Position numbers and translations under genes: made by a program
The notes under the pieces: model-generated
Told to the model about the DNA's origin: nothing
The model's database searches: none
What the model saw: only the letters and a program-made list of their open reading frames with translations
Shown here: piece after piece, positions 1 through 64,000 of the stretch
How positions within the stretch are numbered: position 1 is the first letter of the stretch
Layout: every line of letters begins with the position of its first letter
Source of the DNA: Cafeteria roenbergensis
Lineage: Eukaryota > Sar > Bigyra > Bicosoecida > Cafeteriaceae
Direction of reading: 5' to 3'
DNA length: 64,000 bases
NCBI GenBank assembly: GCA_008330645.1
Contig: VLTN01000017.1
Coordinates: 1-64,000, forward strand

Positions 1-446
1 AGAAGAGCTCAGCTACAAAGGACAACTTGAGCTCCATTGTGCCCTTCGTCATCACGACCACGGGACGCATGGGACCGGCGGCCTTCGCCTTCCTCAAGAA
101 GGTGGCGGACACGGCCTTCGGTGATCGGCCGAGGGAGCGTGCGCGCTGGGCCTTCCGCTGGCTGTCGAGGCTGAACGAGGTCATCGCCAAGGGACTGGCG
201 ACCCAGCTGATCGGGCAGACGCAGTACCTGCGGCAGCAGGTGGAGCGTATGCGGTGAGCAGGGGCGGCTGTGTGGTGACTCGAGGCAGTGTGATGGCAGG
301 GATCTGGGATTTGAGACCTGGGATTGTGGGTTTGGCGCGGTTTGTGACTCATCGGTGATGGAGTTGCTGGATTGGTGATTGGTGAGTCTGTGAATCGAGT
401 GTGTGGCATGGTTTTGCGAGCTTTTGACCCCCCCCAACGATGTTCA
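1..446 (+). mobile_element. Retrotransposon copy A, 3' part (left end outside window)
   Basis: Positions 1-257 encode the C-terminal part of the element protein, ending at TGA 255-257. Positions 258-446 are the 3' untranslated region with the terminal C-run and AACGATGTTCA. The coding part looks identical to copy E over the same stretch, and the UTR differs at only a few positions. A four-base TTCA filler separates it from copy B. Its true 5' end is not visible. Confidence 0.85.
258..446 (+). repeat. Common 3' untranslated module of the retrotransposon (first of five)
   Basis: The same roughly 190-bp module recurs at 658-845, 5754-5942, 6544-6732 and 8095-8283. It is G/T-rich on the plus strand, with four GGG runs close together (about 300-334), two ATTGG boxes (inverted CCAAT) near 373-384, and a terminal C8 run. 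It is the sequence immediately upstream of each following copy. It is therefore placed where a promoter for that copy would have to lie. Confidence 0.75.
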
Positions 447-451
447 TTCAT

Positions 452-845
452 TCACGACCACGGGACGCATGGGACCGGCGGCCTTCGCCTTCCTCAAGAA
501 GGTGGCGGACACGGCCTTCGGCGACCGGCCGAGGGAGCGTGCGCGCTGGGCCTTTCGCTGGCTGTCGAGGCTGAACGAGGTCATTGCCAAGGGACTGGCG
601 ACCCAGCTGATCGGGCAGACGCAGTACCTGCGACAGCAGGTGGAGCGTATGCGGTGAGCAGGGGCGGCTGAGTGGCGACTCGAGGCAATGTGATGGGAGT
701 GATCTGGGCTCGGGACTTGGGATTGTGGGTTTGGCGCGGTTTGTGACTCATTGGTGATGGAGTTGCTGGATTGGTGATTGGTGAGTCTGTGAATCGAGTG
801 TGTGGTATGGTTACGCGAGTTTTCGACCCCCCCCAACGATGTTCA
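452..845 (+). mobile_element. Retrotransposon copy B, severely 5'-truncated
   Basis: The copy starts inside the last roughly 70 codons of the element protein (equivalent to position 52 of copy A). It runs through the stop codon at 655-657 and the full 3' untranslated region. It cannot encode reverse transcriptase or endonuclease. Its last bases contain an ATG (839-841) that reads in frame into copy C. Confidence 0.85.
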
Positions 846-3800
846 CTGGGAGCCAGACCAGAGGCTCCGTGGACTATGGCACAACGGACGAGGCCAGTGA
901 CGAGGGGTCGGAGGACGACGGCGAGGCGAATGAGGAGGAGGACTGGCAGATGACGGGCGACAGCGCAGCCAGCCAGGACCAAGTCGAGGAGACAATGGAC
1001 GACGGAGGATGGAGTCCGAGGAGCGAGACGCCAGAGGATGATGGCGCCTCGGACGAGGAGGAGGACGGGTCGCTGGCGGGCGACAGCGCAGCCAGTGCGG
1101 GGCTAGAGGGGTCGACGGTGGACAGTGGTGAATCGGGGGAGGTGGAGGATGACCCGGCGGCGGATGATGAGGAGGCGAGTAGGGAGGAGGACGAGTCGGC
1201 GGAGGAGGCTGGCGCAACTGGCGGAGCGCTGGGTCCATCGGCTGCAAACGCGGCGGGGGACCCGAGTGTAGGACAGGTTCACAGCACCATGCCGCAGCTC
1301 GAGGTGGAGGTGCCGGCGGTGGCAGGAGTCACAGGGCAGTTGCCCGGACCGAACCGGACAGCGGAGCCACCGACGGGCGAGGAGGGGGACATGGATGCAA
1401 GCCACGGATTGGAGGGAGATGACGCGGAGGACGTGACGGGAGCGATGGCGGAGGCAGGAGGCAACGAGACGCCACTCTCTGACGGAGAGATGGCGTGTGG
1501 GGACGGGCGGTGCAAGCGGTGCTCCACCAGCTCTCCGGACAGCCTCGCCAAGGGAGCCTTTCTGAGACACGGATGTCCCTCCAAGAAGTGGGTGCAGTGG
1601 TACATCAAGGCGCTGCTCCGGCAGTGCACCTTCGGCGAGGCCTTTGCCGCGGACAAACTGCGGCAGCGCAAGGCGGTGAGCGAGCACGTGCCGGTGGCGC
1701 TCGAGCCCACCTTACAGCATGGCACCATGGCAGCGGCGGCGTCCCTGGCGGGTGCTGGGCGCAGAGGCAACGCGGAGGGCCACCCGACCGTCGAGCAAGC
1801 GGCGGGAATAAGGGTGCAGCTCACCACGGTAGCGGCCCTGAAGGCGTATCTGCGGCGTCAAAACGGCACTTCCGCCAAGGACCTGGCGAAGAGCATGGCA
1901 TCGGCGGGCACCGTCGCGCAGGACAGGGAGACGCTGGAAGCGTTGATGAACCTGCACCCGAGCGAGGACGAGGTGGTCGACGGCACAGTGGAGGGAGAAG
2001 CGCCGGACCTCACCGACTCCGAGCTCCGGGAAATGGTGTCGGCGGCGATTCAGTCGATGCCGCACAAGAAGGCCGTGGGCCCGGACGGCATGGTCGCGAA
2101 GCAGCTGGAGAACATCGCCGAGAAGGACCTGGATGCGCTCGTGTCATTTGTCCGAAGGGCGTTGAGGAACGACCTCTCTGCCGAGGAGCGCAGGGTCCTC
2201 GGGTCGTCAACCCTGATGGCGATTCCCAAGGGAAACGGCAAGATCAGGCCGGTGGCCATGGTCTCGGGCCTGGGCAAGCTGGTGGGCAAGGTGGTGAACA
2301 CCATCCTGGGGAAGCACGGATTGCTGGACCAGCTGCGCTTCCAGTTCCTGGGCTGCCGAGACGGGTCGTGCAGGCTGGTCCATGCTGTCCGTACCGCGTT
2401 CGAGGAGGGAGGAGCCAAAACGGTGGTGGTAGCGTTGGACATGGCCAACGCCTACAACTCCGTCTCCAGGCGCGCGATGATCGAGGAGGTGCGGCGGTTG
2501 GACGAGAAGCTCGTGCCGGCGGTGCTGGCGCTGTACGGCTCGTCCAGCCCGCTCCTCTTTGCCACGGACGAGGGCGAGGTCTTTGAGCTGAAGTCCAACA
2601 GGGGCGTGCGTCAAGGCGACCCGGCAGCGGGCGCACTGTTTGCGATCGCAGTGCACCCCCTGGTGGACGAGGTGAGGCGCGCCTTCCCAGATGTGCTCAT
2701 CTTGCAGATGGCCGACGACACGACGCTGGTGGGCCCGAGGAGGAGCGCCTTCAAGGCAGCCCAGATGCTGGCTGAGCGGCTCAGCACGGTGGGGCTGCGG
2801 ATGAACACCAGCAAGACCCAGGTGCTGTGCAAACGTGGACAGCGCGAGGAAACGAAGGCCAGAATTCAGCGGGTGATGAAGCGGAGTAGGGACGATCCAG
2901 GGTCCCCACCCTCGGTGCTGGAGGGGTGCCACCTCACCGAACGGAGCGTGGCGGTGCTGCAGTGTCCTGTGGGGGAGGACCTCTCACCGGAGGTGGCTCT
3001 AGAGCACTCGATGAAGCGACTGGAGAAAGAGTTTGGGCCGGCGGCGGAGCGCCTGCTCGCGGGCATCGAGGTCTGCGGGCTCAAGCGGGCGCACCACCTG
3101 CTGCTGTCGGTGGTGGGCCAGAAGTTCAGCTACCTGCACAGAGCAGCGGGTGCGGCGGCGGGCCAGGAGCTGGCGGTGTTCCATGCGGCGCTGCTGGCCA
3201 ACCTGTCGGCAGTAGCGCACAAGACGGAGCTGGATGCGATCGGCCACGCGCTCTCGGACGAGATGTGCACGGTGACCGAGGACGGCTTCCGTGAGGCCAT
3301 GTCCAAGGCCATCGAGGCGCTTGTTCGGGGGCTGCCGGACGAGCACGCAAGGCGGGAGGCGTGGTGGGCGCTCCTGGGCCGGGAAGCCGACGGTGTGACT
3401 CGGCTCGCATCAGCAGCGTCCAACCCGGCCTTGAAGAAGGGAGGCTACGCTCAGATGAAGCTGGCGAAGATGCTGAGCAAGGGCTGCAAAGCCGGTGGCA
3501 TGGGCCTGCCTGGCGTGGCGCAGTTCCGCTTCGAGGCGACAGCGGGCTTCATCGAGGCCGTTCGGGACATGCGGAAAGGGCGGTTCGAGATGGCGCCACC
3601 GCCGGAGGAGGCCCTCGACGGGGCCGACACTGGTGGAGGCGGAGGAGAGCCGGCGTCGGGGAGTGGTGCCGGAGCGGGACCAGCCAACGCCGGCGAGGCG
3701 GAAGCGGAGGATGAGTCAGGTGCGGCGGCTGCTGCAGCGGGCGGCACGCCGTGGGTGGACCACCCGGCGGTCGGAGAGAGCGAGTCCAAGGAGGACTGCG

Positions 3801-5753
3801 AGGAGGGGCCGGCGCACGGGCAGCAGCTTGCAGGTACGCTGGACGGCTGGCTCGTCAGCGGTACGGGGGGAGCGGCTGAACCGGAGCATCAGCCAACACC
3901 GACAAGCGGAGGCCAGACGGGTGGTGGAGGTGCGGCTGCCGCCAGCGCGGCGGGAGCGGCGACCGAGATGACGACGGGCGGCGGCGGCGCAGCGGCAGCT
4001 AGTGCGGCTGGCGCTCCAACCGGCCAAGAGACATCTGATGCCGCACAGCCGAGAGCGGATGCGGCACAGGTCTACTCGGTCAGGCGAACGCCGGCGATCG
4101 GGTTGGCCAGGGACGGACCCGACGCGGACGCGGACGGCAACGACCCCAACTGGAAGGGCATCTCGCTCAAGAAACTCGTGATGCGGGCGCTGAAGCGCTC
4201 AGACCGCAGCGATGCGACCAAGGAGGTGGGCGACATCCTGCTGCGATGCGAGGAGGTCGCCAAGGGAGCTTACCGGGACTACGAGCGGGACAGCAAGGAG
4301 TACAAGGACGCCTGCACCGAGGCACGGTACTTCAGGCCGGACAAGGACTGCGTCGTGGGCAAGGAGGCCGACCTTCATGCCGCCAGGGTGAAGAAGCGCT
4401 ACCAGCTGGCGCACGTGTGGAGGTCGGACATCGCGGGGGCTGTCGAGGGCCTGGAAGAGCTGCGCGCCGAGATCGAGGAGCTGGCGCTGGAGGCGATGAT
4501 GGAGCTCAGATCTGACGACGAGTCGTCGGATGACATGGAGGCAGCGGCAAACCTGGTGGAGGAGTTCATCAGGGCCTGCAAGGGAGCCCGCTGCCTGGCC
4601 GCAGCGACAGGGTTCGAGGGCTTCTTGCCCGACACCCTGGGTAAGCTGCCGGGCGAGCTGAAGGCCAAGCTCCGCAAGTGCCTGTACGGCGACGGGGTGA
4701 CGGCGCGGGGCGAACGAGCAGACCGAGGCGCCCTGGCAGCGCAAGATGGTGCTGCATCACGACGACATGCTGCGCATCAAGCACGAGTGTGTCTTCCTGC
4801 GCCGTCTGGCCAAGGCGCGCAGGGCCTGCACAGCACGCTGCAGGGCCGAGGCGCTGGCAAAGGGCACGCCGGAGAAGCGTGTCGCCAACATCGACGACCC
4901 GGCCATGCTACGCGTCATGAGCGACCTGGTCGCGTTCCGAGAGGCGTGCGTGCCGGGAACGCACTACTGGCTCCGCAACACGATGATGGGGCCCCGCGGG
5001 CTCACAGACGAGGAGTTCGCGGTGGTCACCCGCTACCGCATCGGAGCCTCCGAGGCCGACCACGTGGTGCCGGACGGAGTGTCGATCAACTGCGCGTGCG
5101 TGCAGCGGGACACCACGGCGAGAGGCACTGTCCACATCGGCGGGGTCTCCGGCGTGGCACACCACCTGGCGCGTTGCCGCTGCGGCAAGGGCTCCACCAT
5201 CCGGGCGCACAACGACGTCCGCGACGTCCTGCACGCGGCGGTGCGCTCGGCGGGGCTGCAGTCGGTGGTGGAGCCCTCCAGCTGGCAGGACGGGCAGGCG
5301 CGCTTCGGGTCCCAGCCGGGGTCCAGCGAGGCCGCGCGCAAGCGACCGGACCTGCGGGTGCACGTCGACTTCGAGACCACCCGTCTCGTCGACGTGCAGA
5401 TCACCTCGGCAGTGAGCAAGTCCTACGTGACGCAGGGCCTGCAGAGCATGGACGCCTTTCTCGAGCGCCGTGAGAATGACAAGATGAGGGAGTACAAGAA
5501 GAGCTCAGCTACAAAGGACAACTTGAGCTCCATTGTGCCCTTCGTCATCACGACCACGGGACGCATGGGACCGGCGGCCTTCGCCTTCCTCAAGAAGGTG
5601 GCGGACACGGCCTTTGGTGACCGGCCGAGGGAGCGTGCGCGCTGGGCCTTTCGCTGGCTGTCGAGGCTGAACGAGGTCATCGCCAAGGGACTGGCGACCC
5701 AGCTGATCGGGCAGACGCAGTACCTGCGGCAGCAGGTGGAGCGTATGCGGTGA
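839..5753 (+). CDS. R2-type retrotransposon protein: reverse transcriptase plus restriction-like endonuclease (one frame break)
   Basis: One long reading frame of about 1,640 residues, broken once. The N-terminus (to about residue 140) is Glu/Asp/Ser-rich. A Cys/His cluster (CGDGRCKRC, then HGC) near 1495-1580 may bind zinc. The reverse transcriptase lies at about 2040-2850, with GPDG, KIRPVAM, ALDMANAYNS, the NRGVRQGDP box and the catalytic MADDT (about 2707-2721). After an Ala/Gly-rich spacer (3600-4080), the C-terminal part has CAC and a HHLARCRC zinc knuckle (about 5088-5190), then KRPDL ... VDVQITS (about 5338-5408). These match the knuckle and PD-D core of the R2-type endonuclease. The frame shifts in a four-G run at 4707-4710; copy E has three G there, so one extra G (mutation or sequencing error) is the likely cause. 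ATG 839 lies in copy B; no other good start lies close by. Confidence 0.8.
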
Positions 5754-5942
5754 GCAGGGGCGGCTGAGTGGCGACTCGTGGCAGTGTGATGGGAGTGATC
5801 TGGGACTTGAGACTTGGGATTGTGGGTTTGGCGCGGTTTGTGACTCATCGGTGATGGAGTTGCTGGATTGGTGATTGGTGAGTCTGTGAATCGAGTGTGT
5901 GGCATGGTTACGCGAGTTTTCGACCCCCCCCAACGATGTTCA
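846..5942 (+). mobile_element. Retrotransposon copy C, near full length (5.1 kb)
   Basis: This is the only copy with the acidic N-terminal region, reverse transcriptase and endonuclease together. It opens right after the 3' end of copy B with a small potential hairpin (GGAGCC 849-854 pairing with GGCTCC 863-868). The coding region starts at once with no obvious 5' untranslated region, so it is either full length with a very short leader or slightly 5'-truncated. It ends with the family 3' untranslated region (5754-5942). Confidence 0.85.
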
Positions 5943-5949
5943 TTCAACC

Positions 5950-6732
5950 CACACCACCTGGCGCGCTGCCGCTGCGGCAAGGGCTCCACCATCCGGGCGC
6001 ACAACGACGTCCGCGACGTCCTGCACGCGGCGGTGCGCTCGCGGGGCTGCAGTCGGTGGTGGAGCCCTCCAGCTGGCAGGACGGTCAGGCGCGCTTTGGA
6101 TCCCAGCCGGGGTCCCAGCGACCGCGCGCAAGCGACCGGACCTGCGGGTGCACGTCGACTTCGAGACCACCCGTCTCGTCGACGTGCAGATCACCTCGGC
6201 GGTGAGCAAGTCCTACGTGACGCAGGGCCTGCAGAACATGGACGCCTTTCTCGAGCGCCGTGAGAATGACAAGATGAGGGAGTACAAGAAGAGCTCAGCT
6301 ACAAAGGACAACATGAGCTCCATTGTGCCCTTCGTCATCACGACCACGGGACGCATGGGACCGGCGGCCTTCGCCTTCCTCAAGAAGGTGGCGGACACGG
6401 CCTTCGGCGACCGGCCGAGGGAGCGTGCGCGCTGGGCCTTCCGCTGGCTGTCGAGGCTGAACGAGGTCATCGCCAAGGGACTGGCGACCCAGCTGATCGG
6501 GCAGACGCAGTACCTGCGACAGCAGGTGGAGCGTATGCGGTGAGCAGGGGCGGCTGAGTGGCGACTCGAGGCAGTGTGATGGCAGGGATCTGGGATTTGG
6601 GACTTGGGATTGTGGGTTTGGCGCGGTTTGTGACTCATCGGTGATGGAGTTGCTGGATTGGTGATTGGTGAGTCTGTGAATCGAGTGTGTGGTATGGTTA
6701 CGCGAGTTTTCGACCCCCCCCAACGATGTTCA
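5950..6732 (+). mobile_element. Retrotransposon copy D, 5'-truncated
   Basis: The copy begins within the zinc-knuckle region (equivalent to about 5160 in copy C) and runs through the stop codon (6541-6543) to the common 3' end. Compared with C and E it has small indels around 6040 and 6110-6125 which change and then restore the frame, so the endonuclease segment is altered. Seven bases, TTCAACC, separate the end of copy C from recognisable element sequence. Confidence 0.8.
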
Positions 6733-6750
6733 TCATAAATCTACCCGCTA

Positions 6751-8094
6751 GTGCATGTGTGCAGGTCTGACATCGCGGGGGCTGTCGAGGGCCTGGAAGA
6801 GCTGCGCGCCGAGATCGAGGAGCTGGCGCTGGAGGCGATGATGGAGCTCAGATCTGACGACGAGTCGTCGGATGACATGGAGGCAGCGGCAAACCTGGTG
6901 GAGGAGTTCATCAGGGCCTGCAAGGGAGCCCGCTGCCTGGCCGCAGCGACAGGGTTCGAGGGCTTCTTGCCCGACACCCTGGGTAAGCTGCCGGGCGAGC
7001 TGAAGGCCAAGCTCCGCAAGTGCCTGTACGGCGACGGGGTGACAGCGCGGGCGAACGAGCAGACCGAGGCGCCCTGGCAGCGCAAGATGGTGCTGCACCA
7101 CGACGACATGCTGCGCATCAAGCACGAGTGTGTCTTCCTGCGCCGTCTGGCCAAGGCGCGCAGGGCCTGCACAGCACGCTGCAGGGCCGAGGCGCTGGCC
7201 AAGGGCACGCCGGAGAAGCGTGTCGCCAACATCGACGACCCGGCCATGTTCCGCGTCATGAGCGACCTGGTCGCGTTCCGAGAGGCATGCGTGCCGGGAA
7301 CACACTACTGGCTCCGCAACACGATGATGGGACCCCGCGGGCTCACGGACGAGGAGTTCGCGGTGGTCACCCGCTACCGCATCGGAGCCTCCGAGGCCGA
7401 CCACGTGGTGCCAGACGGCGTGTCGATCAACTGCGCGTGCGTGCAGCGAGATACCACCGCGAGAGGCACCGTCCACATCGGCGGGGTCTCGGGCGTGGCA
7501 CATCACCTGGCGCGCTGCCGCTGCGGCAAGGGCTCCACCATCCGGGCGCACAACGACGTTCGCGACGTCCTGCACGCGGCGGTGCGCTCGGCGGGGCTAC
7601 AGTCGGTGGTGGAGCCCTCCAGCTGGCAGGACGGGCAGACGCGCTTCGGGTCCCAGCCGGGGTCCAGCGAGGCCGCGCGCAAGCGACCGGACCTGCGGGT
7701 GCACGTCGACTTCGAGACCACCCGTCTCGTCGACGTGCAGATCACCTCGGCGGTGAGCAAGTCCTACGTGACGCAGGGCCTGCAGAACATGGACGCCTTT
7801 CTCGAGCGCCGTGAGAATGACAAGATGAGGGAGTACAAGAAGAGCTCAGCTACAAAGGACAACTTGAGCTCCATTGTGCCCTTCGTCATCACGACCACGG
7901 GACGCATGGGACCGGCGGCCTTCGCCTTCCTCAAGAAGGTGGCGGACACGGCCTTCGGTGATCGGCCGAGGGAGCGTGCGCGCTGGGCCTTCCGCTGGCT
8001 GTCGAGGCTGAACGAGGTCATCGCCAAGGGACTGGCGACCCAGCTGATCGGGCAGACGCAGTACCTGCGGCAGCAGGTGGAGCGTATGCGGTGA
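6751..8094 (+). CDS. Intact C-terminal half of retrotransposon protein (endonuclease module)
   Basis: An uninterrupted 447-codon frame from ATG 6751 covers everything after the spacer: a helical acidic segment, the cysteine/histidine knuckle (CAC, HHLARCRC), the KRPDL ... DVQITS endonuclease core and the basic C-terminus. It lacks reverse transcriptase. The ATG lies just at the junction, so the frame is open by chance or is a fragment; expression is unknown. It gives the reference reading for the frame break in copy C. Confidence 0.7.
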   Translation: MHVCRSDIAGAVEGLEELRAEIEELALEAMMELRSDDESSDDMEAAANLVEEFIRACKGARCLAAATGFEGFLPDTLGKLPGELKAKLRKCLYGDGVTARANEQTEAPWQRKMVLHHDDMLRIKHECVFLRRLAKARRACTARCRAEALAKGTPEKRVANIDDPAMFRVMSDLVAFREACVPGTHYWLRNTMMGPRGLTDEEFAVVTRYRIGASEADHVVPDGVSINCACVQRDTTARGTVHIGGVSGVAHHLARCRCGKGSTIRAHNDVRDVLHAAVRSAGLQSVVEPSSWQDGQTRFGSQPGSSEAARKRPDLRVHVDFETTRLVDVQITSAVSKSYVTQGLQNMDAFLERRENDKMREYKKSSATKDNLSSIVPFVITTTGRMGPAAFAFLKKVADTAFGDRPRERARWAFRWLSRLNEVIAKGLATQLIGQTQYLRQQVERMR

Positions 8095-8283
8095 GCAGGG
8101 GCGGCTGTGTGGTGACTCGAGGCAGTGTGATGGCAGGGATCTGGGATTTGAGACTTGGGATTGTGGGTTTGGCGCGGTTTGTGACTCATTGGTGATGGAG
8201 TTGCTGGATTGGTGATTGGTGAGTCTGTGAATCGAGTGTGTGGTATGGTGACGCGAGTTTTCGACCCCCCCCAACGATGTTCA
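6751..8283 (+). mobile_element. Retrotransposon copy E, 5'-truncated, adjoining host DNA
   Basis: The copy starts at the equivalent of about 4410 in copy C and ends at 8283. The next bases (TTCAACC, 8284-8290) lead into the remains of an ankyrin gene. It is the innermost copy, and so was probably the first to arrive. Between D and E lies about 18 bp of unrelated filler (6733-6750). Confidence 0.85.
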
Positions 8284-8297
8284 TTCAACCTCAGTGA

Positions 8298-8770
8298 TCA
8301 CGCGGCCGCCAATCTCACGCGGGTCTTGGCCTCCAGGTCGGCGCCCAGGTCCAGCAGCAGCTCCACCGTGTCCTTGTGACCAAGCTCAGCCGCCACGATC
8401 AGCGCCGTGAATTCTTTCTGCGAGGCAATGGTCCATCAACAACCACAGCCGTCACGGCATGCCACCGGGGACGCCGCCGGCTCGCCCCCTGCAGCCCATC
8501 TCACTGCCCCGATCGCCACCGCGGTCCAAGGCCAGCCCCTGGCGCCCGCGAGCGGCCTGCCTCGAAGGAAACAGCCTCGCCTGGAAGGAGAGAGACGCTG
8601 GAATGGCTGCAATACACGCCGCGACGTCGAGCGCTCACGTCTGCGTCGTTTTTCCAGTCCACCGGTGCGCCCACATCGAGCAGCCTGCATGCCTCGGCGG
8701 TGCTCCCAGCCTTCGCCGCCTCCCATAGCGCGCTTCCCAATGCACGTTCATCCATGGAAGGGGTGGTCAT
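8298..8770 (-). pseudogene. Ankyrin-repeat gene, probably truncated by the retrotransposon array
   Basis: Exon 1 (8770-8639) starts MTTPSMDERALG and holds a half repeat ending GAPVDWKNDAD. The intron 8638-8418 has donor GTGAGCG and acceptor CCTCGCAG. Exon 2 continues in phase with a canonical ankyrin repeat (TALIVAAELGHKDTVELLL, then GADLEAKT). Read on, the frame stops at 8298 after only 83 residues, too short for the family. A good donor (GTGAGA, 8318-8313) lies just after GADLEAKTR, so the original gene probably spliced onward into repeats now lost or moved by the insertion at 8290. Whether the remnant is expressed is unknown. Confidence 0.6.
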
Positions 8771-8985
8771 GCTGTGAGATGTGTGGGGTGGCAGTCAAGC
8801 GCTGGTCGATGCGGGCAGGGCGCAGCGACTAAATTGGCGACGGTTGTCGGCAAATGGGGCAGAGCCCCGCAAGCCCTTGGCGTGGAAAAACTCAGTCCCT
8901 CTCAGGCCCGTCACCGCTCCCGCCTTGGCACAGGCTCGGCTCTCAGCCCGACCCGCTGCGGGACGGTCCTCCACTGCGCTGTGCA

Positions 8986-10248
8986 ATGGCGGCCCCCACG
9001 ACCGACCCTGTCCTGGCGCGCTCGGTGCGGGACGTCGCGTACGTGCCCACGGCGCGCAAGCGGCAGCTTCTGGACTTGTTCGTGGCCGACTCCCCTCTTC
9101 CAGGCGCGCCCCTCGTGCTCTTTGTGCACGGGGGCGGCTGGAAGCGGTTTTCGAAGCAAGAGCATGCCCACATTGGGCGTGCCTGGGCCAAGCTTGGAAT
9201 CACGACGGCGGTAATGTCGTACCGCATCAGCGGGCTCGAGGAGTCCACCCGGCTGGCCATCACCGCCGTTTGGAGTCTCGCCATCGGGTCTTTGGGGTTC
9301 CTGGCAGATGCAACTGGTGCTGCTCCGGGATGGCTGGTCGCGTCGTGCATTGCTGTGGGGGCGTTCAGCGCGATTACCGGCTTGCGGCTGTATCGCCAGT
9401 GCGGCGAGGAGCCTCGAATTCGCTGGCCAGCGCACCGCGAAGACGTGGTGTCGGCCCTAAAGTTCCTTGGCAGCGCTGCCCAGGCCGGTGGCCAGTTTGA
9501 GGGTTTCTACAACCCTCGAAACGTCTTCGTTTGTGGTCACTCCGCCGGGGCGCACATGACGTTGATGACGTGCTTCGACGTGCCGCTGCTTGCCAAAGCC
9601 GGCATCGGCCTCATGTCCTTGCCTCCCGTTTCCCCCGGTGTGTCTCCGCCGCCCGTCCCGGCGGAGTCCTCTCGGCCTGCGGAGGGGAGAACACTCAAGG
9701 AAGTCAGCTCTGGCGCAGCCGCGGAGGACCTCCACGTGGACCTGGTTCCCGAATCGGAGTGGAGCCTTGCTGTGCCTGCGGGCTGCGGAGCCCCTGCAAA
9801 GCCTGGCCTGGTGATTCGCGGCGTGATTGCCATGTCACCGCCCGCAGTCAGCGCTATGATGAGCGGATTCATGATTCACCGCATGTACATGCGGCCGGCG
9901 TTCGGCTTCGATCCTGCGCAGTGGCCCCAGGCTTTTCCTGACGCGCTGCTCCGCACGGCGGTCGAGGAAGGGCGCTGCCCGCGCCCGCCGCTGCTGCTCG
10001 CGACCGCGGACCCAGGCTACGACCTCGGGCTTGAGAAGCACGTGGATGAGCTCATGCCAATTTTGGCAGCGGCCAAGGTGCCGGCGACGCGAATCACCAT
10101 CACGGGGTCCAACCACTTCACCGAGATGACGCGCATCGGGGTTCCGGGCACGCCGGCCGAGTCTATCATGACCCCAGCGCTCGTGGCGTTCGTGGAGGAG
10201 CACGGCGTCAAGCGGCACACTCCCGCAGAGGACAAAGAGGAGTCCTAG
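8986..10248 (+). CDS. Alpha/beta hydrolase, membrane-associated esterase (isoprenylcysteine methylesterase-like)
   Basis: A single-exon 420-residue protein of the hormone-sensitive-lipase/carboxylesterase type. It has the oxyanion motif HGGGW (residues 48-52), nucleophile elbow GHSAG (184-188, Ser186), a likely acid Asp342 in TADPGYD and His377 in GSNHFTEM, so the triad looks complete. Between the oxyanion loop and nucleophile are two hydrophobic segments (about residues 89-136) that could anchor it in a membrane. This layout recalls plant isoprenylcysteine methylesterases, but substrate is inferred only. A Ser/Pro-rich insertion lies near residues 210-260. ATG 8986 (GTGCAATGGCG) was chosen because translation from the upstream in-frame ATG 8854 gives unconserved sequence. 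Confidence 0.75.
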   Translation: MAAPTTDPVLARSVRDVAYVPTARKRQLLDLFVADSPLPGAPLVLFVHGGGWKRFSKQEHAHIGRAWAKLGITTAVMSYRISGLEESTRLAITAVWSLAIGSLGFLADATGAAPGWLVASCIAVGAFSAITGLRLYRQCGEEPRIRWPAHREDVVSALKFLGSAAQAGGQFEGFYNPRNVFVCGHSAGAHMTLMTCFDVPLLAKAGIGLMSLPPVSPGVSPPPVPAESSRPAEGRTLKEVSSGAAAEDLHVDLVPESEWSLAVPAGCGAPAKPGLVIRGVIAMSPPAVSAMMSGFMIHRMYMRPAFGFDPAQWPQAFPDALLRTAVEEGRCPRPPLLLATADPGYDLGLEKHVDELMPILAAAKVPATRITITGSNHFTEMTRIGVPGTPAESIMTPALVAFVEEHGVKRHTPAEDKEES

Positions 10249-10497
10249 GCGCTCGCTCGTCTTGGCATCCGAAGAACGAGCAGTGCTTGACAAGTGACAT
10301 GCGAGCGTGTGGAAGTGCTCCCGCTGTTCGTGTTCAGTATTCGGGCTGCCAAGCACGCCATGACACACCACGGTCGCCTGCCTCGTCTGCCGCACGCAAA
10401 CAGCGCGCACAGGCCGGCAAGCAGTGCCTCCGGGCACACTGCCGAGGAGGGCTTGGCGGCGGGACCGTCGCGTGCCTCGGGAAGGCGGTTGCGTGCC

Positions 10498-12664
10498 TCA
10501 CTTGGCTGCCACCAAGTCGGCAGCGCGCGGCGCAACCTTTCGGGACACGTATTGCGTGTCCAAGTCAGCGTTGAAGTAGGAAACGGTGAACCCGTCCGTG
10601 TCCAAGTCGAGGATGGCAAAGCCAGCATCGGGGGCGTCTCCCGTGGATTCCGCCTTGGTGTCCGCTGCGTGATGCCACTTGATCGACCCAGTTGGGTTCT
10701 TGTCCTGCAGCGGGTGGGATGCCGACGGGCCGGATTGAGCAAAACGCGCGCCGTGGGTTGGGGGGGGGGGTGGATCGATGCGCGACGGCTTGCAGAGCGA
10801 GCCCCCGCTGACGAGCTGGGCTGTGGTGCAACGCAGCGGCAGCATTGGCTCCCTCACCTCGTTCGTCCACTCATAGCAGCAGCCGTGGCCGACGCCGGAC
10901 AGAATGTACGACACGCCCTTGTATTCGGCGTACTCTTGGCAATGGTCGTGCCCGCTCAGGTAGTGAGCTCCGTACTTCTCAAGCATCGGCTGCAGCAGCG
11001 CGTCCAGGATCAGCGTTGGCCCGTGCGAGCACCCTGCGATCCGAAGAGCATGTGGCGCATTGCTCGAGGGGGCATCAAGGGGATGTGGGGCGTGGCGCCC
11101 ACCAGTTTGAGCGCATGGCTCGCATTTTAGCCGCCCCTCTCCTATCTTTCCCCACCCGCACCCCCTGGCAAGCGCTCACCGGAGATGACCGGGTAGTGGC
11201 CGAACACGAACACGAAGTCCGCGGTGGAACTTGAGAGCTGCGATTCGATCCAGTCCCACTGCGACGAGGCAACCACGGCGTCGGCCGGACCAGGTGGCTG
11301 CTGAGTGGGGTCGTCACCCGTGGTCATGCCGGCAAGCATGACAGTGTCAATGGCGATGAAGTGAGCAGAGAACGATGCCCCGTCCGATCCTTTGAACGAG
11401 AGTGTCTTGGAGTAGTACGTGCTGGGCATGTCCCAGCGGTCGCTCAGCGCCGTGTACGCCACCTCAGCCGACACGTTGCCTTTGTAGTCTGCGGCGCGCG
11501 CGAGTGGGCGGGCGGGCGTGCCGGCGAGCGAGACGCGGCGTGGACGGCAGCCAAGCGATGTCGAGCGCCTCGCGCAGGGACGCGGAGGCTGGCGCGCCGA
11601 TGGCAAGTCGCAAGCGAGGGACTATGCCGCGCCACGGCGACGCCCACGCGTGCCTTCCACTTCGACAAGGGGCCTGGGCCGGATTTCGCCCGGCCCGAGT
11701 CGGGCGGCGGGTGCAAGGTCGCACCGTGGTTTCCAAGAACGGCAAAAAAGGGGATGTCCTCCAGCGCGCTGCCGTTGAACACAGCCTCGAAGGTGGCCTC
11801 GAACCGAAGCGAGTGGGCGTCGCCGGAGATTCCCTGCGGCCGTGAGACGTGCGACGCTTGTGCAGCCAGGCTCGAGCGCATGGAGTCCATCAAAGTGCCT
11901 CTCGCCACGCATGGCTCCAACGCGCAACGGCCGCCGTCCCCTGCCGTCACCAAGACCCAGCCCTTGCGATCGTAGCGGACGCAATGCGGCGCGCAGAGCA
12001 CCCTGCCCACGCAGTGCATGCGCATGCAAGATTCGATGGGCGAGACGCGTCCTCACAGCTGGGTAAAAGTTATCGCCCAGCAGGAGGGCCGCGCTCAAGG
12101 GATTATCGCGGCTGTATCGCGCAAGGGCCTCCGCACTGCGCGTTGAGGAGTTGGCGAAGGAGGAAGCGGGGGAGGGGCACAGGAGCGGGGAAGGGGTGGG
12201 AGAGAAGAGGCGCGCAGCAGGTGGGCCTCGAGCGCGCGACCGAGATTCGATCCGCCGCCAAGACTGAATTCTGCCTCTATCGCCCCTTGCAGGCCTCAAA
12301 GCTTCGGGGCTGCTGGTCAAACCGTCCCACCCTGGCGGCAGGAAACGGGCAGCGTCGCGCTGCAACGTCGTGGCGGCCTTACGTTGCAAGCTCGGGCGGG
12401 TTGTAGTACGGGGGCGTGCCTTGGCCGCCCCAGTCGCCGATGAGGGCAAGTTTGCGCCTGCGGTCAGTCTCATGGATGATGATGCACGGGAGCACACAAG
12501 CGCGGCTCTTGGGTGCGGTGAGCAAGGGCTTGCCAGAACGCCGGCAACAGCAACAGCTGGTTCCGGAGCAGGAGTGACTTGCCTCACGACGTGGAGTTTG
12601 CCGGCACTGTTGCAGTGCAGCGGGCGGCAACCAGGCTCAGGAGGATTGCAGAGACACGAAGCAT
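10498..12664 (-). CDS. Tartrate-resistant-type (type 5) purple acid phosphatase, seven exons
   Basis: Secreted metallophosphatase of the mammalian ACP5 type. Exons: 12664-12588, 12457-12383, 12135-12057, 11833-11725, 11488-11180, 11033-10858 and 10704-10498. All six introns are GT-AG (donors GTGAGG, GTAAGG, GTGAGG, GTGCGA, GTGAGC, GTGAGG) and phases agree, giving 343 residues against 325 in human ACP5. A signal peptide (MLRVSAILLSLVAARCTA) opens exon 1. All metal-ligand motifs are present: GDWG (exon 2), GDNFY (exon 3), GNHD (across the exon 4/5 junction), GHYPV (exon 5) and SGHDH (exon 6). It hydrolyses phosphate monoesters at a Fe/metal centre, probably in a vacuole or outside the cell. It is the most intron-rich gene here. 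Confidence 0.88.
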
Positions 12665-12993
12665 TGCCAGCCAAGGATCGGGGACGTGTGCCCGGAGAGC
12701 GACCCGCAACGGAGTGCGATGCGGCCATCGCGAGTCAACCTGCTGATCCGGCGGCTCTGCCGGCGCGGGCTTTGCAGCGGCCAGCGGGCTCAGGCCTTGC
12801 AGGACGCACACGCCGCCTCGACGGGGGCCCTTGTGCGTCTGCTCCGCATCGAGGCCCTGTGGGGCTGGCGCGCTTGTGGAGCAGCAGCTTCCCGACCATG
12901 TCGGAAGGCGGCATGAAGGGCAACAGGCAAGGCCTCTCACCGTTCAGGCGCGGATGGCTGCGTCGATGCCTCCAGCGGCTGGGCGTTTGGACC
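12665..12993. other. Divergent promoter region between acid phosphatase and glycosyltransferase
   Basis: The 329 bp between two outward-facing start codons hold no convincing coding frame. No TATA box stands out. It must contain the 5' leaders and promoters of both genes. Confidence 0.5.
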
Positions 12994-15571
12994 ATGCCGC
13001 GCAAAGTTCCGACGTTTTTGGCGCCAACGGTGGTCCTGCTTGTCGCCGCCGCGCTTCTATGGCTCGCCATCGGGCGGCTGGGCCTCTTCAACCACTGGTG
13101 GCGCAGCCTTGGGGTTGCCAAAGCTGGGCTGCCGAGGTTGCGAGACGACGCGCTGGTCGGCGTGAGTTCCGGACGCTACGCGCACACAACGTGTGCGTGC
13201 TGGCCACTAGGCGCAGGCGAGGGCTCCCGCGTGGCAGCAAGGCGTCTCGGCTGCCGCAAGCAAACTCGATGTTTTAACGCGTACCCGCTTTTCTCCCCCT
13301 TCCCCCCCGCTGCCCCCGCAGGTCCGCGCCGCGATTCCCCCGCAGCCACCGATGGACACGCCTCGCTATAGGGGTGCGCTTGAGTCGGTTCATTCTGCGG
13401 GCGTGGCGCGTCTCGCGCGACTGAGCGGCGCCTCAGAGCGGGAGCTTGCAGCCAGCGGGCTGGCCGAGGTGTCCATGCCTTTCGTTCGGTGCGAGGAACA
13501 GTACAGCTCCAAGGAAGTGTTCCGGATGCTGGCTGAGTGCCTGCCTTTCGCCCCGCGAGGCGCTCTCCTCATGGTGAATGCCGAGGGCACGACCCTGGCC
13601 CAATGCAAAGACGACCTCGGCCTGGCCCTTGCGCTGGGCCGGGCCGGCTTCCTCGTGGTCCTGTCAGGCCAGGCTCCGTGGCCCTGTGCCCCCTACAAGG
13701 CTGGCGTCGAAGACTTTGTGCGCGTTGGGCCCTCTGCATACGTGCAGAGCCGCGTTTACCAGATCCCAGCCATTGTGGGGGACATTGGACGCGACGACTT
13801 GGTCCCAGCGCCCGTCCTGCTCATGGGGTCCCCGACGTCGAGCGGGGAGCAGCTGGACGCCGACGCGCTTCACCGGTCAGGTTCCCGCGTGGTGGTGGTT
13901 GCTCGCGAGGGCGAGGGCTGGAGCGAGTCCGCTGCGCGGTCGGGCGCGTCGGACGACGAGGCCTTTCTTCTATGGGCCGTGTGCCGGAGCAGCGTGTCCG
14001 CGGTCGTGATGCGGCATGCCGATGGCGCGGCTGCGCTGGCGGACGTGCCGTGCAACCGCGCCGTGCGCGCTGGGCCCGGGGCTGCGGCAAGCAGAGTCGC
14101 CCTCCTCTCCCCAACGCTGGCCGCGGGCACCGACGGGTCGGTGCTGGAGAGGCACGACGCCGAGGCGGCGCAGCTTGCCGCCCTGCTCGGCAGCATGCCC
14201 CCGTTGGGTGGCTGGTCTGACGCTGTTGGCGAGGCCGGCGGGGCTGGGCCCGGCGCACGCACTCCTGCCGCGGCTTCGGACTCGGGCCAAGCTGCGACGT
14301 CTGCGGCTGCGGGGGAGGGCGCGGCCTCGGCCGGAAGCCTCGGCGTCGCAGCAGCGACGGACGAGGGCTCCGGCCCGACTGTGCTGGCCGGCTCTGGCGA
14401 CCGGCCCCTGCTGACCGTGCCGCTGGTGCGGGCGGCCTGCGCCGAGGTCCATGGAACCGCGCTGAACGCGTGGCTGCTGCGCTGCCTGCCTGGCCGGCGC
14501 GGGCTCTTCGTGCAGTCCCACACCATCCGCTGGGACATGATGCTGTTCCAGCGCCCGCAGCACATGGCGCGCGCCATGGCCAACAGGAACGCGCTGGTGC
14601 TCTACGTGGGCCTCGGCCGCGTGCTGGGCCTGCTCAAACAGGCCCCGGGGGCGCCAGGCGTCTTCCTCGCCGATCCCGCACTGAAACTTGATGCCATCGC
14701 AGGCGGAGCGGTGATCACGCTCTACAGCACCATGCACTGGCTGGAGCCGGACGCCGCCGCCCGGCTGGAGGCGGCCGGCAACGTTGCAGTGTACGAGTAC
14801 ATCGACGCCATCGACAGCGCCATCACGCACGGAAACTCGCCCCGGCTCGTGGCGCTCCGGGACCAGTCGTCCGCCTCCGCATCCGTCGTCGTCTACACTG
14901 CCGCGGCGCTGCGCCCAGAGCTCCGTGCGCCCCGCCCCGGGGCGCAGCTCGCCTTCGTCCCCAACGGAGTGTACCCCCCCATGTTCGACGTGGCTTCCGA
15001 CGCGCCCGTGCCCGACCAGGTGGCAGACCTGGTGCAGTCGGGCCGCCCCACTGTGGGGTACTTTGGCGCCGTGGCCAACTGGATCTGGCAGGAGCTCGTC
15101 GTGGAGGTCGCTCGCGCAGTGCCCGAGGCAGACTTCCTCATCATCGGCCCGGCGTACCCCCCAGCCACCATCCCAGCCGCGTCGACTCTGCCTCGCAACC
15201 TTCGGTACCTCGGCGGCGTGCCAGCCCAGGACCTCGTCCTGTTCGCGCGGCACTGGTCAGTGGGGATCATCCCGTTCCGGCACGGCGACATCGCCCGCAC
15301 GACCAGCCCTCTCAAGCTCTTCGAATACTTCGCGCTCGGCCTGCCCGTTGTGGTCACCGACAACATGGTGGAGTGCACCAAGTTTGATGTGGTCCGGAAG
15401 GCGTCCGAGCCTCCCGAGTTCGCCGCGCAAGTGCGGGCGGCGCTGCGCGACTTCCAAGACGAAAACCTGCGCAGCCGCATCCGGCTGCTCGCCGAAGCAA
15501 ACTCCTGGGACCGCCGGGCAGACGCGCTTCTGGCCGCGGTCGGGCGTGCCGCCGCGTCTAGGCGCCCCTGA
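12994..15571 (+). CDS. Signal-anchored glycosyltransferase (GT4/GT-B-like)
   Basis: Two exons, 12994-13161 and 13322-15571, joined in phase (donor GTGAGT, acceptor CCCCCGCAG), give 805 residues. A membrane anchor follows the start (residues about 6-28), as in Golgi type II transferases. The middle (about 60-330) has Rossmann-like strands (GALLMVNAEG, FLVVLSGQ) but no motif I can name. The C-terminal part (about 449-800) is a group 1 transferase: RWDMMLFQRPQHMARAM acceptor-side motif, VPNGVYPPMF, PTVGYFGAV, and the donor-site region TSPLKLFEYFALGLPVVVTD. It probably transfers a sugar from a nucleotide sugar in the secretory pathway; donor and acceptor are unknown. ATG 12994 has a good context (GGACCATGCC). 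Confidence 0.75.
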
Positions 15572-15807
15572 GCGCCAGCAGCACCCCGAATGGACTCGGC
15601 TTCACTTCTGCATGCCTCCGGCCTGAACCCCCTTGTTTTTCCGGAGAGTGTGGTCTGCGCTTCCCGCAAATATTCAAAGCACTTTCTGCGTCTCCGCCCG
15701 CGCCCACTCCCACTCGCGGCACTGGCGGGGCGGGGGGGGGGGGCGCATCCCCGGGCGGGCCCCGCACGCGCACTAGCAAGGGCGCCGCCATTCATTCGCG
15801 TGCGGCG

Positions 15808-16932
15808 ATGCAGCCGCGCCTGCGGGTTGCGTCGTACAACGTGCTCTCGCCAGCGCTTGCGCTGCTGCACCTGGACCCAGGCCACCAAGCCCACCGCTGG
15901 GAGGCCCGGCGCGCGCGGCTGGTGGAGTCAATCGTCGGGCTTGACGCCGATGTGGTTGCGATTCAGGAGTACGAGTTCGGGGACAGCCTGTGCAGGGGCG
16001 TCTGCGCGGGAATGGCGGCAGCAACCGGGGCGCCCACTCGTTGGCTGAGCACTCGGCGCGCCTCGACCACGCGCTCCGACGGCCCGGCGCTGTGCTGGCG
16101 GCACGACCGCCTCGAGCTAGTCGACTGGTGCCGCATGGTGCTAGGCGCCGACGTGACGCCCCCGCCCGGGGTGCAGACCAGGGGAAATGTGGGCCTCGTC
16201 GCTGTGTTTCGAGTGCAGAAGCCTGCACAGGGAGGGAGCAGAGGCACCCGCGGCAGCCCCCGCTTCGTGTGTGTGTGCACTGGGCACCTGCTGTTCAACA
16301 TCAAGCGGGGAGACACGAAGTTAGCGCAGCTGTGGTCGCTGGCCGCGGGCATCACCGCCCTCAGGCACCGCTCCAAGGTCTCTGCCAGCGCCTGTCCGGC
16401 CATTCTGTGCGGCGACTTCAACTCCACCCCGCTGTCGGCCCTCTACGACGCGTGCACCTCCCGCACCGGAAGTGTGGACCTGTCGCTGGAGGACCCCAGG
16501 TTCGCCAGCGGCCAGCTCGGCTGCCAGTCGCGGCCGGCCTCGCTCTTCGTGCGGCGAGGCCACGGCGGCGCCGGGGCGTTCCTGACCTCGCAGCGCGACA
16601 GCTGGCGCAGGGCCCTCCGCGACGGCCCGCCGCCTCCGTGGCTGGCCCTGGCGGTGGCCGCCGAAGCAGCCGCGGCGGGTCCTCGCGCGAAACGCGCAGC
16701 GCGTGACACCGACGAAGGAGACGCCGTCGCTGACGCTCCTCCAGCAGGCAAGGCTTGCGCAGCTCCCGCCGGCCCACCAGCGAGCGCCCTCCGCGGCCAG
16801 GCACCCCCGTCGGCCGCCGCACCGACGGGCTGGGCTGACGTGCGGCCCCGAGCAGATGCCATTGCCGACAGGCGACACTTCGTCGCCCTGCTCGCAGCCA
16901 GCTCTGCTGCCGGCCCCCACGACGGAGCCACA

Positions 16933-16964
<32 letters not shown>

Positions 16965-18348
16965 TGCTGCTGGCAGTCGGAGTGCTGACGGAGGTGGTGT
17001 TGACGGCTGTGGCTGCCACCCTGCCGCTGCAAGCAGTGGTACTGCTGCCTGCCTGCAAAGCGAGCTGGTGGCAGTCGGTGGCGCATCACTCCTGGCCGCT
17101 GCTCAGATGTGCGCGAGCTCGTGTTCAGAGGATGGAGCGAGCACTGGGGGGAACATGCCTGCCGCCGTGGCCAGCGAAGGCTTGACGGCAGCTCTCTTCC
17201 CGCAACGACCCGGCGGGCCGTTGGCGCCACCGTCGCCATCATCGTCGGCAAAGCCACCGGTGGCATCGCGACCGCCCGCCGGCGCCGCTGCCGCGCCGGG
17301 GGCCACAACCAGCAGGTCGTCATCAGCAGCCGCCGCGTGGTCGTGCACCGGGCAATGCAGCGCCGACGGAACGGTCACGGAAGAGCTGGTGGACGACAGA
17401 CCGGGTGGAGGGTGCGCCGCGGCTGTGCTGCGGCTGCCGGGGGGGGGCGCAGTGGCACTTTCAGGGCGCACCGGGTTCGCGCTGGCTCCCGGGGCCCTCG
17501 GTGCGTCGTTCAAAGTGAGGCCGCCGGCGGGGCGGGACGAGGGCGGTGGGGGCCGGTGGCACGGCCGCCGGCCGCGGCTTCGCAGCGGCGGCATCATTGC
17601 CTGGCCAGAGGGCACGCTGTTGCGCTTGCCCACTGAGGTGGGGCGCGGATTCGTTTCCGCAATGAGCGGGGGCACAGCGTGGCGCGGCAGCTCGACCGGC
17701 GAGCCCGCGTTCACGATGTTCGCTGAGGGGTCGGGGGGAAAGACTTGTGTGGACTACATCTTCGTCGAAAGGGGGGTGCCTCTGCGCGTGGTGGGACGAC
17801 GCCCAATGCCGCGGATGACGGCCGATCTGCCGACCCATTCACACCCGAGCGACCACCTGCCGCTGTGCGCCGACCTGCAGCTGGGGTGGGGCAGTGCTTC
17901 GCCCGGGAGCTGCGGCGGCAGCGGCGGCGGCGGCGGAGGCGCACGCTCAGCTGCTGGCGGCCGAAAGGCTCCGCATCCCAGCTCGCCAGCACGCGCTCGG
18001 ACTGGGAACCTCTCGCGCCGGGAGCCCAGGCCGGCCACGGGGCGCTCCGCCGCCGGGGAGCCCGACAGGTCGTCCTCGGGCGCGATGGCAGCCACGCGGG
18101 CCCGCGACATGGCTGGTGGCGCACGGCGGGCGACGGAAACAAGCCGCGACCCTCCGGCAGCCGCAGCTAGCGCTCCAGGCCACGGCCCGCGGCGGGGAAG
18201 TGCTGGGCGGGGCGATGCAGAAGCACGAGAGGAATCTGACGCCAAGCAGGCAAAGCGAGCAGCCAAACGGGCGCGGCGCTCTCGGGAGCGCAAGGAGTCC
18301 CGCAGGAGCTCCAAGAAGCGCGCGGAAACCGCTACCTCCGACTCATGA
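15808..18348 (+). CDS. Endonuclease/exonuclease/phosphatase-fold nuclease (CCR4/Angel/nocturnin-like) with large insertion
   Basis: An 846-residue single-exon protein. The catalytic core is in order: RVASYNVLS (residues 6-14), VVAIQEYEF with the metal-binding Glu, CTGHLLFNIKRGD, ILCGDFNS, then CVDYIF and HPSDHLPL with the catalytic Asp and His. This set matches the Mg-dependent deadenylases of the CCR4 group, which also include inositol phosphatases and nocturnin; the HLLFN-type strand favours the CCR4 side. About 365 residues of Ala/Ser/Pro-rich low-complexity sequence (about 278-643) sit between the GDFN and VDYIF parts of the core. The C-terminus is Lys/Arg-rich (KQAKRAAKRARRS), a likely nuclear signal. 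It lies 236 bp downstream of the glycosyltransferase on the same strand. Confidence 0.8.
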
Positions 18349-18776
18349 CCGCGAGGCCCCACCTGGGGGGGGGGGGGGTGGCATGCGAACGACCTCCCCA
18401 GCTCAGGTTCGGGTCACAGCGCTGACGTTGCGAGTGTCATTGATAGGTGTGGCTCGGAAGCAGGACTCGAGCAGCGGCGCGGCTGTTGCACAAATCGGCT
18501 AGACTTCACGAAAGCATGGCGTGCGCGCCGCAGGACCCTGGGAACCGCGCTCGCAGCCGCCACTCACTCACACAGACGCGCGAGCACAAGCAGGGAAGGT
18601 CGTCGCGACAGCGTGCCAGCAGCGGGTCTGGCTGGCCGGAAAACAAGCCTGCGCGCACATGTACGTGGCGGGAGCTCCCAACGGCAATCTGGGCCTGGTT
18701 GCGGGCGAGGCAGGCACCCGATACATGCGAGAGAAAGCTCAACGCGCCGACGGACCCACGCCAGCTCGCCCCCAGG
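18349..18776. other. Convergent intergenic region
   Basis: The 428 bp between two facing stop codons carry a run of eleven or twelve G (about 18366-18377) and no supported gene. It should hold both 3' untranslated regions and polyadenylation signals; no AATAAA is evident. Confidence 0.5.
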
Positions 18777-21700
18777 TCACACCTTTCGCCTCGCGTCTCG
18801 CCGCCGCGACACGAACGAGTGCACCAGCTGCCGCATGCGCTGCGCCGTCAGCAGAAGAGACACATCGCACTCCACCAGCGCGGGCCGGCCGGGCAGCGCA
18901 AGCAGCTGCTCCACGTCGAGGCGGCGAGCCGATGCAGCGTCCGCTCCGGCGGGCGGCGGGGCCGAGTCTTGCTGCGTCGCCACCCTGTTGCTGCGGGCAG
19001 CGGCAGCTCGCAGCCTCATCGCCGCTCCAGAATGCTCAAGGTCACCCAGCGACCGCGTGACAATCTTGGGCCCGGCCCGCCACCCCGGCTTGCTGCCTGG
19101 CTGGTCGGCGGCTGCCAGCACCTTGGCTGAAGCGCGCCTCCCCAGCACCTCGTAGACCCGCACGCCGTCCGCGGGCAGCACGGAGAGCAGCCGCAGCATG
19201 GAGGGGCGGGCGGAGCCGGCCAGCACCCCCGCCATCGCCACAGCCTCGTCGGCCTCGTCGCTCGGGAGCGAGTCCACGGAGCGCCGCGCGCCGCCCAACA
19301 GCGGCGGCAGCCCCCGCGGGGCCAGCAGCGCCTGCCTCATTCCCCTGGCGCAGCCGCGAGTGCACCCGCAGGTTCCCGCAGCCCTCGTGGCCCAGCTGGC
19401 CCGCAAGCAGGCCGAGGCTGCGCGGCGAAGCCACGGGCACGCCCTGAGCCACGACCGCGCCGTCTCCTCCCCGAGGCCCTCCCCGACCCCGCAGCAGAAG
19501 CACCTGCACCCCTGGCGGCCGCTGCTGCCCCCGTTGCGGCCGCCGCCGCCGCCTCCGTCGCCGGCAGCAGCACCGGCAGCGGCTGTGCTGGGCGCGAAGC
19601 CGCTCCTTGCCCTCGAGGCAGCAGCTGCGTGCTCCGACGGCGCCGGGGTCCCGCCGGCGGTTGCGGCGCGAGTCTGCGCTTCCCGTTCGGCCTGCTGCTG
19701 ACGCCGGCGCGCCGCCCGCGCCTCAGAGCCAATGGCAGCCGCTGCGAGGCCGCCCCCGGCCGAGAGGGCCAGCAGCTCCTCCACGGTGCGGTCGGTGCGC
19801 GCCGCTGCACGAGCGCGGATGCGCTCTGCCAGGGGCGAGAGAGGGGCCTTTGCGCCGCTGCGGCCGGAAGCGTCGCTGGCTGGCGCCGACGCCAGGGCGC
19901 CCCCTCCGCCGTGGACGTCGCCCGTCCGCGCCACGGACGCAGCCGACGCCGACGCCAGGTCGACGAGGCGGTGGAGGAGCTTCGTGCGAAGGCGCTTGCG
20001 GACAGCGTGGGGCGCAGTGTCGAGGGCGTCCAGCACCGAAGACGGCATTCCGACGCCGTAGGTGTGCCTGTGAAGCGCAAGCAGGAGCTCGCGGAAGTAC
20101 ACGTGCCCGTTGTAGGCGCGGATCTGCAGCCGGCGCGTAAAGTGGAGGAGCTCTGGGAAGCGAGCGTTGCGGCCCACTCCAAAGGGCGCTGGGAGCGACC
20201 GGAGGGTGGCCTCCAGGCGCCAGAAGGGGATCCACTTTGTGCCCTCGGGGTCGGCGGCGGCCCACGCGGCGCGAAAGGCGTCCACATCGCTCTTGAGCGA
20301 GGACCGCCGTTGGTCGTCCATCTCCGAGTAGGCCTCCACGACGAGGATCAGGAACAGGGCCACGAAGAGGAAGCTGAACAAAACGACGAAGCACGTGAAG
20401 AAGGGCACGACGGCAGCCTTTCCAAACTCGCTGGGCTCCTCCCCCGTCAGCGGGTCGGCCGGGGCGTTCATGATGTCGCCCATGACGCCCTCCCACCCCT
20501 CCCCCGTGAGCATGCGCAGAAGCGTCAGCAGGGCTGCAGGGAAGTCCTTGAAGTTGCCGTGCGGGCCGAGCGTGGCGGTGAAGGCCCGGCCGCCAAAGAC
20601 GTTCATCGCGACTGCCGCTGCCACTGCGAGGAGCAGTAGGAGCAGGCCACCGATGGACAGGATCGTCGCGCGCACGCCCCACAGCGCCAGAATCATCGCC
20701 CGTACTCCGGGAATCTCGCGCGCCAGCCTGATGGCACGCGACACGCGCAGCAGCTGCAGCGGCAGGCGCACCCAGCCCGGGGAGGCGGCGGCAGAGGCCA
20801 GCAGCACAAGCTCCAGCGCGGCCCCAGCCGCAACGACGAGGTCGAATACGGCCCACGGGCTGGAGAGCACTTGCCTCAGGCCGCGGCCCGCGATCTCGAC
20901 CAGAGCCTCGAGCACAAAGATGGCCGCACAGACGGCGCCGATGACGTCGAGGACGAAGTGGTAGGCCCGCGGCGCGTCCGGCACGGACGCCAGCTGGGAC
21001 GCGACGTTGATGGCGATGACCACGCGCACGCCGAAGCGGAACGCGGACGAGTCGGCGAGCCGCCGGGCGGTCTGGCGGCAGGCGTGGTCCGGGTCGTCGA
21101 AGAGGCGCACGGGGAGGAGGCCCGCGAGGAACCGCTGCCCTGCCAGGAACTGCTTCTGCCTTGCGCTGAGGGCGGCGATGCCGGTCTCCTCCCGCCGCTT
21201 GAGTTTGATGAACTCCTCAAACACGGCGCCGATGAAGAGCTGGGTCAGGAACCACTCGAGCACCACGATGAGCGCCACCCAGAACACGCTGAACATGGGG
21301 TTGGCGCGCCGCTGCGGCTGGAGGCCGTCCCCCGTGATGTCCTGCGCCCGCCACATGGTCGCCGGCCAGCCCTCGCCAGAGGCCGCCACGAACACCGTGA
21401 GCAGCCCCTCCCAGAGGTTGTCAAAGGCGTAGGGCGCGTCGGGCGACCGCACCACCTCGCGCACCTGCACGCCGTCGGCCCCCTCAAAGGTGAACGGCGC
21501 GGCGCAGGGGAGGACGCTCCAGGCGGCGGGCGACGACGCGTTCGCGGCGGCAGGGCCGAGCACCGGCACCCCGGCGAAGGGGGCGCCGGGCGGGAAGTCT
21601 GGGTCGTTGCACTCGCGGAACGCCCCCGCAAAGAGCTGCACGCCTGCGATGGCGAAGAGCAGCATGCCGAAGCTCAGCACGGCCACGGTGGAGCCCAGCG

Positions 21701-24700
21701 CCGGGAGCGAGGAGAGCAGTGCGTTGAGGACCACCTTGATGCCGCGGTTTCGCGCAATGACGCGCAGCGGGCGCAGCGCGCGCACCGACCGCAGGGCAGC
21801 AGCCCAGCCCAGGCTCTCGGCTATGGAGCTTCCGCCCGTCACAGCGGGCACGATGAGCGCCGCGGCCGACACCGCCACCACCACCGTGTCCAGCACGCTC
21901 CACGCGCTGCGCCACAGCGCCTCGGGGTGGAGCAGCGCGCCCCGTGCCACAAGAGAGCAGAGGATTTCGGCGACGAAGATGGCCGTGAAGACCACCTCGG
22001 TGACGGCGATGGCCTCGCGCGACTCGGGCGAGAACTCGGCAGTGGGGTGGTCCACCGCCACGAGGACGGACCCCGCCACGATGAGCAGGATGATGATGCT
22101 GTCTGAGTAGAGCTGGAGGCGGCGGCCGCAGAGCCAGAGGCTGCACATTGGCCCGAACTGCTCGCCGCTGAAGGGGTCGGAACGCAGCACGGCTCGCGCA
22201 GCGCAGCGCTGGAGCAGCGAGCCGCGTGGGACGATGCACAGGTTGCGCTGCGTCGGCTCGCAGTCGCAGGGGCCTTGCGCGCGCAAGCGGCCGCTGGCAG
22301 CGCCGCGGATGGCGGGCTGCCCCAGGCCCTTGCCAGGCTCCGAGCCAAAGGCCCTTGCGGGGGCAGCGGCCGTGCCAGAAGACGGCCCGGACACGGTGGG
22401 GCCGCCGGCGGCCGCGTCCTTCGCCTGCTGGGCGTTTCGAGCGGCGGCCACGTCCGCCTGCGCGGCGGATACGAGCTGGGACAAAGAAGCGGGCTGTGGA
22501 GCCGGAGAGGCGCCCTCGTGGGCGGCCCCATCGGGCCACGACGCGGTCCCAGCTGCGCCAGCGGCGGCTGCGCCGGGCGGCGAGGGCTCGGCGGCGGAGC
22601 TGGCGTCGCTCGAACGGCGCTCCGACGCCGGTGTGGCGTCGCCTTGCTCGGCCAGCGCCGCTGCCGCGAGCGCGTCGTCCACCCGCGAGAAGAGCCCGAT
22701 TGGAGTGCTTGCGCCAGAGGCCACGCGCAGGTGGGCAGCGGTGGCGGCAGGTGGCGCGGGCTCCGCAAGAGACACCACTTCCGCTGCTGAGCCAGCTGAC
22801 CAGGCGCTGCCGACAGAGCTCGCGCGAACAGGGGCGCCGCTTGCATCGCCAGAGGCGCCAGTCGCATCGCCAGAGGCGCCAGTCGCATCGCCAGAGGCGC
22901 CGCCTGCATCGCCAGAAGCATCGCCTGCGTCGCCAGAGGCGTCGCCAGAGGCGCCGGTCGCGTCGCCAGAGGCGCCGCTTGCATCGCCAGAAGCATCGCC
23001 AGAAGCATCGCCAGAGGCGCCGCTTGCATCGCCAGAAGCATCGCCAGAGGCATCGCCTGCGTCGCCAGAAGCATCGCCTGCGTCGCCAGAGGCGTCGCCA
23101 GAGGCGCCGGTCGCGTCGCCAGAGGCGTCGCTTGCATCGCCAGAAGCATCGCCTGCGTCGCCAGAAGCATCGCCAGAGGCATCGCCTGCGTCGCCAGAAG
23201 CATCGCCTGCGTCGCCAGAGGCGTCGCCAGAGGCGCCGGTCGCATCGCCAGAGGCGCCGCTTGCATCGCCAGAAGCATCGCCAGAGGCATCGCCTGCGTC
23301 GCCAGAAGCATCGCCTGCGTCGCCAGAGGCGTCGCCAGAGGCGCCGGTCGCATCGCCAGAGGCGCCGCTTGCATCGCCAGAAGCATCGCCAGAGGCGCCG
23401 CTTGCATCGCCAGAAGCATCGCCTGCGTCGCCAGAAGCATCGCCTGCGTCGCCAGAGGCGTCGCCTGCGGCCCCGCCGTCGCCCGCAAGGGCTTCAGCGT
23501 CTGAAGGCGGGGCCAGGGACGCGCTCTGGGCCGCAGCGGGCTGAGGCGGAGGCGAAGAGCTCGGCGGCACCGGCGTGGGGCTGGCTTGCCTGGGGCTCTG
23601 CGCTGGGGAGGGCGCGGCTGCCGGCGGGGCGGCAGGGTGCGCGCTGGCATGCTGGCCCGGCGACGGGTGCTGCGGTGGCGCAGGCGGTCCTGCTGGCGAA
23701 GCTGGCGCCGGCTGGTGGCCGCGGTGCGCCGTGTCGCCGTCGTCCGACGGAAAGGCTTGGCCGCGGTGCAGCGGCCGCACCGGAGTGAGGGCCACGTTGT
23801 CAATGCAGTCCAGGTCGACTGCTGCGGCGCCAGACAGCGCGGTGTAGCCTGGGCGCTGCTCCGACCGCACCCGCCCGCCCAGCGTGACGATGCCCGGCGG
23901 GTCGTCTGCCTGGTGGTTCACGCTCCAGGGGGCAACGCCGGCGGCGCCCGGGCTCTGCCCGCGGTCGGAGGGTGTGACGAGGGGCGGCTGCCCGGCCGAG
24001 CCAGGCTGGCCCCAGGCTGGCGGCTGCTGCGTGCCGGCTGTGCGGGGCTGCATCGCGCCCCACCGGGCAGAGGCGGGGGCGCCGGACAGGGGGCCGTGAG
24101 CGGCCGCCCCGCGCCCCTCGCCCGCCGCTGCCGCCTCTGGGGCCGCTGCCTGCGGCCCTGCCCCGCATGGCTGCTCCTCGCCTGGCTCGTCCGAGAAGGC
24201 CGTTTGCACTGCGGTGGCGGGGCGGCGGGCACCCGCCCGCAGGGCCGCCACAGCGGCCAGGCCGACGGGGCGGGCGATGGCGGGGCGGTCGCGAGCGTGG
24301 CCAGCCTGCTGGCGGAGGGCTGGCGGCGGAGGCGTCGCCCGGGGCGCCACGTTGTGGTGGAGGCCCCTGCTTGAACCAGCAGCAGCCACGGACAGCGCCG
24401 AGGGCGTGGTTGACTCGGCCGCTCGGCTGACCTCCGCTGCTTCGGCCGCCGAGGCGGCGTCCTGCCGCCTGCGGCCAAAGATGGAGGGGCGCGCGGCTCT
24501 GCGGCCGCGGGGGCGCGCGAGCTGCCCGGCCTCCGGGCCGGCCGCGTTGAGCGCGGAGCTGGAGTGGGATCGCCGCTGGGAGGCGAAGAGACGGTGCTGA
24601 GACACGCGGCGGACTGCGCCCAGGCTGGAGCTCTTGCTCCGCTCAACGTGCAGGGAGAGGAACTGCTCCGCGGTGCCCTCCACCTCGGCGTGCCAGGCCT

Positions 24701-27700
24701 CCTTGCTGTCGCGCTGGCTCTCAAACGCGGCGAGGAGGAGGGCCGTGAACACGTTGAGCAGGAGGAAGTTGCCCGCCACCTGGATGAAGGCCAGGAAGCT
24801 GAGCGACGCAGGGCCGGCGACGAAGGCGAGGGTGCGCGAGACCTCGTTCCAGCTCTCCGCCGCCAGCACCACAAACGTGGTGAAGAAGGCCTGGTCGAGC
24901 GTGTCGAAGCTCGCCCGGGGAGGCTCCTCCAGCACGGGCACGCCGCGGGGAAAGAGGGGCGCTGGCTCCATCCCGGCGGCGGCCGCGGCGTCGTCCGCCT
25001 GGGCCTGCAGCCCTCCGCGCGCAAGTGCTTCGTCAAACGCGCCAGCGAAGAGGGAGCGGCCGAGCAGCGCCATGACGAGCAGCATTAGGGCCAGGAGCAC
25101 CGCCAGCCAGAGCACCGACGGGCCCACCGAGGCCACCACTGCCAGCAGCCGCCGCATGGACTTGGACGAGTTCGCCACCCGGAGCACCCGCGCCGCCCGG
25201 ATAGCCCGGAAGGCCGCCAGCGTGGCGCCGGTGCCCGTGAAGCCCAGCTCCACCAGCGACGCCAGCACAACAACGAAGTCGAGCACGTTGCCGCCCTGCG
25301 AAAAGTAGCCGTGGAGCCCGTCGGCGCAGAGCTTCAGAAGCGTTTCCGCTACAAAGACCCAGGTGCAGACGTAGTTGACGGTGGTGAGCAGCTCCACGCG
25401 GTCGGGCCCATCGTCCGCCGTGGCGGCCGCCAGCGACACCGTGTTGGCCATGATGGCCAGGAACACCAGCGAGCGGAACCAGGACTGGGAGGTGACCCAG
25501 TCCTCCACCACGCCGGACACCCACACGTGCAGCCACTGGGAGAGCGCCCACTTGCGCGGCAGCAGCGCGTCCTGCACGCGCAGGCAGAGCAGCCCGAGCG
25601 AGAGGGGAAGCTCCGCCCGCAGGCGCTCCGCCTCCGCCTCCGCCTCGGAATCCCCAAACGCCGCCCACCGCGAAAACACCGTTGGCTCGGCCGCGGCGCC
25701 GTCCTCCTCCGGCGAGGCGCCGTCGGGCCCTGCCCTCCCCCCGCCGCTCCTGCTGGCCCCGCGCCGCACCTCGCCGCCGGCGCTGCCTCCGGCGGCGCTC
25801 GCGGCCGCGTCCTGACGAGCAGCCTGCGCCGCCTCCAGAGGCCCGCCGTTGCTCCCGGCAGCGCTGTCGGGGCGCGACACGGCCGACGCCAGAGCGGGCA
25901 TGGACTCGTTGTCGCCGGCAGAGCCCGTGTTTGCAATCGTCTTGGCGTCGGTGCCCTCAGCGCCCGCGTCAGAACGATGCTCTGCCGCCTGGCCACCGCC
26001 TGGCAGGGCGCTATCGACCGCGCGCGCCCCCTCAAAGGCCTCCTCAACGACGGGCAGCGGCGTCGCAGAGGCCCTCGACACCGAGCGGAGGCTCCCCGGG
26101 CGCGTGTCCCGGCCTCGCGGCGACGCAGGCCACGCCGCGGCGACGCCCTGGCCCGCCGCCCGGTCCGACCGAGACCCCGACGGCGAGACGACGCCGCCCT
26201 CATCCGAGCCGGAGGCTGAGTCGCTCCCGCCCCCCAGCGCGGTCCTGCTGGTGGCGCTGCGGCTGGAGGCCGGGCCGCGAACGCGTGCCGCTGCGGCACG
26301 GTGCCGCTTGGCGCCCCGCTGCTGCGCCCCGCAGCGGTTCGCGCAGCGGTAGCGCCACCACTCGTTGCAGCACCAGCCGAACTCCAGGGCGGAGGGCGGG
26401 TCCCGGGGCACTGGCACCGGCTCCGTGAGCGCGGCCAGCATGCCGCTGCGCGCGTCCTCCAGAGCCTGGCGCCGCCGCCGGCGCCGCCGCCGCTTCCGCA
26501 GGAGCCGCACGGCCGCCTGCGCGTCGCCCCGCGAGCGCCGCATCATGTCCCGCGCCAGCCGCCACGCGGACCCCACCAGCGCGTCGTTGGCGTCGTCGCT
26601 GTCGGTGCCGGAGGGCGACGAGGCGCCCCCCTCGCCGGCACCAGCAGCCTCGGGGCTGTCTCCGCTCCCGCCGCCGACGCGGTCGCCACCGCGCTCCGAG
26701 GCTGCCACAGCGCCCTCCACCTCGGCCTCGGCCGCCGCGCGAAGCAGCTGCCTCCTGCTGATGTGCCTGGCCTGCTGGCGCAGGTGGACGGCGTAGGCCA
26801 TGTGAAGCACGGGGTCGCGCAGGCTCGCCTGCTCCCACGCGGCCGCCGGGCTGGCCTCGGCCGCGGCGCTGATGCGGGCGGCGTCGGGCAGGAGGCGCGG
26901 GCGCTCGGCGTCCAGCGCCATCCCGCTGTCGCGGCGGCGGCGGCGCCTGCGGCGGCCGAGCAGCAGCGCGGCCTGCTTAGCATGCCGCTCCTCCGCGGCT
27001 GCGGCGGAGGCCTTGGCGGCGGCGCCGGCGGCCGCGGCGGCCGCTCTGGTGGCAGCGGCTGCCGCCGCCGCTGTCTCGCCGGCAGGCTGACGGGCAGAGA
27101 GATGGCCCGTCGAGTGGGTGCGCCGCAGGCTGCCGTGGGCCGCGCGGCCCGCGGCTTGCCCGCGATCCGGCCCCGGGGCCGCGCGGGCGGCGGAGGGCGC
27201 GTGCGCCTGAGCGGCGTGCCCGCTGGCGGACTGGGCCGAGAAGCGGTCCAGGTGGCCGCCCCGCCCCGGAGTCATCGAGCCGGAGGCTGGCGAGCCGACG
27301 TCGTCTGCAAAGGCCACGCCGGCAGCGCCGCGGCTCGGCGGGGCGGGGGGACGGCGGGGGAGGCTAGCGCTCGGCTCCGTCGCAGCGCGCAGCAGCGGGG
27401 GCGACGGGGCGGCGGCCGCGGACGGGCCGGCGACCGCGGCAGGCCGGGGCGCTGCCGGGACGGGTTTGTCCTCGTCGCAGGGGGCGCCGGCCAGTGGCTT
27501 GCTTGCTGGGGCGGAGCCCGCGTCGTCCGGCGCCGCGCCTGGCATGTGCCCCGGGTCGCTGCTGCCGCCCGCGGCGCCGTTTGGAACGCTCACTGAGCCC
27601 ACGCGAGCCTCTGCATCAGCGTCGGCCTCGGCCTTAGCGTCGGCATCAGCGTCAGCGTCAGCGTCGGCGTAAGCGCTCTGGTGCTGCGCTGCCGCGCCGT

Positions 27701-30559
27701 CGTCGTCGCCCGCCGCCGGCCCGCCCATCAGCGATGTCACACCGGCAGCGCATGCCTGCAGCTGCGCAGCCTCCGCCGCTGCCGCGCCCGCCGAGTCCGA
27801 GGGCGCCGCCAGCGCCGCCGCAGAGGCTGCCGTGAACTGCGCCCGGGCCAGCGCCAGGATCGACGAGCGACGCGAGCGTCGGCCCTTGGGCCGGGACGCG
27901 CCTGCAGAGCCGCCCTCGCCAGCGGCCCCTGCGGCAGATGCCGCCGCAACGGCTGCGGCGGCGGCGGCGGCGGCGGCGGCATCCGCCTGGTCCTGCTCCG
28001 AAGCGGCGGCTGTCTGTCCGGTGCCAGCGCCCTCACCGCCGCGCCCGGCCGCGGCCTCTGCTCTGGCGTCCACAGCCGCGGCGAAGGGCTCTGCCGCCGC
28101 TCGGCTGTCGGGCAGCAGCACGGACCCGTCTGCGCTCGCGACCAGCCCTGGGGCCGAGAGCTCAGCGACCGCGCTGCGCGTGCCTGGCGCTGTTTCCCCC
28201 ACCTGCCCAGGTGCTGGGGCCGCTGCTGGCGCTGGTGCCCCGGCTGCTGGCTGCGCTGCTTCTGCTGCTGAGAGCGCGGCTGCCTGCGCGTCGGGCTCGG
28301 CTTCGCCAACGTGGCCGCGACCCACGCTTGCCGCGTTGCGAGTCGCACCAGACGTCGCTGGTGTCGGCTGGCTGCCCGGCTGGCTGCCCGGCTTGGCATC
28401 GGCGTCATCGCGAGGGGTTGCCTGGCCTGCCGACGGGCTCCCCGCCCACTCGAAGGGACGTCTGGCGGCTCCCGGCTCTGCTGCGCAGGCGTCGCTGGTT
28501 CGCAGGCGCCCGTCCTGCGCGCCCCCCGCGATGCGGCGCGGCCTGCTCTCCTGCCGGGCCAGCGGCTGGGCCGCGAGCGCCAGCGGCACCGAGAGGCGGG
28601 AGGCCCCCCCGTTGGCGCTCCTGCCATGCGACAGGGCGTGGAGTCGGTTGACTGCGGCGGTGGCTCTGCCGGCAGAGGCCTCGAGCTGCGCTGCGGCGAC
28701 CCGCGCGGCGTGGGCCTGCGTCGCGGCCGCGGCTGCGGCCAGGCGCTCCTGCTTGGCCAAGGCGGCCTCGGCCGCAGCGGTTTCGGCCCGCCGGAGCTCC
28801 GCCTGGGCCTCTTCGAACTTGGTTGTGACCACTGCGAGCGCCAAGTTAAACAGGATGAAGCTTCCCACGGCGACCACAGCCACCCAGAAGACCCAGGCCC
28901 ACTGCCCCACGGCGTCCTGAGAGCGGTACATGAGCGGAGTCCACCCTTCCAGCGTGACGGCGAAGAGGAGGTTGATGCCTGCCCACCCGATGTTGGTGAA
29001 TGTGGTCACGCCCATGTCTGGCGCCACCCGGTCTGACCCGCAAAAGGTGCCGCTGTCGCAGGAGTACATGCCCCCGCACGCGCGCTCCTGTCCGTCGTCC
29101 AGCGACCCGTCTGAGAGCGAGAAGCAGCGGTTGGAGAGGGAACCCCCGAATACCTCCATCGCCACCAGCCCCGCCAGCGCGAAGAAGATGAGCATGAGGC
29201 AGCAGAGGTGCGCCAGGTTGCCCACGCTGCGCACCAGGGACGTCACCAGCCGGCGCAGGCCGGGCAGGCGCTCCACCGTCCGCAGCGGGCGGAGCGCCCT
29301 CAGCGCTCGCAGCGCCGCCAGGTTCGTGGTCCCCAGCACGCCTGTGAAGGATACGATGTCGGCCGCCACGACGACCACGTCGAGGATGTTGAGCGGGGAG
29401 CGAAAGTAGGTGCCGGGGCGGTTGCAGCGCACCCCGAAGGCTAGCATTTTCGTGAGGATTTCGATGGCGAACACCACGGTGAAGACCACCTCCGCCGCGG
29501 CGAGGAACCGGCCGAGGGTGCTGTTGGGGTCCGTGTCGGGGTTCTCGATCGCCAGCAGGATGACTGCCACGGCGATGAGGGCGAGGAAGAGTCGGTCGAA
29601 CCAGGGCCAGGCGACCAGCCGGCGGGCCGCCAGGCTGGCCACGCGCGGCAGGTCGAGCATCGCAGCCTGCGGCGGAAGGGCCGCGGCAGCGCGTGCGGGG
29701 GAGAGGGGCGGGTGGGGAGCAAGGCAGGGGCGCGGCGTGGCTGCGCGGAGGGCGCGGCGTGGCTGCGCGGAGGGCGCGGCGTGGCTGCGCGGAGGGCGCG
29801 GCGTGGCTGCGCGGAGGGCGCGGCGGGGCGCTCGAGCGAGGTGCTGGCGGCCCGGCTCGGCGCAGTGGGCCCACTCACGGCTCCGCTGGTGGCGGCGACG
29901 GACATTTCCCCGCGGGACAGATTCGCCACCGCTGCGTTGCGGGAGAAGCGGCTCTCTGCGCCGCGGCGCTTGTGGCGCTCGATGGCGCGGTAGTGCGCGC
30001 GCTCGCCCGGCTCCATCTCCAGCGCTGCAGGCGCCGCCCCAAAGGGAACCAGCGATCCGTCGGGCATGCGGGAGGCGAGTACGGTAATGCCCCCGGGCCC
30101 CTCCAGGAAGAGCGGCCTGCCTTCCTCGTCAAACACGCGGGCGGAGCTGCCGGCGCTGGGTCCCACGGGCGCCTCGGATTCCGTCTCGTCGGCGTGGAAC
30201 GGCAAGCCCATCGAATGCAGGTCCTGCGATGTCAGGTGCATCTCGAAAACAGTCCCTGCATCGACACGCCCGTCGCTCTGGGACGGCCGTCCGGCGCCAC
30301 GCTTGGCCTGCAGCGCTCGGTGGGTTTTTCGTCGGCGCTCTCGACGGCGAACGGTTGCGGGGTCGACAGTCGTCCCCCCCAGCGCCGTGGCTGCCCCCCA
30401 CGCGCGTGGCGTTGAAAAGAGCCCCGGGTAATTGTTGAGCATCTCCTTGCGCTCCTGAATGCCGAGAGAGGCAGAGGCTCCGGGAGCCAAGTCCTGAGGC
30501 GACTCGGTCTGACGCTTCTCTCGATTTGCGTGGCGGAACTTTACAGGCTTGAAATTCAT
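18777..30559 (-). CDS. Four-domain voltage-gated calcium-type channel alpha subunit (3856 residues)
   Basis: Exon 1 (30559-29879) encodes a 227-residue cytoplasmic N-terminus (MNFKPVKFRH...). The intron 29878-29667 has donor GTGAGT and acceptor CCGCAG, and one 10.9-kb exon (29666-18777) follows in phase. Four six-helix repeats sit at about residues 240-515, 1585-1877, 2735-3053 and 3088-3347. Each has an S4 with Arg every third residue (for example RALRALRPLR, RSVRALRPLR). The pore loops read TLEGW, AAESW, SGEGW and TGEGW, so all four selectivity positions are Glu, as in calcium channels. It should carry voltage-gated Ca2+ current across the plasma or ciliary membrane. Linkers I-II (about 1,070 residues) and II-III (about 860) are far longer than in animal channels and are Ala/Ser/Gly/Asp-rich. 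The C-terminal tail has about 500 residues. Confidence 0.9.
22850..23470 (-). repeat. In-frame GDAS minisatellite in the channel II-III linker
   Basis: About 620 bp built from short units (plus-strand cores GCATCGCCAGA and GCGTCGCCAGA in 9- and 12-bp steps, with higher-order blocks). They encode roughly 200 residues of GDA/GDAS/GAS repeats on the minus strand. Unit lengths are multiples of three, so copy number can change without breaking the channel frame. The stretch is acidic and probably disordered. Confidence 0.9.
29742..29832. repeat. 22-bp tandem repeat inside the channel intron
   Basis: Four near-perfect head-to-tail copies of a 22-bp unit (GGCGCGGCGTGGCTGCGCGG plus AG) lie wholly within the channel intron 29878-29667. 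There are no spacers between units, so it is a simple minisatellite. Confidence 0.85.
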
Positions 30560-30920
30560 GTCCCAGCCGGCTCCCCGGCCGCAGCTGCAGCGGGCGTGGC
30601 CGAGGGCGCCGGCTGCACGCTGGCGGCCGCGCCCGCGGGCCGAGTGAGGCCTTGTGAGTCTCGCGGCCAGGCGCAGCAGCGGCTCTGCCGACTGCACGCA
30701 CAAAAACGCATTGCCAGCTGCCAGGCAAGAGCGCCTCGACTGGCCGGACGCGTCGGCAGTCCCCGGCTGCACTCTACCAAAGGCGTGCGGCGCATTCAGC
30801 CCGCAGCGCGCGGCTCGGAGCTCGGCGGTCTCTCGTGCAGCTCCTCGGTGGACGTGTTCACCTCAACTCTTCGTGCCGGTCGCGCTCAGCCAATCTCCTC
30901 CCGAAGTCGTTCTATCCGCA
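30560..30920. promoter_or_regulatory. Bidirectional promoter region, channel / NOL12
   Basis: Only 361 bp separate the start codons of two outward-facing genes, so both promoters and leaders must lie here. No TATA-like element is evident. Confidence 0.5.
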
Positions 30921-31682
30921 ATGGCAGATGCCAGCATGCCTGGAACCATTGAGTTTGGGAAGCCCATGGGCGGCCGTGGCCGTGGCCGCGGGCGGGGCAG
31001 GGGCGCGGGCGCGAGGCCGGGCAAGCGGCCTCGTCCTTCCGGCGGCGGCGGCGGTGGGCGCCGCGGCAGCAAGGTGGAATCCGTCGTGTTTGACGAGCGG
31101 TCTCGGGCGGAATTCGTGACTGGATTCCGCAAGCGGAAGCAGCAGCGCCGCAAGGAGGCCCAGGAGGCGATCGAGCGGCGCGGCAAGGAGGACCGGCGGG
31201 AGGCGCGGCGGGAGCGCCAGCGGGAGCTTGAGGAGAAGGCAGCGTCGATGGTCATCCCCGATGACCCGCTGCTTGCGCCTGTGGAGCCTTCGGCGGCCGC
31301 GCCTGCCGCAGAGGAGGCGGCCGGGACGTATGAGGACGAGTTCACCCGCAGCACCTTTGGCGCAGGGACCGTGGTTGTGGAGGTGGAGCAGGATGATGAC
31401 GCCAGCTCGTCGGGGGGAGCAGCTAGCGAAGGAGAGGACGAAGGGGAGGAGAGCGACGGGGAGGCTGGCCACGAGGGCGACGCGGGAGAAGAGGCCGATG
31501 ACGCTGCAGCAAGCCAAGGAGCACGCGCTGAACGGGGCGCACCGCCGAGCAAGCGCGGAAGGGGCGCGTCTCGCGGAGGGGGCCGAGGCGGCGGCCGAGG
31601 CGGCGGTCGGGGCCGGGGCGGCGCCCGTGGCCGGGGCGGCTCCCGCGGCCGCGGGGGACGGGGGGGGCGCGGCCGCTCGTAG
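30921..31682 (+). CDS. NOL12: Nucleolar protein 12 / Rrp17 family rRNA-processing factor
   Basis: A 253-residue protein. The family signature lies at residues about 53-110: VVFDERSRAEFVTGFRKRK followed by QQRRKEAQEAIERR and a long basic helix. This closely follows Nop25/NOL12 and yeast Rrp17, 5'-3' exonuclease-associated factors of 60S pre-rRNA processing in the nucleolus. The middle is acidic (EGEDEGEESDGEAG) and both ends carry RGG/GAR repeats typical of nucleolar RNA-binding proteins. Start ATG 30921 is chosen because the family domain follows closely and the upstream in-frame region is not conserved-looking. Single exon; divergent partner of the channel gene. Confidence 0.85.
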   Translation: MADASMPGTIEFGKPMGGRGRGRGRGRGAGARPGKRPRPSGGGGGGRRGSKVESVVFDERSRAEFVTGFRKRKQQRRKEAQEAIERRGKEDRREARRERQRELEEKAASMVIPDDPLLAPVEPSAAAPAAEEAAGTYEDEFTRSTFGAGTVVVEVEQDDDASSSGGAASEGEDEGEESDGEAGHEGDAGEEADDAAASQGARAERGAPPSKRGRGASRGGGRGGGRGGGRGRGGARGRGGSRGRGGRGGRGRS

Positions 31683-32668
31683 GCTCGAGCGCGGCCTTGC
31701 GTGTGCGTGTCACAGGTTCCGCGTGTACCCCAACTGAGCGATGATGTGGCTGCACCAGGGTTCCCAGTGCCACACACATGTCGGAGCAGTACTGACAATG
31801 GATCGTGAGGCAACCGAGGGCACCAGCGCGTGCTTCGAGGCCAATCATCAATCTGCAAAGCGTCGCTGTAACAGGATCGGCACAACTTGTTCCTGGCGTA
31901 CGCCCAGCACCACAGCTTGGTGCAGGGACGAGCTGTGTCCTCCTTTGGCCCAACGCAGTGATTCAATGGGCTGCCTCGCTGGACCTCTCTCTCCCGCAGA
32001 ATCCGTGTAGGATCCGTATCAATTTGACCACTATGTCCTGGCAACTCGTGTGCAGACTCGCCAGCTTGGCAGCGGGCTGACCAGATTCAAATTCGCCCAG
32101 CCGCCGTGGCCACGATGAGTTGGAGCTTTGCCCTACTTCCTGCTGCATGACCGTGTCGGGAGTGTGTGGCACAGCTCAGCTTGCTAGCCGGTATGTGCGA
32201 ACGGTCCGAAGAGCCCAACCAACGAAACCAACACAATTTCCGAACAAATCAAAGCCAGTAAAAAACAAACAAACAAACACAAAACAAGTCACACAAGTGA
32301 GCAGTAGCCACGTCGTCGCCCTCTTATGAGAGGGAGTGTGCCGCGTTGAGCTTGTCGTGTATGCAGCTCTGAAAGCCTTGTTAAATGCACAAGTTTGCGA
32401 TTCTTTGGAGTGTGTTGTGCCGCCTGCCAAGGATGTCCCGCACATCGTGCTTGGCCAAGGACACGCGAACCGTACTCTCCCGCCCATGGAAGGAGCCTTC
32501 TCGACGAGCAGCCGTACCGGGCCATCGCACAAGACCAGGCATCCGGCGAATCCGAGCAGCCGGGTCGGAGGCAACCCTCGGTGGTCGCAGTTGCAGAGCC
32601 GATGCTTCGGGCCGCCGTCGATTCTGTGGAACTCCACTCCAACGCCGCGGACGGGCGGGCGCGCTCCG
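31683..32668. other. Long intergenic region of lower GC
   Basis: Almost 1 kb between NOL12 and PI31 with no supported gene. It is clearly less GC-rich than its surroundings, with an A-rich CAAA-type microsatellite at about 32260-32290. It should hold the NOL12 3' end and PI31 promoter. A small RNA gene or unannotated exon cannot be excluded. Confidence 0.4.
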
Positions 32669-33853
32669 ATGGCGTCCCCGTCGCTCCCGCAGCGGGTGGG
32701 CGACGCGCTGGCCACTGCTGGGCAAACTGCCAAGACGCCTCTTGACGCGCTCGCGGCCGTCGTGGCCGTGGTTTGCCGGGAGGCCGGCCTGCGCTCTCTG
32801 CAGCCGAGCGCCGGAGAGGGCAGTCCGCTCCAGGCCGCACCGGGCACCGGCGCCCTGTTTCGCGAGGTCTGCTCGACGGGCGGTGCAGGCGGCGCCTCAT
32901 CGGGCTCGGATGGGCCGGCCGAGCGGGAATTGCTCTTCGCCGCGGAGCGAGCAGCCAAGGAGCTTTCTGGGCCAACTCCCGCGCTCCAGATCCAGCTCGT
33001 GCAGGGCGGCGACACCGTGTTTGTAACTGGCATCGTGGTGCGCTGCGACAGGACAGGGGACGTGATGGCGGGGCCGTTTGGCGCCGAGCTCGACGTCAAG
33101 CGCTGGACGGTGGCGGGCGGCACCGACGCGCCGTCTCTGCTTGCGCCCCTGTGGGACCCCTCTGCCGCGAAGCGTCTCACGGAAGAAGTCGCAAACGGGC
33201 TCATCCAGCCCGCCAGCGCGGTCATGCTGGCGGCCTGTTCCGACGCGGCTCCCGCCGGGGGCGGAGCGGCATCGAGGCTTGCGACCGGCGCTGCTGGGGC
33301 AGGCCGCCGGCCGGAGGTGTGGAGCGTGTCACAGGTGCCGCGCGCCACTGGCAAGCGCAGCAGTCCTGCGCTCCCGGGCTTTGCGGCTGCCGAGCCGCTG
33401 CCCACTGCGGCGAGCCGCCGGTCAGCGTCAGCCGCTGCTGCCGCGGCCGGGCGGCTCGACGAGGTGCCAGGGGCTGCAGGTAGCCGGCTGTCCGTCCCGG
33501 TGCGCGGGCCCGCGCGGTCCGGGCCGCTCAACCCCGACCTGGAGCCCGGCGGGGGGGCGTTCGTGGGCATGGGCGGAGCGGGAACCGGGCCGATGGGAAT
33601 CGGCGGCGGTTTCGGCGGCGGGGGCGGCATGCTAGTGGGGCCCGGCCACCCAGGCTTCGGAATGGGGGGAATGGGCGGTTTGGGCGGCGCCGGGGGCGTT
33701 GGGGGGGCGAGGTTCGACCCAGTAGGACCCCCGGGCACCGGGCCGGGCACAGGCCGGGGCGGCAGGGCGTCCGGCCGCGGCGGCCTCCACAGGGACTTGC
33801 TCCAGCCCCCCGGCTGGGACGGAACGGGGGGCGATGATGACTCGCTCATGTGA
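32669..33853 (+). CDS. PSMF1: Proteasome inhibitor/regulator PI31-like protein
   Basis: A 394-residue protein. Its N-terminal half (about 1-180) resembles the PI31 FP domain in layout, with helices rich in Ala/Leu and strands around ALQIQLVQGGDTVFVTG. The C-terminal third is the family hallmark: GPLNPDLEPGGG, Gly/Met-rich GGGMLVGPGHPGFG, GARFDPVGPPGTGPG and a final LLQPPGWDGTGGDDDSLM. This matches the Pro/Gly-rich tail by which PI31 binds the 20S proteasome. It should act on proteasome activity or assembly in the cytosol. ATG 32669 (TCCGATGGCG) places the start directly before the first helix. Single exon. Identification rests mainly on the tail. Confidence 0.8.
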   Translation: MASPSLPQRVGDALATAGQTAKTPLDALAAVVAVVCREAGLRSLQPSAGEGSPLQAAPGTGALFREVCSTGGAGGASSGSDGPAERELLFAAERAAKELSGPTPALQIQLVQGGDTVFVTGIVVRCDRTGDVMAGPFGAELDVKRWTVAGGTDAPSLLAPLWDPSAAKRLTEEVANGLIQPASAVMLAACSDAAPAGGGAASRLATGAAGAGRRPEVWSVSQVPRATGKRSSPALPGFAAAEPLPTAASRRSASAAAAAAGRLDEVPGAAGSRLSVPVRGPARSGPLNPDLEPGGGAFVGMGGAGTGPMGIGGGFGGGGGMLVGPGHPGFGMGGMGGLGGAGGVGGARFDPVGPPGTGPGTGRGGRASGRGGLHRDLLQPPGWDGTGGDDDSLM

Positions 33854-34227
33854 CCCGGCGTGCGCATCTCTCGCGGGCGAAACCGCGCCGCCTCATCGGC
33901 GCTGTCCCTCGCACGCCGCGGATCACGCAGACGGTGGCTTGCGCCTCGGCGCCCGCATGACTGCCGCGCAGCGTTGGGTATTCGTGATCCGCGGCGAAAC
34001 GGCCGCGTGGGGAGGCGAGGCGTGGCTGGAGCAAGCGAGCGCAGCAACGGGCCCCTCACTGTCGCCGCCCGGCCTGCGCACGCTGCTTGCATTGCGCCAC
34101 GATGGCCTTGTGCCGCGCGCGCGCGCTCAGCCCGCAAGCACGCAAAAACGAAGACTCCCGCCAAACAATTTCAACCCCCCCCCCCACCCCCCCATCCACA
34201 CCCACTCTCCCATGCCGACTTCAGAAG
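33854..34227. other. Convergent intergenic region with C-rich tract
   Basis: 374 bp between two facing stop codons. A C-rich tract with two long C runs and interspersed A/T lies at about 34165-34215. No gene is supported. Confidence 0.45.
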
Positions 34228-35066
34228 CTAGGCCTCCGCCCCGGCGTAGAGGCCCTCGGCCGCGGCGTGGCTCAGCATGCTCGCGACGCCGGGCGAGGGC
34301 GTGGCCAGGCCGGGCAACGCGCAGGCCAGCGTCTGGTCCAGCGACGGCAGCCCCGCGGCGGCATCGTCGTCCGTCGCCCCCGCAGTGGGGCTCGAGGCCA
34401 GCGCCGCCCTGGAGCTCTGCGCGGCCGCGGCGGCGTCGTCGGCGCGGTTCCGGAGCCAGCCGCGCGGCTGCGAGCCCTCGGCGGCCGGCAGGGGCTGCCA
34501 CGCCGGCGCAGGGTGCGCTGACTGGTGCAAGTTGGGCACTGGCGCCGCGATGGCTGCGGGAGCAGGGCCAGCGAGAGGCACAGCGATGGAGAGAGAGAGA
34601 GAGCGAGAGCGGAATTGCGCAACTGAGCAGCAGCGTTCCGGGCGGGAGAGCTGCAGGGGCCGGCGAAGAGCGCACTCGCCTGCGGGCGGGCTTGACGGGC
34701 TCACCTGACGCGACGTGCATGTCCGCAAGGGAGTCTGTGGCCCGCTCCTCGGCGCCACCGAGGGCGTGCTGGCGGCGGACTTGCTGCTGCCGCAAGCCGA
34801 CCAGCTCGCCGGCCCGTACGCTCACCACCGCGCGAGCCAGCACTGCCTCGTTGACGACCATCTGCGTGGCCCATCGAAGTTCAAAACGGGCACACGGTGC
34901 CGTGGTTTGTGTCTGGCGGGGACGCGCAGGGGCGCGAGCGGCTGTGTTGGTCTGCGCTCACGTCTTCTGCCACCCCGTCCAGGACGGCGCCTGCCCTGCG
35001 GGCCTCGCCCGCAAGCATGTACCGCATAGGCTGCACGGCGTCCCGCGGCGGGCCTGGCGCAGCCAT
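34228..35066 (-). CDS. Unknown three-exon protein (190 residues)
   Basis: The model has exons 35066-34962, 34861-34705 and 34538-34228, with donors GTGAGC and GTGAGC, acceptors CACGCAG and GCGCCAG, and matching phases. The first 85 residues are predicted mostly helical (RYMLAGEARRAGAVLDGVAE, then VLARAVVSVRAGELVGLRQQ). The rest is Ala/Pro-rich with a possible conserved patch LPSLDQTLACALPGL. I do not recognise the family. Helical, charged, cytosolic; no signal peptide or membrane segment. The consistent phase across both introns argues that it is a real gene. It lies 280 bp downstream of eS6, same strand. Confidence 0.55.
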
Positions 35067-35346
35067 GCGGCCCTCGCTCGCAGCCGGGGAGTGGCCGGCC
35101 GTCCCTCTGGCGCGTGCGTGCACGAGGCTCTGCTCGAGACGCGTGTTCCGAGGCGCCAGAGGCTGAGACCAGCGTGTGTCGAGGGCGCGCGGGCTCTGTG
35201 CGTGGTGCAGGGCGCTGGAGGCCGCGAGGGCGAGCCACGGCTGCGGGTTCACCTCTCGTCACAATGAGCACGCGCACACGACGCAAGCACAACCAACCGT
35301 ACAACCCAGCGGTGCCTCGTCCTTGCGCGCAGTACTGTCGTCAGGC

Positions 35347-36526
35347 TCAAGCCTTGCCGCTGCGGCGGCTGGAGCGGCGAGCGGCGGCGCTCTCGCGGCG
35401 CTCGTCGGCGCGGGCCTTGATGAGGGCCTCGTACTCGGCGGCCTCGGAGCGCGCCTTTTCGCGGGCGGCCACCTTGGAGGCCTGGTACTGCTGCTTGCGC
35501 ATCACGCGGCGGGGGGTGACAAGGCGCTGGATCTTGGGGGACTTGGTCACGGTGCGGCCCTTGCGGGTCACGTCGCGCTTGATGACGTAGTCCTCGACCT
35601 TGTCCTCCGGGGACAGGTTGAACAGCTTGCGGATGTTGTTGGCGCGCTTGGGGCCGAGGCGGCGGGGGCGCACGGACGCCTCGTCGGTGAGGCCGGGGAA
35701 CTCCTTGCCGGCCTTGACCACAACGAGCTGGATGACCGAGATGTCGGGGCCGATGATGCAGCCGCGGACGGACTTGCGCTTGCGCTCGCCGGCGCGGCGG
35801 GGGCGGTAGTAGGTCATGCCCTTGGACATGAGCAGGCGCACGCGCTCGCCACGGAGCACACCCTGCATCATGGGGAAGCCCTGCTTGTCGTTGCCGCCAG
35901 CGATGCGGAAGATGAAGTCCTCGAACTCGTCGCCGAGGGCCTTGCCGTCAACCTCCTGGGAGATGCGCTTGTCGTAGAAGGACGCGCTGCGACGCAAACG
36001 GAAACGACCACAACGAGCAGCCCAGTCGGGTCAGCAGCGGGCTCGGCGTGGCCGCGGGGGGAGGCCGCGATGCTTGGTGCCGGCAAGTTCCTCCCGCAGT
36101 GCCGCTCCCCGACCGCCACACGGCGGCTCCCCGACCAAAGTCCGCCCCCGTGGCCCCTTCCAGTGCCAGGTGCTCCGCGGAGCCGCGGGCCGTTGCCGCG
36201 CCCGCGGCTTCCCGAGGGTCCGCAGCGGGCCGCGCTGCCAGCGCCAGGCGCAAGCCGGCTGGGCGCGAGTCGACGTCTCTGCCCGCAAAGCGGCGCCCCC
36301 TGGGCGCCCAGGCAGTGCTGCAAGGCGCACTCACAGCTTCTTCTCGTCGTCGATCTCGATGCACTTCATGGTGCCGGTGGCGGGGTTGGCGATGTTGAAC
36401 TGCGGGCACAGGGCGGCGGGCGAAAGCGCTCCAAAAACCGTGACGGGCGAGCCGCTCGAGCCTCATCACCCCCCCCGCTTCCCCTGCGCGCGCCCCGCGG
36501 CACGAGCGCGTCCGCCTCACCTTCAT
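35347..36526 (-). CDS. RPS6: Ribosomal protein eS6 (RPS6), three exons
   Basis: Exon 1 is only the six bases ATGAAG (36526-36521), followed by donor GTGAGG. Exon 2 is 36399-36335 ([21 protein letters not shown]). Exon 3 is 35986-35347. Phases agree and give 236 residues, close to human 249. Family blocks are clear: [12 protein letters not shown]-like [41 protein letters not shown]-like [18 protein letters not shown] and [10 protein letters not shown]. The tail ends [11 protein letters not shown], so an S6-kinase-type Arg-Arg-Ser-Ser site may persist. It is a component of the 40S subunit. Placing an intron directly after the first codons is common in ribosomal protein genes. Confidence 0.95.
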
Positions 36527-37272
36527 GGTGGAAAGTGACGCTGACGAAGGCGCCTGGAGGTCTCCCGCTTAGACCGTGGTGCCGCGAGGGAGCCGAAGGC
36601 TTCACGGCCCGGAAGGAGCGATGCGCGCCGATTCGGCTCTGCCGCCGCGGGCCGGCCAGCGCATGGCCAGGCCCTGCAGCTCCGAGTTGCAGCAGCGCCG
36701 CTTGCCGCCTGCGCGGCCTCGGCCCGCAGCGACCGCATGCGCCAGGCGAAGCGTGCCTCGGTCGGCAGGGTGTGTGCTCGCGTCGCACCCGTTTTGTGGG
36801 GCGCGAGTGCGTGCTGGGCGAGAGTTTGCCGGTTCGCGAGGCCTTTGGCGGGTCCCGGCGCCTTGCGGCCGTGCGGCCCGCGGGCGGAGGGGCGGTCCCA
36901 TGCAGGCTTCGGAAGCAGCTCGGGCAGCTCCATTCACGCAAGGGGAGGGTGTCTGCCCATCGGCAGCGCGGTGCACAGCACAGGCGGTCAAATGCAAACA
37001 TCACATCAGGGGGCTCACGGTCGCTCCACGCGCCACGCACCGTCGGCAACGGGCGGGGGTGCTGCCCGCGGCCACAGCGCCCCGTGCCTGACACCGGCCA
37101 GGCCATCGCTGGGCACACGGGCGCGCAATCATCGGCCGCGGGCGGGACGGGGCACCATCGGGCGGGCCGGCTCGGGCCGCGGGGGTGGCGGGGCTTGGCT
37201 GGTTCCAAACCGCGCGGCAGGCGGCCGACGCGGGGACGCAGGGCAAGCGCGCGGGTTGCTCGCCGCGGCCCA
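36527..37272. other. Upstream region of eS6
   Basis: About 750 bp between the eS6 start and the stop of the next minus-strand gene. Reading frames here show no recognisable domain or codon pattern. It probably holds the eS6 promoter and the downstream gene's 3' end. Confidence 0.4.
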
Positions 37273-37980
37273 TCAGGCGTCGAGCCGCGCTTTGTGCGAC
37301 CGCCTGGCGAACTCGGCCATGATCCCGGGGTTGGTGAAGCCCAGCCGGTTCTGCACGGGCTTGCCCACCTGGCGCTGCGCGAAGCGTGACGTGGTCATGT
37401 AGGGGTGCGCTTGCCTGGCCACGGCCGGCACGCCCGACGAGAGCTTCATCGTGGTCTCCGACGGGCGCGGCATGCGCTTGAAGTCCTGCCGCAAGCGGTT
37501 CCTGGCGGCGTTGGGGTGGTAAGGCATCGGCGTCTTGCGTCGCGAGCCCGCAGACATGCTTGCCACGGCGCTGAAGGACGCCGCGGCCGACGAGCGGGCC
37601 ATGGCGCGAGAGGTGTCGTTGACCATGGAGGGCGACGCGCCGAAGGCGTCGCCGTGGAGGCCGATGGCCGGCTTGAAGGGCTTGGCCGAGGTCTTGAACG
37701 GCACGGACATGAGGACGCCCCCGCGCATGACCGTGCGGCGCGCGTGCACGGTGCGGGTGGCGGAGAGCGAGGCGGGCTTCCGAGTCCGGGTTCCGCCCAT
37801 GCCCTCGATGCCCCCGCGGGAGGCTCGCAGCGACTGCCGCGCCTGGTCGCGCGCCTGCGACGGCCGCTCCGAATGGCCGTCGCCAGCGCGGGCTCCGCGT
37901 CCGGCTTGCGCCGCGGGGGCCGTCCGGGTCATCCGGAAGGAGGCGCCACCCGAGTCCATTTTGGCGGTGCCTACGGCCAC
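37273..37980 (-). CDS. Unknown basic protein (235 residues)
   Basis: A single exon from ATG 37980. It is rich in Arg, Ser, Ala, with no signal peptide, membrane helix or coiled coil. Short aromatic/Pro motifs recur: SVPFKTSAKPFKP, TPMPYHPNAARNRL, AHPYMTTSRFAQ and LGFTNPGIMAEFARRS. This spaced-motif, basic style is seen in axonemal microtubule-associated proteins, but I cannot name a family and the link is weak. It is divergently paired (338 bp) with the large Gly-rich protein to its right, perhaps sharing a promoter. Confidence 0.55.
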   Translation of the reverse strand: MAVGTAKMDSGGASFRMTRTAPAAQAGRGARAGDGHSERPSQARDQARQSLRASRGGIEGMGGTRTRKPASLSATRTVHARRTVMRGGVLMSVPFKTSAKPFKPAIGLHGDAFGASPSMVNDTSRAMARSSAAASFSAVASMSAGSRRKTPMPYHPNAARNRLRQDFKRMPRPSETTMKLSSGVPAVARQAHPYMTTSRFAQRQVGKPVQNRLGFTNPGIMAEFARRSHKARLDA

Positions 37981-38318
37981 GGCGGGGAGCTGGGGTCAGT
38001 TGGCAGCCACGCGTGCCGGGATGGCAGGGTGGATGCGCGGGGCCGCAACCACGTCTCGCCGAAAACGCCCCGTTTTGCTTGGCGGTGCGACCTGCTCTGC
38101 CGCGGCTCGCAACGGGCGGAACGCCGGCGGCTCGTCGGCGGGGCAACGGCAATGCAGAGTGCCGCCCCGCCCCGCCGCGAGCGCACTCCGCCGCGAGCGC
38201 GCCCCCCTCCGCCCGCTGAGGCCGGCCCTCCCCGCTCGGCAAGGCTGCTCTCGCCTGCCCGCTTGGTCGGCTCGCCGGCCCCTCGTCCCGCGCGCGCGGG
38301 CTGCCCCGAGCTGCCGGG
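37981..38318. promoter_or_regulatory. Divergent promoter region
   Basis: 338 bp between outward-facing start codons of the basic protein and the Gly/Ser-rich protein. It is GC-rich, with no supported coding frame and no evident core promoter motif. Confidence 0.4.
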
Positions 38319-40505
38319 ATGGAATTCGGGCAGTCCTCCGCGCTGCCGGCCGGGAGCGCCGGGTCGGGCCGCCTGTTCGGCCCGGGCGGCGAGTTCGTGG
38401 GCCGGCCCACCACGCAGGCCGAGCAGGCCGCGGCTGACCGCGAGGCGTCGGCGGCGGCCTCCGCTCTCGAGAACAAAATCGCAGAGATCGCGGACGGCCT
38501 CAGCAGCGCCTTCTCCTCCGGCCCGTACGCCACGCTGATGTCCAGCTCTGCGGCGGCGAGGGCCGGCAGGGGCGGCAGGCGGGACAGGCGCCGCAACCGC
38601 GCCGGCGGCCGCCGCAGAGCGGCGCTCGACCGCAGCGGGGCGCGCGCCGACCAGCAGGCCGGCTGGGCGCAGCCCGGCTCCCGCAGCGCCATCGGCACCC
38701 CCGGGTACATCGCCGAGGAGCGCAAGGGCGCGCACTCGCCCGGCAGCGACCCGTTGTTCCACAGCGGGCGCTCGGGCGACGCATGGCTCGAGGCCGACGA
38801 CTCTGCCGGCGCGTCCGCGCCCAGCTCCGCCACGGGGTTCGGGCGGGGCCACGGCGAGTCAGCAGGCAGCTACAGCGCGTCGTTCGGCGGCTCCAGGGGC
38901 CTGTTTGAGGGCGGGGCCGACGGCAGGGGGGCGTCGCGCGACTGGCTGAGGTCGCGGGCGTCGCTCTCGGGGGCGGGCTCCCGGGGGGGCGCCGGCGGCG
39001 GGACCGGTGGCGGGACCGGGCCCGGGCACGCCCACGACGCGGACGGCTTCCTCGGCGAGGGCTCGTCGGTGCAGCGCCCGGCGTCGGTGCTTGCGCGGGA
39101 CGCGGACCGTGCGGTCGCCAGCTCTCGGGCAGCCGCCCGCTGGGGCTCCGCTGGCATGTCCGGACCGCCTCCCGACTCGGCCGGGGACTGGCACCCCCAC
39201 GGCCAGGGCCTTGCCTACGGCCGGGACGGAGGTTCCGTGCTTGGCTCTGCCGCCGACTCGCGGGGGAGTCTCCCCGCGGCGAACAGCTCTGCCGGCGAAG
39301 ACGTCGGGCGCATGGTGGCAGAGCACGTGTTCCACGGGCGGCGCGGCGCGGCGCTGGATGCCAGCGACGCGGTGACACGGGCGGCGAACCGCGCACTGTT
39401 GCGGTCGTCGGGACGCGGCGCGGGCTCTGCCAGCTCCTCGGTCCTGGCAGCGTCTGCCGCGGGGAGGGGCCCTGCGCCAGCCGGCTCGGTGCCAGGCCCT
39501 GCGGCGGCTTCGTCGTCGCGGGGGCTGGGTGCCGGCGGTGCCGGCGGTGCTTCGGCCCCGGTGCTGCCCCGGGCCAGGGACGGCGGAAAGGCCTCTCTCT
39601 CCGGGGGCGGCGGTGCGGCGAAGGACCGCGTGGGGGGGCTCAGCAGCGGCCGCAGCGGCGCGGGGGCTGGCAGCAGCGTGCCGGGCACTGGACGGTCGAC
39701 GGCGCGCCGTAAGCTGGGCCGCAGCCGGCTCAAGCAAACGGGGAAGCCGGCCACGGTGGAGGATATGGCCGGCACCAGCCACATGCCCCGCGGGGCGGCG
39801 CTCGCCCGGGCGGCGGCGCTGGCTAGCAATTCGATATCTGTGTCCGGGCTGCCGCGGCCCGCGAACTCGGGCTTCGACGCCGACGCGCTGCAGTCGCAGA
39901 ACGTGCGCGCAGTGGGCGCGCACATGCGGCGGTTTCAGCGGGAGATGATGGACCTGAAAACCGGCGGTTTCGGCGGGGGCAAGCCGCGGGGCATCCTCGA
40001 CCCGGCAGTGGACCAGCTGCTCGCCAGCCTGCCGCCGCTGCAGGCGCCCGGCGTGGAGCCGAAGCTTGACAAGATGTCGGGGCTGCCGCCGCGGCTGCTG
40101 GGCGCGAAGCTCACGCCGCTGGAGGAGGAGCGCCAGAAGGCCCGGCTGTCGCGCCCGGCGGCCGACGGGCCGGGCGCCACTGGCGCGGGCGCCGGCGCGG
40201 GCGTGGGCGCAGGCGGGGGCGCGGGGGCAGGGCAGCGGTCCCCCTGCGCGCTCTGCCAGTTCCCCTTCGCGCGGGTCAACCTGGTGACCCCAGTCACGCG
40301 GAAGGCGGTGTTCACCCTCATCGGCAAGTGGGGCGCGGACCCGGCGGTGACGTTTGGCGCCGCGGCGGCCGCCCGGCTGCGACTGCCCCCCGCCTGCTAC
40401 GAGGTGGTGCGGGTGTGCCGCTTCTGCACGCAGTTCTTCGACGCCGCTGTGGAGGAGGCGCAGCGCGGCCAGCTCACGGCGGACGCCGACTCGACCATGG
40501 CTTGA
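38319..40505 (+). CDS. Large Gly/Ser-rich protein with C-terminal four-cysteine domain (unknown family)
   Basis: 728 residues, single exon. Residues 1-70 are helical. Residues 80-480 are low-complexity Gly/Ser/Arg. From about 480 the sequence becomes more ordered (RRKLGRSRLKQTGK; QNVRAVGAHMRRFQREMMDL; LDKMSGLPPRLLGAKLTPLEEER). The C-terminus (about 640-715) has two Cys pairs, CALC and CRFC, about 65 residues apart, framing NLVTPVTRKAVFTLIGKWG and LPPACYEVVRVCRFCTQFFD. The pairs could bind one zinc in a treble-clef or FYVE-like manner, but FYVE signatures (WxxD, RRHHC) are absent. I do not recognise it as a named family. No targeting signal. ATG 38319 (GGGATGGAATT) is the first in the frame after the divergent gap. 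Confidence 0.65.
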   Translation: MEFGQSSALPAGSAGSGRLFGPGGEFVGRPTTQAEQAAADREASAAASALENKIAEIADGLSSAFSSGPYATLMSSSAAARAGRGGRRDRRRNRAGGRRRAALDRSGARADQQAGWAQPGSRSAIGTPGYIAEERKGAHSPGSDPLFHSGRSGDAWLEADDSAGASAPSSATGFGRGHGESAGSYSASFGGSRGLFEGGADGRGASRDWLRSRASLSGAGSRGGAGGGTGGGTGPGHAHDADGFLGEGSSVQRPASVLARDADRAVASSRAAARWGSAGMSGPPPDSAGDWHPHGQGLAYGRDGGSVLGSAADSRGSLPAANSSAGEDVGRMVAEHVFHGRRGAALDASDAVTRAANRALLRSSGRGAGSASSSVLAASAAGRGPAPAGSVPGPAAASSSRGLGAGGAGGASAPVLPRARDGGKASLSGGGGAAKDRVGGLSSGRSGAGAGSSVPGTGRSTARRKLGRSRLKQTGKPATVEDMAGTSHMPRGAALARAAALASNSISVSGLPRPANSGFDADALQSQNVRAVGAHMRRFQREMMDLKTGGFGGGKPRGILDPAVDQLLASLPPLQAPGVEPKLDKMSGLPPRLLGAKLTPLEEERQKARLSRPAADGPGATGAGAGAGVGAGGGAGAGQRSPCALCQFPFARVNLVTPVTRKAVFTLIGKWGADPAVTFGAAAAARLRLPPACYEVVRVCRFCTQFFDAAVEEAQRGQLTADADSTMA

Positions 40506-40709
40506 TGCAGCCCCGGCAAGCGGCACCCGGCGCCTTTGGCTAGGCAGCGCGGTGGTGGTTGCGTGTCTGCGCGTAATTTGCTTTTTGTCGCGGGGCGGGG
40601 CGGGGGCGAGGGCGGGGAGGGGGGAGTTCGAGTGCGTGCTGCAACCTGTGTCGCCGGTCGCAACGATGCATCGAGTGTTGTGCATCTAGTGCCGGACTCA
40701 GGGCCAGAC

Positions 40710-42441
40710 TCAGAGTCCCCACGCGTCAAATAGGGGCGTGGGGTCGATGATCTCGCCCCGCTCCGCCGCCATCCCCGCGCCCTTGACAGCCGCCGCGCGT
40801 GCCTCAGCCACGGGCAGTCCGGAGCCCAGGTCCCCGACCGTGTCGCGCTCCGAGCGCATCCAGGCGGCCACGCGGGCGCGGCGCCACGCCTCCAGCGCGG
40901 CGGGGTCGGCGTCGGCCGCGGGCGCGTCCGTCTCGCCCGCGGCGCGGGCTGCGCGGGCGGCGCTGTGGACCGGGCGCTCGATCCAGTGCTGGTCGAACAC
41001 GGTGCCGTTGGTGTTGAACACCCACTGCCACAGGGCCACGGAGCCGTTGCGGGGCTGAAACCGCGCGTAGCCGAGGCCGTTGGTGCGAGCGGCGAGCCAG
41101 GCAGGCTCGTCCATCCACGCGCGCACGCCGCTGGTCTTGCCCCCGCCGCCCACGAGCATGACGGGGCGGCCCACGGGGGCGGCCCCGGAGCGGCAGGTGC
41201 CGTTGTACACGCGGCAGTGCATGCTCTGGTAGTCGTGGACGTGGCCGGTGAGGACGAGGTCGGCGCCCCCGGCCTCCAGCACCGGCTCCAGGATGGCGCG
41301 GGTGGCGCCCTCCTCCGGCAGCAGGGCGTTGAACGTGCTGTCGTACATGGGCCTGTGGAACTGCACGAGCACCCACGGGGTGCGGGTGCGGTTCACCGCG
41401 GCCAGGTCGCTGAGCAGCCACTTCGCCTGGGCAGAGCCCTGCGTGAAGTTGTGCTCAGTGGACAGCGTGATGACGTGGGCGACGCCGGGCAGGTCGAGGG
41501 AAGTCCAGTTGTTGTTAATGGTGCGCTCGCCCGAGGGGGAGTCGCCGCCGTCCATGGCCATGAGATGCTGGAACGGCACCCCGCACTCGCCCTGCGTGCC
41601 GCTGTCGAACTCGTACGAGCCCCAGGGCGGCCAGAAGCGCTCCGCGCCCTGCAGCTGGAGCACGTCGTGGTTCCCGCAGCCAGTCTGCAGTGGCACCCGC
41701 TTGAACACGGGCTCCACCATGCGGAACCAGTCGGCCCACAGGCCCTTGCGGCCCATGGCGTAGGAAAGGTCGCCGGGGAAGAGCTGCGCAGCGAGGGAAT
41801 CGGGGGGGGGGGCGTCAAGTGAGTGGGCGCGGCGGGGTCGAGACGGATCGCAAAACCCGCGCCTGGCGGGGAATCTCCGAGCGAACAGCGACCGCCTCGC
41901 GCGCGCGCGCTGCGGCGGCGGCGGCCCGGGGACTCACCACGACGGACGTCGTCTCAACCTCGTGCGCGAGCTGGTCGATGGAGGCGGAGGCGCGCCCCAT
42001 GTCGGCCAGGATGACGATGTTCGCGGAGGTCGCGTTGGCGGGCAGCCCCGGCACGGCCGTCGAGTTGGCGTAGCCGTCCACGGTCGTGCCGTACGTGAAC
42101 CACACGCGCTGGCCGGGCACAAGGCCGGTCATCGTGGCCGTGTTGATCTGACCGGGGTCCTCAAAGTTGGCGGCCTCGTTCGCGGGCGCCGCGCACAGCT
42201 GGTCGATGGTGTACGTCCTCGAAGTCCCGGTGACGCTCTGCTGCGCGCCCCCGGCCTGCTTGTAGGAGATCGTCGGGTCCCCGCCCTTGGTGCCGCTGAC
42301 CCACACGAGGCGCAGCTCGTCGACGCGCCTGGTGAGGGACAGGTGCGCCTGCTCTGGAAGCGCGGCCGCCGGGTTCAACAAGAGCGCCAGGGCCGCAAGC
42401 CCGACGGCACCCGTCGCCCCTGCCGGGAATCGAGGGGTCAT
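40710..42441 (-). CDS. Plant-type (high-molecular-weight) purple acid phosphatase
   Basis: Two exons, 42441-41938 and 41783-40710 (donor GTGAGT, acceptor CTGCGCAG, phase 0), encode 525 residues. A signal peptide (TGAVGLAALALLLNPAAALP) is followed by an N-terminal fibronectin-like domain (LRLVWVSG ... GLVPGQRVWFTYGT) and the metallophosphatase. Metal motifs: I is ADMG (the usual first Gly of GDxG is Ala, Asp kept), II GDLSY, III GNHD, IV VQFH and V GHVH, so all ligands remain. Several NxT/S sites suggest glycosylation. The C-terminal 110 residues extend past the catalytic core. It should be a secreted or vacuolar phosphatase or phosphodiesterase; distinct in architecture from the type 5 enzyme at 10498-12664. 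Confidence 0.85.
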
Positions 42442-42555
42442 GCTCGCTTGCGGTTCGTGGGCCGGGTGCACGCTCGTCGCACGCCCTGGGTGTGCCGCCC
42501 GGGAGCCGATTTCAGTTTGCCCAGGCTCGCGGCAGAGGCGACAGCAAGACCAGTC

Positions 42556-43841
42556 TCATTCGGAACCGTCGGCAGCGCTGTCGCCCGTGAACAGGTCCAG
42601 GCTCGCGTCAACAAGCTGCTTCTCGGCGGTCACAAGCGCGTCCAGCCGCCCAGCCGCAATGGCCGTCAGCTGCTGCGCCGCCCACCCCGGCATCTCGCCG
42701 CGGAACTGCAGCCGAGGCAAAAACGGCGCCCCCCGCGGCACCAGCGCCCCTCCCACACGAACGTCCGGGGCATCAGCTGCGATCCCCAGGGCCTCCCGAA
42801 GCTCCGCAGACATCGTCCCGCGTCGCGCAATGCCGGGCGGAGCGGCCGTGTTTCGCTGAGCAAAGTCCCTGCCCTTCCACGCGCCTGCTGTCACGGCGTC
42901 GCTGTGGTATCGCCCAGCAGCGCCGCCGCCGCCGCCGCCGGTCCTGCTGCTGCTGCCCGCCCCGCCCCGCCCCGAGCCCGACCCTCCAACGGCCCCTGCG
43001 GGCGTGCGCGGCGCCTCCAGCGCCTCCCTCCTCCGCTTCCGGCTGGCCGCAACAGCGGCGGTGTCGTTGGTCACGCGCCACGCCCCGCCGCCACGGGCGG
43101 CCACGGCGGGTTCGGCGCCTGCGTCATCGGCCGCCGCCCCCCCGCCCCACTGCGAGCCCGGCTGTGCGCCTGCTCGCCGCTCCCGCCCCACCACCGCGGC
43201 CGCGTCGCATTCCGCGTGGAACAGCGCCACCCGCTCGGCGTCCGCGACGGTGGCCACTTGCCTCGCTGCCGCCGCCTCGGCTGCGCTCAGCCACGCGCCA
43301 CCACCGTCCCAGCCGCCACCGTCGCTGTCCGTGCTCCCCGCGTCATCCACAAGGTCCACGCCGGGGAGAGCCAGCCCCGTTTCCGGGTCAAGCTGTGGCC
43401 CCGCGGCAGCCGGCGCGCTTCTGGCGCTGGCGGGGCGTGCCGCTGCATCGACCTGGCGCACCCGAAGGGCGCGCCCCGCGCCGAGCAGCTGGACCGCATC
43501 CCGGACCGACGGCAGCACCCCATAGAGCGATGCATCCTGCGCATGCACACGGCGCCACAGCGGGGCGGAGGAAGGCGACGGTCGACTTTTTGCCCCGAGA
43601 CGCGTCGACGCGCCAGGCGCGCCCCTGCCTTGCATCCATGCGGCAGGAGACACGCGCACGGGCTCACACCAACCCTGTCGACGGCAATCGGCGCTCCCTC
43701 CGTCCCGGCGTCGGAGGCCAGGAGCTGCAGCGCAAAGCTGGCCAGACGCGGGGCCAGGTGCGCTGGCAGCACCGCCGAGACGCGCGCCAGGTCGCCGCCA
43801 TCCACGCGCACGGCTTCGACAGACGCGCCGCACCCCTCCAT
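42556..43841 (-). CDS. Unknown two-exon protein (384 residues)
   Basis: Exon 1 (43841-43668, MEGCGASVEAVRVDGGDLAR...) joins exon 2 (43536-42556, DASLYGVLPSVRDAVQLLG...) in phase 0; donor GTGAGC, acceptor CATGCGCAG. The N-terminal 95 residues look like a small alpha/beta domain (HLAPRLASFALQLLASD; ALRVRQVDAAA). The centre is Gly/Ser/Ala-rich with a basic patch RKRRREAL that could be a nuclear signal. The last 60 residues are ordered (LPRLQFRGEMPGWAAQQLTA, then LDALVTAEKQLVDASLDLF). No family recognised. It lies 281 bp from the divergently transcribed ArfGAP gene. Confidence 0.55.
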
Positions 43842-44122
43842 GGCCCCGGCACCCTCGCCTCGCCGCGGGGTGGAGCGCCGGCCGGCAGCGCCGGCCGGCA
43901 GAGTGCCAAGTCAATATTAGCACGCGAGCACTCGAGCTGGCGCATCGCTCCGCTGCTTGCAGTTGTGCCCGCCCGAGCACCCCTGGCGCAGACCGCGGCT
44001 GGCGGCGCTCGCGTCCTGCAGCCTAGGCCGCGCCTGTTGCTCCCGCCGCCAGCACAGCCCGGCTTGCGGCTGCTCAGGGCCCGAGGGGTCGCCTGCGGCA
44101 GGCTCCGCGCACCAGCGCAGCG

Positions 44123-45519
44123 ATGTTCAGAGGCGGCCGCGAGCGCGCGGAGAACCAGCAGCTGCGCAACCAGCTCAAGACCCTGACGGGCGAGCTCCTG
44201 CGGAGCAACGCGCAGGTGACCGCGCTCAAGGACGCGCTCGCAGAGCGGGGAGCCCGCGACGGGCATGCGAGTGCGGCCGCGGACGCCGAGAAGGTCGCCT
44301 CTGACGCCGGGAGCGCCGCCGCTGCGGGCGAGCTCGACGGCGCCCTGATGGGCGAGGTGAAGCGCCTTCGCGCGGAGGCGCGCGCGGCTTCGGAGGCCCG
44401 CGACGCGGCGCAAGTGGCGGCGGAGCGCGCGGACGCAAGATCTGCGTCGCTTGAGGCGCAACTGTCGGCGCTGCGCGCGCGCGTTGCCGCCGCCAAGGAC
44501 GAGGCCTTCGAGGCCGGCCGCCAGGCTTCCGCAGCGGAGTCCCTCGGAACGGGCTCGGGCGCGGGCTCGGGCGCGGGCGCGGGGGCGGTCGCCGCGGTGT
44601 CGGATGGCCCGAGCAGCCCTCCTCGCAGCCTTGCCACCGGGACGCTGGCGTCCTCGCCCGCCCCTCCACGCCCGTCGCAACGCCCCTCTAGCGACGTTTC
44701 TGAGGAGTTTCTGGCGCCCTCTCTGTCGCCGCTCCCGCTTCTGCGGCCGGCGCCGTCCACGGCGCGGCGCCTCGAGCACGCCGAGGAGAGGCTGGTGGCC
44801 TCAGCCGACTCCATCAAGGCGCTGCAAGCGGCCATGGGCGCGCTCGAGACGGCGCTGGCGGCGGCGGCGGCCGCTGCGGGCGCCGCCGCGGACGCCGCCG
44901 GATCGGCCCGTTACGCCCCGTGGGCGGCAGGGGACCGCTTGGCCGCCGAGTCGCTCGCGTCGCTCGGCCGCGGCCTGAGGGCGCTGCAGGGCTACAACGA
45001 TGTGCTGGGGTCCGCGCTGCGCACCGGGTGCTCCGAGCCCCTGGCCTCCGTGGCGGCTGGAAGGCTGCTCCCGGCGGCCCGCGCAGCCCGCGCCGCGATC
45101 GCCGCCGGCGAGGCGGCCGCCAGCGCCGAGGCCAGGTACGTTGCCGTCCCGCTGACGGCAGCCGCCTCGCTCAGCGCCCAGCGCGAGGGCGAGGCCGCCC
45201 GCGCCGCCGCGGAGGCGGAGCTGGCACGCTTCGAGGCCGCGCGCCTCTGCGACACGGCCTGTGTGGCGCGGCGCTTGGCGCTGGTGGAGCGCTGCAGTGG
45301 CGCTCTCTTTGCTGTTCGGGCCTTCGCTGCGCAGCTGGGGGCGGCGGCGGAGATGGAGGCGGTCCGCTCGGCACCCGCGTTTGACGTCCTGCCGACTGCC
45401 CGGAGACTGGCGGAGGACAGGGAGGGGCGCTGGATCGCCACCTCCAGCACACTCCGCCGCCGCCTGGCCGGGGCGCTGACGGGGGACGGGGCAGCCGAGG
45501 CAGCTGCTGCTGCCGCCGC

Positions 45520-45550
<31 letters not shown>

Positions 45551-46695
45551 GCTGCACCCGGTGCCGGTGCCGGCGGCAGCGGCGCGAGCGGGCGGGGTGG
45601 GGCCGCGGGCGTATCTGCCGGCGACAGCGTGTCTGCTGAGGCGGCCTCCGCTGCCGCCGCCGCCGCCGCCTCGTCGGCTGACGGGTCGGGCGCGTCGCTG
45701 TGCGCTGTGGACAGGGCAGCCGCTGTCTGCCGCGTGGACGCGCTGGAGTCACTGGGGGGCCTGCCCGGGGAGGGGCCTGCGCCGACGTCGGCGCTGGCGA
45801 CGCCCTCTGCAGGCGGCGAGGACGGCTCTGCCGGTGCTTCCGGCTCTGCCGGTGACTTTGGCGGCGTGTCGGACGCGGTTTCACCGACGCTGGTGCGCGA
45901 GGCACGGCGGGCCAGCGGCACGTCCCGATGCCCCCCCGGGGGCGAGCGGGGTGGGCAGCTGCCCGGCGTCGGCAGCGACTCTGCGGGCGCCGACGCCGGC
46001 GGTGTTCCCGGCGACGGCGCTGCCGGTGGCGCCAGACAGGGCCTGACCGTGGCCGTGCCGGAGGGGCGCTCGTCGTCGGCCGGTCGCGCGCAGTCCAGCG
46101 AACCTCCCTCTCCCGGAGGGAGCGCCACGCCGTCCTCGCCTCCGGGGCGCGAGCACGCCGGCGTCGGCGGCAGCGGTGGCGTTGGCGTTGGCGTTGGCGT
46201 TGGCGGCGGCGTCGGCGGGCCGCAGGGCGCTCGCACGCCTGGCCGAGGCAGAGCAGCCCGGCAGTGGGCGTCGGCGCAGCTGGGCCGCCTGCGCTCCGCC
46301 GTGGGGCGGCGCGGGGCCTCCGGGTCCTCGCCCGACTCCCCCGTCGCCGGCCCCACTGGAACCCTTCCGAGCCTGGAGATCCCCGCGTCGCCGCTCCCGG
46401 GGGGCGCTGCGGGCGGGGCGTGCCCTGCCAGCCCGGACAGCGCCGGGGTGGTGTACAGCGGCTGGCTGTACAAGAAGGGCAGCAGCGGCCTGGGTCTGCG
46501 GCGAGACTGGAAGCGGCGCTGGTTCTTCGTGCGAGCGGGCAAGCTCTGGTACGTGCGGTCGGATAAGGACCCCAAGCCGGAGCCTGTGGCCGATCTGGTG
46601 GTCTGCAACGTGCGCGAGGGAGGAGGATCGGCGCCGCGCGCTGCCGGGGACGGGGCCGGCGGGGGACCTCTCGGTCTGGGCGTGACCAGGTCAGC

Positions 46696-46726
<31 letters not shown>

Positions 46727-48190
46727 GGCGGTGCTGGCGGCGGCGGCGGCGGCGGTGCTGGCGGTATCGGTGGTGTTGGTGGAAGCGGCGGCGGAGCTGG
46801 TTCGGGCGGCGGCAGTGGCGGCGGCGGCAGTGGCGGCGGTGCTGGCGGCGGCAGTGGGGCGGCTGGCAACACCAACACCAACACCAACAGCGGCAGCGGC
46901 AGCGGCAGCGCGGGTGACCTGAGCGACGTGCGTCACTCGTTCTCGCTCCGCACTCCAGGCAAGCGCGTGTGGGAGCTGCAGGCGGCGTCGCAGCGGCAGG
47001 CTGACGAGTGGGTGCGCGTCCTGCGCCGGTACGCGGAGCGCATGCTGGTGAGCGGGGGCCGCGCCTCCGTGGCCGCGGGCGGCGTGTTGGACGACCTTCG
47101 GAGGGGCGCGGCGGCGGAGGCGGCGGCGGAGCGGGCGGCAGAGGCAGCGGCTCGACGGCGGGCGCGGCGAGCAGCGGGCAGCAGAGCTCGCGGTGGCCGG
47201 CCGCCGCGGCCTGCCGGGGCCGGGGCGGGGGCCGGGGCTGCGGGCGGCTCTGGCGACGGGGCGGGAGGCCAGCAGGACGCAGCGGGGGAGTGGGACGAGG
47301 CGGAGGAGGAGGAGGACGACGACTCCGAGGAGCGAGAGGCCATGGCAGCGGCCGAAGCCGCGGCGGACGCGGCCGTGGCGCCGGGCGACGTGCCCTCCAA
47401 TGCGCGGCTGGCGGCGGTTCAGGCCGCGAACCCGGAGTGCGCCGACTGCGGGGCCCCGCGCCCCGACTGGGCGTCTCTCAGCCTGGGAGTGACGCTCTGC
47501 ATCGCTTGCTCGGGCGTGCACCGCAGCCTCGGCGTGTCCGTCAGCAAGGTGCGGTCGATGGTGCTGGATTCCTGGGACGAGGCCGGAGTGCTCGCGCTTG
47601 AGGCGGTGGGCAACGAGCCGGCCAACGCGGCCTGGCAGGCGCGGCTGCCTGACGGCTGGCAGCCGCTGCGGCCGTCGGCGCAGCGGGCCGACCGGCAGCG
47701 GTTCATCGAGGCAAAGTACAAGTGGCGCGGTTTCACGGTGCCGGCCCCGGAGGACGAGCTGGCGGCCCTGGTCGCGCCCGAAGCTGCGGCGCGCATCGTC
47801 GCGGCTGCGTCGGCCTCGAAGGCCGAGGGGCCGACGGGGGGCGCCGCGCACGAGGGCGAGACGTCGAGCGGCAGAGCAGCCCGCCGCGCGGCGGCGATGG
47901 AGGCGCTGGCCGGCCAGGCGCTGGTCCTGCTGGCGGCCAGGGGGGACTCCCCGGGCGTGAGCCGCTGCCTCGCATGGGGCGCCGCGCCCGGCTCCGTCGG
48001 GCTCCCGGAAACGGCAGAGGCGTCAGGGGGGGCGGTCCGGCCGGGGGACTCAGCTGTTGGCGCCGCGGCGCGAGCCGGCCACGCTAGCTGTGTCGCGCAG
48101 CTGCTGCTCTGCAACGCCGCAGTGGGCGAGGCGGAGCGCGCAGCTGCCGAGCAGGGGGGCGACGCTGCCGTTGCGGCGCTGCTCGCCTGA
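44123..48190 (+). CDS. ACAP-like ArfGAP with coiled coil, PH and ankyrin repeats
   Basis: 1355 residues, single exon. An N-terminal coiled coil (about 5-140; ENQQLRNQLKTLTGELLRSN) is followed by a helical stretch (about 215-450) in the place a BAR domain would occupy, then a Ser/Gly/Pro-rich linker. The PH domain starts at about 775 (SGWLYKKG, WKRRWFFVRAGKLWYV). About 98 Gly-rich residues interrupt it before it resumes (HSFSLRTPGKRVWELQAAS to about 975). The ArfGAP domain (about 1095-1205) has the exact C-x2-C-x16-C-x2-C finger (CADC ... CIAC) and arginine finger in GVHRSLGVSVSKVRSM. Two weak ankyrin repeats end the protein. It should stimulate GTP hydrolysis on Arf at phosphoinositide-bearing membranes. 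Confidence 0.88.
46625..46920 (+). repeat. Gly-codon microsatellite splitting the PH domain
   Basis: GGC/GGT-type triplet repeats, then ACC AAC and GGC AGC runs, encode poly-Gly, TNTNTN and SGSGSG between two halves of the PH domain of the ArfGAP protein. The frame stays open throughout. A second triplet tract, poly-Ala GCC/GCT, lies at about 45500-45556 in the same gene. Confidence 0.85.
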
Positions 48191-48574
48191 GGCGTGCAGC
48201 TCTCAGCGACCGCCCCGCAGGGCCCCGCGCGACTGCCCAGCGCAAGCGAGCCCCGAGTGTGAGTGTGCGAGCTCGCGCGGCTGCCGCAATATTCCGACTG
48301 GCCGCTCGTTCGAACCCGCAATGCAAGCATGGCACGCAAGCAAGGTCCCGCCAACTGGTCCCCCAAGGGCAGCTGCAGCAGTCGCGGCAGTGGCCCTGCG
48401 GCCAATCGCCTGGCGCGGCGAGGCACCCGGCTGCGTGGCGCTGTCAGCCGCCGCTCCGACACGCCCGCGCTGCTGCCTGGCGCTGGCTGCGGCCAGCGTG
48501 CTCGCCCGATGCCGAACAGCCGGCGGGACGCCCTTCGGGCGCGGGCGTCGGCGCGGCGGCGCCCCGACCGGCGG
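48191..48574. other. Convergent intergenic region
   Basis: 384 bp between facing stop codons of the ArfGAP and the hydroxylase. No gene or repeat of note seen. Confidence 0.4.
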
Positions 48575-49696
48575 TCACTTGGAGGTTGCAGCCGCCTTGT
48601 CGCGCCGCCGCATCGCCTCCTTGTAGCGAGTGTCCGTGCCGTGCAGGGAGTCCAGAATCCCCAGGACGCCGTAGTTCTCGTTGAAGACCTCGTGGTGCCA
48701 GTCGTGCCCCTCCGGCGAGACGTACGGCACGAGGAAGTAGCCGCAGTGCGAGTTTGTCGTGTAGATGAGCGCGAGGCAGATCCACGCGGCAGCCGTGGCA
48801 GGGTGAGAAGCCAGCAGCACAGGGCCCGCGATCACGGGGGCCACGTTCACGACAATGTGCTCCAGGGGGTGCGCGTACACCGCGGCGTACGCCACCGGGG
48901 CGGTGTACGTGTGGTGCGGCTTGTGGACCCACGAGTACAGCGACGGGTGGTGGGCGAGCCGGTGGCCGTAGTAGAACCCCACTTCCTCGACCAGCAGGAA
49001 AATGACCATGGAGCCAAGGAACGTCAGACTGCGGCAACGCAACGCACGGAACGCACCCTTGCGCATGGTTGCCGAGCGATTCCGGGTTGCCATCAGCGAC
49101 TGCAAGCGCTGGCTGCAGGCGGCCGGCTCACGCGTCTGGGACCTGGGCGAAGCGGGCTTCCGCCGAGGCAAAGCCCCACCACTGCCAGGACGCGCCCCAC
49201 ATGGGCTCGGCGATGAGAGTCAGCCCCGGGCCGATGACGAGCGTGTTGAGAAGAACGAGCGGGGCGCCGTCGAAGTAGTTTTCCCGGGCTGGCCCCTTTC
49301 CCTGCGATGCGAGGCAGGCGCACGAGCGCACAAACAACGATCACACTTGCGCGCGGGCGGCGCGCACGCGGCGCCCAAGGGCGGGGTGCCTCTTTGAGGG
49401 GCCGCCGGGCCGCAGCAGCTCGCGCACGGGGGGCTCACTGGTTGAAGCTTTCTCGGAGACGACTGATCGTTCCAGCCCGTGCGCCACCCAATCAAGAGGG
49501 AGTTGCCCCAGTAAAAGGACGCGGGGATGAAGCCGCACATGACCGTCGTGGCCAGCGTGGCGCCGACGCGCTCGCACAAGGCCGGCCACAGGTCGGAGAA
49601 CATGTGTTGCAGGCCGACTCCCAGGGCCGCCATTGCCAGGCTGAAGGCGACCTTGGTCACAGTGCCGGCCCGAAGGCCAGCCTTGGCGGCAAGCAT
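48575..49696 (-). CDS. Fatty-acid/sterol hydroxylase superfamily membrane enzyme (ERG25-like)
   Basis: Three exons, 49696-49439, 49301-49132 and 49028-48575 (donors GTGAGC, GTGAGC; acceptors CATCGCAG, TTGCCGCAG; phases match), encode 293 residues. Hydrophobic helices occur in exons 1 and 2 and early exon 3. The di-iron histidine boxes are HRLAHH, HKPHH and HDWHHEVFNENYG, followed by GILDSLHGTDTRY. This is the C-4 methylsterol oxidase / sphinganine hydroxylase pattern, so it should be an oxygen-dependent ER membrane enzyme. YAHPLEH between boxes 2 and 3 favours the sterol oxidase branch, but the substrate is inferred. ATG 49696 precedes the first helix. Confidence 0.85.
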
Positions 49697-50283
49697 TCCG
49701 CCGGGGTTGGCGGGCTGAGAGGTGTGCGGAGGCCGGGTGCGGCCCTCAGGCGGCTCGGCGCCTCTGCAAGTATTTCGCCGCCGCCCTGCCAGATTCCCGG
49801 CAAGGCTCCTCGAGTCGGTCGGGGAAATCTGACGGGACCCTGCTCGCCCGGCGGCCGGCGGCCGCATCAGGCACGCGCTTGGGCGGCGCCGGCGGCCGAG
49901 TCTGCGACGTTCTCATCGGCCCACCCCCGTCGGATGGCCGCCGCGCTGGCCGTGCAGCGCGTGCGCGAGGACGAATCTGCGTGGTCGAAGTAACAGCAGC
50001 AGTCGTGCTGGGCGATGTCTCTGGACCGGCGGCCGGGACACCAAGCCCCTCGAGCACTCGCTTGCGTTTGATGGCCGGGCAGCCAGGCGCGCAGCGCTGC
50101 GTGTGGCGTGCGCGCTCAAGGGCAACCTCCCGCTCCCGCCCAGGCAGCGCCCGCCGAGCTTCCGTGCTTGCAACTTGCATGATTCAGAAACACTACGCAG
50201 CGCGCTGAAACGCAAAGCACACGCTACTCACCGATACCCCCCCCCCCCCTTCCGCGCCAAACCCAAAGCGGCGGGCCGTCCAC
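49697..50283. other. Intergenic region upstream of hydroxylase
   Basis: 587 bp between the kinesin stop codon and hydroxylase start (both genes minus strand). Ten consecutive C occur near 50239-50248. No supported gene; probably hydroxylase promoter and kinesin 3' untranslated sequence. Confidence 0.4.
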
Positions 50284-53200
50284 TTATTGCTGGGCACACT
50301 CTCCGGTGTTGTCCTCCCCCCCTCCGGAAAGGTCAAGAATCGGCTGGGCCAGCGACTGCCTTGCCGACCGCGACGCGCCCACGGCCGGGGACTCGAGCAT
50401 TGCCGGACGCTGCGTTGCGCGCTTGACGGCGCTTCCTGCAAAGGGCGACGCCACATTCGCCGAAAGCTGCGCGAGGCCCTTGCGGCGAGAGCCGGGCACG
50501 GGCGCCTCGACCGCGGCAGGAGTGGCCACCGCACCTGCCTCGCCCTTTCGGTCAGCTGCTGCCGGCGAGGACACCACATCGTCCTCTTCTTGCCAGTCCT
50601 GCTCGCACTCGCACTCCCCAGCTTCGGCCTCGTCCGCCATGCTCTGGTCGGACTCGTCACCGGCCTCGTCACCAGACTCGGCCCCGGACGCCGCGGCCGC
50701 CTCTTCCGCATCCTCCTCTTGCTCGACGTCGTCCGCATCGGCGTGCTCCGTGGCAGCAGCCGCGCCGTCGGAAACCGCGCCCGACGCCTCCAAGTGCTGC
50801 GCGGCCGCCGGAACCGCGGCGGCTTCTGCCATGGCCGGTTGCGGGGACGCCGGCTGGACAGGCGAGGCCGGCGCTGCTTCCGCTGCCACCGAGGCGGGGT
50901 GGCTGGCCGCATCGGCCACATGGTGCGCCGCTGGCTCCCACGTCGCAGCATCAGCATCAGCATCAGCAGCTGTGGCGGACGTGGTCAGAGCAGACGTGGC
51001 CACCGACGCCGCCATCGCCACCGCCGCGCCCGAGGCCGCGGCCGCGGAGGAGCTTGCGGCCGCACGCAGGGCCCGGAGCTTGCGAATCAGAGACATGTTC
51101 TCCTCCTCCAGGTACCGGACGTCGCGGGAAGCCTCCTCGCGGTCTCGGCCAGCCCGCTCCTCCGCCGCCGCCGCCCTCGCCGCCTCGGCGGCGGCCTGCT
51201 CTGCGGCCGCCTGGGCCTCCTCACGCGCCGCCCGCGCCGCCTCCTCTGCCGCCGCGGCCCTCTCCTCCGCCGCGGCAGCCCTGGCCTCTGCGGCCTCGGC
51301 CCGGGCTGTCGCAGCGCCGACGTCTGTGCCGGCCGCGGAGGCAGCCTCTGCCGCTGCACGCGCCTCCTCAGCCTCTGCCAAGGCGGCGTCAGCACTCGCG
51401 AGGGCTCTGCCCGCCCTGCCCTCGGCCACCTCGGCACGCCGCTCGGCGTCTCTTGCACGGAAGGCTGCGCGGCGCGCTGCCGACAGCACCCCGTCCACCA
51501 CCTCGGCAAAGTCGTCCCACGAGGCGCCCGCCGATCCCTCCACAGACGCCGCCGACCCGCTCAGAGTCGACGACGAGGACGAGGACGAGGAAGTTGTTTC
51601 GTCACCGCCCTGGACCCCGGCCGCAGCGGCAGCCGCAGTCCCAGCCGCAGCGGCGCTGTCGAGGCCGATGTCGGCTCGGACAGCCTCCACCGCCGCAGCC
51701 ACGGCAGCCCGCACCGCCCGCGCCCGGCTCAGCTCCAGCTGGGCAGTGCGAAGCTGCTTCACGCGCCCAGCCACTGCCTCCTCCGCAGCCTCAGCCCGGC
51801 GCCGGACGTCGGAGAGCTCCGCGTTGGCGGCCTCGGCAGCCGCGGTGGCCGCCGCAATCTCCTCGGCGGCGGCAGCAGCGGCGGCGGAAGCAGCGGCTGC
51901 TGCAGCAGCAGATTCAGCAGCAGCGCCGCTGTCGTCGTCACCGGCGTCATCGGCGTCACCCTCCATGTCGCTGCAGCTCAGGTCCGCAGCGCCCCCCGCC
52001 TCGGCCGCCTCCCGCTTCAAGGCCCTCCTCTGCCTGTCCGTCAGCACCGCCTCCACACCCTCCATGCGGGCGCGCAGCTCCGCCAGCGCACGGCCCGCTT
52101 CGGCCGCCTTGGCCTCAGCGGCTGCGACTGCCGCCCGGCCCGCCTTGGCGTCCTTGCGGAGCTGATCGCGCTCTGCCTTGATCTTCATAATCTGGCGCAG
52201 CTTCGCTTGGGTCAGCTTCGCCTGCTCCAGCTCTGCCACACGCTTCTTCAGAGCCGCAGCCCCCTGACGGAGTGACTCCGCCTCGCTGGACGCCGCCTCG
52301 GAGGCAGCCCGGGCCCGTGCCAGCTCGGCAGCCGCGGCGCTCGCGGCGGCTCTGCCGGCCTCCAGCTGGGCGCGGCTGGCCCCGACCTCCTCCCGCAGGG
52401 ACTCCGCCTCCGCCTCCGCACGGTCCAGCGACCCGCTCAGGTCCGTCACCTCCTGTGCCAGGGCCCGGGCGCGCGACTCGGCGGCCGCCACGGCCTCGGC
52501 CGCCTTGCGGGCCCTCTCCGTGGCCTCCGCCGCCGCCGCTGCACCGGCCGCCTCGGCGCTCTCCGCCCGTGCCTCGGCCGCCGTGGCCCTGTCCAGAGCC
52601 GCTTCCTCCGCCGCCGCCGCGGCCTCGGCCCTGCTCGCGGCTGCTGCGCGTGCCTCTTCAGCGGCTGCAGCGGTCTCCGCCGCCGCCGCGGCCTTTGCAG
52701 CCGTCTCCGCCAAGTCGCCGGCCGACGTCTCCAGGCGCCGCTGCAGCGCGCCAATCTCCTCCTGCAGAGCCGCACACTGCTCCTGCGCCGCGGCGGCGGC
52801 AGCGGCTGTGGCAGCCTCGGCAGATCGCTTCGCCGCCTCTGACGACGCCTCGCCCGCAGCTGCGTGAGCGGCAGCCAGGTCTGCTCTGGCCGCGTCAAGC
52901 GTCGCTGCCGCCTCGTCCCGTGCGCGGGTCGCCTCCTCAGCCCGCTCCGCCGCCGCCTGCGCGGCGTCCTCCGCCTCAGCCGCCCGCTGGAGCGCACCGG
53001 CGGCGTCGTCTCGCGCCGCCTGCAGCTCTGCCCTCAGGGCCGCCTGCGCCGCCTCGGCCGTGTCGTCAGCTGCTCGCTTTGCAGCCTCGAGCTCTGCCTG
53101 CAGCTTTGCCGACTGCGCCGTCGCGTCCTCGAGCTCCGCGGCAAGAGCGGCGGCGTGCTCTGCCGACCGCCGTGCCTCTGAGCGCGCATCCGACGCGTCT

Positions 53201-56200
53201 CCCGACGCCGCCGTGGCCGCCTCCTCGGCGTCTCTCAGCTCGTCCTTGAGGGACGCTACCTCCTGCGCCGCGGCGCTGGCCGCCTCCTGAAGCGCGGTTT
53301 CGCGGTCTGACGCCTCGCCCAGCTCCTCCGCAACGGCGTCGCGGGCCGCCACAGCCTCGTCCCGCTCCTCCCGCAGCGCCGCCGCGCGCCGCTCCAGGGC
53401 CGCGATCGACGACCGAAGGGTCTCGAGCTCGGCCCGCGCCGCAGCGGCGGGGTCTGCTGCCGCAGCAGTGCCCGGGGAGTCTCCACCCGCTGCCCCTTCC
53501 AGCGGGCCCTCTGCCGCGCCTGACGCTGCCGCCGCCGCTGCCTCAAGCTCGTCGATGCGATCGGCTGCTCTGGCCAGATCCTTCTTCACCGCCTCTAGCT
53601 CTGCCTTGGTTGCCTCAAGGGCTCTGCCGGCCGCCTCTGCCTCGGCACGCGCCTGTGCCGCGGCCTGCGCCGGGGAGGGCTTGCCCCTGGAGGACGCGTC
53701 GAACTCGCCCGCGGATGCCCGGCCGAAGAGCCCGCCGTCATGGGACGACGCTGCCTCAGCCTCAGCCTCAGCCTTCGCGTCTGCCTCGGCCGCGGATGCA
53801 GATGCGGCAGCCGCCTGAGCCTGCTGGGAGGCCAAGTCCGCCCGCTGCTCCGCCTGAAGGCAGCGCTTGCGCCAGTGCGCCGCCTCGTCCTCCGCCTCGA
53901 CACCGCTCGTTTCCGCCCGGCGACCGGCCTCGGCCATGCGAGCGACTTCGGCGACCGCCTCTGCCGCGGCCGCCTTGGCCGCCTCGGCCTCTGCCGTGGC
54001 TTTGGAGGCAGCGGCCTCGGCCTTGCTTGCGCGGGCGTCGGCCGCCTGCTCTGCCTCCTCGACCGCGGCGCGCGCCGCCTCGGCCTGGGCCTGGGCCTCG
54101 CGCAGCCTGTCCTGCAGCGCGCGCACTTCGCCGCCGGCTGGTCCGCTCGCGGCGTTGGCAGCGTCAGCGTCTGCGTCAGCAATCGCAGCAGCTGCAGCTG
54201 CGGCTTCCGCCTGCGCCTCCGCCCTGGCTGCCTCCACCGCGCTGGCAACAGCAGCCGCTGACTCGTCCTTGACGCGCTCCAGGTCGGCCTGAGCCGTCGT
54301 GAGCGCCGCACGCATTCTCTCCAGCTCCGCCGCTGCCGCCTCAGCTGCCACGTCCGCCTCGGCCTCAGCCAGCGACACCGCCTCCTCCAGCTCTGCTGCC
54401 GCGGCCTCCTTCGTCCGCGCCAGCTCTGCCTCCAGCTCTGCCACCCTGGCCTTGGCAGTGTCGCCCTCCTGCTCCGCGGCGCACACGGCCGCCTCTGCCT
54501 CCGCCTCCAGCTCCGCCAGTGCCTGTTCGCGCTCGGCTTGCGCCTGCGCCAGCTCGTCCTTGGCAGCGGCCAGCGCCCCCCTCAGGCCCGCCGCCTCCTG
54601 CACAGCCAGGGCGGCCTTCTCCTCCGCCTCCTCCACCAGCAGCAGGCTGTGTTCAGCCTCTTCGCGAAGCCTACCCGCCTCCTCCTGGGTCGCCGCCAGC
54701 GCGCCCTTCAGCTCTGCCCGCTCGCGGCTCCATGCGGCCGGGGTGCCGGCAGCCCCGCCGGCGCCTTCCCCAGCCGGGCCGGCAGCAGAGCTTCGGCGCG
54801 ACACCGCTGCGGACGGCGCCGCAGAGGAGGCACTGCTGTCCCGGGCCTGTGCTGCGGCCGAGCCAGCCCGGGAGCCGCCGGCCCTGCGGCCGAGTCTGTC
54901 CCGCTTGGTGCCAGCCGCCCTCCGGCCCTTTGCAAAGGCCACCTCATCGTCATCGTCGTCGCAGTCGTCGCCTTCATCGTCCGTTGCCGCGCTGCCTGCC
55001 ACAGTGTCAGCGTCCGCGTCCGCGCCGTCACGGGCTCGGTCGCCGTCGCCGTCGACCTCGTCGTCCTCCTCATCCTCGTCCGACGAGTCTCCCAGGACGA
55101 GCTTCTGGCGCCTCCGCCTCGTCACCACTCCAGGTCCGGCAGAGCCTTCGGGGTGCGCTCCCGCAGTCGTGGCGGCACGTGACGGCCTGGAACCCTCGTC
55201 CGACAGCCTGGCCCTGCCGGCCCGCCCTGGCTTGGTCACAACCTCGCCCTTGCGAGGCGACATGCCCTGCGCAGCTGCGAGCTGGTCGTCGTTGAGCAAC
55301 TCCGCCTCCGCCTCCGCCTCCGCCTCCGCCTCCGCCTCGGCCAGCCGCACTGCCTCAGCCATCTCGGCCCGGGCCGCAGCCTCTCCAGCGGCGTGCGCCC
55401 CGGCAGCGACCCCAGCCCCAGCCCCAACCCCAACCCCAACCCCAGCCGCGGCCGCTGCCACGGGGCCAGGTACGTCCCTCGCTGTCGAAGAGGATCCTGT
55501 GGCGCGGCTCGAGGCGGCCCCGGCACTTGTGTCGTCTCTGTCGGCCGGCGCCGCTGCCGCTGCCGACTGGCCCGCGCGGCCACCAGCCCCTGCTGCGGCA
55601 GATGCCGCGTCCCTAGGCTCGCCGGAGCCTTGACCGGCGTCCGATGCCCCGGTGATGGCGCGGCGGTGGCCAAGTCCCAGCCCCGAGGCACCAAGGTCAG
55701 CAACCCCCGCCGCTGACGTCATTGAGGGACACCACGTCTCTCTGTGGCGCTTGGAGCGACCGCGCGCGCCCAGCCGCACCGCCCCGCGAACCGAGCGAAC
55801 CCTGCCCGCCGCGTCCCCGCCGACGTCCCCGTCGTCCAGGCCCGCCGGACCGGCGGCCGACCCGGCTCCGCCTGCTGCCCCGAGTCCCCTGGCCGCGCCT
55901 GCGGGGAGCATGCCTCCCACCAGCACCTGCCGGCGCAGCGCGTCGATCAGCCGCTCGTACTCGGCACGGGTGCACGCGTCCGGAGCGGCGCTGCCGGCAG
56001 AGCCAGAAGACGCCCCCGCCCCCGCCCCCGCCGCTGCAGCGTCGGCGTCGGCGTCGGCGGCTTCGCCACCCTCGTCGGAGGCCGCTGCTGCGTCCGGGGA
56101 TCCCGCTGTTGTTGCTGCTGTTGCAGCTGCTGTGGCCGCCGCTGTTGCGCCGACTTCTGTGCTCGAGGCGCCTCCCGCGTCGGCGCCCGGCCCTGCTGCT

Positions 56201-57998
56201 GCTCCGGCCGCCTCTGTCGCCTTGAGCGACTCCAGCTGGCTCTTGAGGCGCCTGAGCTCTGCCTGCATCTTCTTCATGCGAGCCCGGTCGTCCATGACCT
56301 CGTTGGCGTGCGCCCTGGTGGTGATGGCCTTGGCAGAGTGGGCGAACTTGAGGGTGGACCTGGTCTCCTCCAGGTAGGCGGAGGCCGGCGACACGCAGCA
56401 GACCACCGCAGTGCGGGTGTTGCCGGTGAGCGAGGGCTGGAGGAGGCGGGTGAGCCTGCTGTTCCTGAAGGAAACGTGTCCCTGGCCCTTTGACCTGGCA
56501 AGCTCCTTGATGCAGGTGCTGAGAGCGAGCAGGCTCTTGTTGATGTTGCCGGCCTCCTTCAGACGCAGACCCGCGGCGCCGGTGGTGCGCACGGACTCTG
56601 AGCCGGCCAGGTCGACCAGCGAGAGGCACCCCACCAGCACGGCGCCATCGTCCTCATCGTCGGCGTCGGCGTCGGCTGCTGCCGCAGCGGGCGTTGCCTT
56701 GGCCCCGCTGCCATCCTGCGCGTCCTCTGGCACGGATGCCGCCTTGGCGCGCGACGGCCTGCTCTCCACAGTGATCCTGAAGATCGTGTGGGAGCGGCTG
56801 GACCGCTTGTTCATGTCCGTCTCGCCCACCTTGCGCAGCGCCTCGCCGCGCTGCAGGCAGGCCATGAGCTCCTCGGCGCTGGACACGACAACGTCCTTTC
56901 CGTCCACGTACACGCCGCGAGAGACCGACTGATGGATCGTCAGGGTGGGCGTTCCCGGCTCTAGCAGGTCGCGAATCGTCTCGTTGTAGATCTCCAGGTA
57001 CGACACGCGCACCAAAAACGTGCGGTCGGGTGTCTGCGCGGCGCCAAGGGCTTGGACAGGAGGCACGGAAGGGCGGGGCTGGGGCGGCGGGGCGCCAGGC
57101 GTGGCACGTGCCAGCACGCAGTGCTCGGGTCAGGCACCGGGGGCCCATACATCAGATGCGGCCAACGCGAAATGGAGGCGCACTTGGGCCGACGCTGCGG
57201 CTGCACCGAGCGGCCTGGGTCATGCCGGGCGCGGCACACGCAGCGCAGCGAGCACCGCGGGCCTCACGTTTGCGATGTGCTCCATGATGTCGTCCACGGC
57301 CATTCGCACAATGCCGGGGTGCTCCTCCGAGCCCTGCATGGTGAACGTCTTGCCCGCTGCCGTCTGCCCGTACGCGAAGATGGTGCCTGCGGGACGAGCG
57401 GCCAACAGCGCCAGCGATGCAACCCAAGAGCACGTTCTCTGTCGTGGAGCAGTGCCGGGGCGGGCGGGCGGGGGTTCCACAAACGCTCTGCGAGGGGCGC
57501 GGCCAATGGCGGGCGGGCGCCCGTTGACGAAACTCACCGTTGTAGCCTTCTGCGACGGACTTGGTGATGGGGTGTGCGATCTCGCCATAGATAGAGGAGG
57601 TGTCCTGATCGGACCCAAACACGTGATCTGCGGGCTCAATCGGGGGTGGGCGGGAGGGGTGGGGAAGGGGCGACGGTCGACCACTGACTCAAGCAAGCAA
57701 AAACGCAAGTGCCGTTCCCGGGCGCGGCACGCGCGAGACCAGAACCCTCGGCCGCAGCGCAAGGGGCTCCTTGCAGCGCTCCCTCCTCACCAAACGCGTA
57801 GGTGCTTCCCGGGACGGGCTCCTCGGCAGGCGTGTACTGCTGCAAGTGGCCAGCGTAGTCGGGAATCGGCTTCCAGGCGCAGAACGCCCCTTGCGCCGCC
57901 TCGCTCTGGCTGAAAGGCCGGATGCGGATGCACACGGCGATCCGCTCCTCGACATCGCTCGCCGGAGGTCCGGCGGCTGCAGCCGCGGCAGCGGCCAT
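50284..57998 (-). CDS. Kinesin-7 (CENP-E-like) heavy chain with C-terminal CaaX box
   Basis: Four exons, 57998-57791, 57627-57538, 57386-57268 and 57033-50284, with GTGAG donors and matching phases, give 2388 residues. The motor is N-terminal (about 18-375): VEERIAVCIRIRPF, P-loop GQTAAGKT (about 106-113), switch I NKRSSRSH, switch II DLAGSE, and NSRLTRLLQPSLTGN. The sequence after the motor (NEVMDDRARMKKMQAELRRLKSQL) closely follows kinesin-7. A disordered acidic segment and roughly 1,500 residues of Ala/Glu-rich coiled coil follow. The last four residues are CAQQ, a CaaX box with Gln at the end; human CENP-E also ends in a CaaX box with Gln. It is likely a plus-end motor acting in mitosis at kinetochores or spindle. 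Confidence 0.88.
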
Positions 57999-58148
57999 GG
58001 TGCCTGCGCGGGTCGGGAGCCACGCGGAGTGCCGCCGTTGCCAACGGGCGGCAGCGGCCTGAGGGCCAAAGCGGCTCTGCCGGCGGGCGGGCGGGCGGCG
58101 TGGCTGCCCTCACTGGGAGTGCCCTGCTTGCGCCCGCGGACGGATCCC
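57999..58148. promoter_or_regulatory. Compact bidirectional promoter, kinesin / secreted protein
   Basis: Only 150 bp separate the two outward-facing start codons, the tightest divergent pair in the window. No core motif is evident. Confidence 0.5.
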
Positions 58149-59582
58149 ATGCGCGGCGTGACCGCGTGCCTGGCGGCGCTGGTGCTGCTCGCGGCCCTCC
58201 CCGCTCGCGCCCAAGTGGCTCCCCAGGGTGCGTCGGCGGCGCCTCGGCGCGCGTTCCGGCCGGCTGCTGCGTTTTGCTTGGGGCCCGGGCGCCGTGCTTG
58301 GCAGCCTGAATGCCACCCCGTCCCAACTGCGGGGCTGCTTGAACTGCGCGCACGTTCGGCGCGTGGGCTCGGCGCGGCCGTCCGTGGCCTTGGCGGCGGT
58401 GCCGGCCCAAACTTCAACCCGGCCTCGCTGCTGTGTTCCCCGCCCGCTGCTTGGGCGCGCTTCGCAGGTGTGTCGGCCACGTGCAACGCCGCAACGACCA
58501 AGCTTGTGACCTCAATCATGCCGGCCATTGAAAAGTTCCAGGACGCCAACCCTGGGTGCCTGACCAAGTGTAACCCGGAGGTGGCGAGCGCGTGCGAGTC
58601 TGACTGCGTGGCGGGATTGTCCGACTTTTCGGCCGCCTGCAAGAGCGCCGGCGGGCACCTGTACATCGTGGCGCACCGCATCTTCTTCGACGCCCCCAAC
58701 ACCCCGGAGCAGCGCGTGAACCAGTACCAGTGCCTGTCGCCCTCTTGCGAGGGCTCCAACGACATGCTCGTCTACGACGCCTTCTTCCAGGCGGTGCTGT
58801 GCAACAACAGGTTCGGCGGCGCCCCGGTCAAGGAGTGCTTCGCGGACCTGAGGCCGTTCGCGGCCCTCACCCCCGGCTGCCAGGCTGGCGTCGACACCGC
58901 TGCCACCTCCGCGGACCTGGTCAAGGCCCTGGCCACCTACCAGGACGCGAACAAGCAGTGTTTCGCCGCCTGCGACCCGCGCGGCACCAAGGCGTGCGAC
59001 GCCACTTGCTACGAGACGTCGGGGGAGCTGGCCTCCGCCTGCAGCGCGGCGGGGGGCGAGGTGCAGGCTCTGCAGGCCGACGTCGCTCTGGCAAAGGCCG
59101 TGGGCAACGCTACCATCCGGTACCTCGAGTGCGCCCCCAAGCCCTGCACGGAGCAGGCCGCCCTGCCCGCGTACGAGGAGGACCGCGCCGCCGACTACTG
59201 CGACGAGTTCTCGGCCATGGACGTCGCCAGCTGCAGCGTGCAGCTCCTCCCGGGGGGGCTGGGTCCCAGCGCCGGCTCCATCATCGGCGGGCTCGCTGCC
59301 GCCACGGCCGCCATCGCCCTCACTGGCTTCCTCGCCTATCACGGCTCCATCAGGGCCGGGTGGGTGCGGAGAGAGAGCATCCCCGCCCCCACCCGCCGCG
59401 TGTGCGAGTGCGCCTGCATTCTAGAGCGATGCGGGTCCTCCCGCGGATCGACCCTGGGCGCCTACTCGTCGACCACGTCGGGGGGCGGCGTTGGGGGCAC
59501 CCCCTCGTACGGCGGCTCGTCGCGGGGCGCGCCCGACCACCTCGGCGCCTCGCGAACCAGCGGCTACAGCAGCATCCCGTGA
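58149..59582 (+). CDS. Type I membrane protein with duplicated cysteine module (unknown family)
   Basis: Exon 1 (58149-58227) is a signal peptide (MRGVTACLAALVLLAALPA). The intron has donor GTGCGT and acceptor GCTTCGCAG, and exon 2 is 58468-59582; 397 residues. The ectodomain carries two related cysteine modules: residues about 30-88 (FQDANPGCLTKC, ACESDC, SAACKSAGG) and about 165-225 (YQDANKQCFAAC, ACDATC, ASACSAAGG). A helix (SIIGGLAAATAAIALTGFLAY, about 317-337) crosses the membrane, followed by a Cys- then Ser/Gly-rich cytoplasmic tail. At least 20 Cys in the ectodomain imply disulfides. I do not recognise the family; a cell-surface or secretory-pathway protein is inferred from topology alone. 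Confidence 0.7.
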   Translation: MRGVTACLAALVLLAALPARAQVAPQGASAAPRRAFRPAAAFCLGPGRRAWQPECHPVPTAGLLELRARSARGLGAAVRGLGGGAGPNFNPASLLCSPPAAWARFAGVSATCNAATTKLVTSIMPAIEKFQDANPGCLTKCNPEVASACESDCVAGLSDFSAACKSAGGHLYIVAHRIFFDAPNTPEQRVNQYQCLSPSCEGSNDMLVYDAFFQAVLCNNRFGGAPVKECFADLRPFAALTPGCQAGVDTAATSADLVKALATYQDANKQCFAACDPRGTKACDATCYETSGELASACSAAGGEVQALQADVALAKAVGNATIRYLECAPKPCTEQAALPAYEEDRAADYCDEFSAMDVASCSVQLLPGGLGPSAGSIIGGLAAATAAIALTGFLAYHGSIRAGWVRRESIPAPTRRVCECACILERCGSSRGSTLGAYSSTTSGGGVGGTPSYGGSSRGAPDHLGASRTSGYSSIP

Positions 59583-60238
59583 GGCGCGCGCCGGGAGATG
59601 CTGCCGAACCCAGAGGACAGCGCGTGCGGGCCGCTTGCCCAGCTGCGGTGACTCGCGAGCGGCACCTCGCGCCGTTGCTGGCACGCCCCCCCTTCCCGCT
59701 GCCCAGGCGGCCGCGCTTTGGCCGGCAGCTGCGACTGTCTGCCGGGCGAGCCGCACCCTCGGTGAATCGATGGGCCGAGGCACGCGGGCGGGCAGGGCCT
59801 GTGTCGAGCGCTGTGACTGCGAGACGGGGCTGCGTCTGGGCGTCTCAGACTGTTTGTGTTTTTATGTGTGAGCGGCTGTGAGCGCGCGAGGCCGCCGCCG
59901 CCGCCGCCGCTGCTGCTGCTGCTGCTGCTGCTGCTGACGCTGCTGGCGGTGACAATTCCGGCCGTAGCCAGCCCAAGCCCGGCTCACACGGGGCCCGAGG
60001 CCATTTGCAACGCGAGCAACTGCGCTTCCCGTCAAACCAAGCCGGTCCCGGTTGCAGCTGCGGTGTGCTCGACGCCCGGCTGCGCGCTTCGCTGCGCTGG
60101 GCAGGCAAGCAGTGGCGCGTCCGTGTTGTCCCGGGGCGCAGCCGCTTGCAGGCACTCTCACGCACTCAGTCTCGCAGGCTCGCTCGAACCGCTCTGTGTG
60201 CAAAGCGCAAAATAGTGACGGCACGCCGCATGCAGGGC
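59583..60238. other. Convergent intergenic region with trinucleotide repeat
   Basis: 656 bp between facing stop codons. A (CCG)n(CTG)n tract at about 59894-59937 has six CCG then nine CTG units. No supported gene. Confidence 0.45.
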
Positions 60239-63200
60239 TCAGAGGCGCAGTCGCGCAGACGGGCGGCCGCCGTGAAGGCCCCGGCTTGACTCGAGCAGGA
60301 GCGCGCTGACGGCCTCGTCGTCGTCGTCGTAGTCATCATCCGAGTCGTCCATGTGGCGGCTCAGGTGCTGGCGGCCGTGGGGCGCGTGCCGCTGCCTGTG
60401 AGGGTCTCCCCTTGCCCCCCTGGTCGACCCCGCGCCCCCCCGGCGACGGGCTGACGACCTGCCGTTGACGGCGGCTCTGCCGGTGGCGTCCACCGCCGTG
60501 TGCGCCGCAGCACCAGCGTCCTCAAGGAAGGCCGCGCCGAGGTCCCGGTCCCACCAGGCGGGGCCGGGGGAAGCACCGGGGTGGCCCGCGCCCGCGCCCG
60601 CGCCGTATCCGCTGGCGGCGCCGCCGCCGTTGGCAAAGGCATGGTAGCCGCCGGCAGCGGCGCCGCTCGCGGCGGCGTGGCCATCGAAGCCGCTGGGCGG
60701 GCGCGAGGAGGAGGCGAGCAGAAGCATGTCCTCCGGCGGAGCGCAGCCGCACGCCGCGAGCGCCGCCGCCTCCAGGGCGACGGCGGGCCCTTCCACCAGC
60801 AGGTAGAGCGCGGCTGCGACGATGTAGGTGAGCGTCCCGGCCCCCAGCCAGAGGCCGAGCAGCTGAAGCTCCGAGTGGCGCACCCACTGCGTGCGGGAGA
60901 GCAGCAGCACGCGCAGCACCATGGGCTCGGTGAGGATGGCTGCGTACGTAAGGCGGGCGAGAGGCTGCCACCCCCGCCACTCCAGGACGGCCCGAACCGG
61001 CCCGCCGCCGCCGGCGAAGCTGGCCAGGCAGGCGAGAGCGGCGGCGAGCGCGGCTGCCGGCCGCGCCAGCACCATGTAGGTGACCTCGGTCGCGCGCTGC
61101 GAGGCGGGCCAGCCGGCGACGGGCGGCTGGCCAGAGGGCGTGCCGCCGCCCGTGGTCGGGGTGGGGTCCCACGACAGGCGGCCGTCGACGAGGCTGGCGC
61201 CTCCGGCCAGCCCTGCAGCAGCGGCGGCCGCGCCGAAGCCCCCGGTCCTGTGCGAGACAGGGCTGTACCCGGGGTCAACGGCGGCGGCTGCGGAGGCGGC
61301 CGCGCGGACCATGCCTCCCCAGCAGATGAGGAGCACGATACCGGCGGAGGCCGCGAGCATCAGCCACGGGGCCCACTGCGGCAGGGGGGAGTCCGAGGGC
61401 GGAGCCGAGGAGGCGCTGGACCGCGAACGGCGGCCGGGGGACGCGTGCTGTCTGCCGCTGCTGCCAGCCCGCCGCCGCTGCCGCCGCCGCCGCCGCCAAC
61501 GCCGACGCCGACGCCTCCCATAGCCCCCACGCCGACACCAGCCCCCGCTCCGCCCGCCGCCCCGCCCGCAGCGCCAGACCCGGGGCCGCTTCCTGCGCGC
61601 CCGCTGTGCGCGCGCCCGAGGCCGCCGCCGCCTCCGCCGCTGCCGCCTCCGTACACCCCGGCCTCCCCGCGGCCGCGGCCCCCGGCTCCGAGCGTGACTC
61701 CGGCGACGGTGGCGCCGCCGGTCTCCCTCGCGAGCCGCTCCCGGTGACGCTGGCGCCTCCGCTCGACCGTGCCCTCCATCAATACCCAGGCCATGGCAAG
61801 CAGGATCCCCACCAGGAAGCCGCTGCCACGCGCCCACGGCGTTACATAGTACAGGTCGACCGTTGCGATGGGCGCGCCGGAGCCAGACCCTCCCCAGAGC
61901 CCCGCGCCCTCGCCAGCAGCGACGAACGGCCCCAGGTGCAGGTCGAAGGCGCCCACCACGGCAGCCGTCACGCCCACCAGCGCACCAAGCAGCGCCACAG
62001 CGGCGCACCCCCCCGCCACCGCGTGCGCCTTGTAGGTCACGAGCACCACCGGCAGCGCCACCAGCGCGAGCTGCATCTCAACGGACAGGAGCCAAGCGGA
62101 GGACACGCACTGGTGCGCGGCGAACCCGCCAGGCGCGCCGGCGGGGGCCGCGTTGGCGGCGAAGACGAGGCTGCTCCAGCCCCATTGCCAGCACTCGTCC
62201 GCCATGCGCGCCCACCCCCCCCAGAAGGGCCCCGTGGCCAGGAGCGGGGCCACGGTCCACTCGATGAACATCACTGCCGCCGTGAGGGGCAGGAAGCGAA
62301 GCGCGCGGTGCGCGAGGATGAAGGCGGCGGAGCGAAGGCCGCCGGGGGCGTTGAAGCCGCGGGCCGCGAGCCGCGTGGCCGCGCTGCCCGGCATGGCCCC
62401 GCCGCCGCTGCTGGTGCCGCCGACCCCGCTGCGGTATCCTCTGTCGGCGGCGTCGTACCGGCCAGCGTCCCGGCCGCGCCTGCGGCGGGAGGCGGCGGCG
62501 GCGTCGTCGCGGCCTCGCCCCCGCCCGGAGGCACCGGAGCAGCCACAACCGCAGCCGCACCCGCAGCACCCGAGCAGCCCGCCGCCGCCGCCGCCGCCAC
62601 CGCTGCCCCTGCCGCCCCTGCCCCCGGCCTTGGTTCCCGAGGTGGCTAGCCGCCGCAGGGCCGCGTGGCGCCGCATGGCACGGACCACAGCCACGCGCCG
62701 AATGGGCGGCAGCGCCACCAGGAACCCAGCCGCCATCAGCAGCACGTCAGCCGCGCACTCCGCCAGCGACATCCAGAGCACCGACCAGGGGCTCGCGAGC
62801 TGAAGCTGCGTGTCCAGCGGGTTGGACAGGCCGACGTGCCGCGTGGCGCGCAGGGCGTCGCCCGCCACCATGAGGAGAACGCTCAACACGCGCACTCCCG
62901 CCACGGCGGAGGGGGCGGACACGCCGGCGCGGCGGCGCCCATCGCCCGTCCACCCGCGCCCGGACGGCGAGGTGGCCGTGAGCCGGCGGCAGGAGCGCAC
63001 CACGCTGAACGCGAGCAGGCAGGGGCAGACGCCCGCCCCCCGGCGGGACGCGGAGGCTGCGGCGGCAGAGCCAGCGACGCTCCCAGCAGCAGCACCGCCG
63101 GGTCCCGCTCCCGCACCGGTCGGCGTCGCTGCCATGGCCGCGCCGCCGCCACCCAGCCCCCCCGCGCGCATCGACGCCCCGCGAGGCGTGCCGCTGGCGC

Positions 63201-64000
63201 CGCCATGGCCGCTTGCCAGGGCCGGGCTGTGCGCCCCGCCGGGCGGGCCGGCGTGTCCCCCCGGCAGAGCCGCCGACCGCACTGCGCTCTGCGCGCGAGG
63301 GCTCTCCTTGCCAGTGGCCCCCGCGCCGAAGTAGGACGGGTAGAGCCCTCCCGCAGCGGCGGCGGCGGCGGCGGCGGCAGCAGCGCCCCCGGCCGCCCTG
63401 TCAGCCCCCGTGAGACTGCTGTCCGACGAAATGCTCTCGGCAGCCGACCCGCGGCGCGGTGCCGCCGCCAGCTCCACCCGGCTGTGCATACCGGCTCCGC
63501 GCTGGCCGCTGTCGGGAAGGGCAAAGCCTGCGGAGCCAGCCTCGGAGCCCGAGCGCCGCCCGTCAGAGTCGCTCGCCACAGAGCGAGCGTGCAGCGAGTC
63601 ACCGCCCAGCCCGCGCGACCGCCACCCCGCGCCCAAGTCGTAGCCGCCGCCGCCCCAGTCGCCGCCCCCCCCGCCGTCGTGACGGGCCCCGCCCCGGCTC
63701 CGCTGACCCTGCGGCTGCGCCTGCGGCAGCAACATGGGCGGCGGGGAGTACCGCTCAACAGCTCTGCCTGCAGAGCCGGGCTGCGCCTGGGTGTCGATGC
63801 CAAAGGCCCCGCTGGCACGCTGCAGCAGAGCGAGGACCTCCGCGTCCCCGACGGACCCGCTGCTGGCTCTGCCGCGGGAGGGGCTGCCGAGGAGGCCCTT
63901 TCGCAGCGCGGCTGCCTTGGAGGCGGAGCCGTCGTCGGCGTTGAGGCTGGCAGTCTGGCCGACTGAGAGGAGGCCTGCCCCGCCGCCGGACGCTGCAGGG
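60239..64000 (-). CDS. Acyltransferase-3 family membrane protein (NRF-6-like), 5' end outside window
   Basis: The frame is open from the right window edge. An N-terminal Gly/Ser-rich part precedes the multi-pass domain, which begins near 62900 (AVAGVRVLSVLLMVAGDALR, WSVLWMSLAECAADVLLMAAGFLVA). Further helices include FLPLTAAVMFIEWTVAPLLA, LLSVEMQLALVALPVVLVTY and VTPWARGSGFLVGILLAMAW. The reading frame then changes: helices such as WLMLAASAGIVLLICWGG, LARLTYAAILTEPMVLRVLLL and IVAAALYLLVEGP lie in another frame ending at 60239. A phase-0 intron 61656-61448 (donor GTGTAC, acceptor CAGACAG) would join them; a sequence error in this Gly-codon repeat is the alternative. Family members move acyl groups to lipids or sugars. 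The usual invariant His of the first helix is Asp here. Confidence 0.7.

Follow-up and report, generated by a model that had tools for sequence, protein, structure and literature searches.

The five-copy array of a LINE-type element at the start of contig C17 of Cafeteria roenbergensis is probably (we put the probability at about 0.7) a chromosome-end array, built by a LINE that, we infer, adds itself to chromosome termini. The evidence consists of the terminal position of such arrays, their inward-facing 3' ends, the variable 5' truncation of the copies, telomere-like stubs at some junctions, one copy capped by a telomere-like repeat and a predicted telomerase (TERT) gene.

The array in the window and its element

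The window, that is the whole stretch of DNA analysed, is the 64 kb of C17:1–64000 within the 167-contig genome of 36,303,456 bases. The assembly of C. roenbergensis (now C. burkhardae) BVI is described in the available part of its report as a Canu draft with 70.1% GC (PMC6972860). A photosynthetic alga was rejected as the source, the genome having no PF00504 match. The common 3' end CCCCCCCCAACGATGTTCA occurs in the window at 428, 827, 5924, 6714 and 8265, always on the + strand, against a chance expectation of 0.02 occurrences when up to 3 mismatches are allowed. In a self-comparison of the window the copies are about 94–98% identical over their shared part. The sequence downstream of the array 3' ends is different each time, and the 5' cut point also differs from copy to copy. 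This agrees with the first-pass annotation, which had described five same-strand copies with a common 3' end and variable 5' break points, lacking poly(A) and pointing toward host genes: poly(A) is absent from the array 3' ends, TTCA units are found in its place, and the 3' ends face an ankyrin-repeat stretch (PF00023) on the opposite strand. The features of the array are as follows.

1–454, + strand: LINE copy 1, 3' part only, with a TTCA-repeat tail and open at the contig start; 1–450 is 97–98% identical to 5497–5946 and 7838–8287
449–845, + strand: LINE copy 2, about 0.4 kb, 5'-truncated, beginning a few bases inside the copy 1 tail; 448–845 is 97% identical to 5545–5942
846–5946, + strand: LINE copy 3, the longest of the five, truncated on its 5' side at 846 and ending at 5942 followed by TTCA
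2222–2842, + strand: reverse transcriptase domain of copy 3 (PF00078, E=3e-21, residues 459–665 of the frame from 848)
5058–5750, + strand: C-terminal zinc-knuckle and putative restriction-like endonuclease region of copy 3 (CCHC and RPD-x-D motifs, by eye)
5950–6736, + strand: LINE copy 4, 5'-truncated; 5950–6733 is 97% identical to 7499–8284
6733–6756, + strand: filler beginning TCATAAATCTACCCGC that separates copies 4 and 5 (junction C17:6732)
6757–8287, + strand: LINE copy 5, innermost, 5'-truncated, with a C-terminal frame open to 8094; 6741–8290 is 97.3% identical to 4399–5949, the exact start being placed by eye
8284–8291, + strand: junction of array and host DNA, TTCA then ACCT (GATGTTCA/TTCAACCTCAGTG), scored as a stub through the motif AACCT
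8301–8435, − strand: host ankyrin-repeat coding stretch adjoining the innermost LINE, a flank outside the element (PF00023, E=3.8e-7)

The longest copy in the window (846–5942) is known to be 5'-truncated because the copy at the start of contig C3 extends at least 428 bp farther upstream of the point where the window copy begins. A single-base difference between copies 3 and 5 near 4708, which may be an assembly error, breaks the long frame of copy 3. The filler between copies 4 and 5 is, by eye, possibly a decayed telomere-like stub and lies outside the 14 stubs counted below. Unique host sequence to the left of position 1, which the first-pass annotation had named as evidence against a telomeric array, is absent from the assembly, since C17 itself begins at window position 1. 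To the right of the array is a host gene with an alpha/beta-hydrolase-like domain at 8992–10248 (BD-FAE and Abhydrolase_3). Ankyrin-repeat-like sequence is frequent at the inner border of the arrays, as seen at 8301–8435 in the window and in flanks on C3, C50 and C59 (by eye and by BLAST similarity).

The element is a non-LTR retrotransposon (LINE), having a LINE-type reverse transcriptase, a common 3' end and variable 5' truncation. The reverse transcriptase motifs LDMANAYNSV, RQGDPAAGALFA and MADDTTLV can be read by eye in copy 3, and comparison of this domain with the PDB identified LINE-1 ORF2p and R2 chains (E 8e-5 to 5e-4). Of the earlier description as an R2-type LINE, the searches confirm the reverse transcriptase (PF00078, PDB); the R2-type label rests on motifs read by eye, namely the CCHC and RPD-x-D pattern, which resembles the C-terminal CCHC and PD-(D/E) signature of a restriction-like endonuclease. 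The C-terminal region at 6739–8094 has no Pfam match and no PDB match, 4701–5753 has one Pfam match, below its cut-off, and an AlphaFold model of the putative endonuclease was set aside (pLDDT 41.6). An APE-type endonuclease is absent from the Pfam matches of the element. Between copies, pN/pS of the C-terminal frame is 0.27 (63 open ungapped pieces, 1539 pairs; 1 piece with a stop and all gapped pieces were dropped), which may point to a functional source gene and is a rough sign only, because the pairs are non-independent and some pieces overlap. An Rfam search of positions 1–12000 of the window found no RNA family match; for the C17 array alone, this result and the ankyrin coding flank exclude an R2-style insertion in 28S rRNA genes. 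No relatives of the reverse transcriptase were found in viral contigs.

Position and orientation at contig ends

Copies of the LINE are concentrated at contig ends, almost all of them in a single orientation. The genome-wide search for the 3' terminus that the first-pass annotation had proposed was carried out with the pattern CCCCCAACGATGTTCA, which matches 268 sites (116 forward and 152 reverse; reversed-pattern control, 0). The 205 sites listed comprise the first 100, those matching narrower patterns (55 with a base other than T next, 78 with a T and then another base) and others; 19 of them, on contigs shorter than 60 kb, were dropped, leaving 186 to be classified. Among the matches listed, and with a limit of 20 kb, 164/186 are terminal with the 3' end inward, 5/186 are terminal and outward and 17/186 are internal. 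Counted by contig end, for contigs of 60 kb or more and again among the matches listed, 63 of the 65 array-bearing ends are wholly inward (p=1.2e-16, treating contig ends as independent), as expected by the first-pass annotation for arrays of this kind. A 15-kb limit gives 156 inward, 5 outward and 25 internal sites among the matches listed, with 59 of 61 ends wholly inward. The first 100 sites listed divide at 15 kb into 84 inward, 2 outward and 14 internal; the 15-kb terminal zones account for 4.4% of the total length of the 27 contigs on which this percentage is based. On the unselected contigs C1–C18, inward arrays are present at 19 of 36 ends and outward arrays at one. Ten contigs, including C17, have inward arrays at both ends (among the matches listed).

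Outward sites among the matches listed are limited to two ends, the start of C10 (2 sites) and the end of C85 (3 sites). The stretches concerned are C10:1–12044 and C85:98017–101936, and the array at the start of C85 is inward; a fusion, a misjoin or internal copies are possible explanations for both. Eleven internal copies and the two outward copies at C10 were examined individually, thirteen in all. Each is a solitary, truncated piece, between 16 bp and about 1.3 kb long, and they are 86–97% identical where alignable. A clear target duplication, of 8 bp, is present in one of the thirteen (C14:161345), none being definable inside a head-to-tail array, and doubtful ones are present at C7:203269 (6-bp) and C6:303368 (5-bp). 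Because there are internal copies, one with a clear target duplication, the LINE can also insert inside chromosomes. The scatter with target-site duplications that had been named as counter-evidence to a telomeric element is therefore found in part, in 17 of the 186 listed sites by position and in 1 of the 13 examined copies by clear duplication.

The contig tips themselves were also read. Of the 107 tips read, 54 fall within the LINE with its 5' side facing out and 2 fall within it the opposite way round (1 tip was masked). The first 35 readable tips were unselected (LINE at 11 of the 35), and those after C18 were mostly chosen for having sites. The exact repeat CCTAACCTAACC occurs twice genome-wide, at C7:3–14 and C57:5–16 (reversed control, 1). 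C57 starts with CTAACCTAACCTAACC, followed directly by a truncated LINE. C7 starts with ACCCTAACCTAACCCAACC joined to a broken element whose C85 copy runs on past that point, and from its sequence this tip looks like telomere addition onto a broken end. An array directly beside a telomere-like repeat, about which the first-pass annotation had asked, is thus found at the C57 start, the exact repeat being limited to these two tips. Because the telomere-like repeat is found at 2/107 tips and is under 20 bp at each, the real terminal structure is not seen in the assembly. Telomeres of the TTAGGG type were rejected: (CCCTAA)x3 has no exact match, none with spacers of 0–3 (reversed control, 1), and 1 match with up to 2 mismatches against 15 in the reversed control.

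Some ends carry other elements distal to the LINE, a Ngaro-like element at C7 and a non-LINE, AT-rich stretch at the end of C1. The latter (C1:1521501–1525500) is partly AT-rich, contains repeats and is perhaps an endogenous virophage. The tyrosine-recombinase (Ngaro-like) retroelement was located at C7:2559–3218, C44:540–1200, C74:8779–9439 and C85:92741–93401, with a PF00589 match below its cut-off (E=3.9e-5). Of its six close copies (94–100%), four neighbour LINE arrays no more than 10 kb from a contig end, those at starts being on the + strand and the one at an end on the − strand; this element, too, may have a preference for chromosome ends. At or near several LINE arrays (C13 start, C28 end, C62) there is a satellite of about 72 bp. 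The starts of C16 and C53 are AT-rich within a GC-rich genome and are possibly endogenous viral elements; the start of C15 consists of N.

Junctions, telomerase and the origin of the arrays

Seventy-five LINE 3' junctions were compiled genome-wide, of which 72 are distinct. The LINE ends in one TTCA unit at 40 of these, two at 31 and three at 1. A telomere-like stub is found within the first 30 nt at 14 of the 72 distinct junctions, compared with 1, 2, 3, 3, 2, 2 and 2 of 71–72 in the next seven 30-nt windows, which served as the control. A stricter test for CTAA scored 10/72 at nt 0–25, 0/72 at nt 25–50 and 2/72 at nt 45–70. By class, stubs occur at 8/25 host or other junctions, 6/41 LINE-to-LINE junctions and 0/6 internal or outward junctions; the C61 stub, one of the 14, has its motif only at nt 22–28 and may be due to chance. 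The remaining 58 of 72 have no stub, a result compatible both with direct addition to ends and with stubs that have eroded completely. At the 41 distinct LINE-to-LINE junctions the next copy begins at 39 different places, from reference position 1 to 5081. On the stub counts and these scattered starts, most copies are joined directly to a truncated copy or other DNA and a minority to telomere stubs. With starts so scattered, insertion of the LINE into its own 3' end, the other possibility raised by the first-pass annotation, is not supported and was rejected.

The Cafeteria genome encodes a predicted telomerase (TERT). PF12009 has two weak co-linear matches on C17, both within one open frame, and a 1050-residue piece of this frame reaches 33.9 bits, above the cut-off of 25. 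The sole PDB match of the piece is Tetrahymena TERT (E=0.003), and by eye one can make out motifs T, 1, A and B'. A PF12009 search of 14 control genomes found no match and therefore provides no positive control. Telomerase-independent ends as in Drosophila are ruled out by the PF12009 and PDB matches to TERT on C17. The likeness to Drosophila that had been drawn earlier does not extend to the host, because TERT is encoded and a telomere-like repeat is present at two tips.

If the LINE does add itself to chromosome termini, the 3' hydroxyl of an eroded end or of a telomere stub would prime reverse transcription of the LINE RNA, and slippage during reverse transcription would produce the TTCA repeats. 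Once a copy is in place, its exposed 5' end could erode, receive a telomerase cap or be lengthened by addition of a further copy, LINE and telomerase thus alternating, and recombination could amplify some array units. End maintenance may be divided between the LINE and telomerase, or the LINE may be a nearly harmless guest at the ends. Endonuclease-independent L1 insertion at telomeres in DNA-PKcs-deficient cells, as described in the available part of PMC4700185, is a precedent for priming at uncapped ends. The first-pass proposal that the LINE caps or patches chromosome ends stands as regards terminal position and orientation; that the arrays extend or protect the ends is what we infer. A more specific version, put forward tentatively and at low odds, is a hybrid telomere in which the LINE and not telomerase would supply most terminal DNA, with short degenerate telomerase tracts alternating as primer sites or temporary caps.

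Insertion targeted to telomere repeats, as by MoTeR, FoTeR and SART/TRAS, would have the endonuclease cut telomere tracts, the tracts between copies having since been mostly lost. The excess of stubs at junctions (14/72 against 1–3 of 71–72 in the control windows) and the presence of both TERT and a telomere-like repeat speak for this origin, which we nevertheless consider unlikely given that 58/72 junctions carry no stub and that such stubs as exist are short and degenerate, in contrast to the 3–7 repeats that FoTeR typically adjoins (available part of PMC12857005); by eye, there is also no fixed register within the repeat. Recombination-type amplification within end arrays is suggested by LINE tails at a regular 1,053-bp spacing at C76:136699–146602 and by identical junctions recurring on C4 (390-bp spacing, C4:5632–6412); identical junctions also recur on C3 (1162931/1165454). 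An origin of the arrays mainly by unequal exchange or break-induced replication of a few founding insertions would explain these cases but is highly improbable, as 72 of the 75 compiled junctions are distinct and the starts of the next copies scatter along the element. Internal LINE clusters that broke the assembly and only seem terminal are scarcely credible, even in a Canu draft (available part of PMC6972860) where other repeats, such as the tandem repeats at C5 and C13, end contigs: breakage of an internal array would produce an outward-facing end for every inward-facing one, a pattern contradicted by 63/65 wholly inward array-bearing ends, and two tips bear the telomere-like repeat. Addition of the LINE to chromosome termini remains the preferred reading.

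Relation to known telomeric retrotransposons

Telomere-building retrotransposons are known from few lineages. Those listed in the available part of PMC10088271 belong to insects, Giardia, Chlorella, a fungus, an anole and rotifers, and include no stramenopile. No account of a stramenopile telomeric LINE or of Cafeteria telomeres was found among CC-licensed PMC papers, and the word start 'telomer' occurs 0 times in the available main text of PMC6972860 and of the eLife 2021 virophage paper (PMC8547959). The telomeric LINE is a kind already known, to which the Cafeteria case would add a member, and an inward LINE array is a practical marker of a chromosome end in such assemblies.

In Drosophila, HeT-A, TART and TAHRE have their 3' ends inward, with variable 5' truncation and no target duplication. 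As in Cafeteria, they form head-to-tail arrays at chromosome ends in the descriptions available in part, and the direct joining at Drosophila ends is like that of most copies of the Cafeteria LINE. Unlike the HeT-A/TART system, Cafeteria has a predicted TERT, a telomere-like repeat and no poly(A). Zepp of Chlorella forms nested arrays and is L1-like with poly(A), whereas the Cafeteria LINE is without it. Like the Cafeteria LINE, Zepp has accumulated in the telomeric region of a unicellular organism (available part of PMC10088271). The fungal MoTeR1 and FoTeR are likewise LINEs at chromosome ends beside telomere motifs, and in Fusarium 3–7 telomere repeats typically adjoin the FoTeR 3' ends, according to the available part of PMC12857005. 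Where FoTeR sits on 3–7 repeats, the Cafeteria LINE has no recognisable stub at 58 of 72 junctions.

GilM and GilT of Giardia form head-to-tail arrays and have a restriction-like endonuclease. Like the Cafeteria LINE they are LINEs of a protist found among telomeric sequence, and for Giardia both telomerase and telomeric transposons are listed (available part of PMC10088271). The Cafeteria element differs from them in its stramenopile host, its TTCA tail units and the degenerate stubs at some junctions. Going by their descriptions, it nevertheless resembles GilM and GilT. With a predicted TERT beside dense LINE arrays at its ends, Cafeteria is a place to ask how a species with telomerase drifts toward retrotransposon telomeres.
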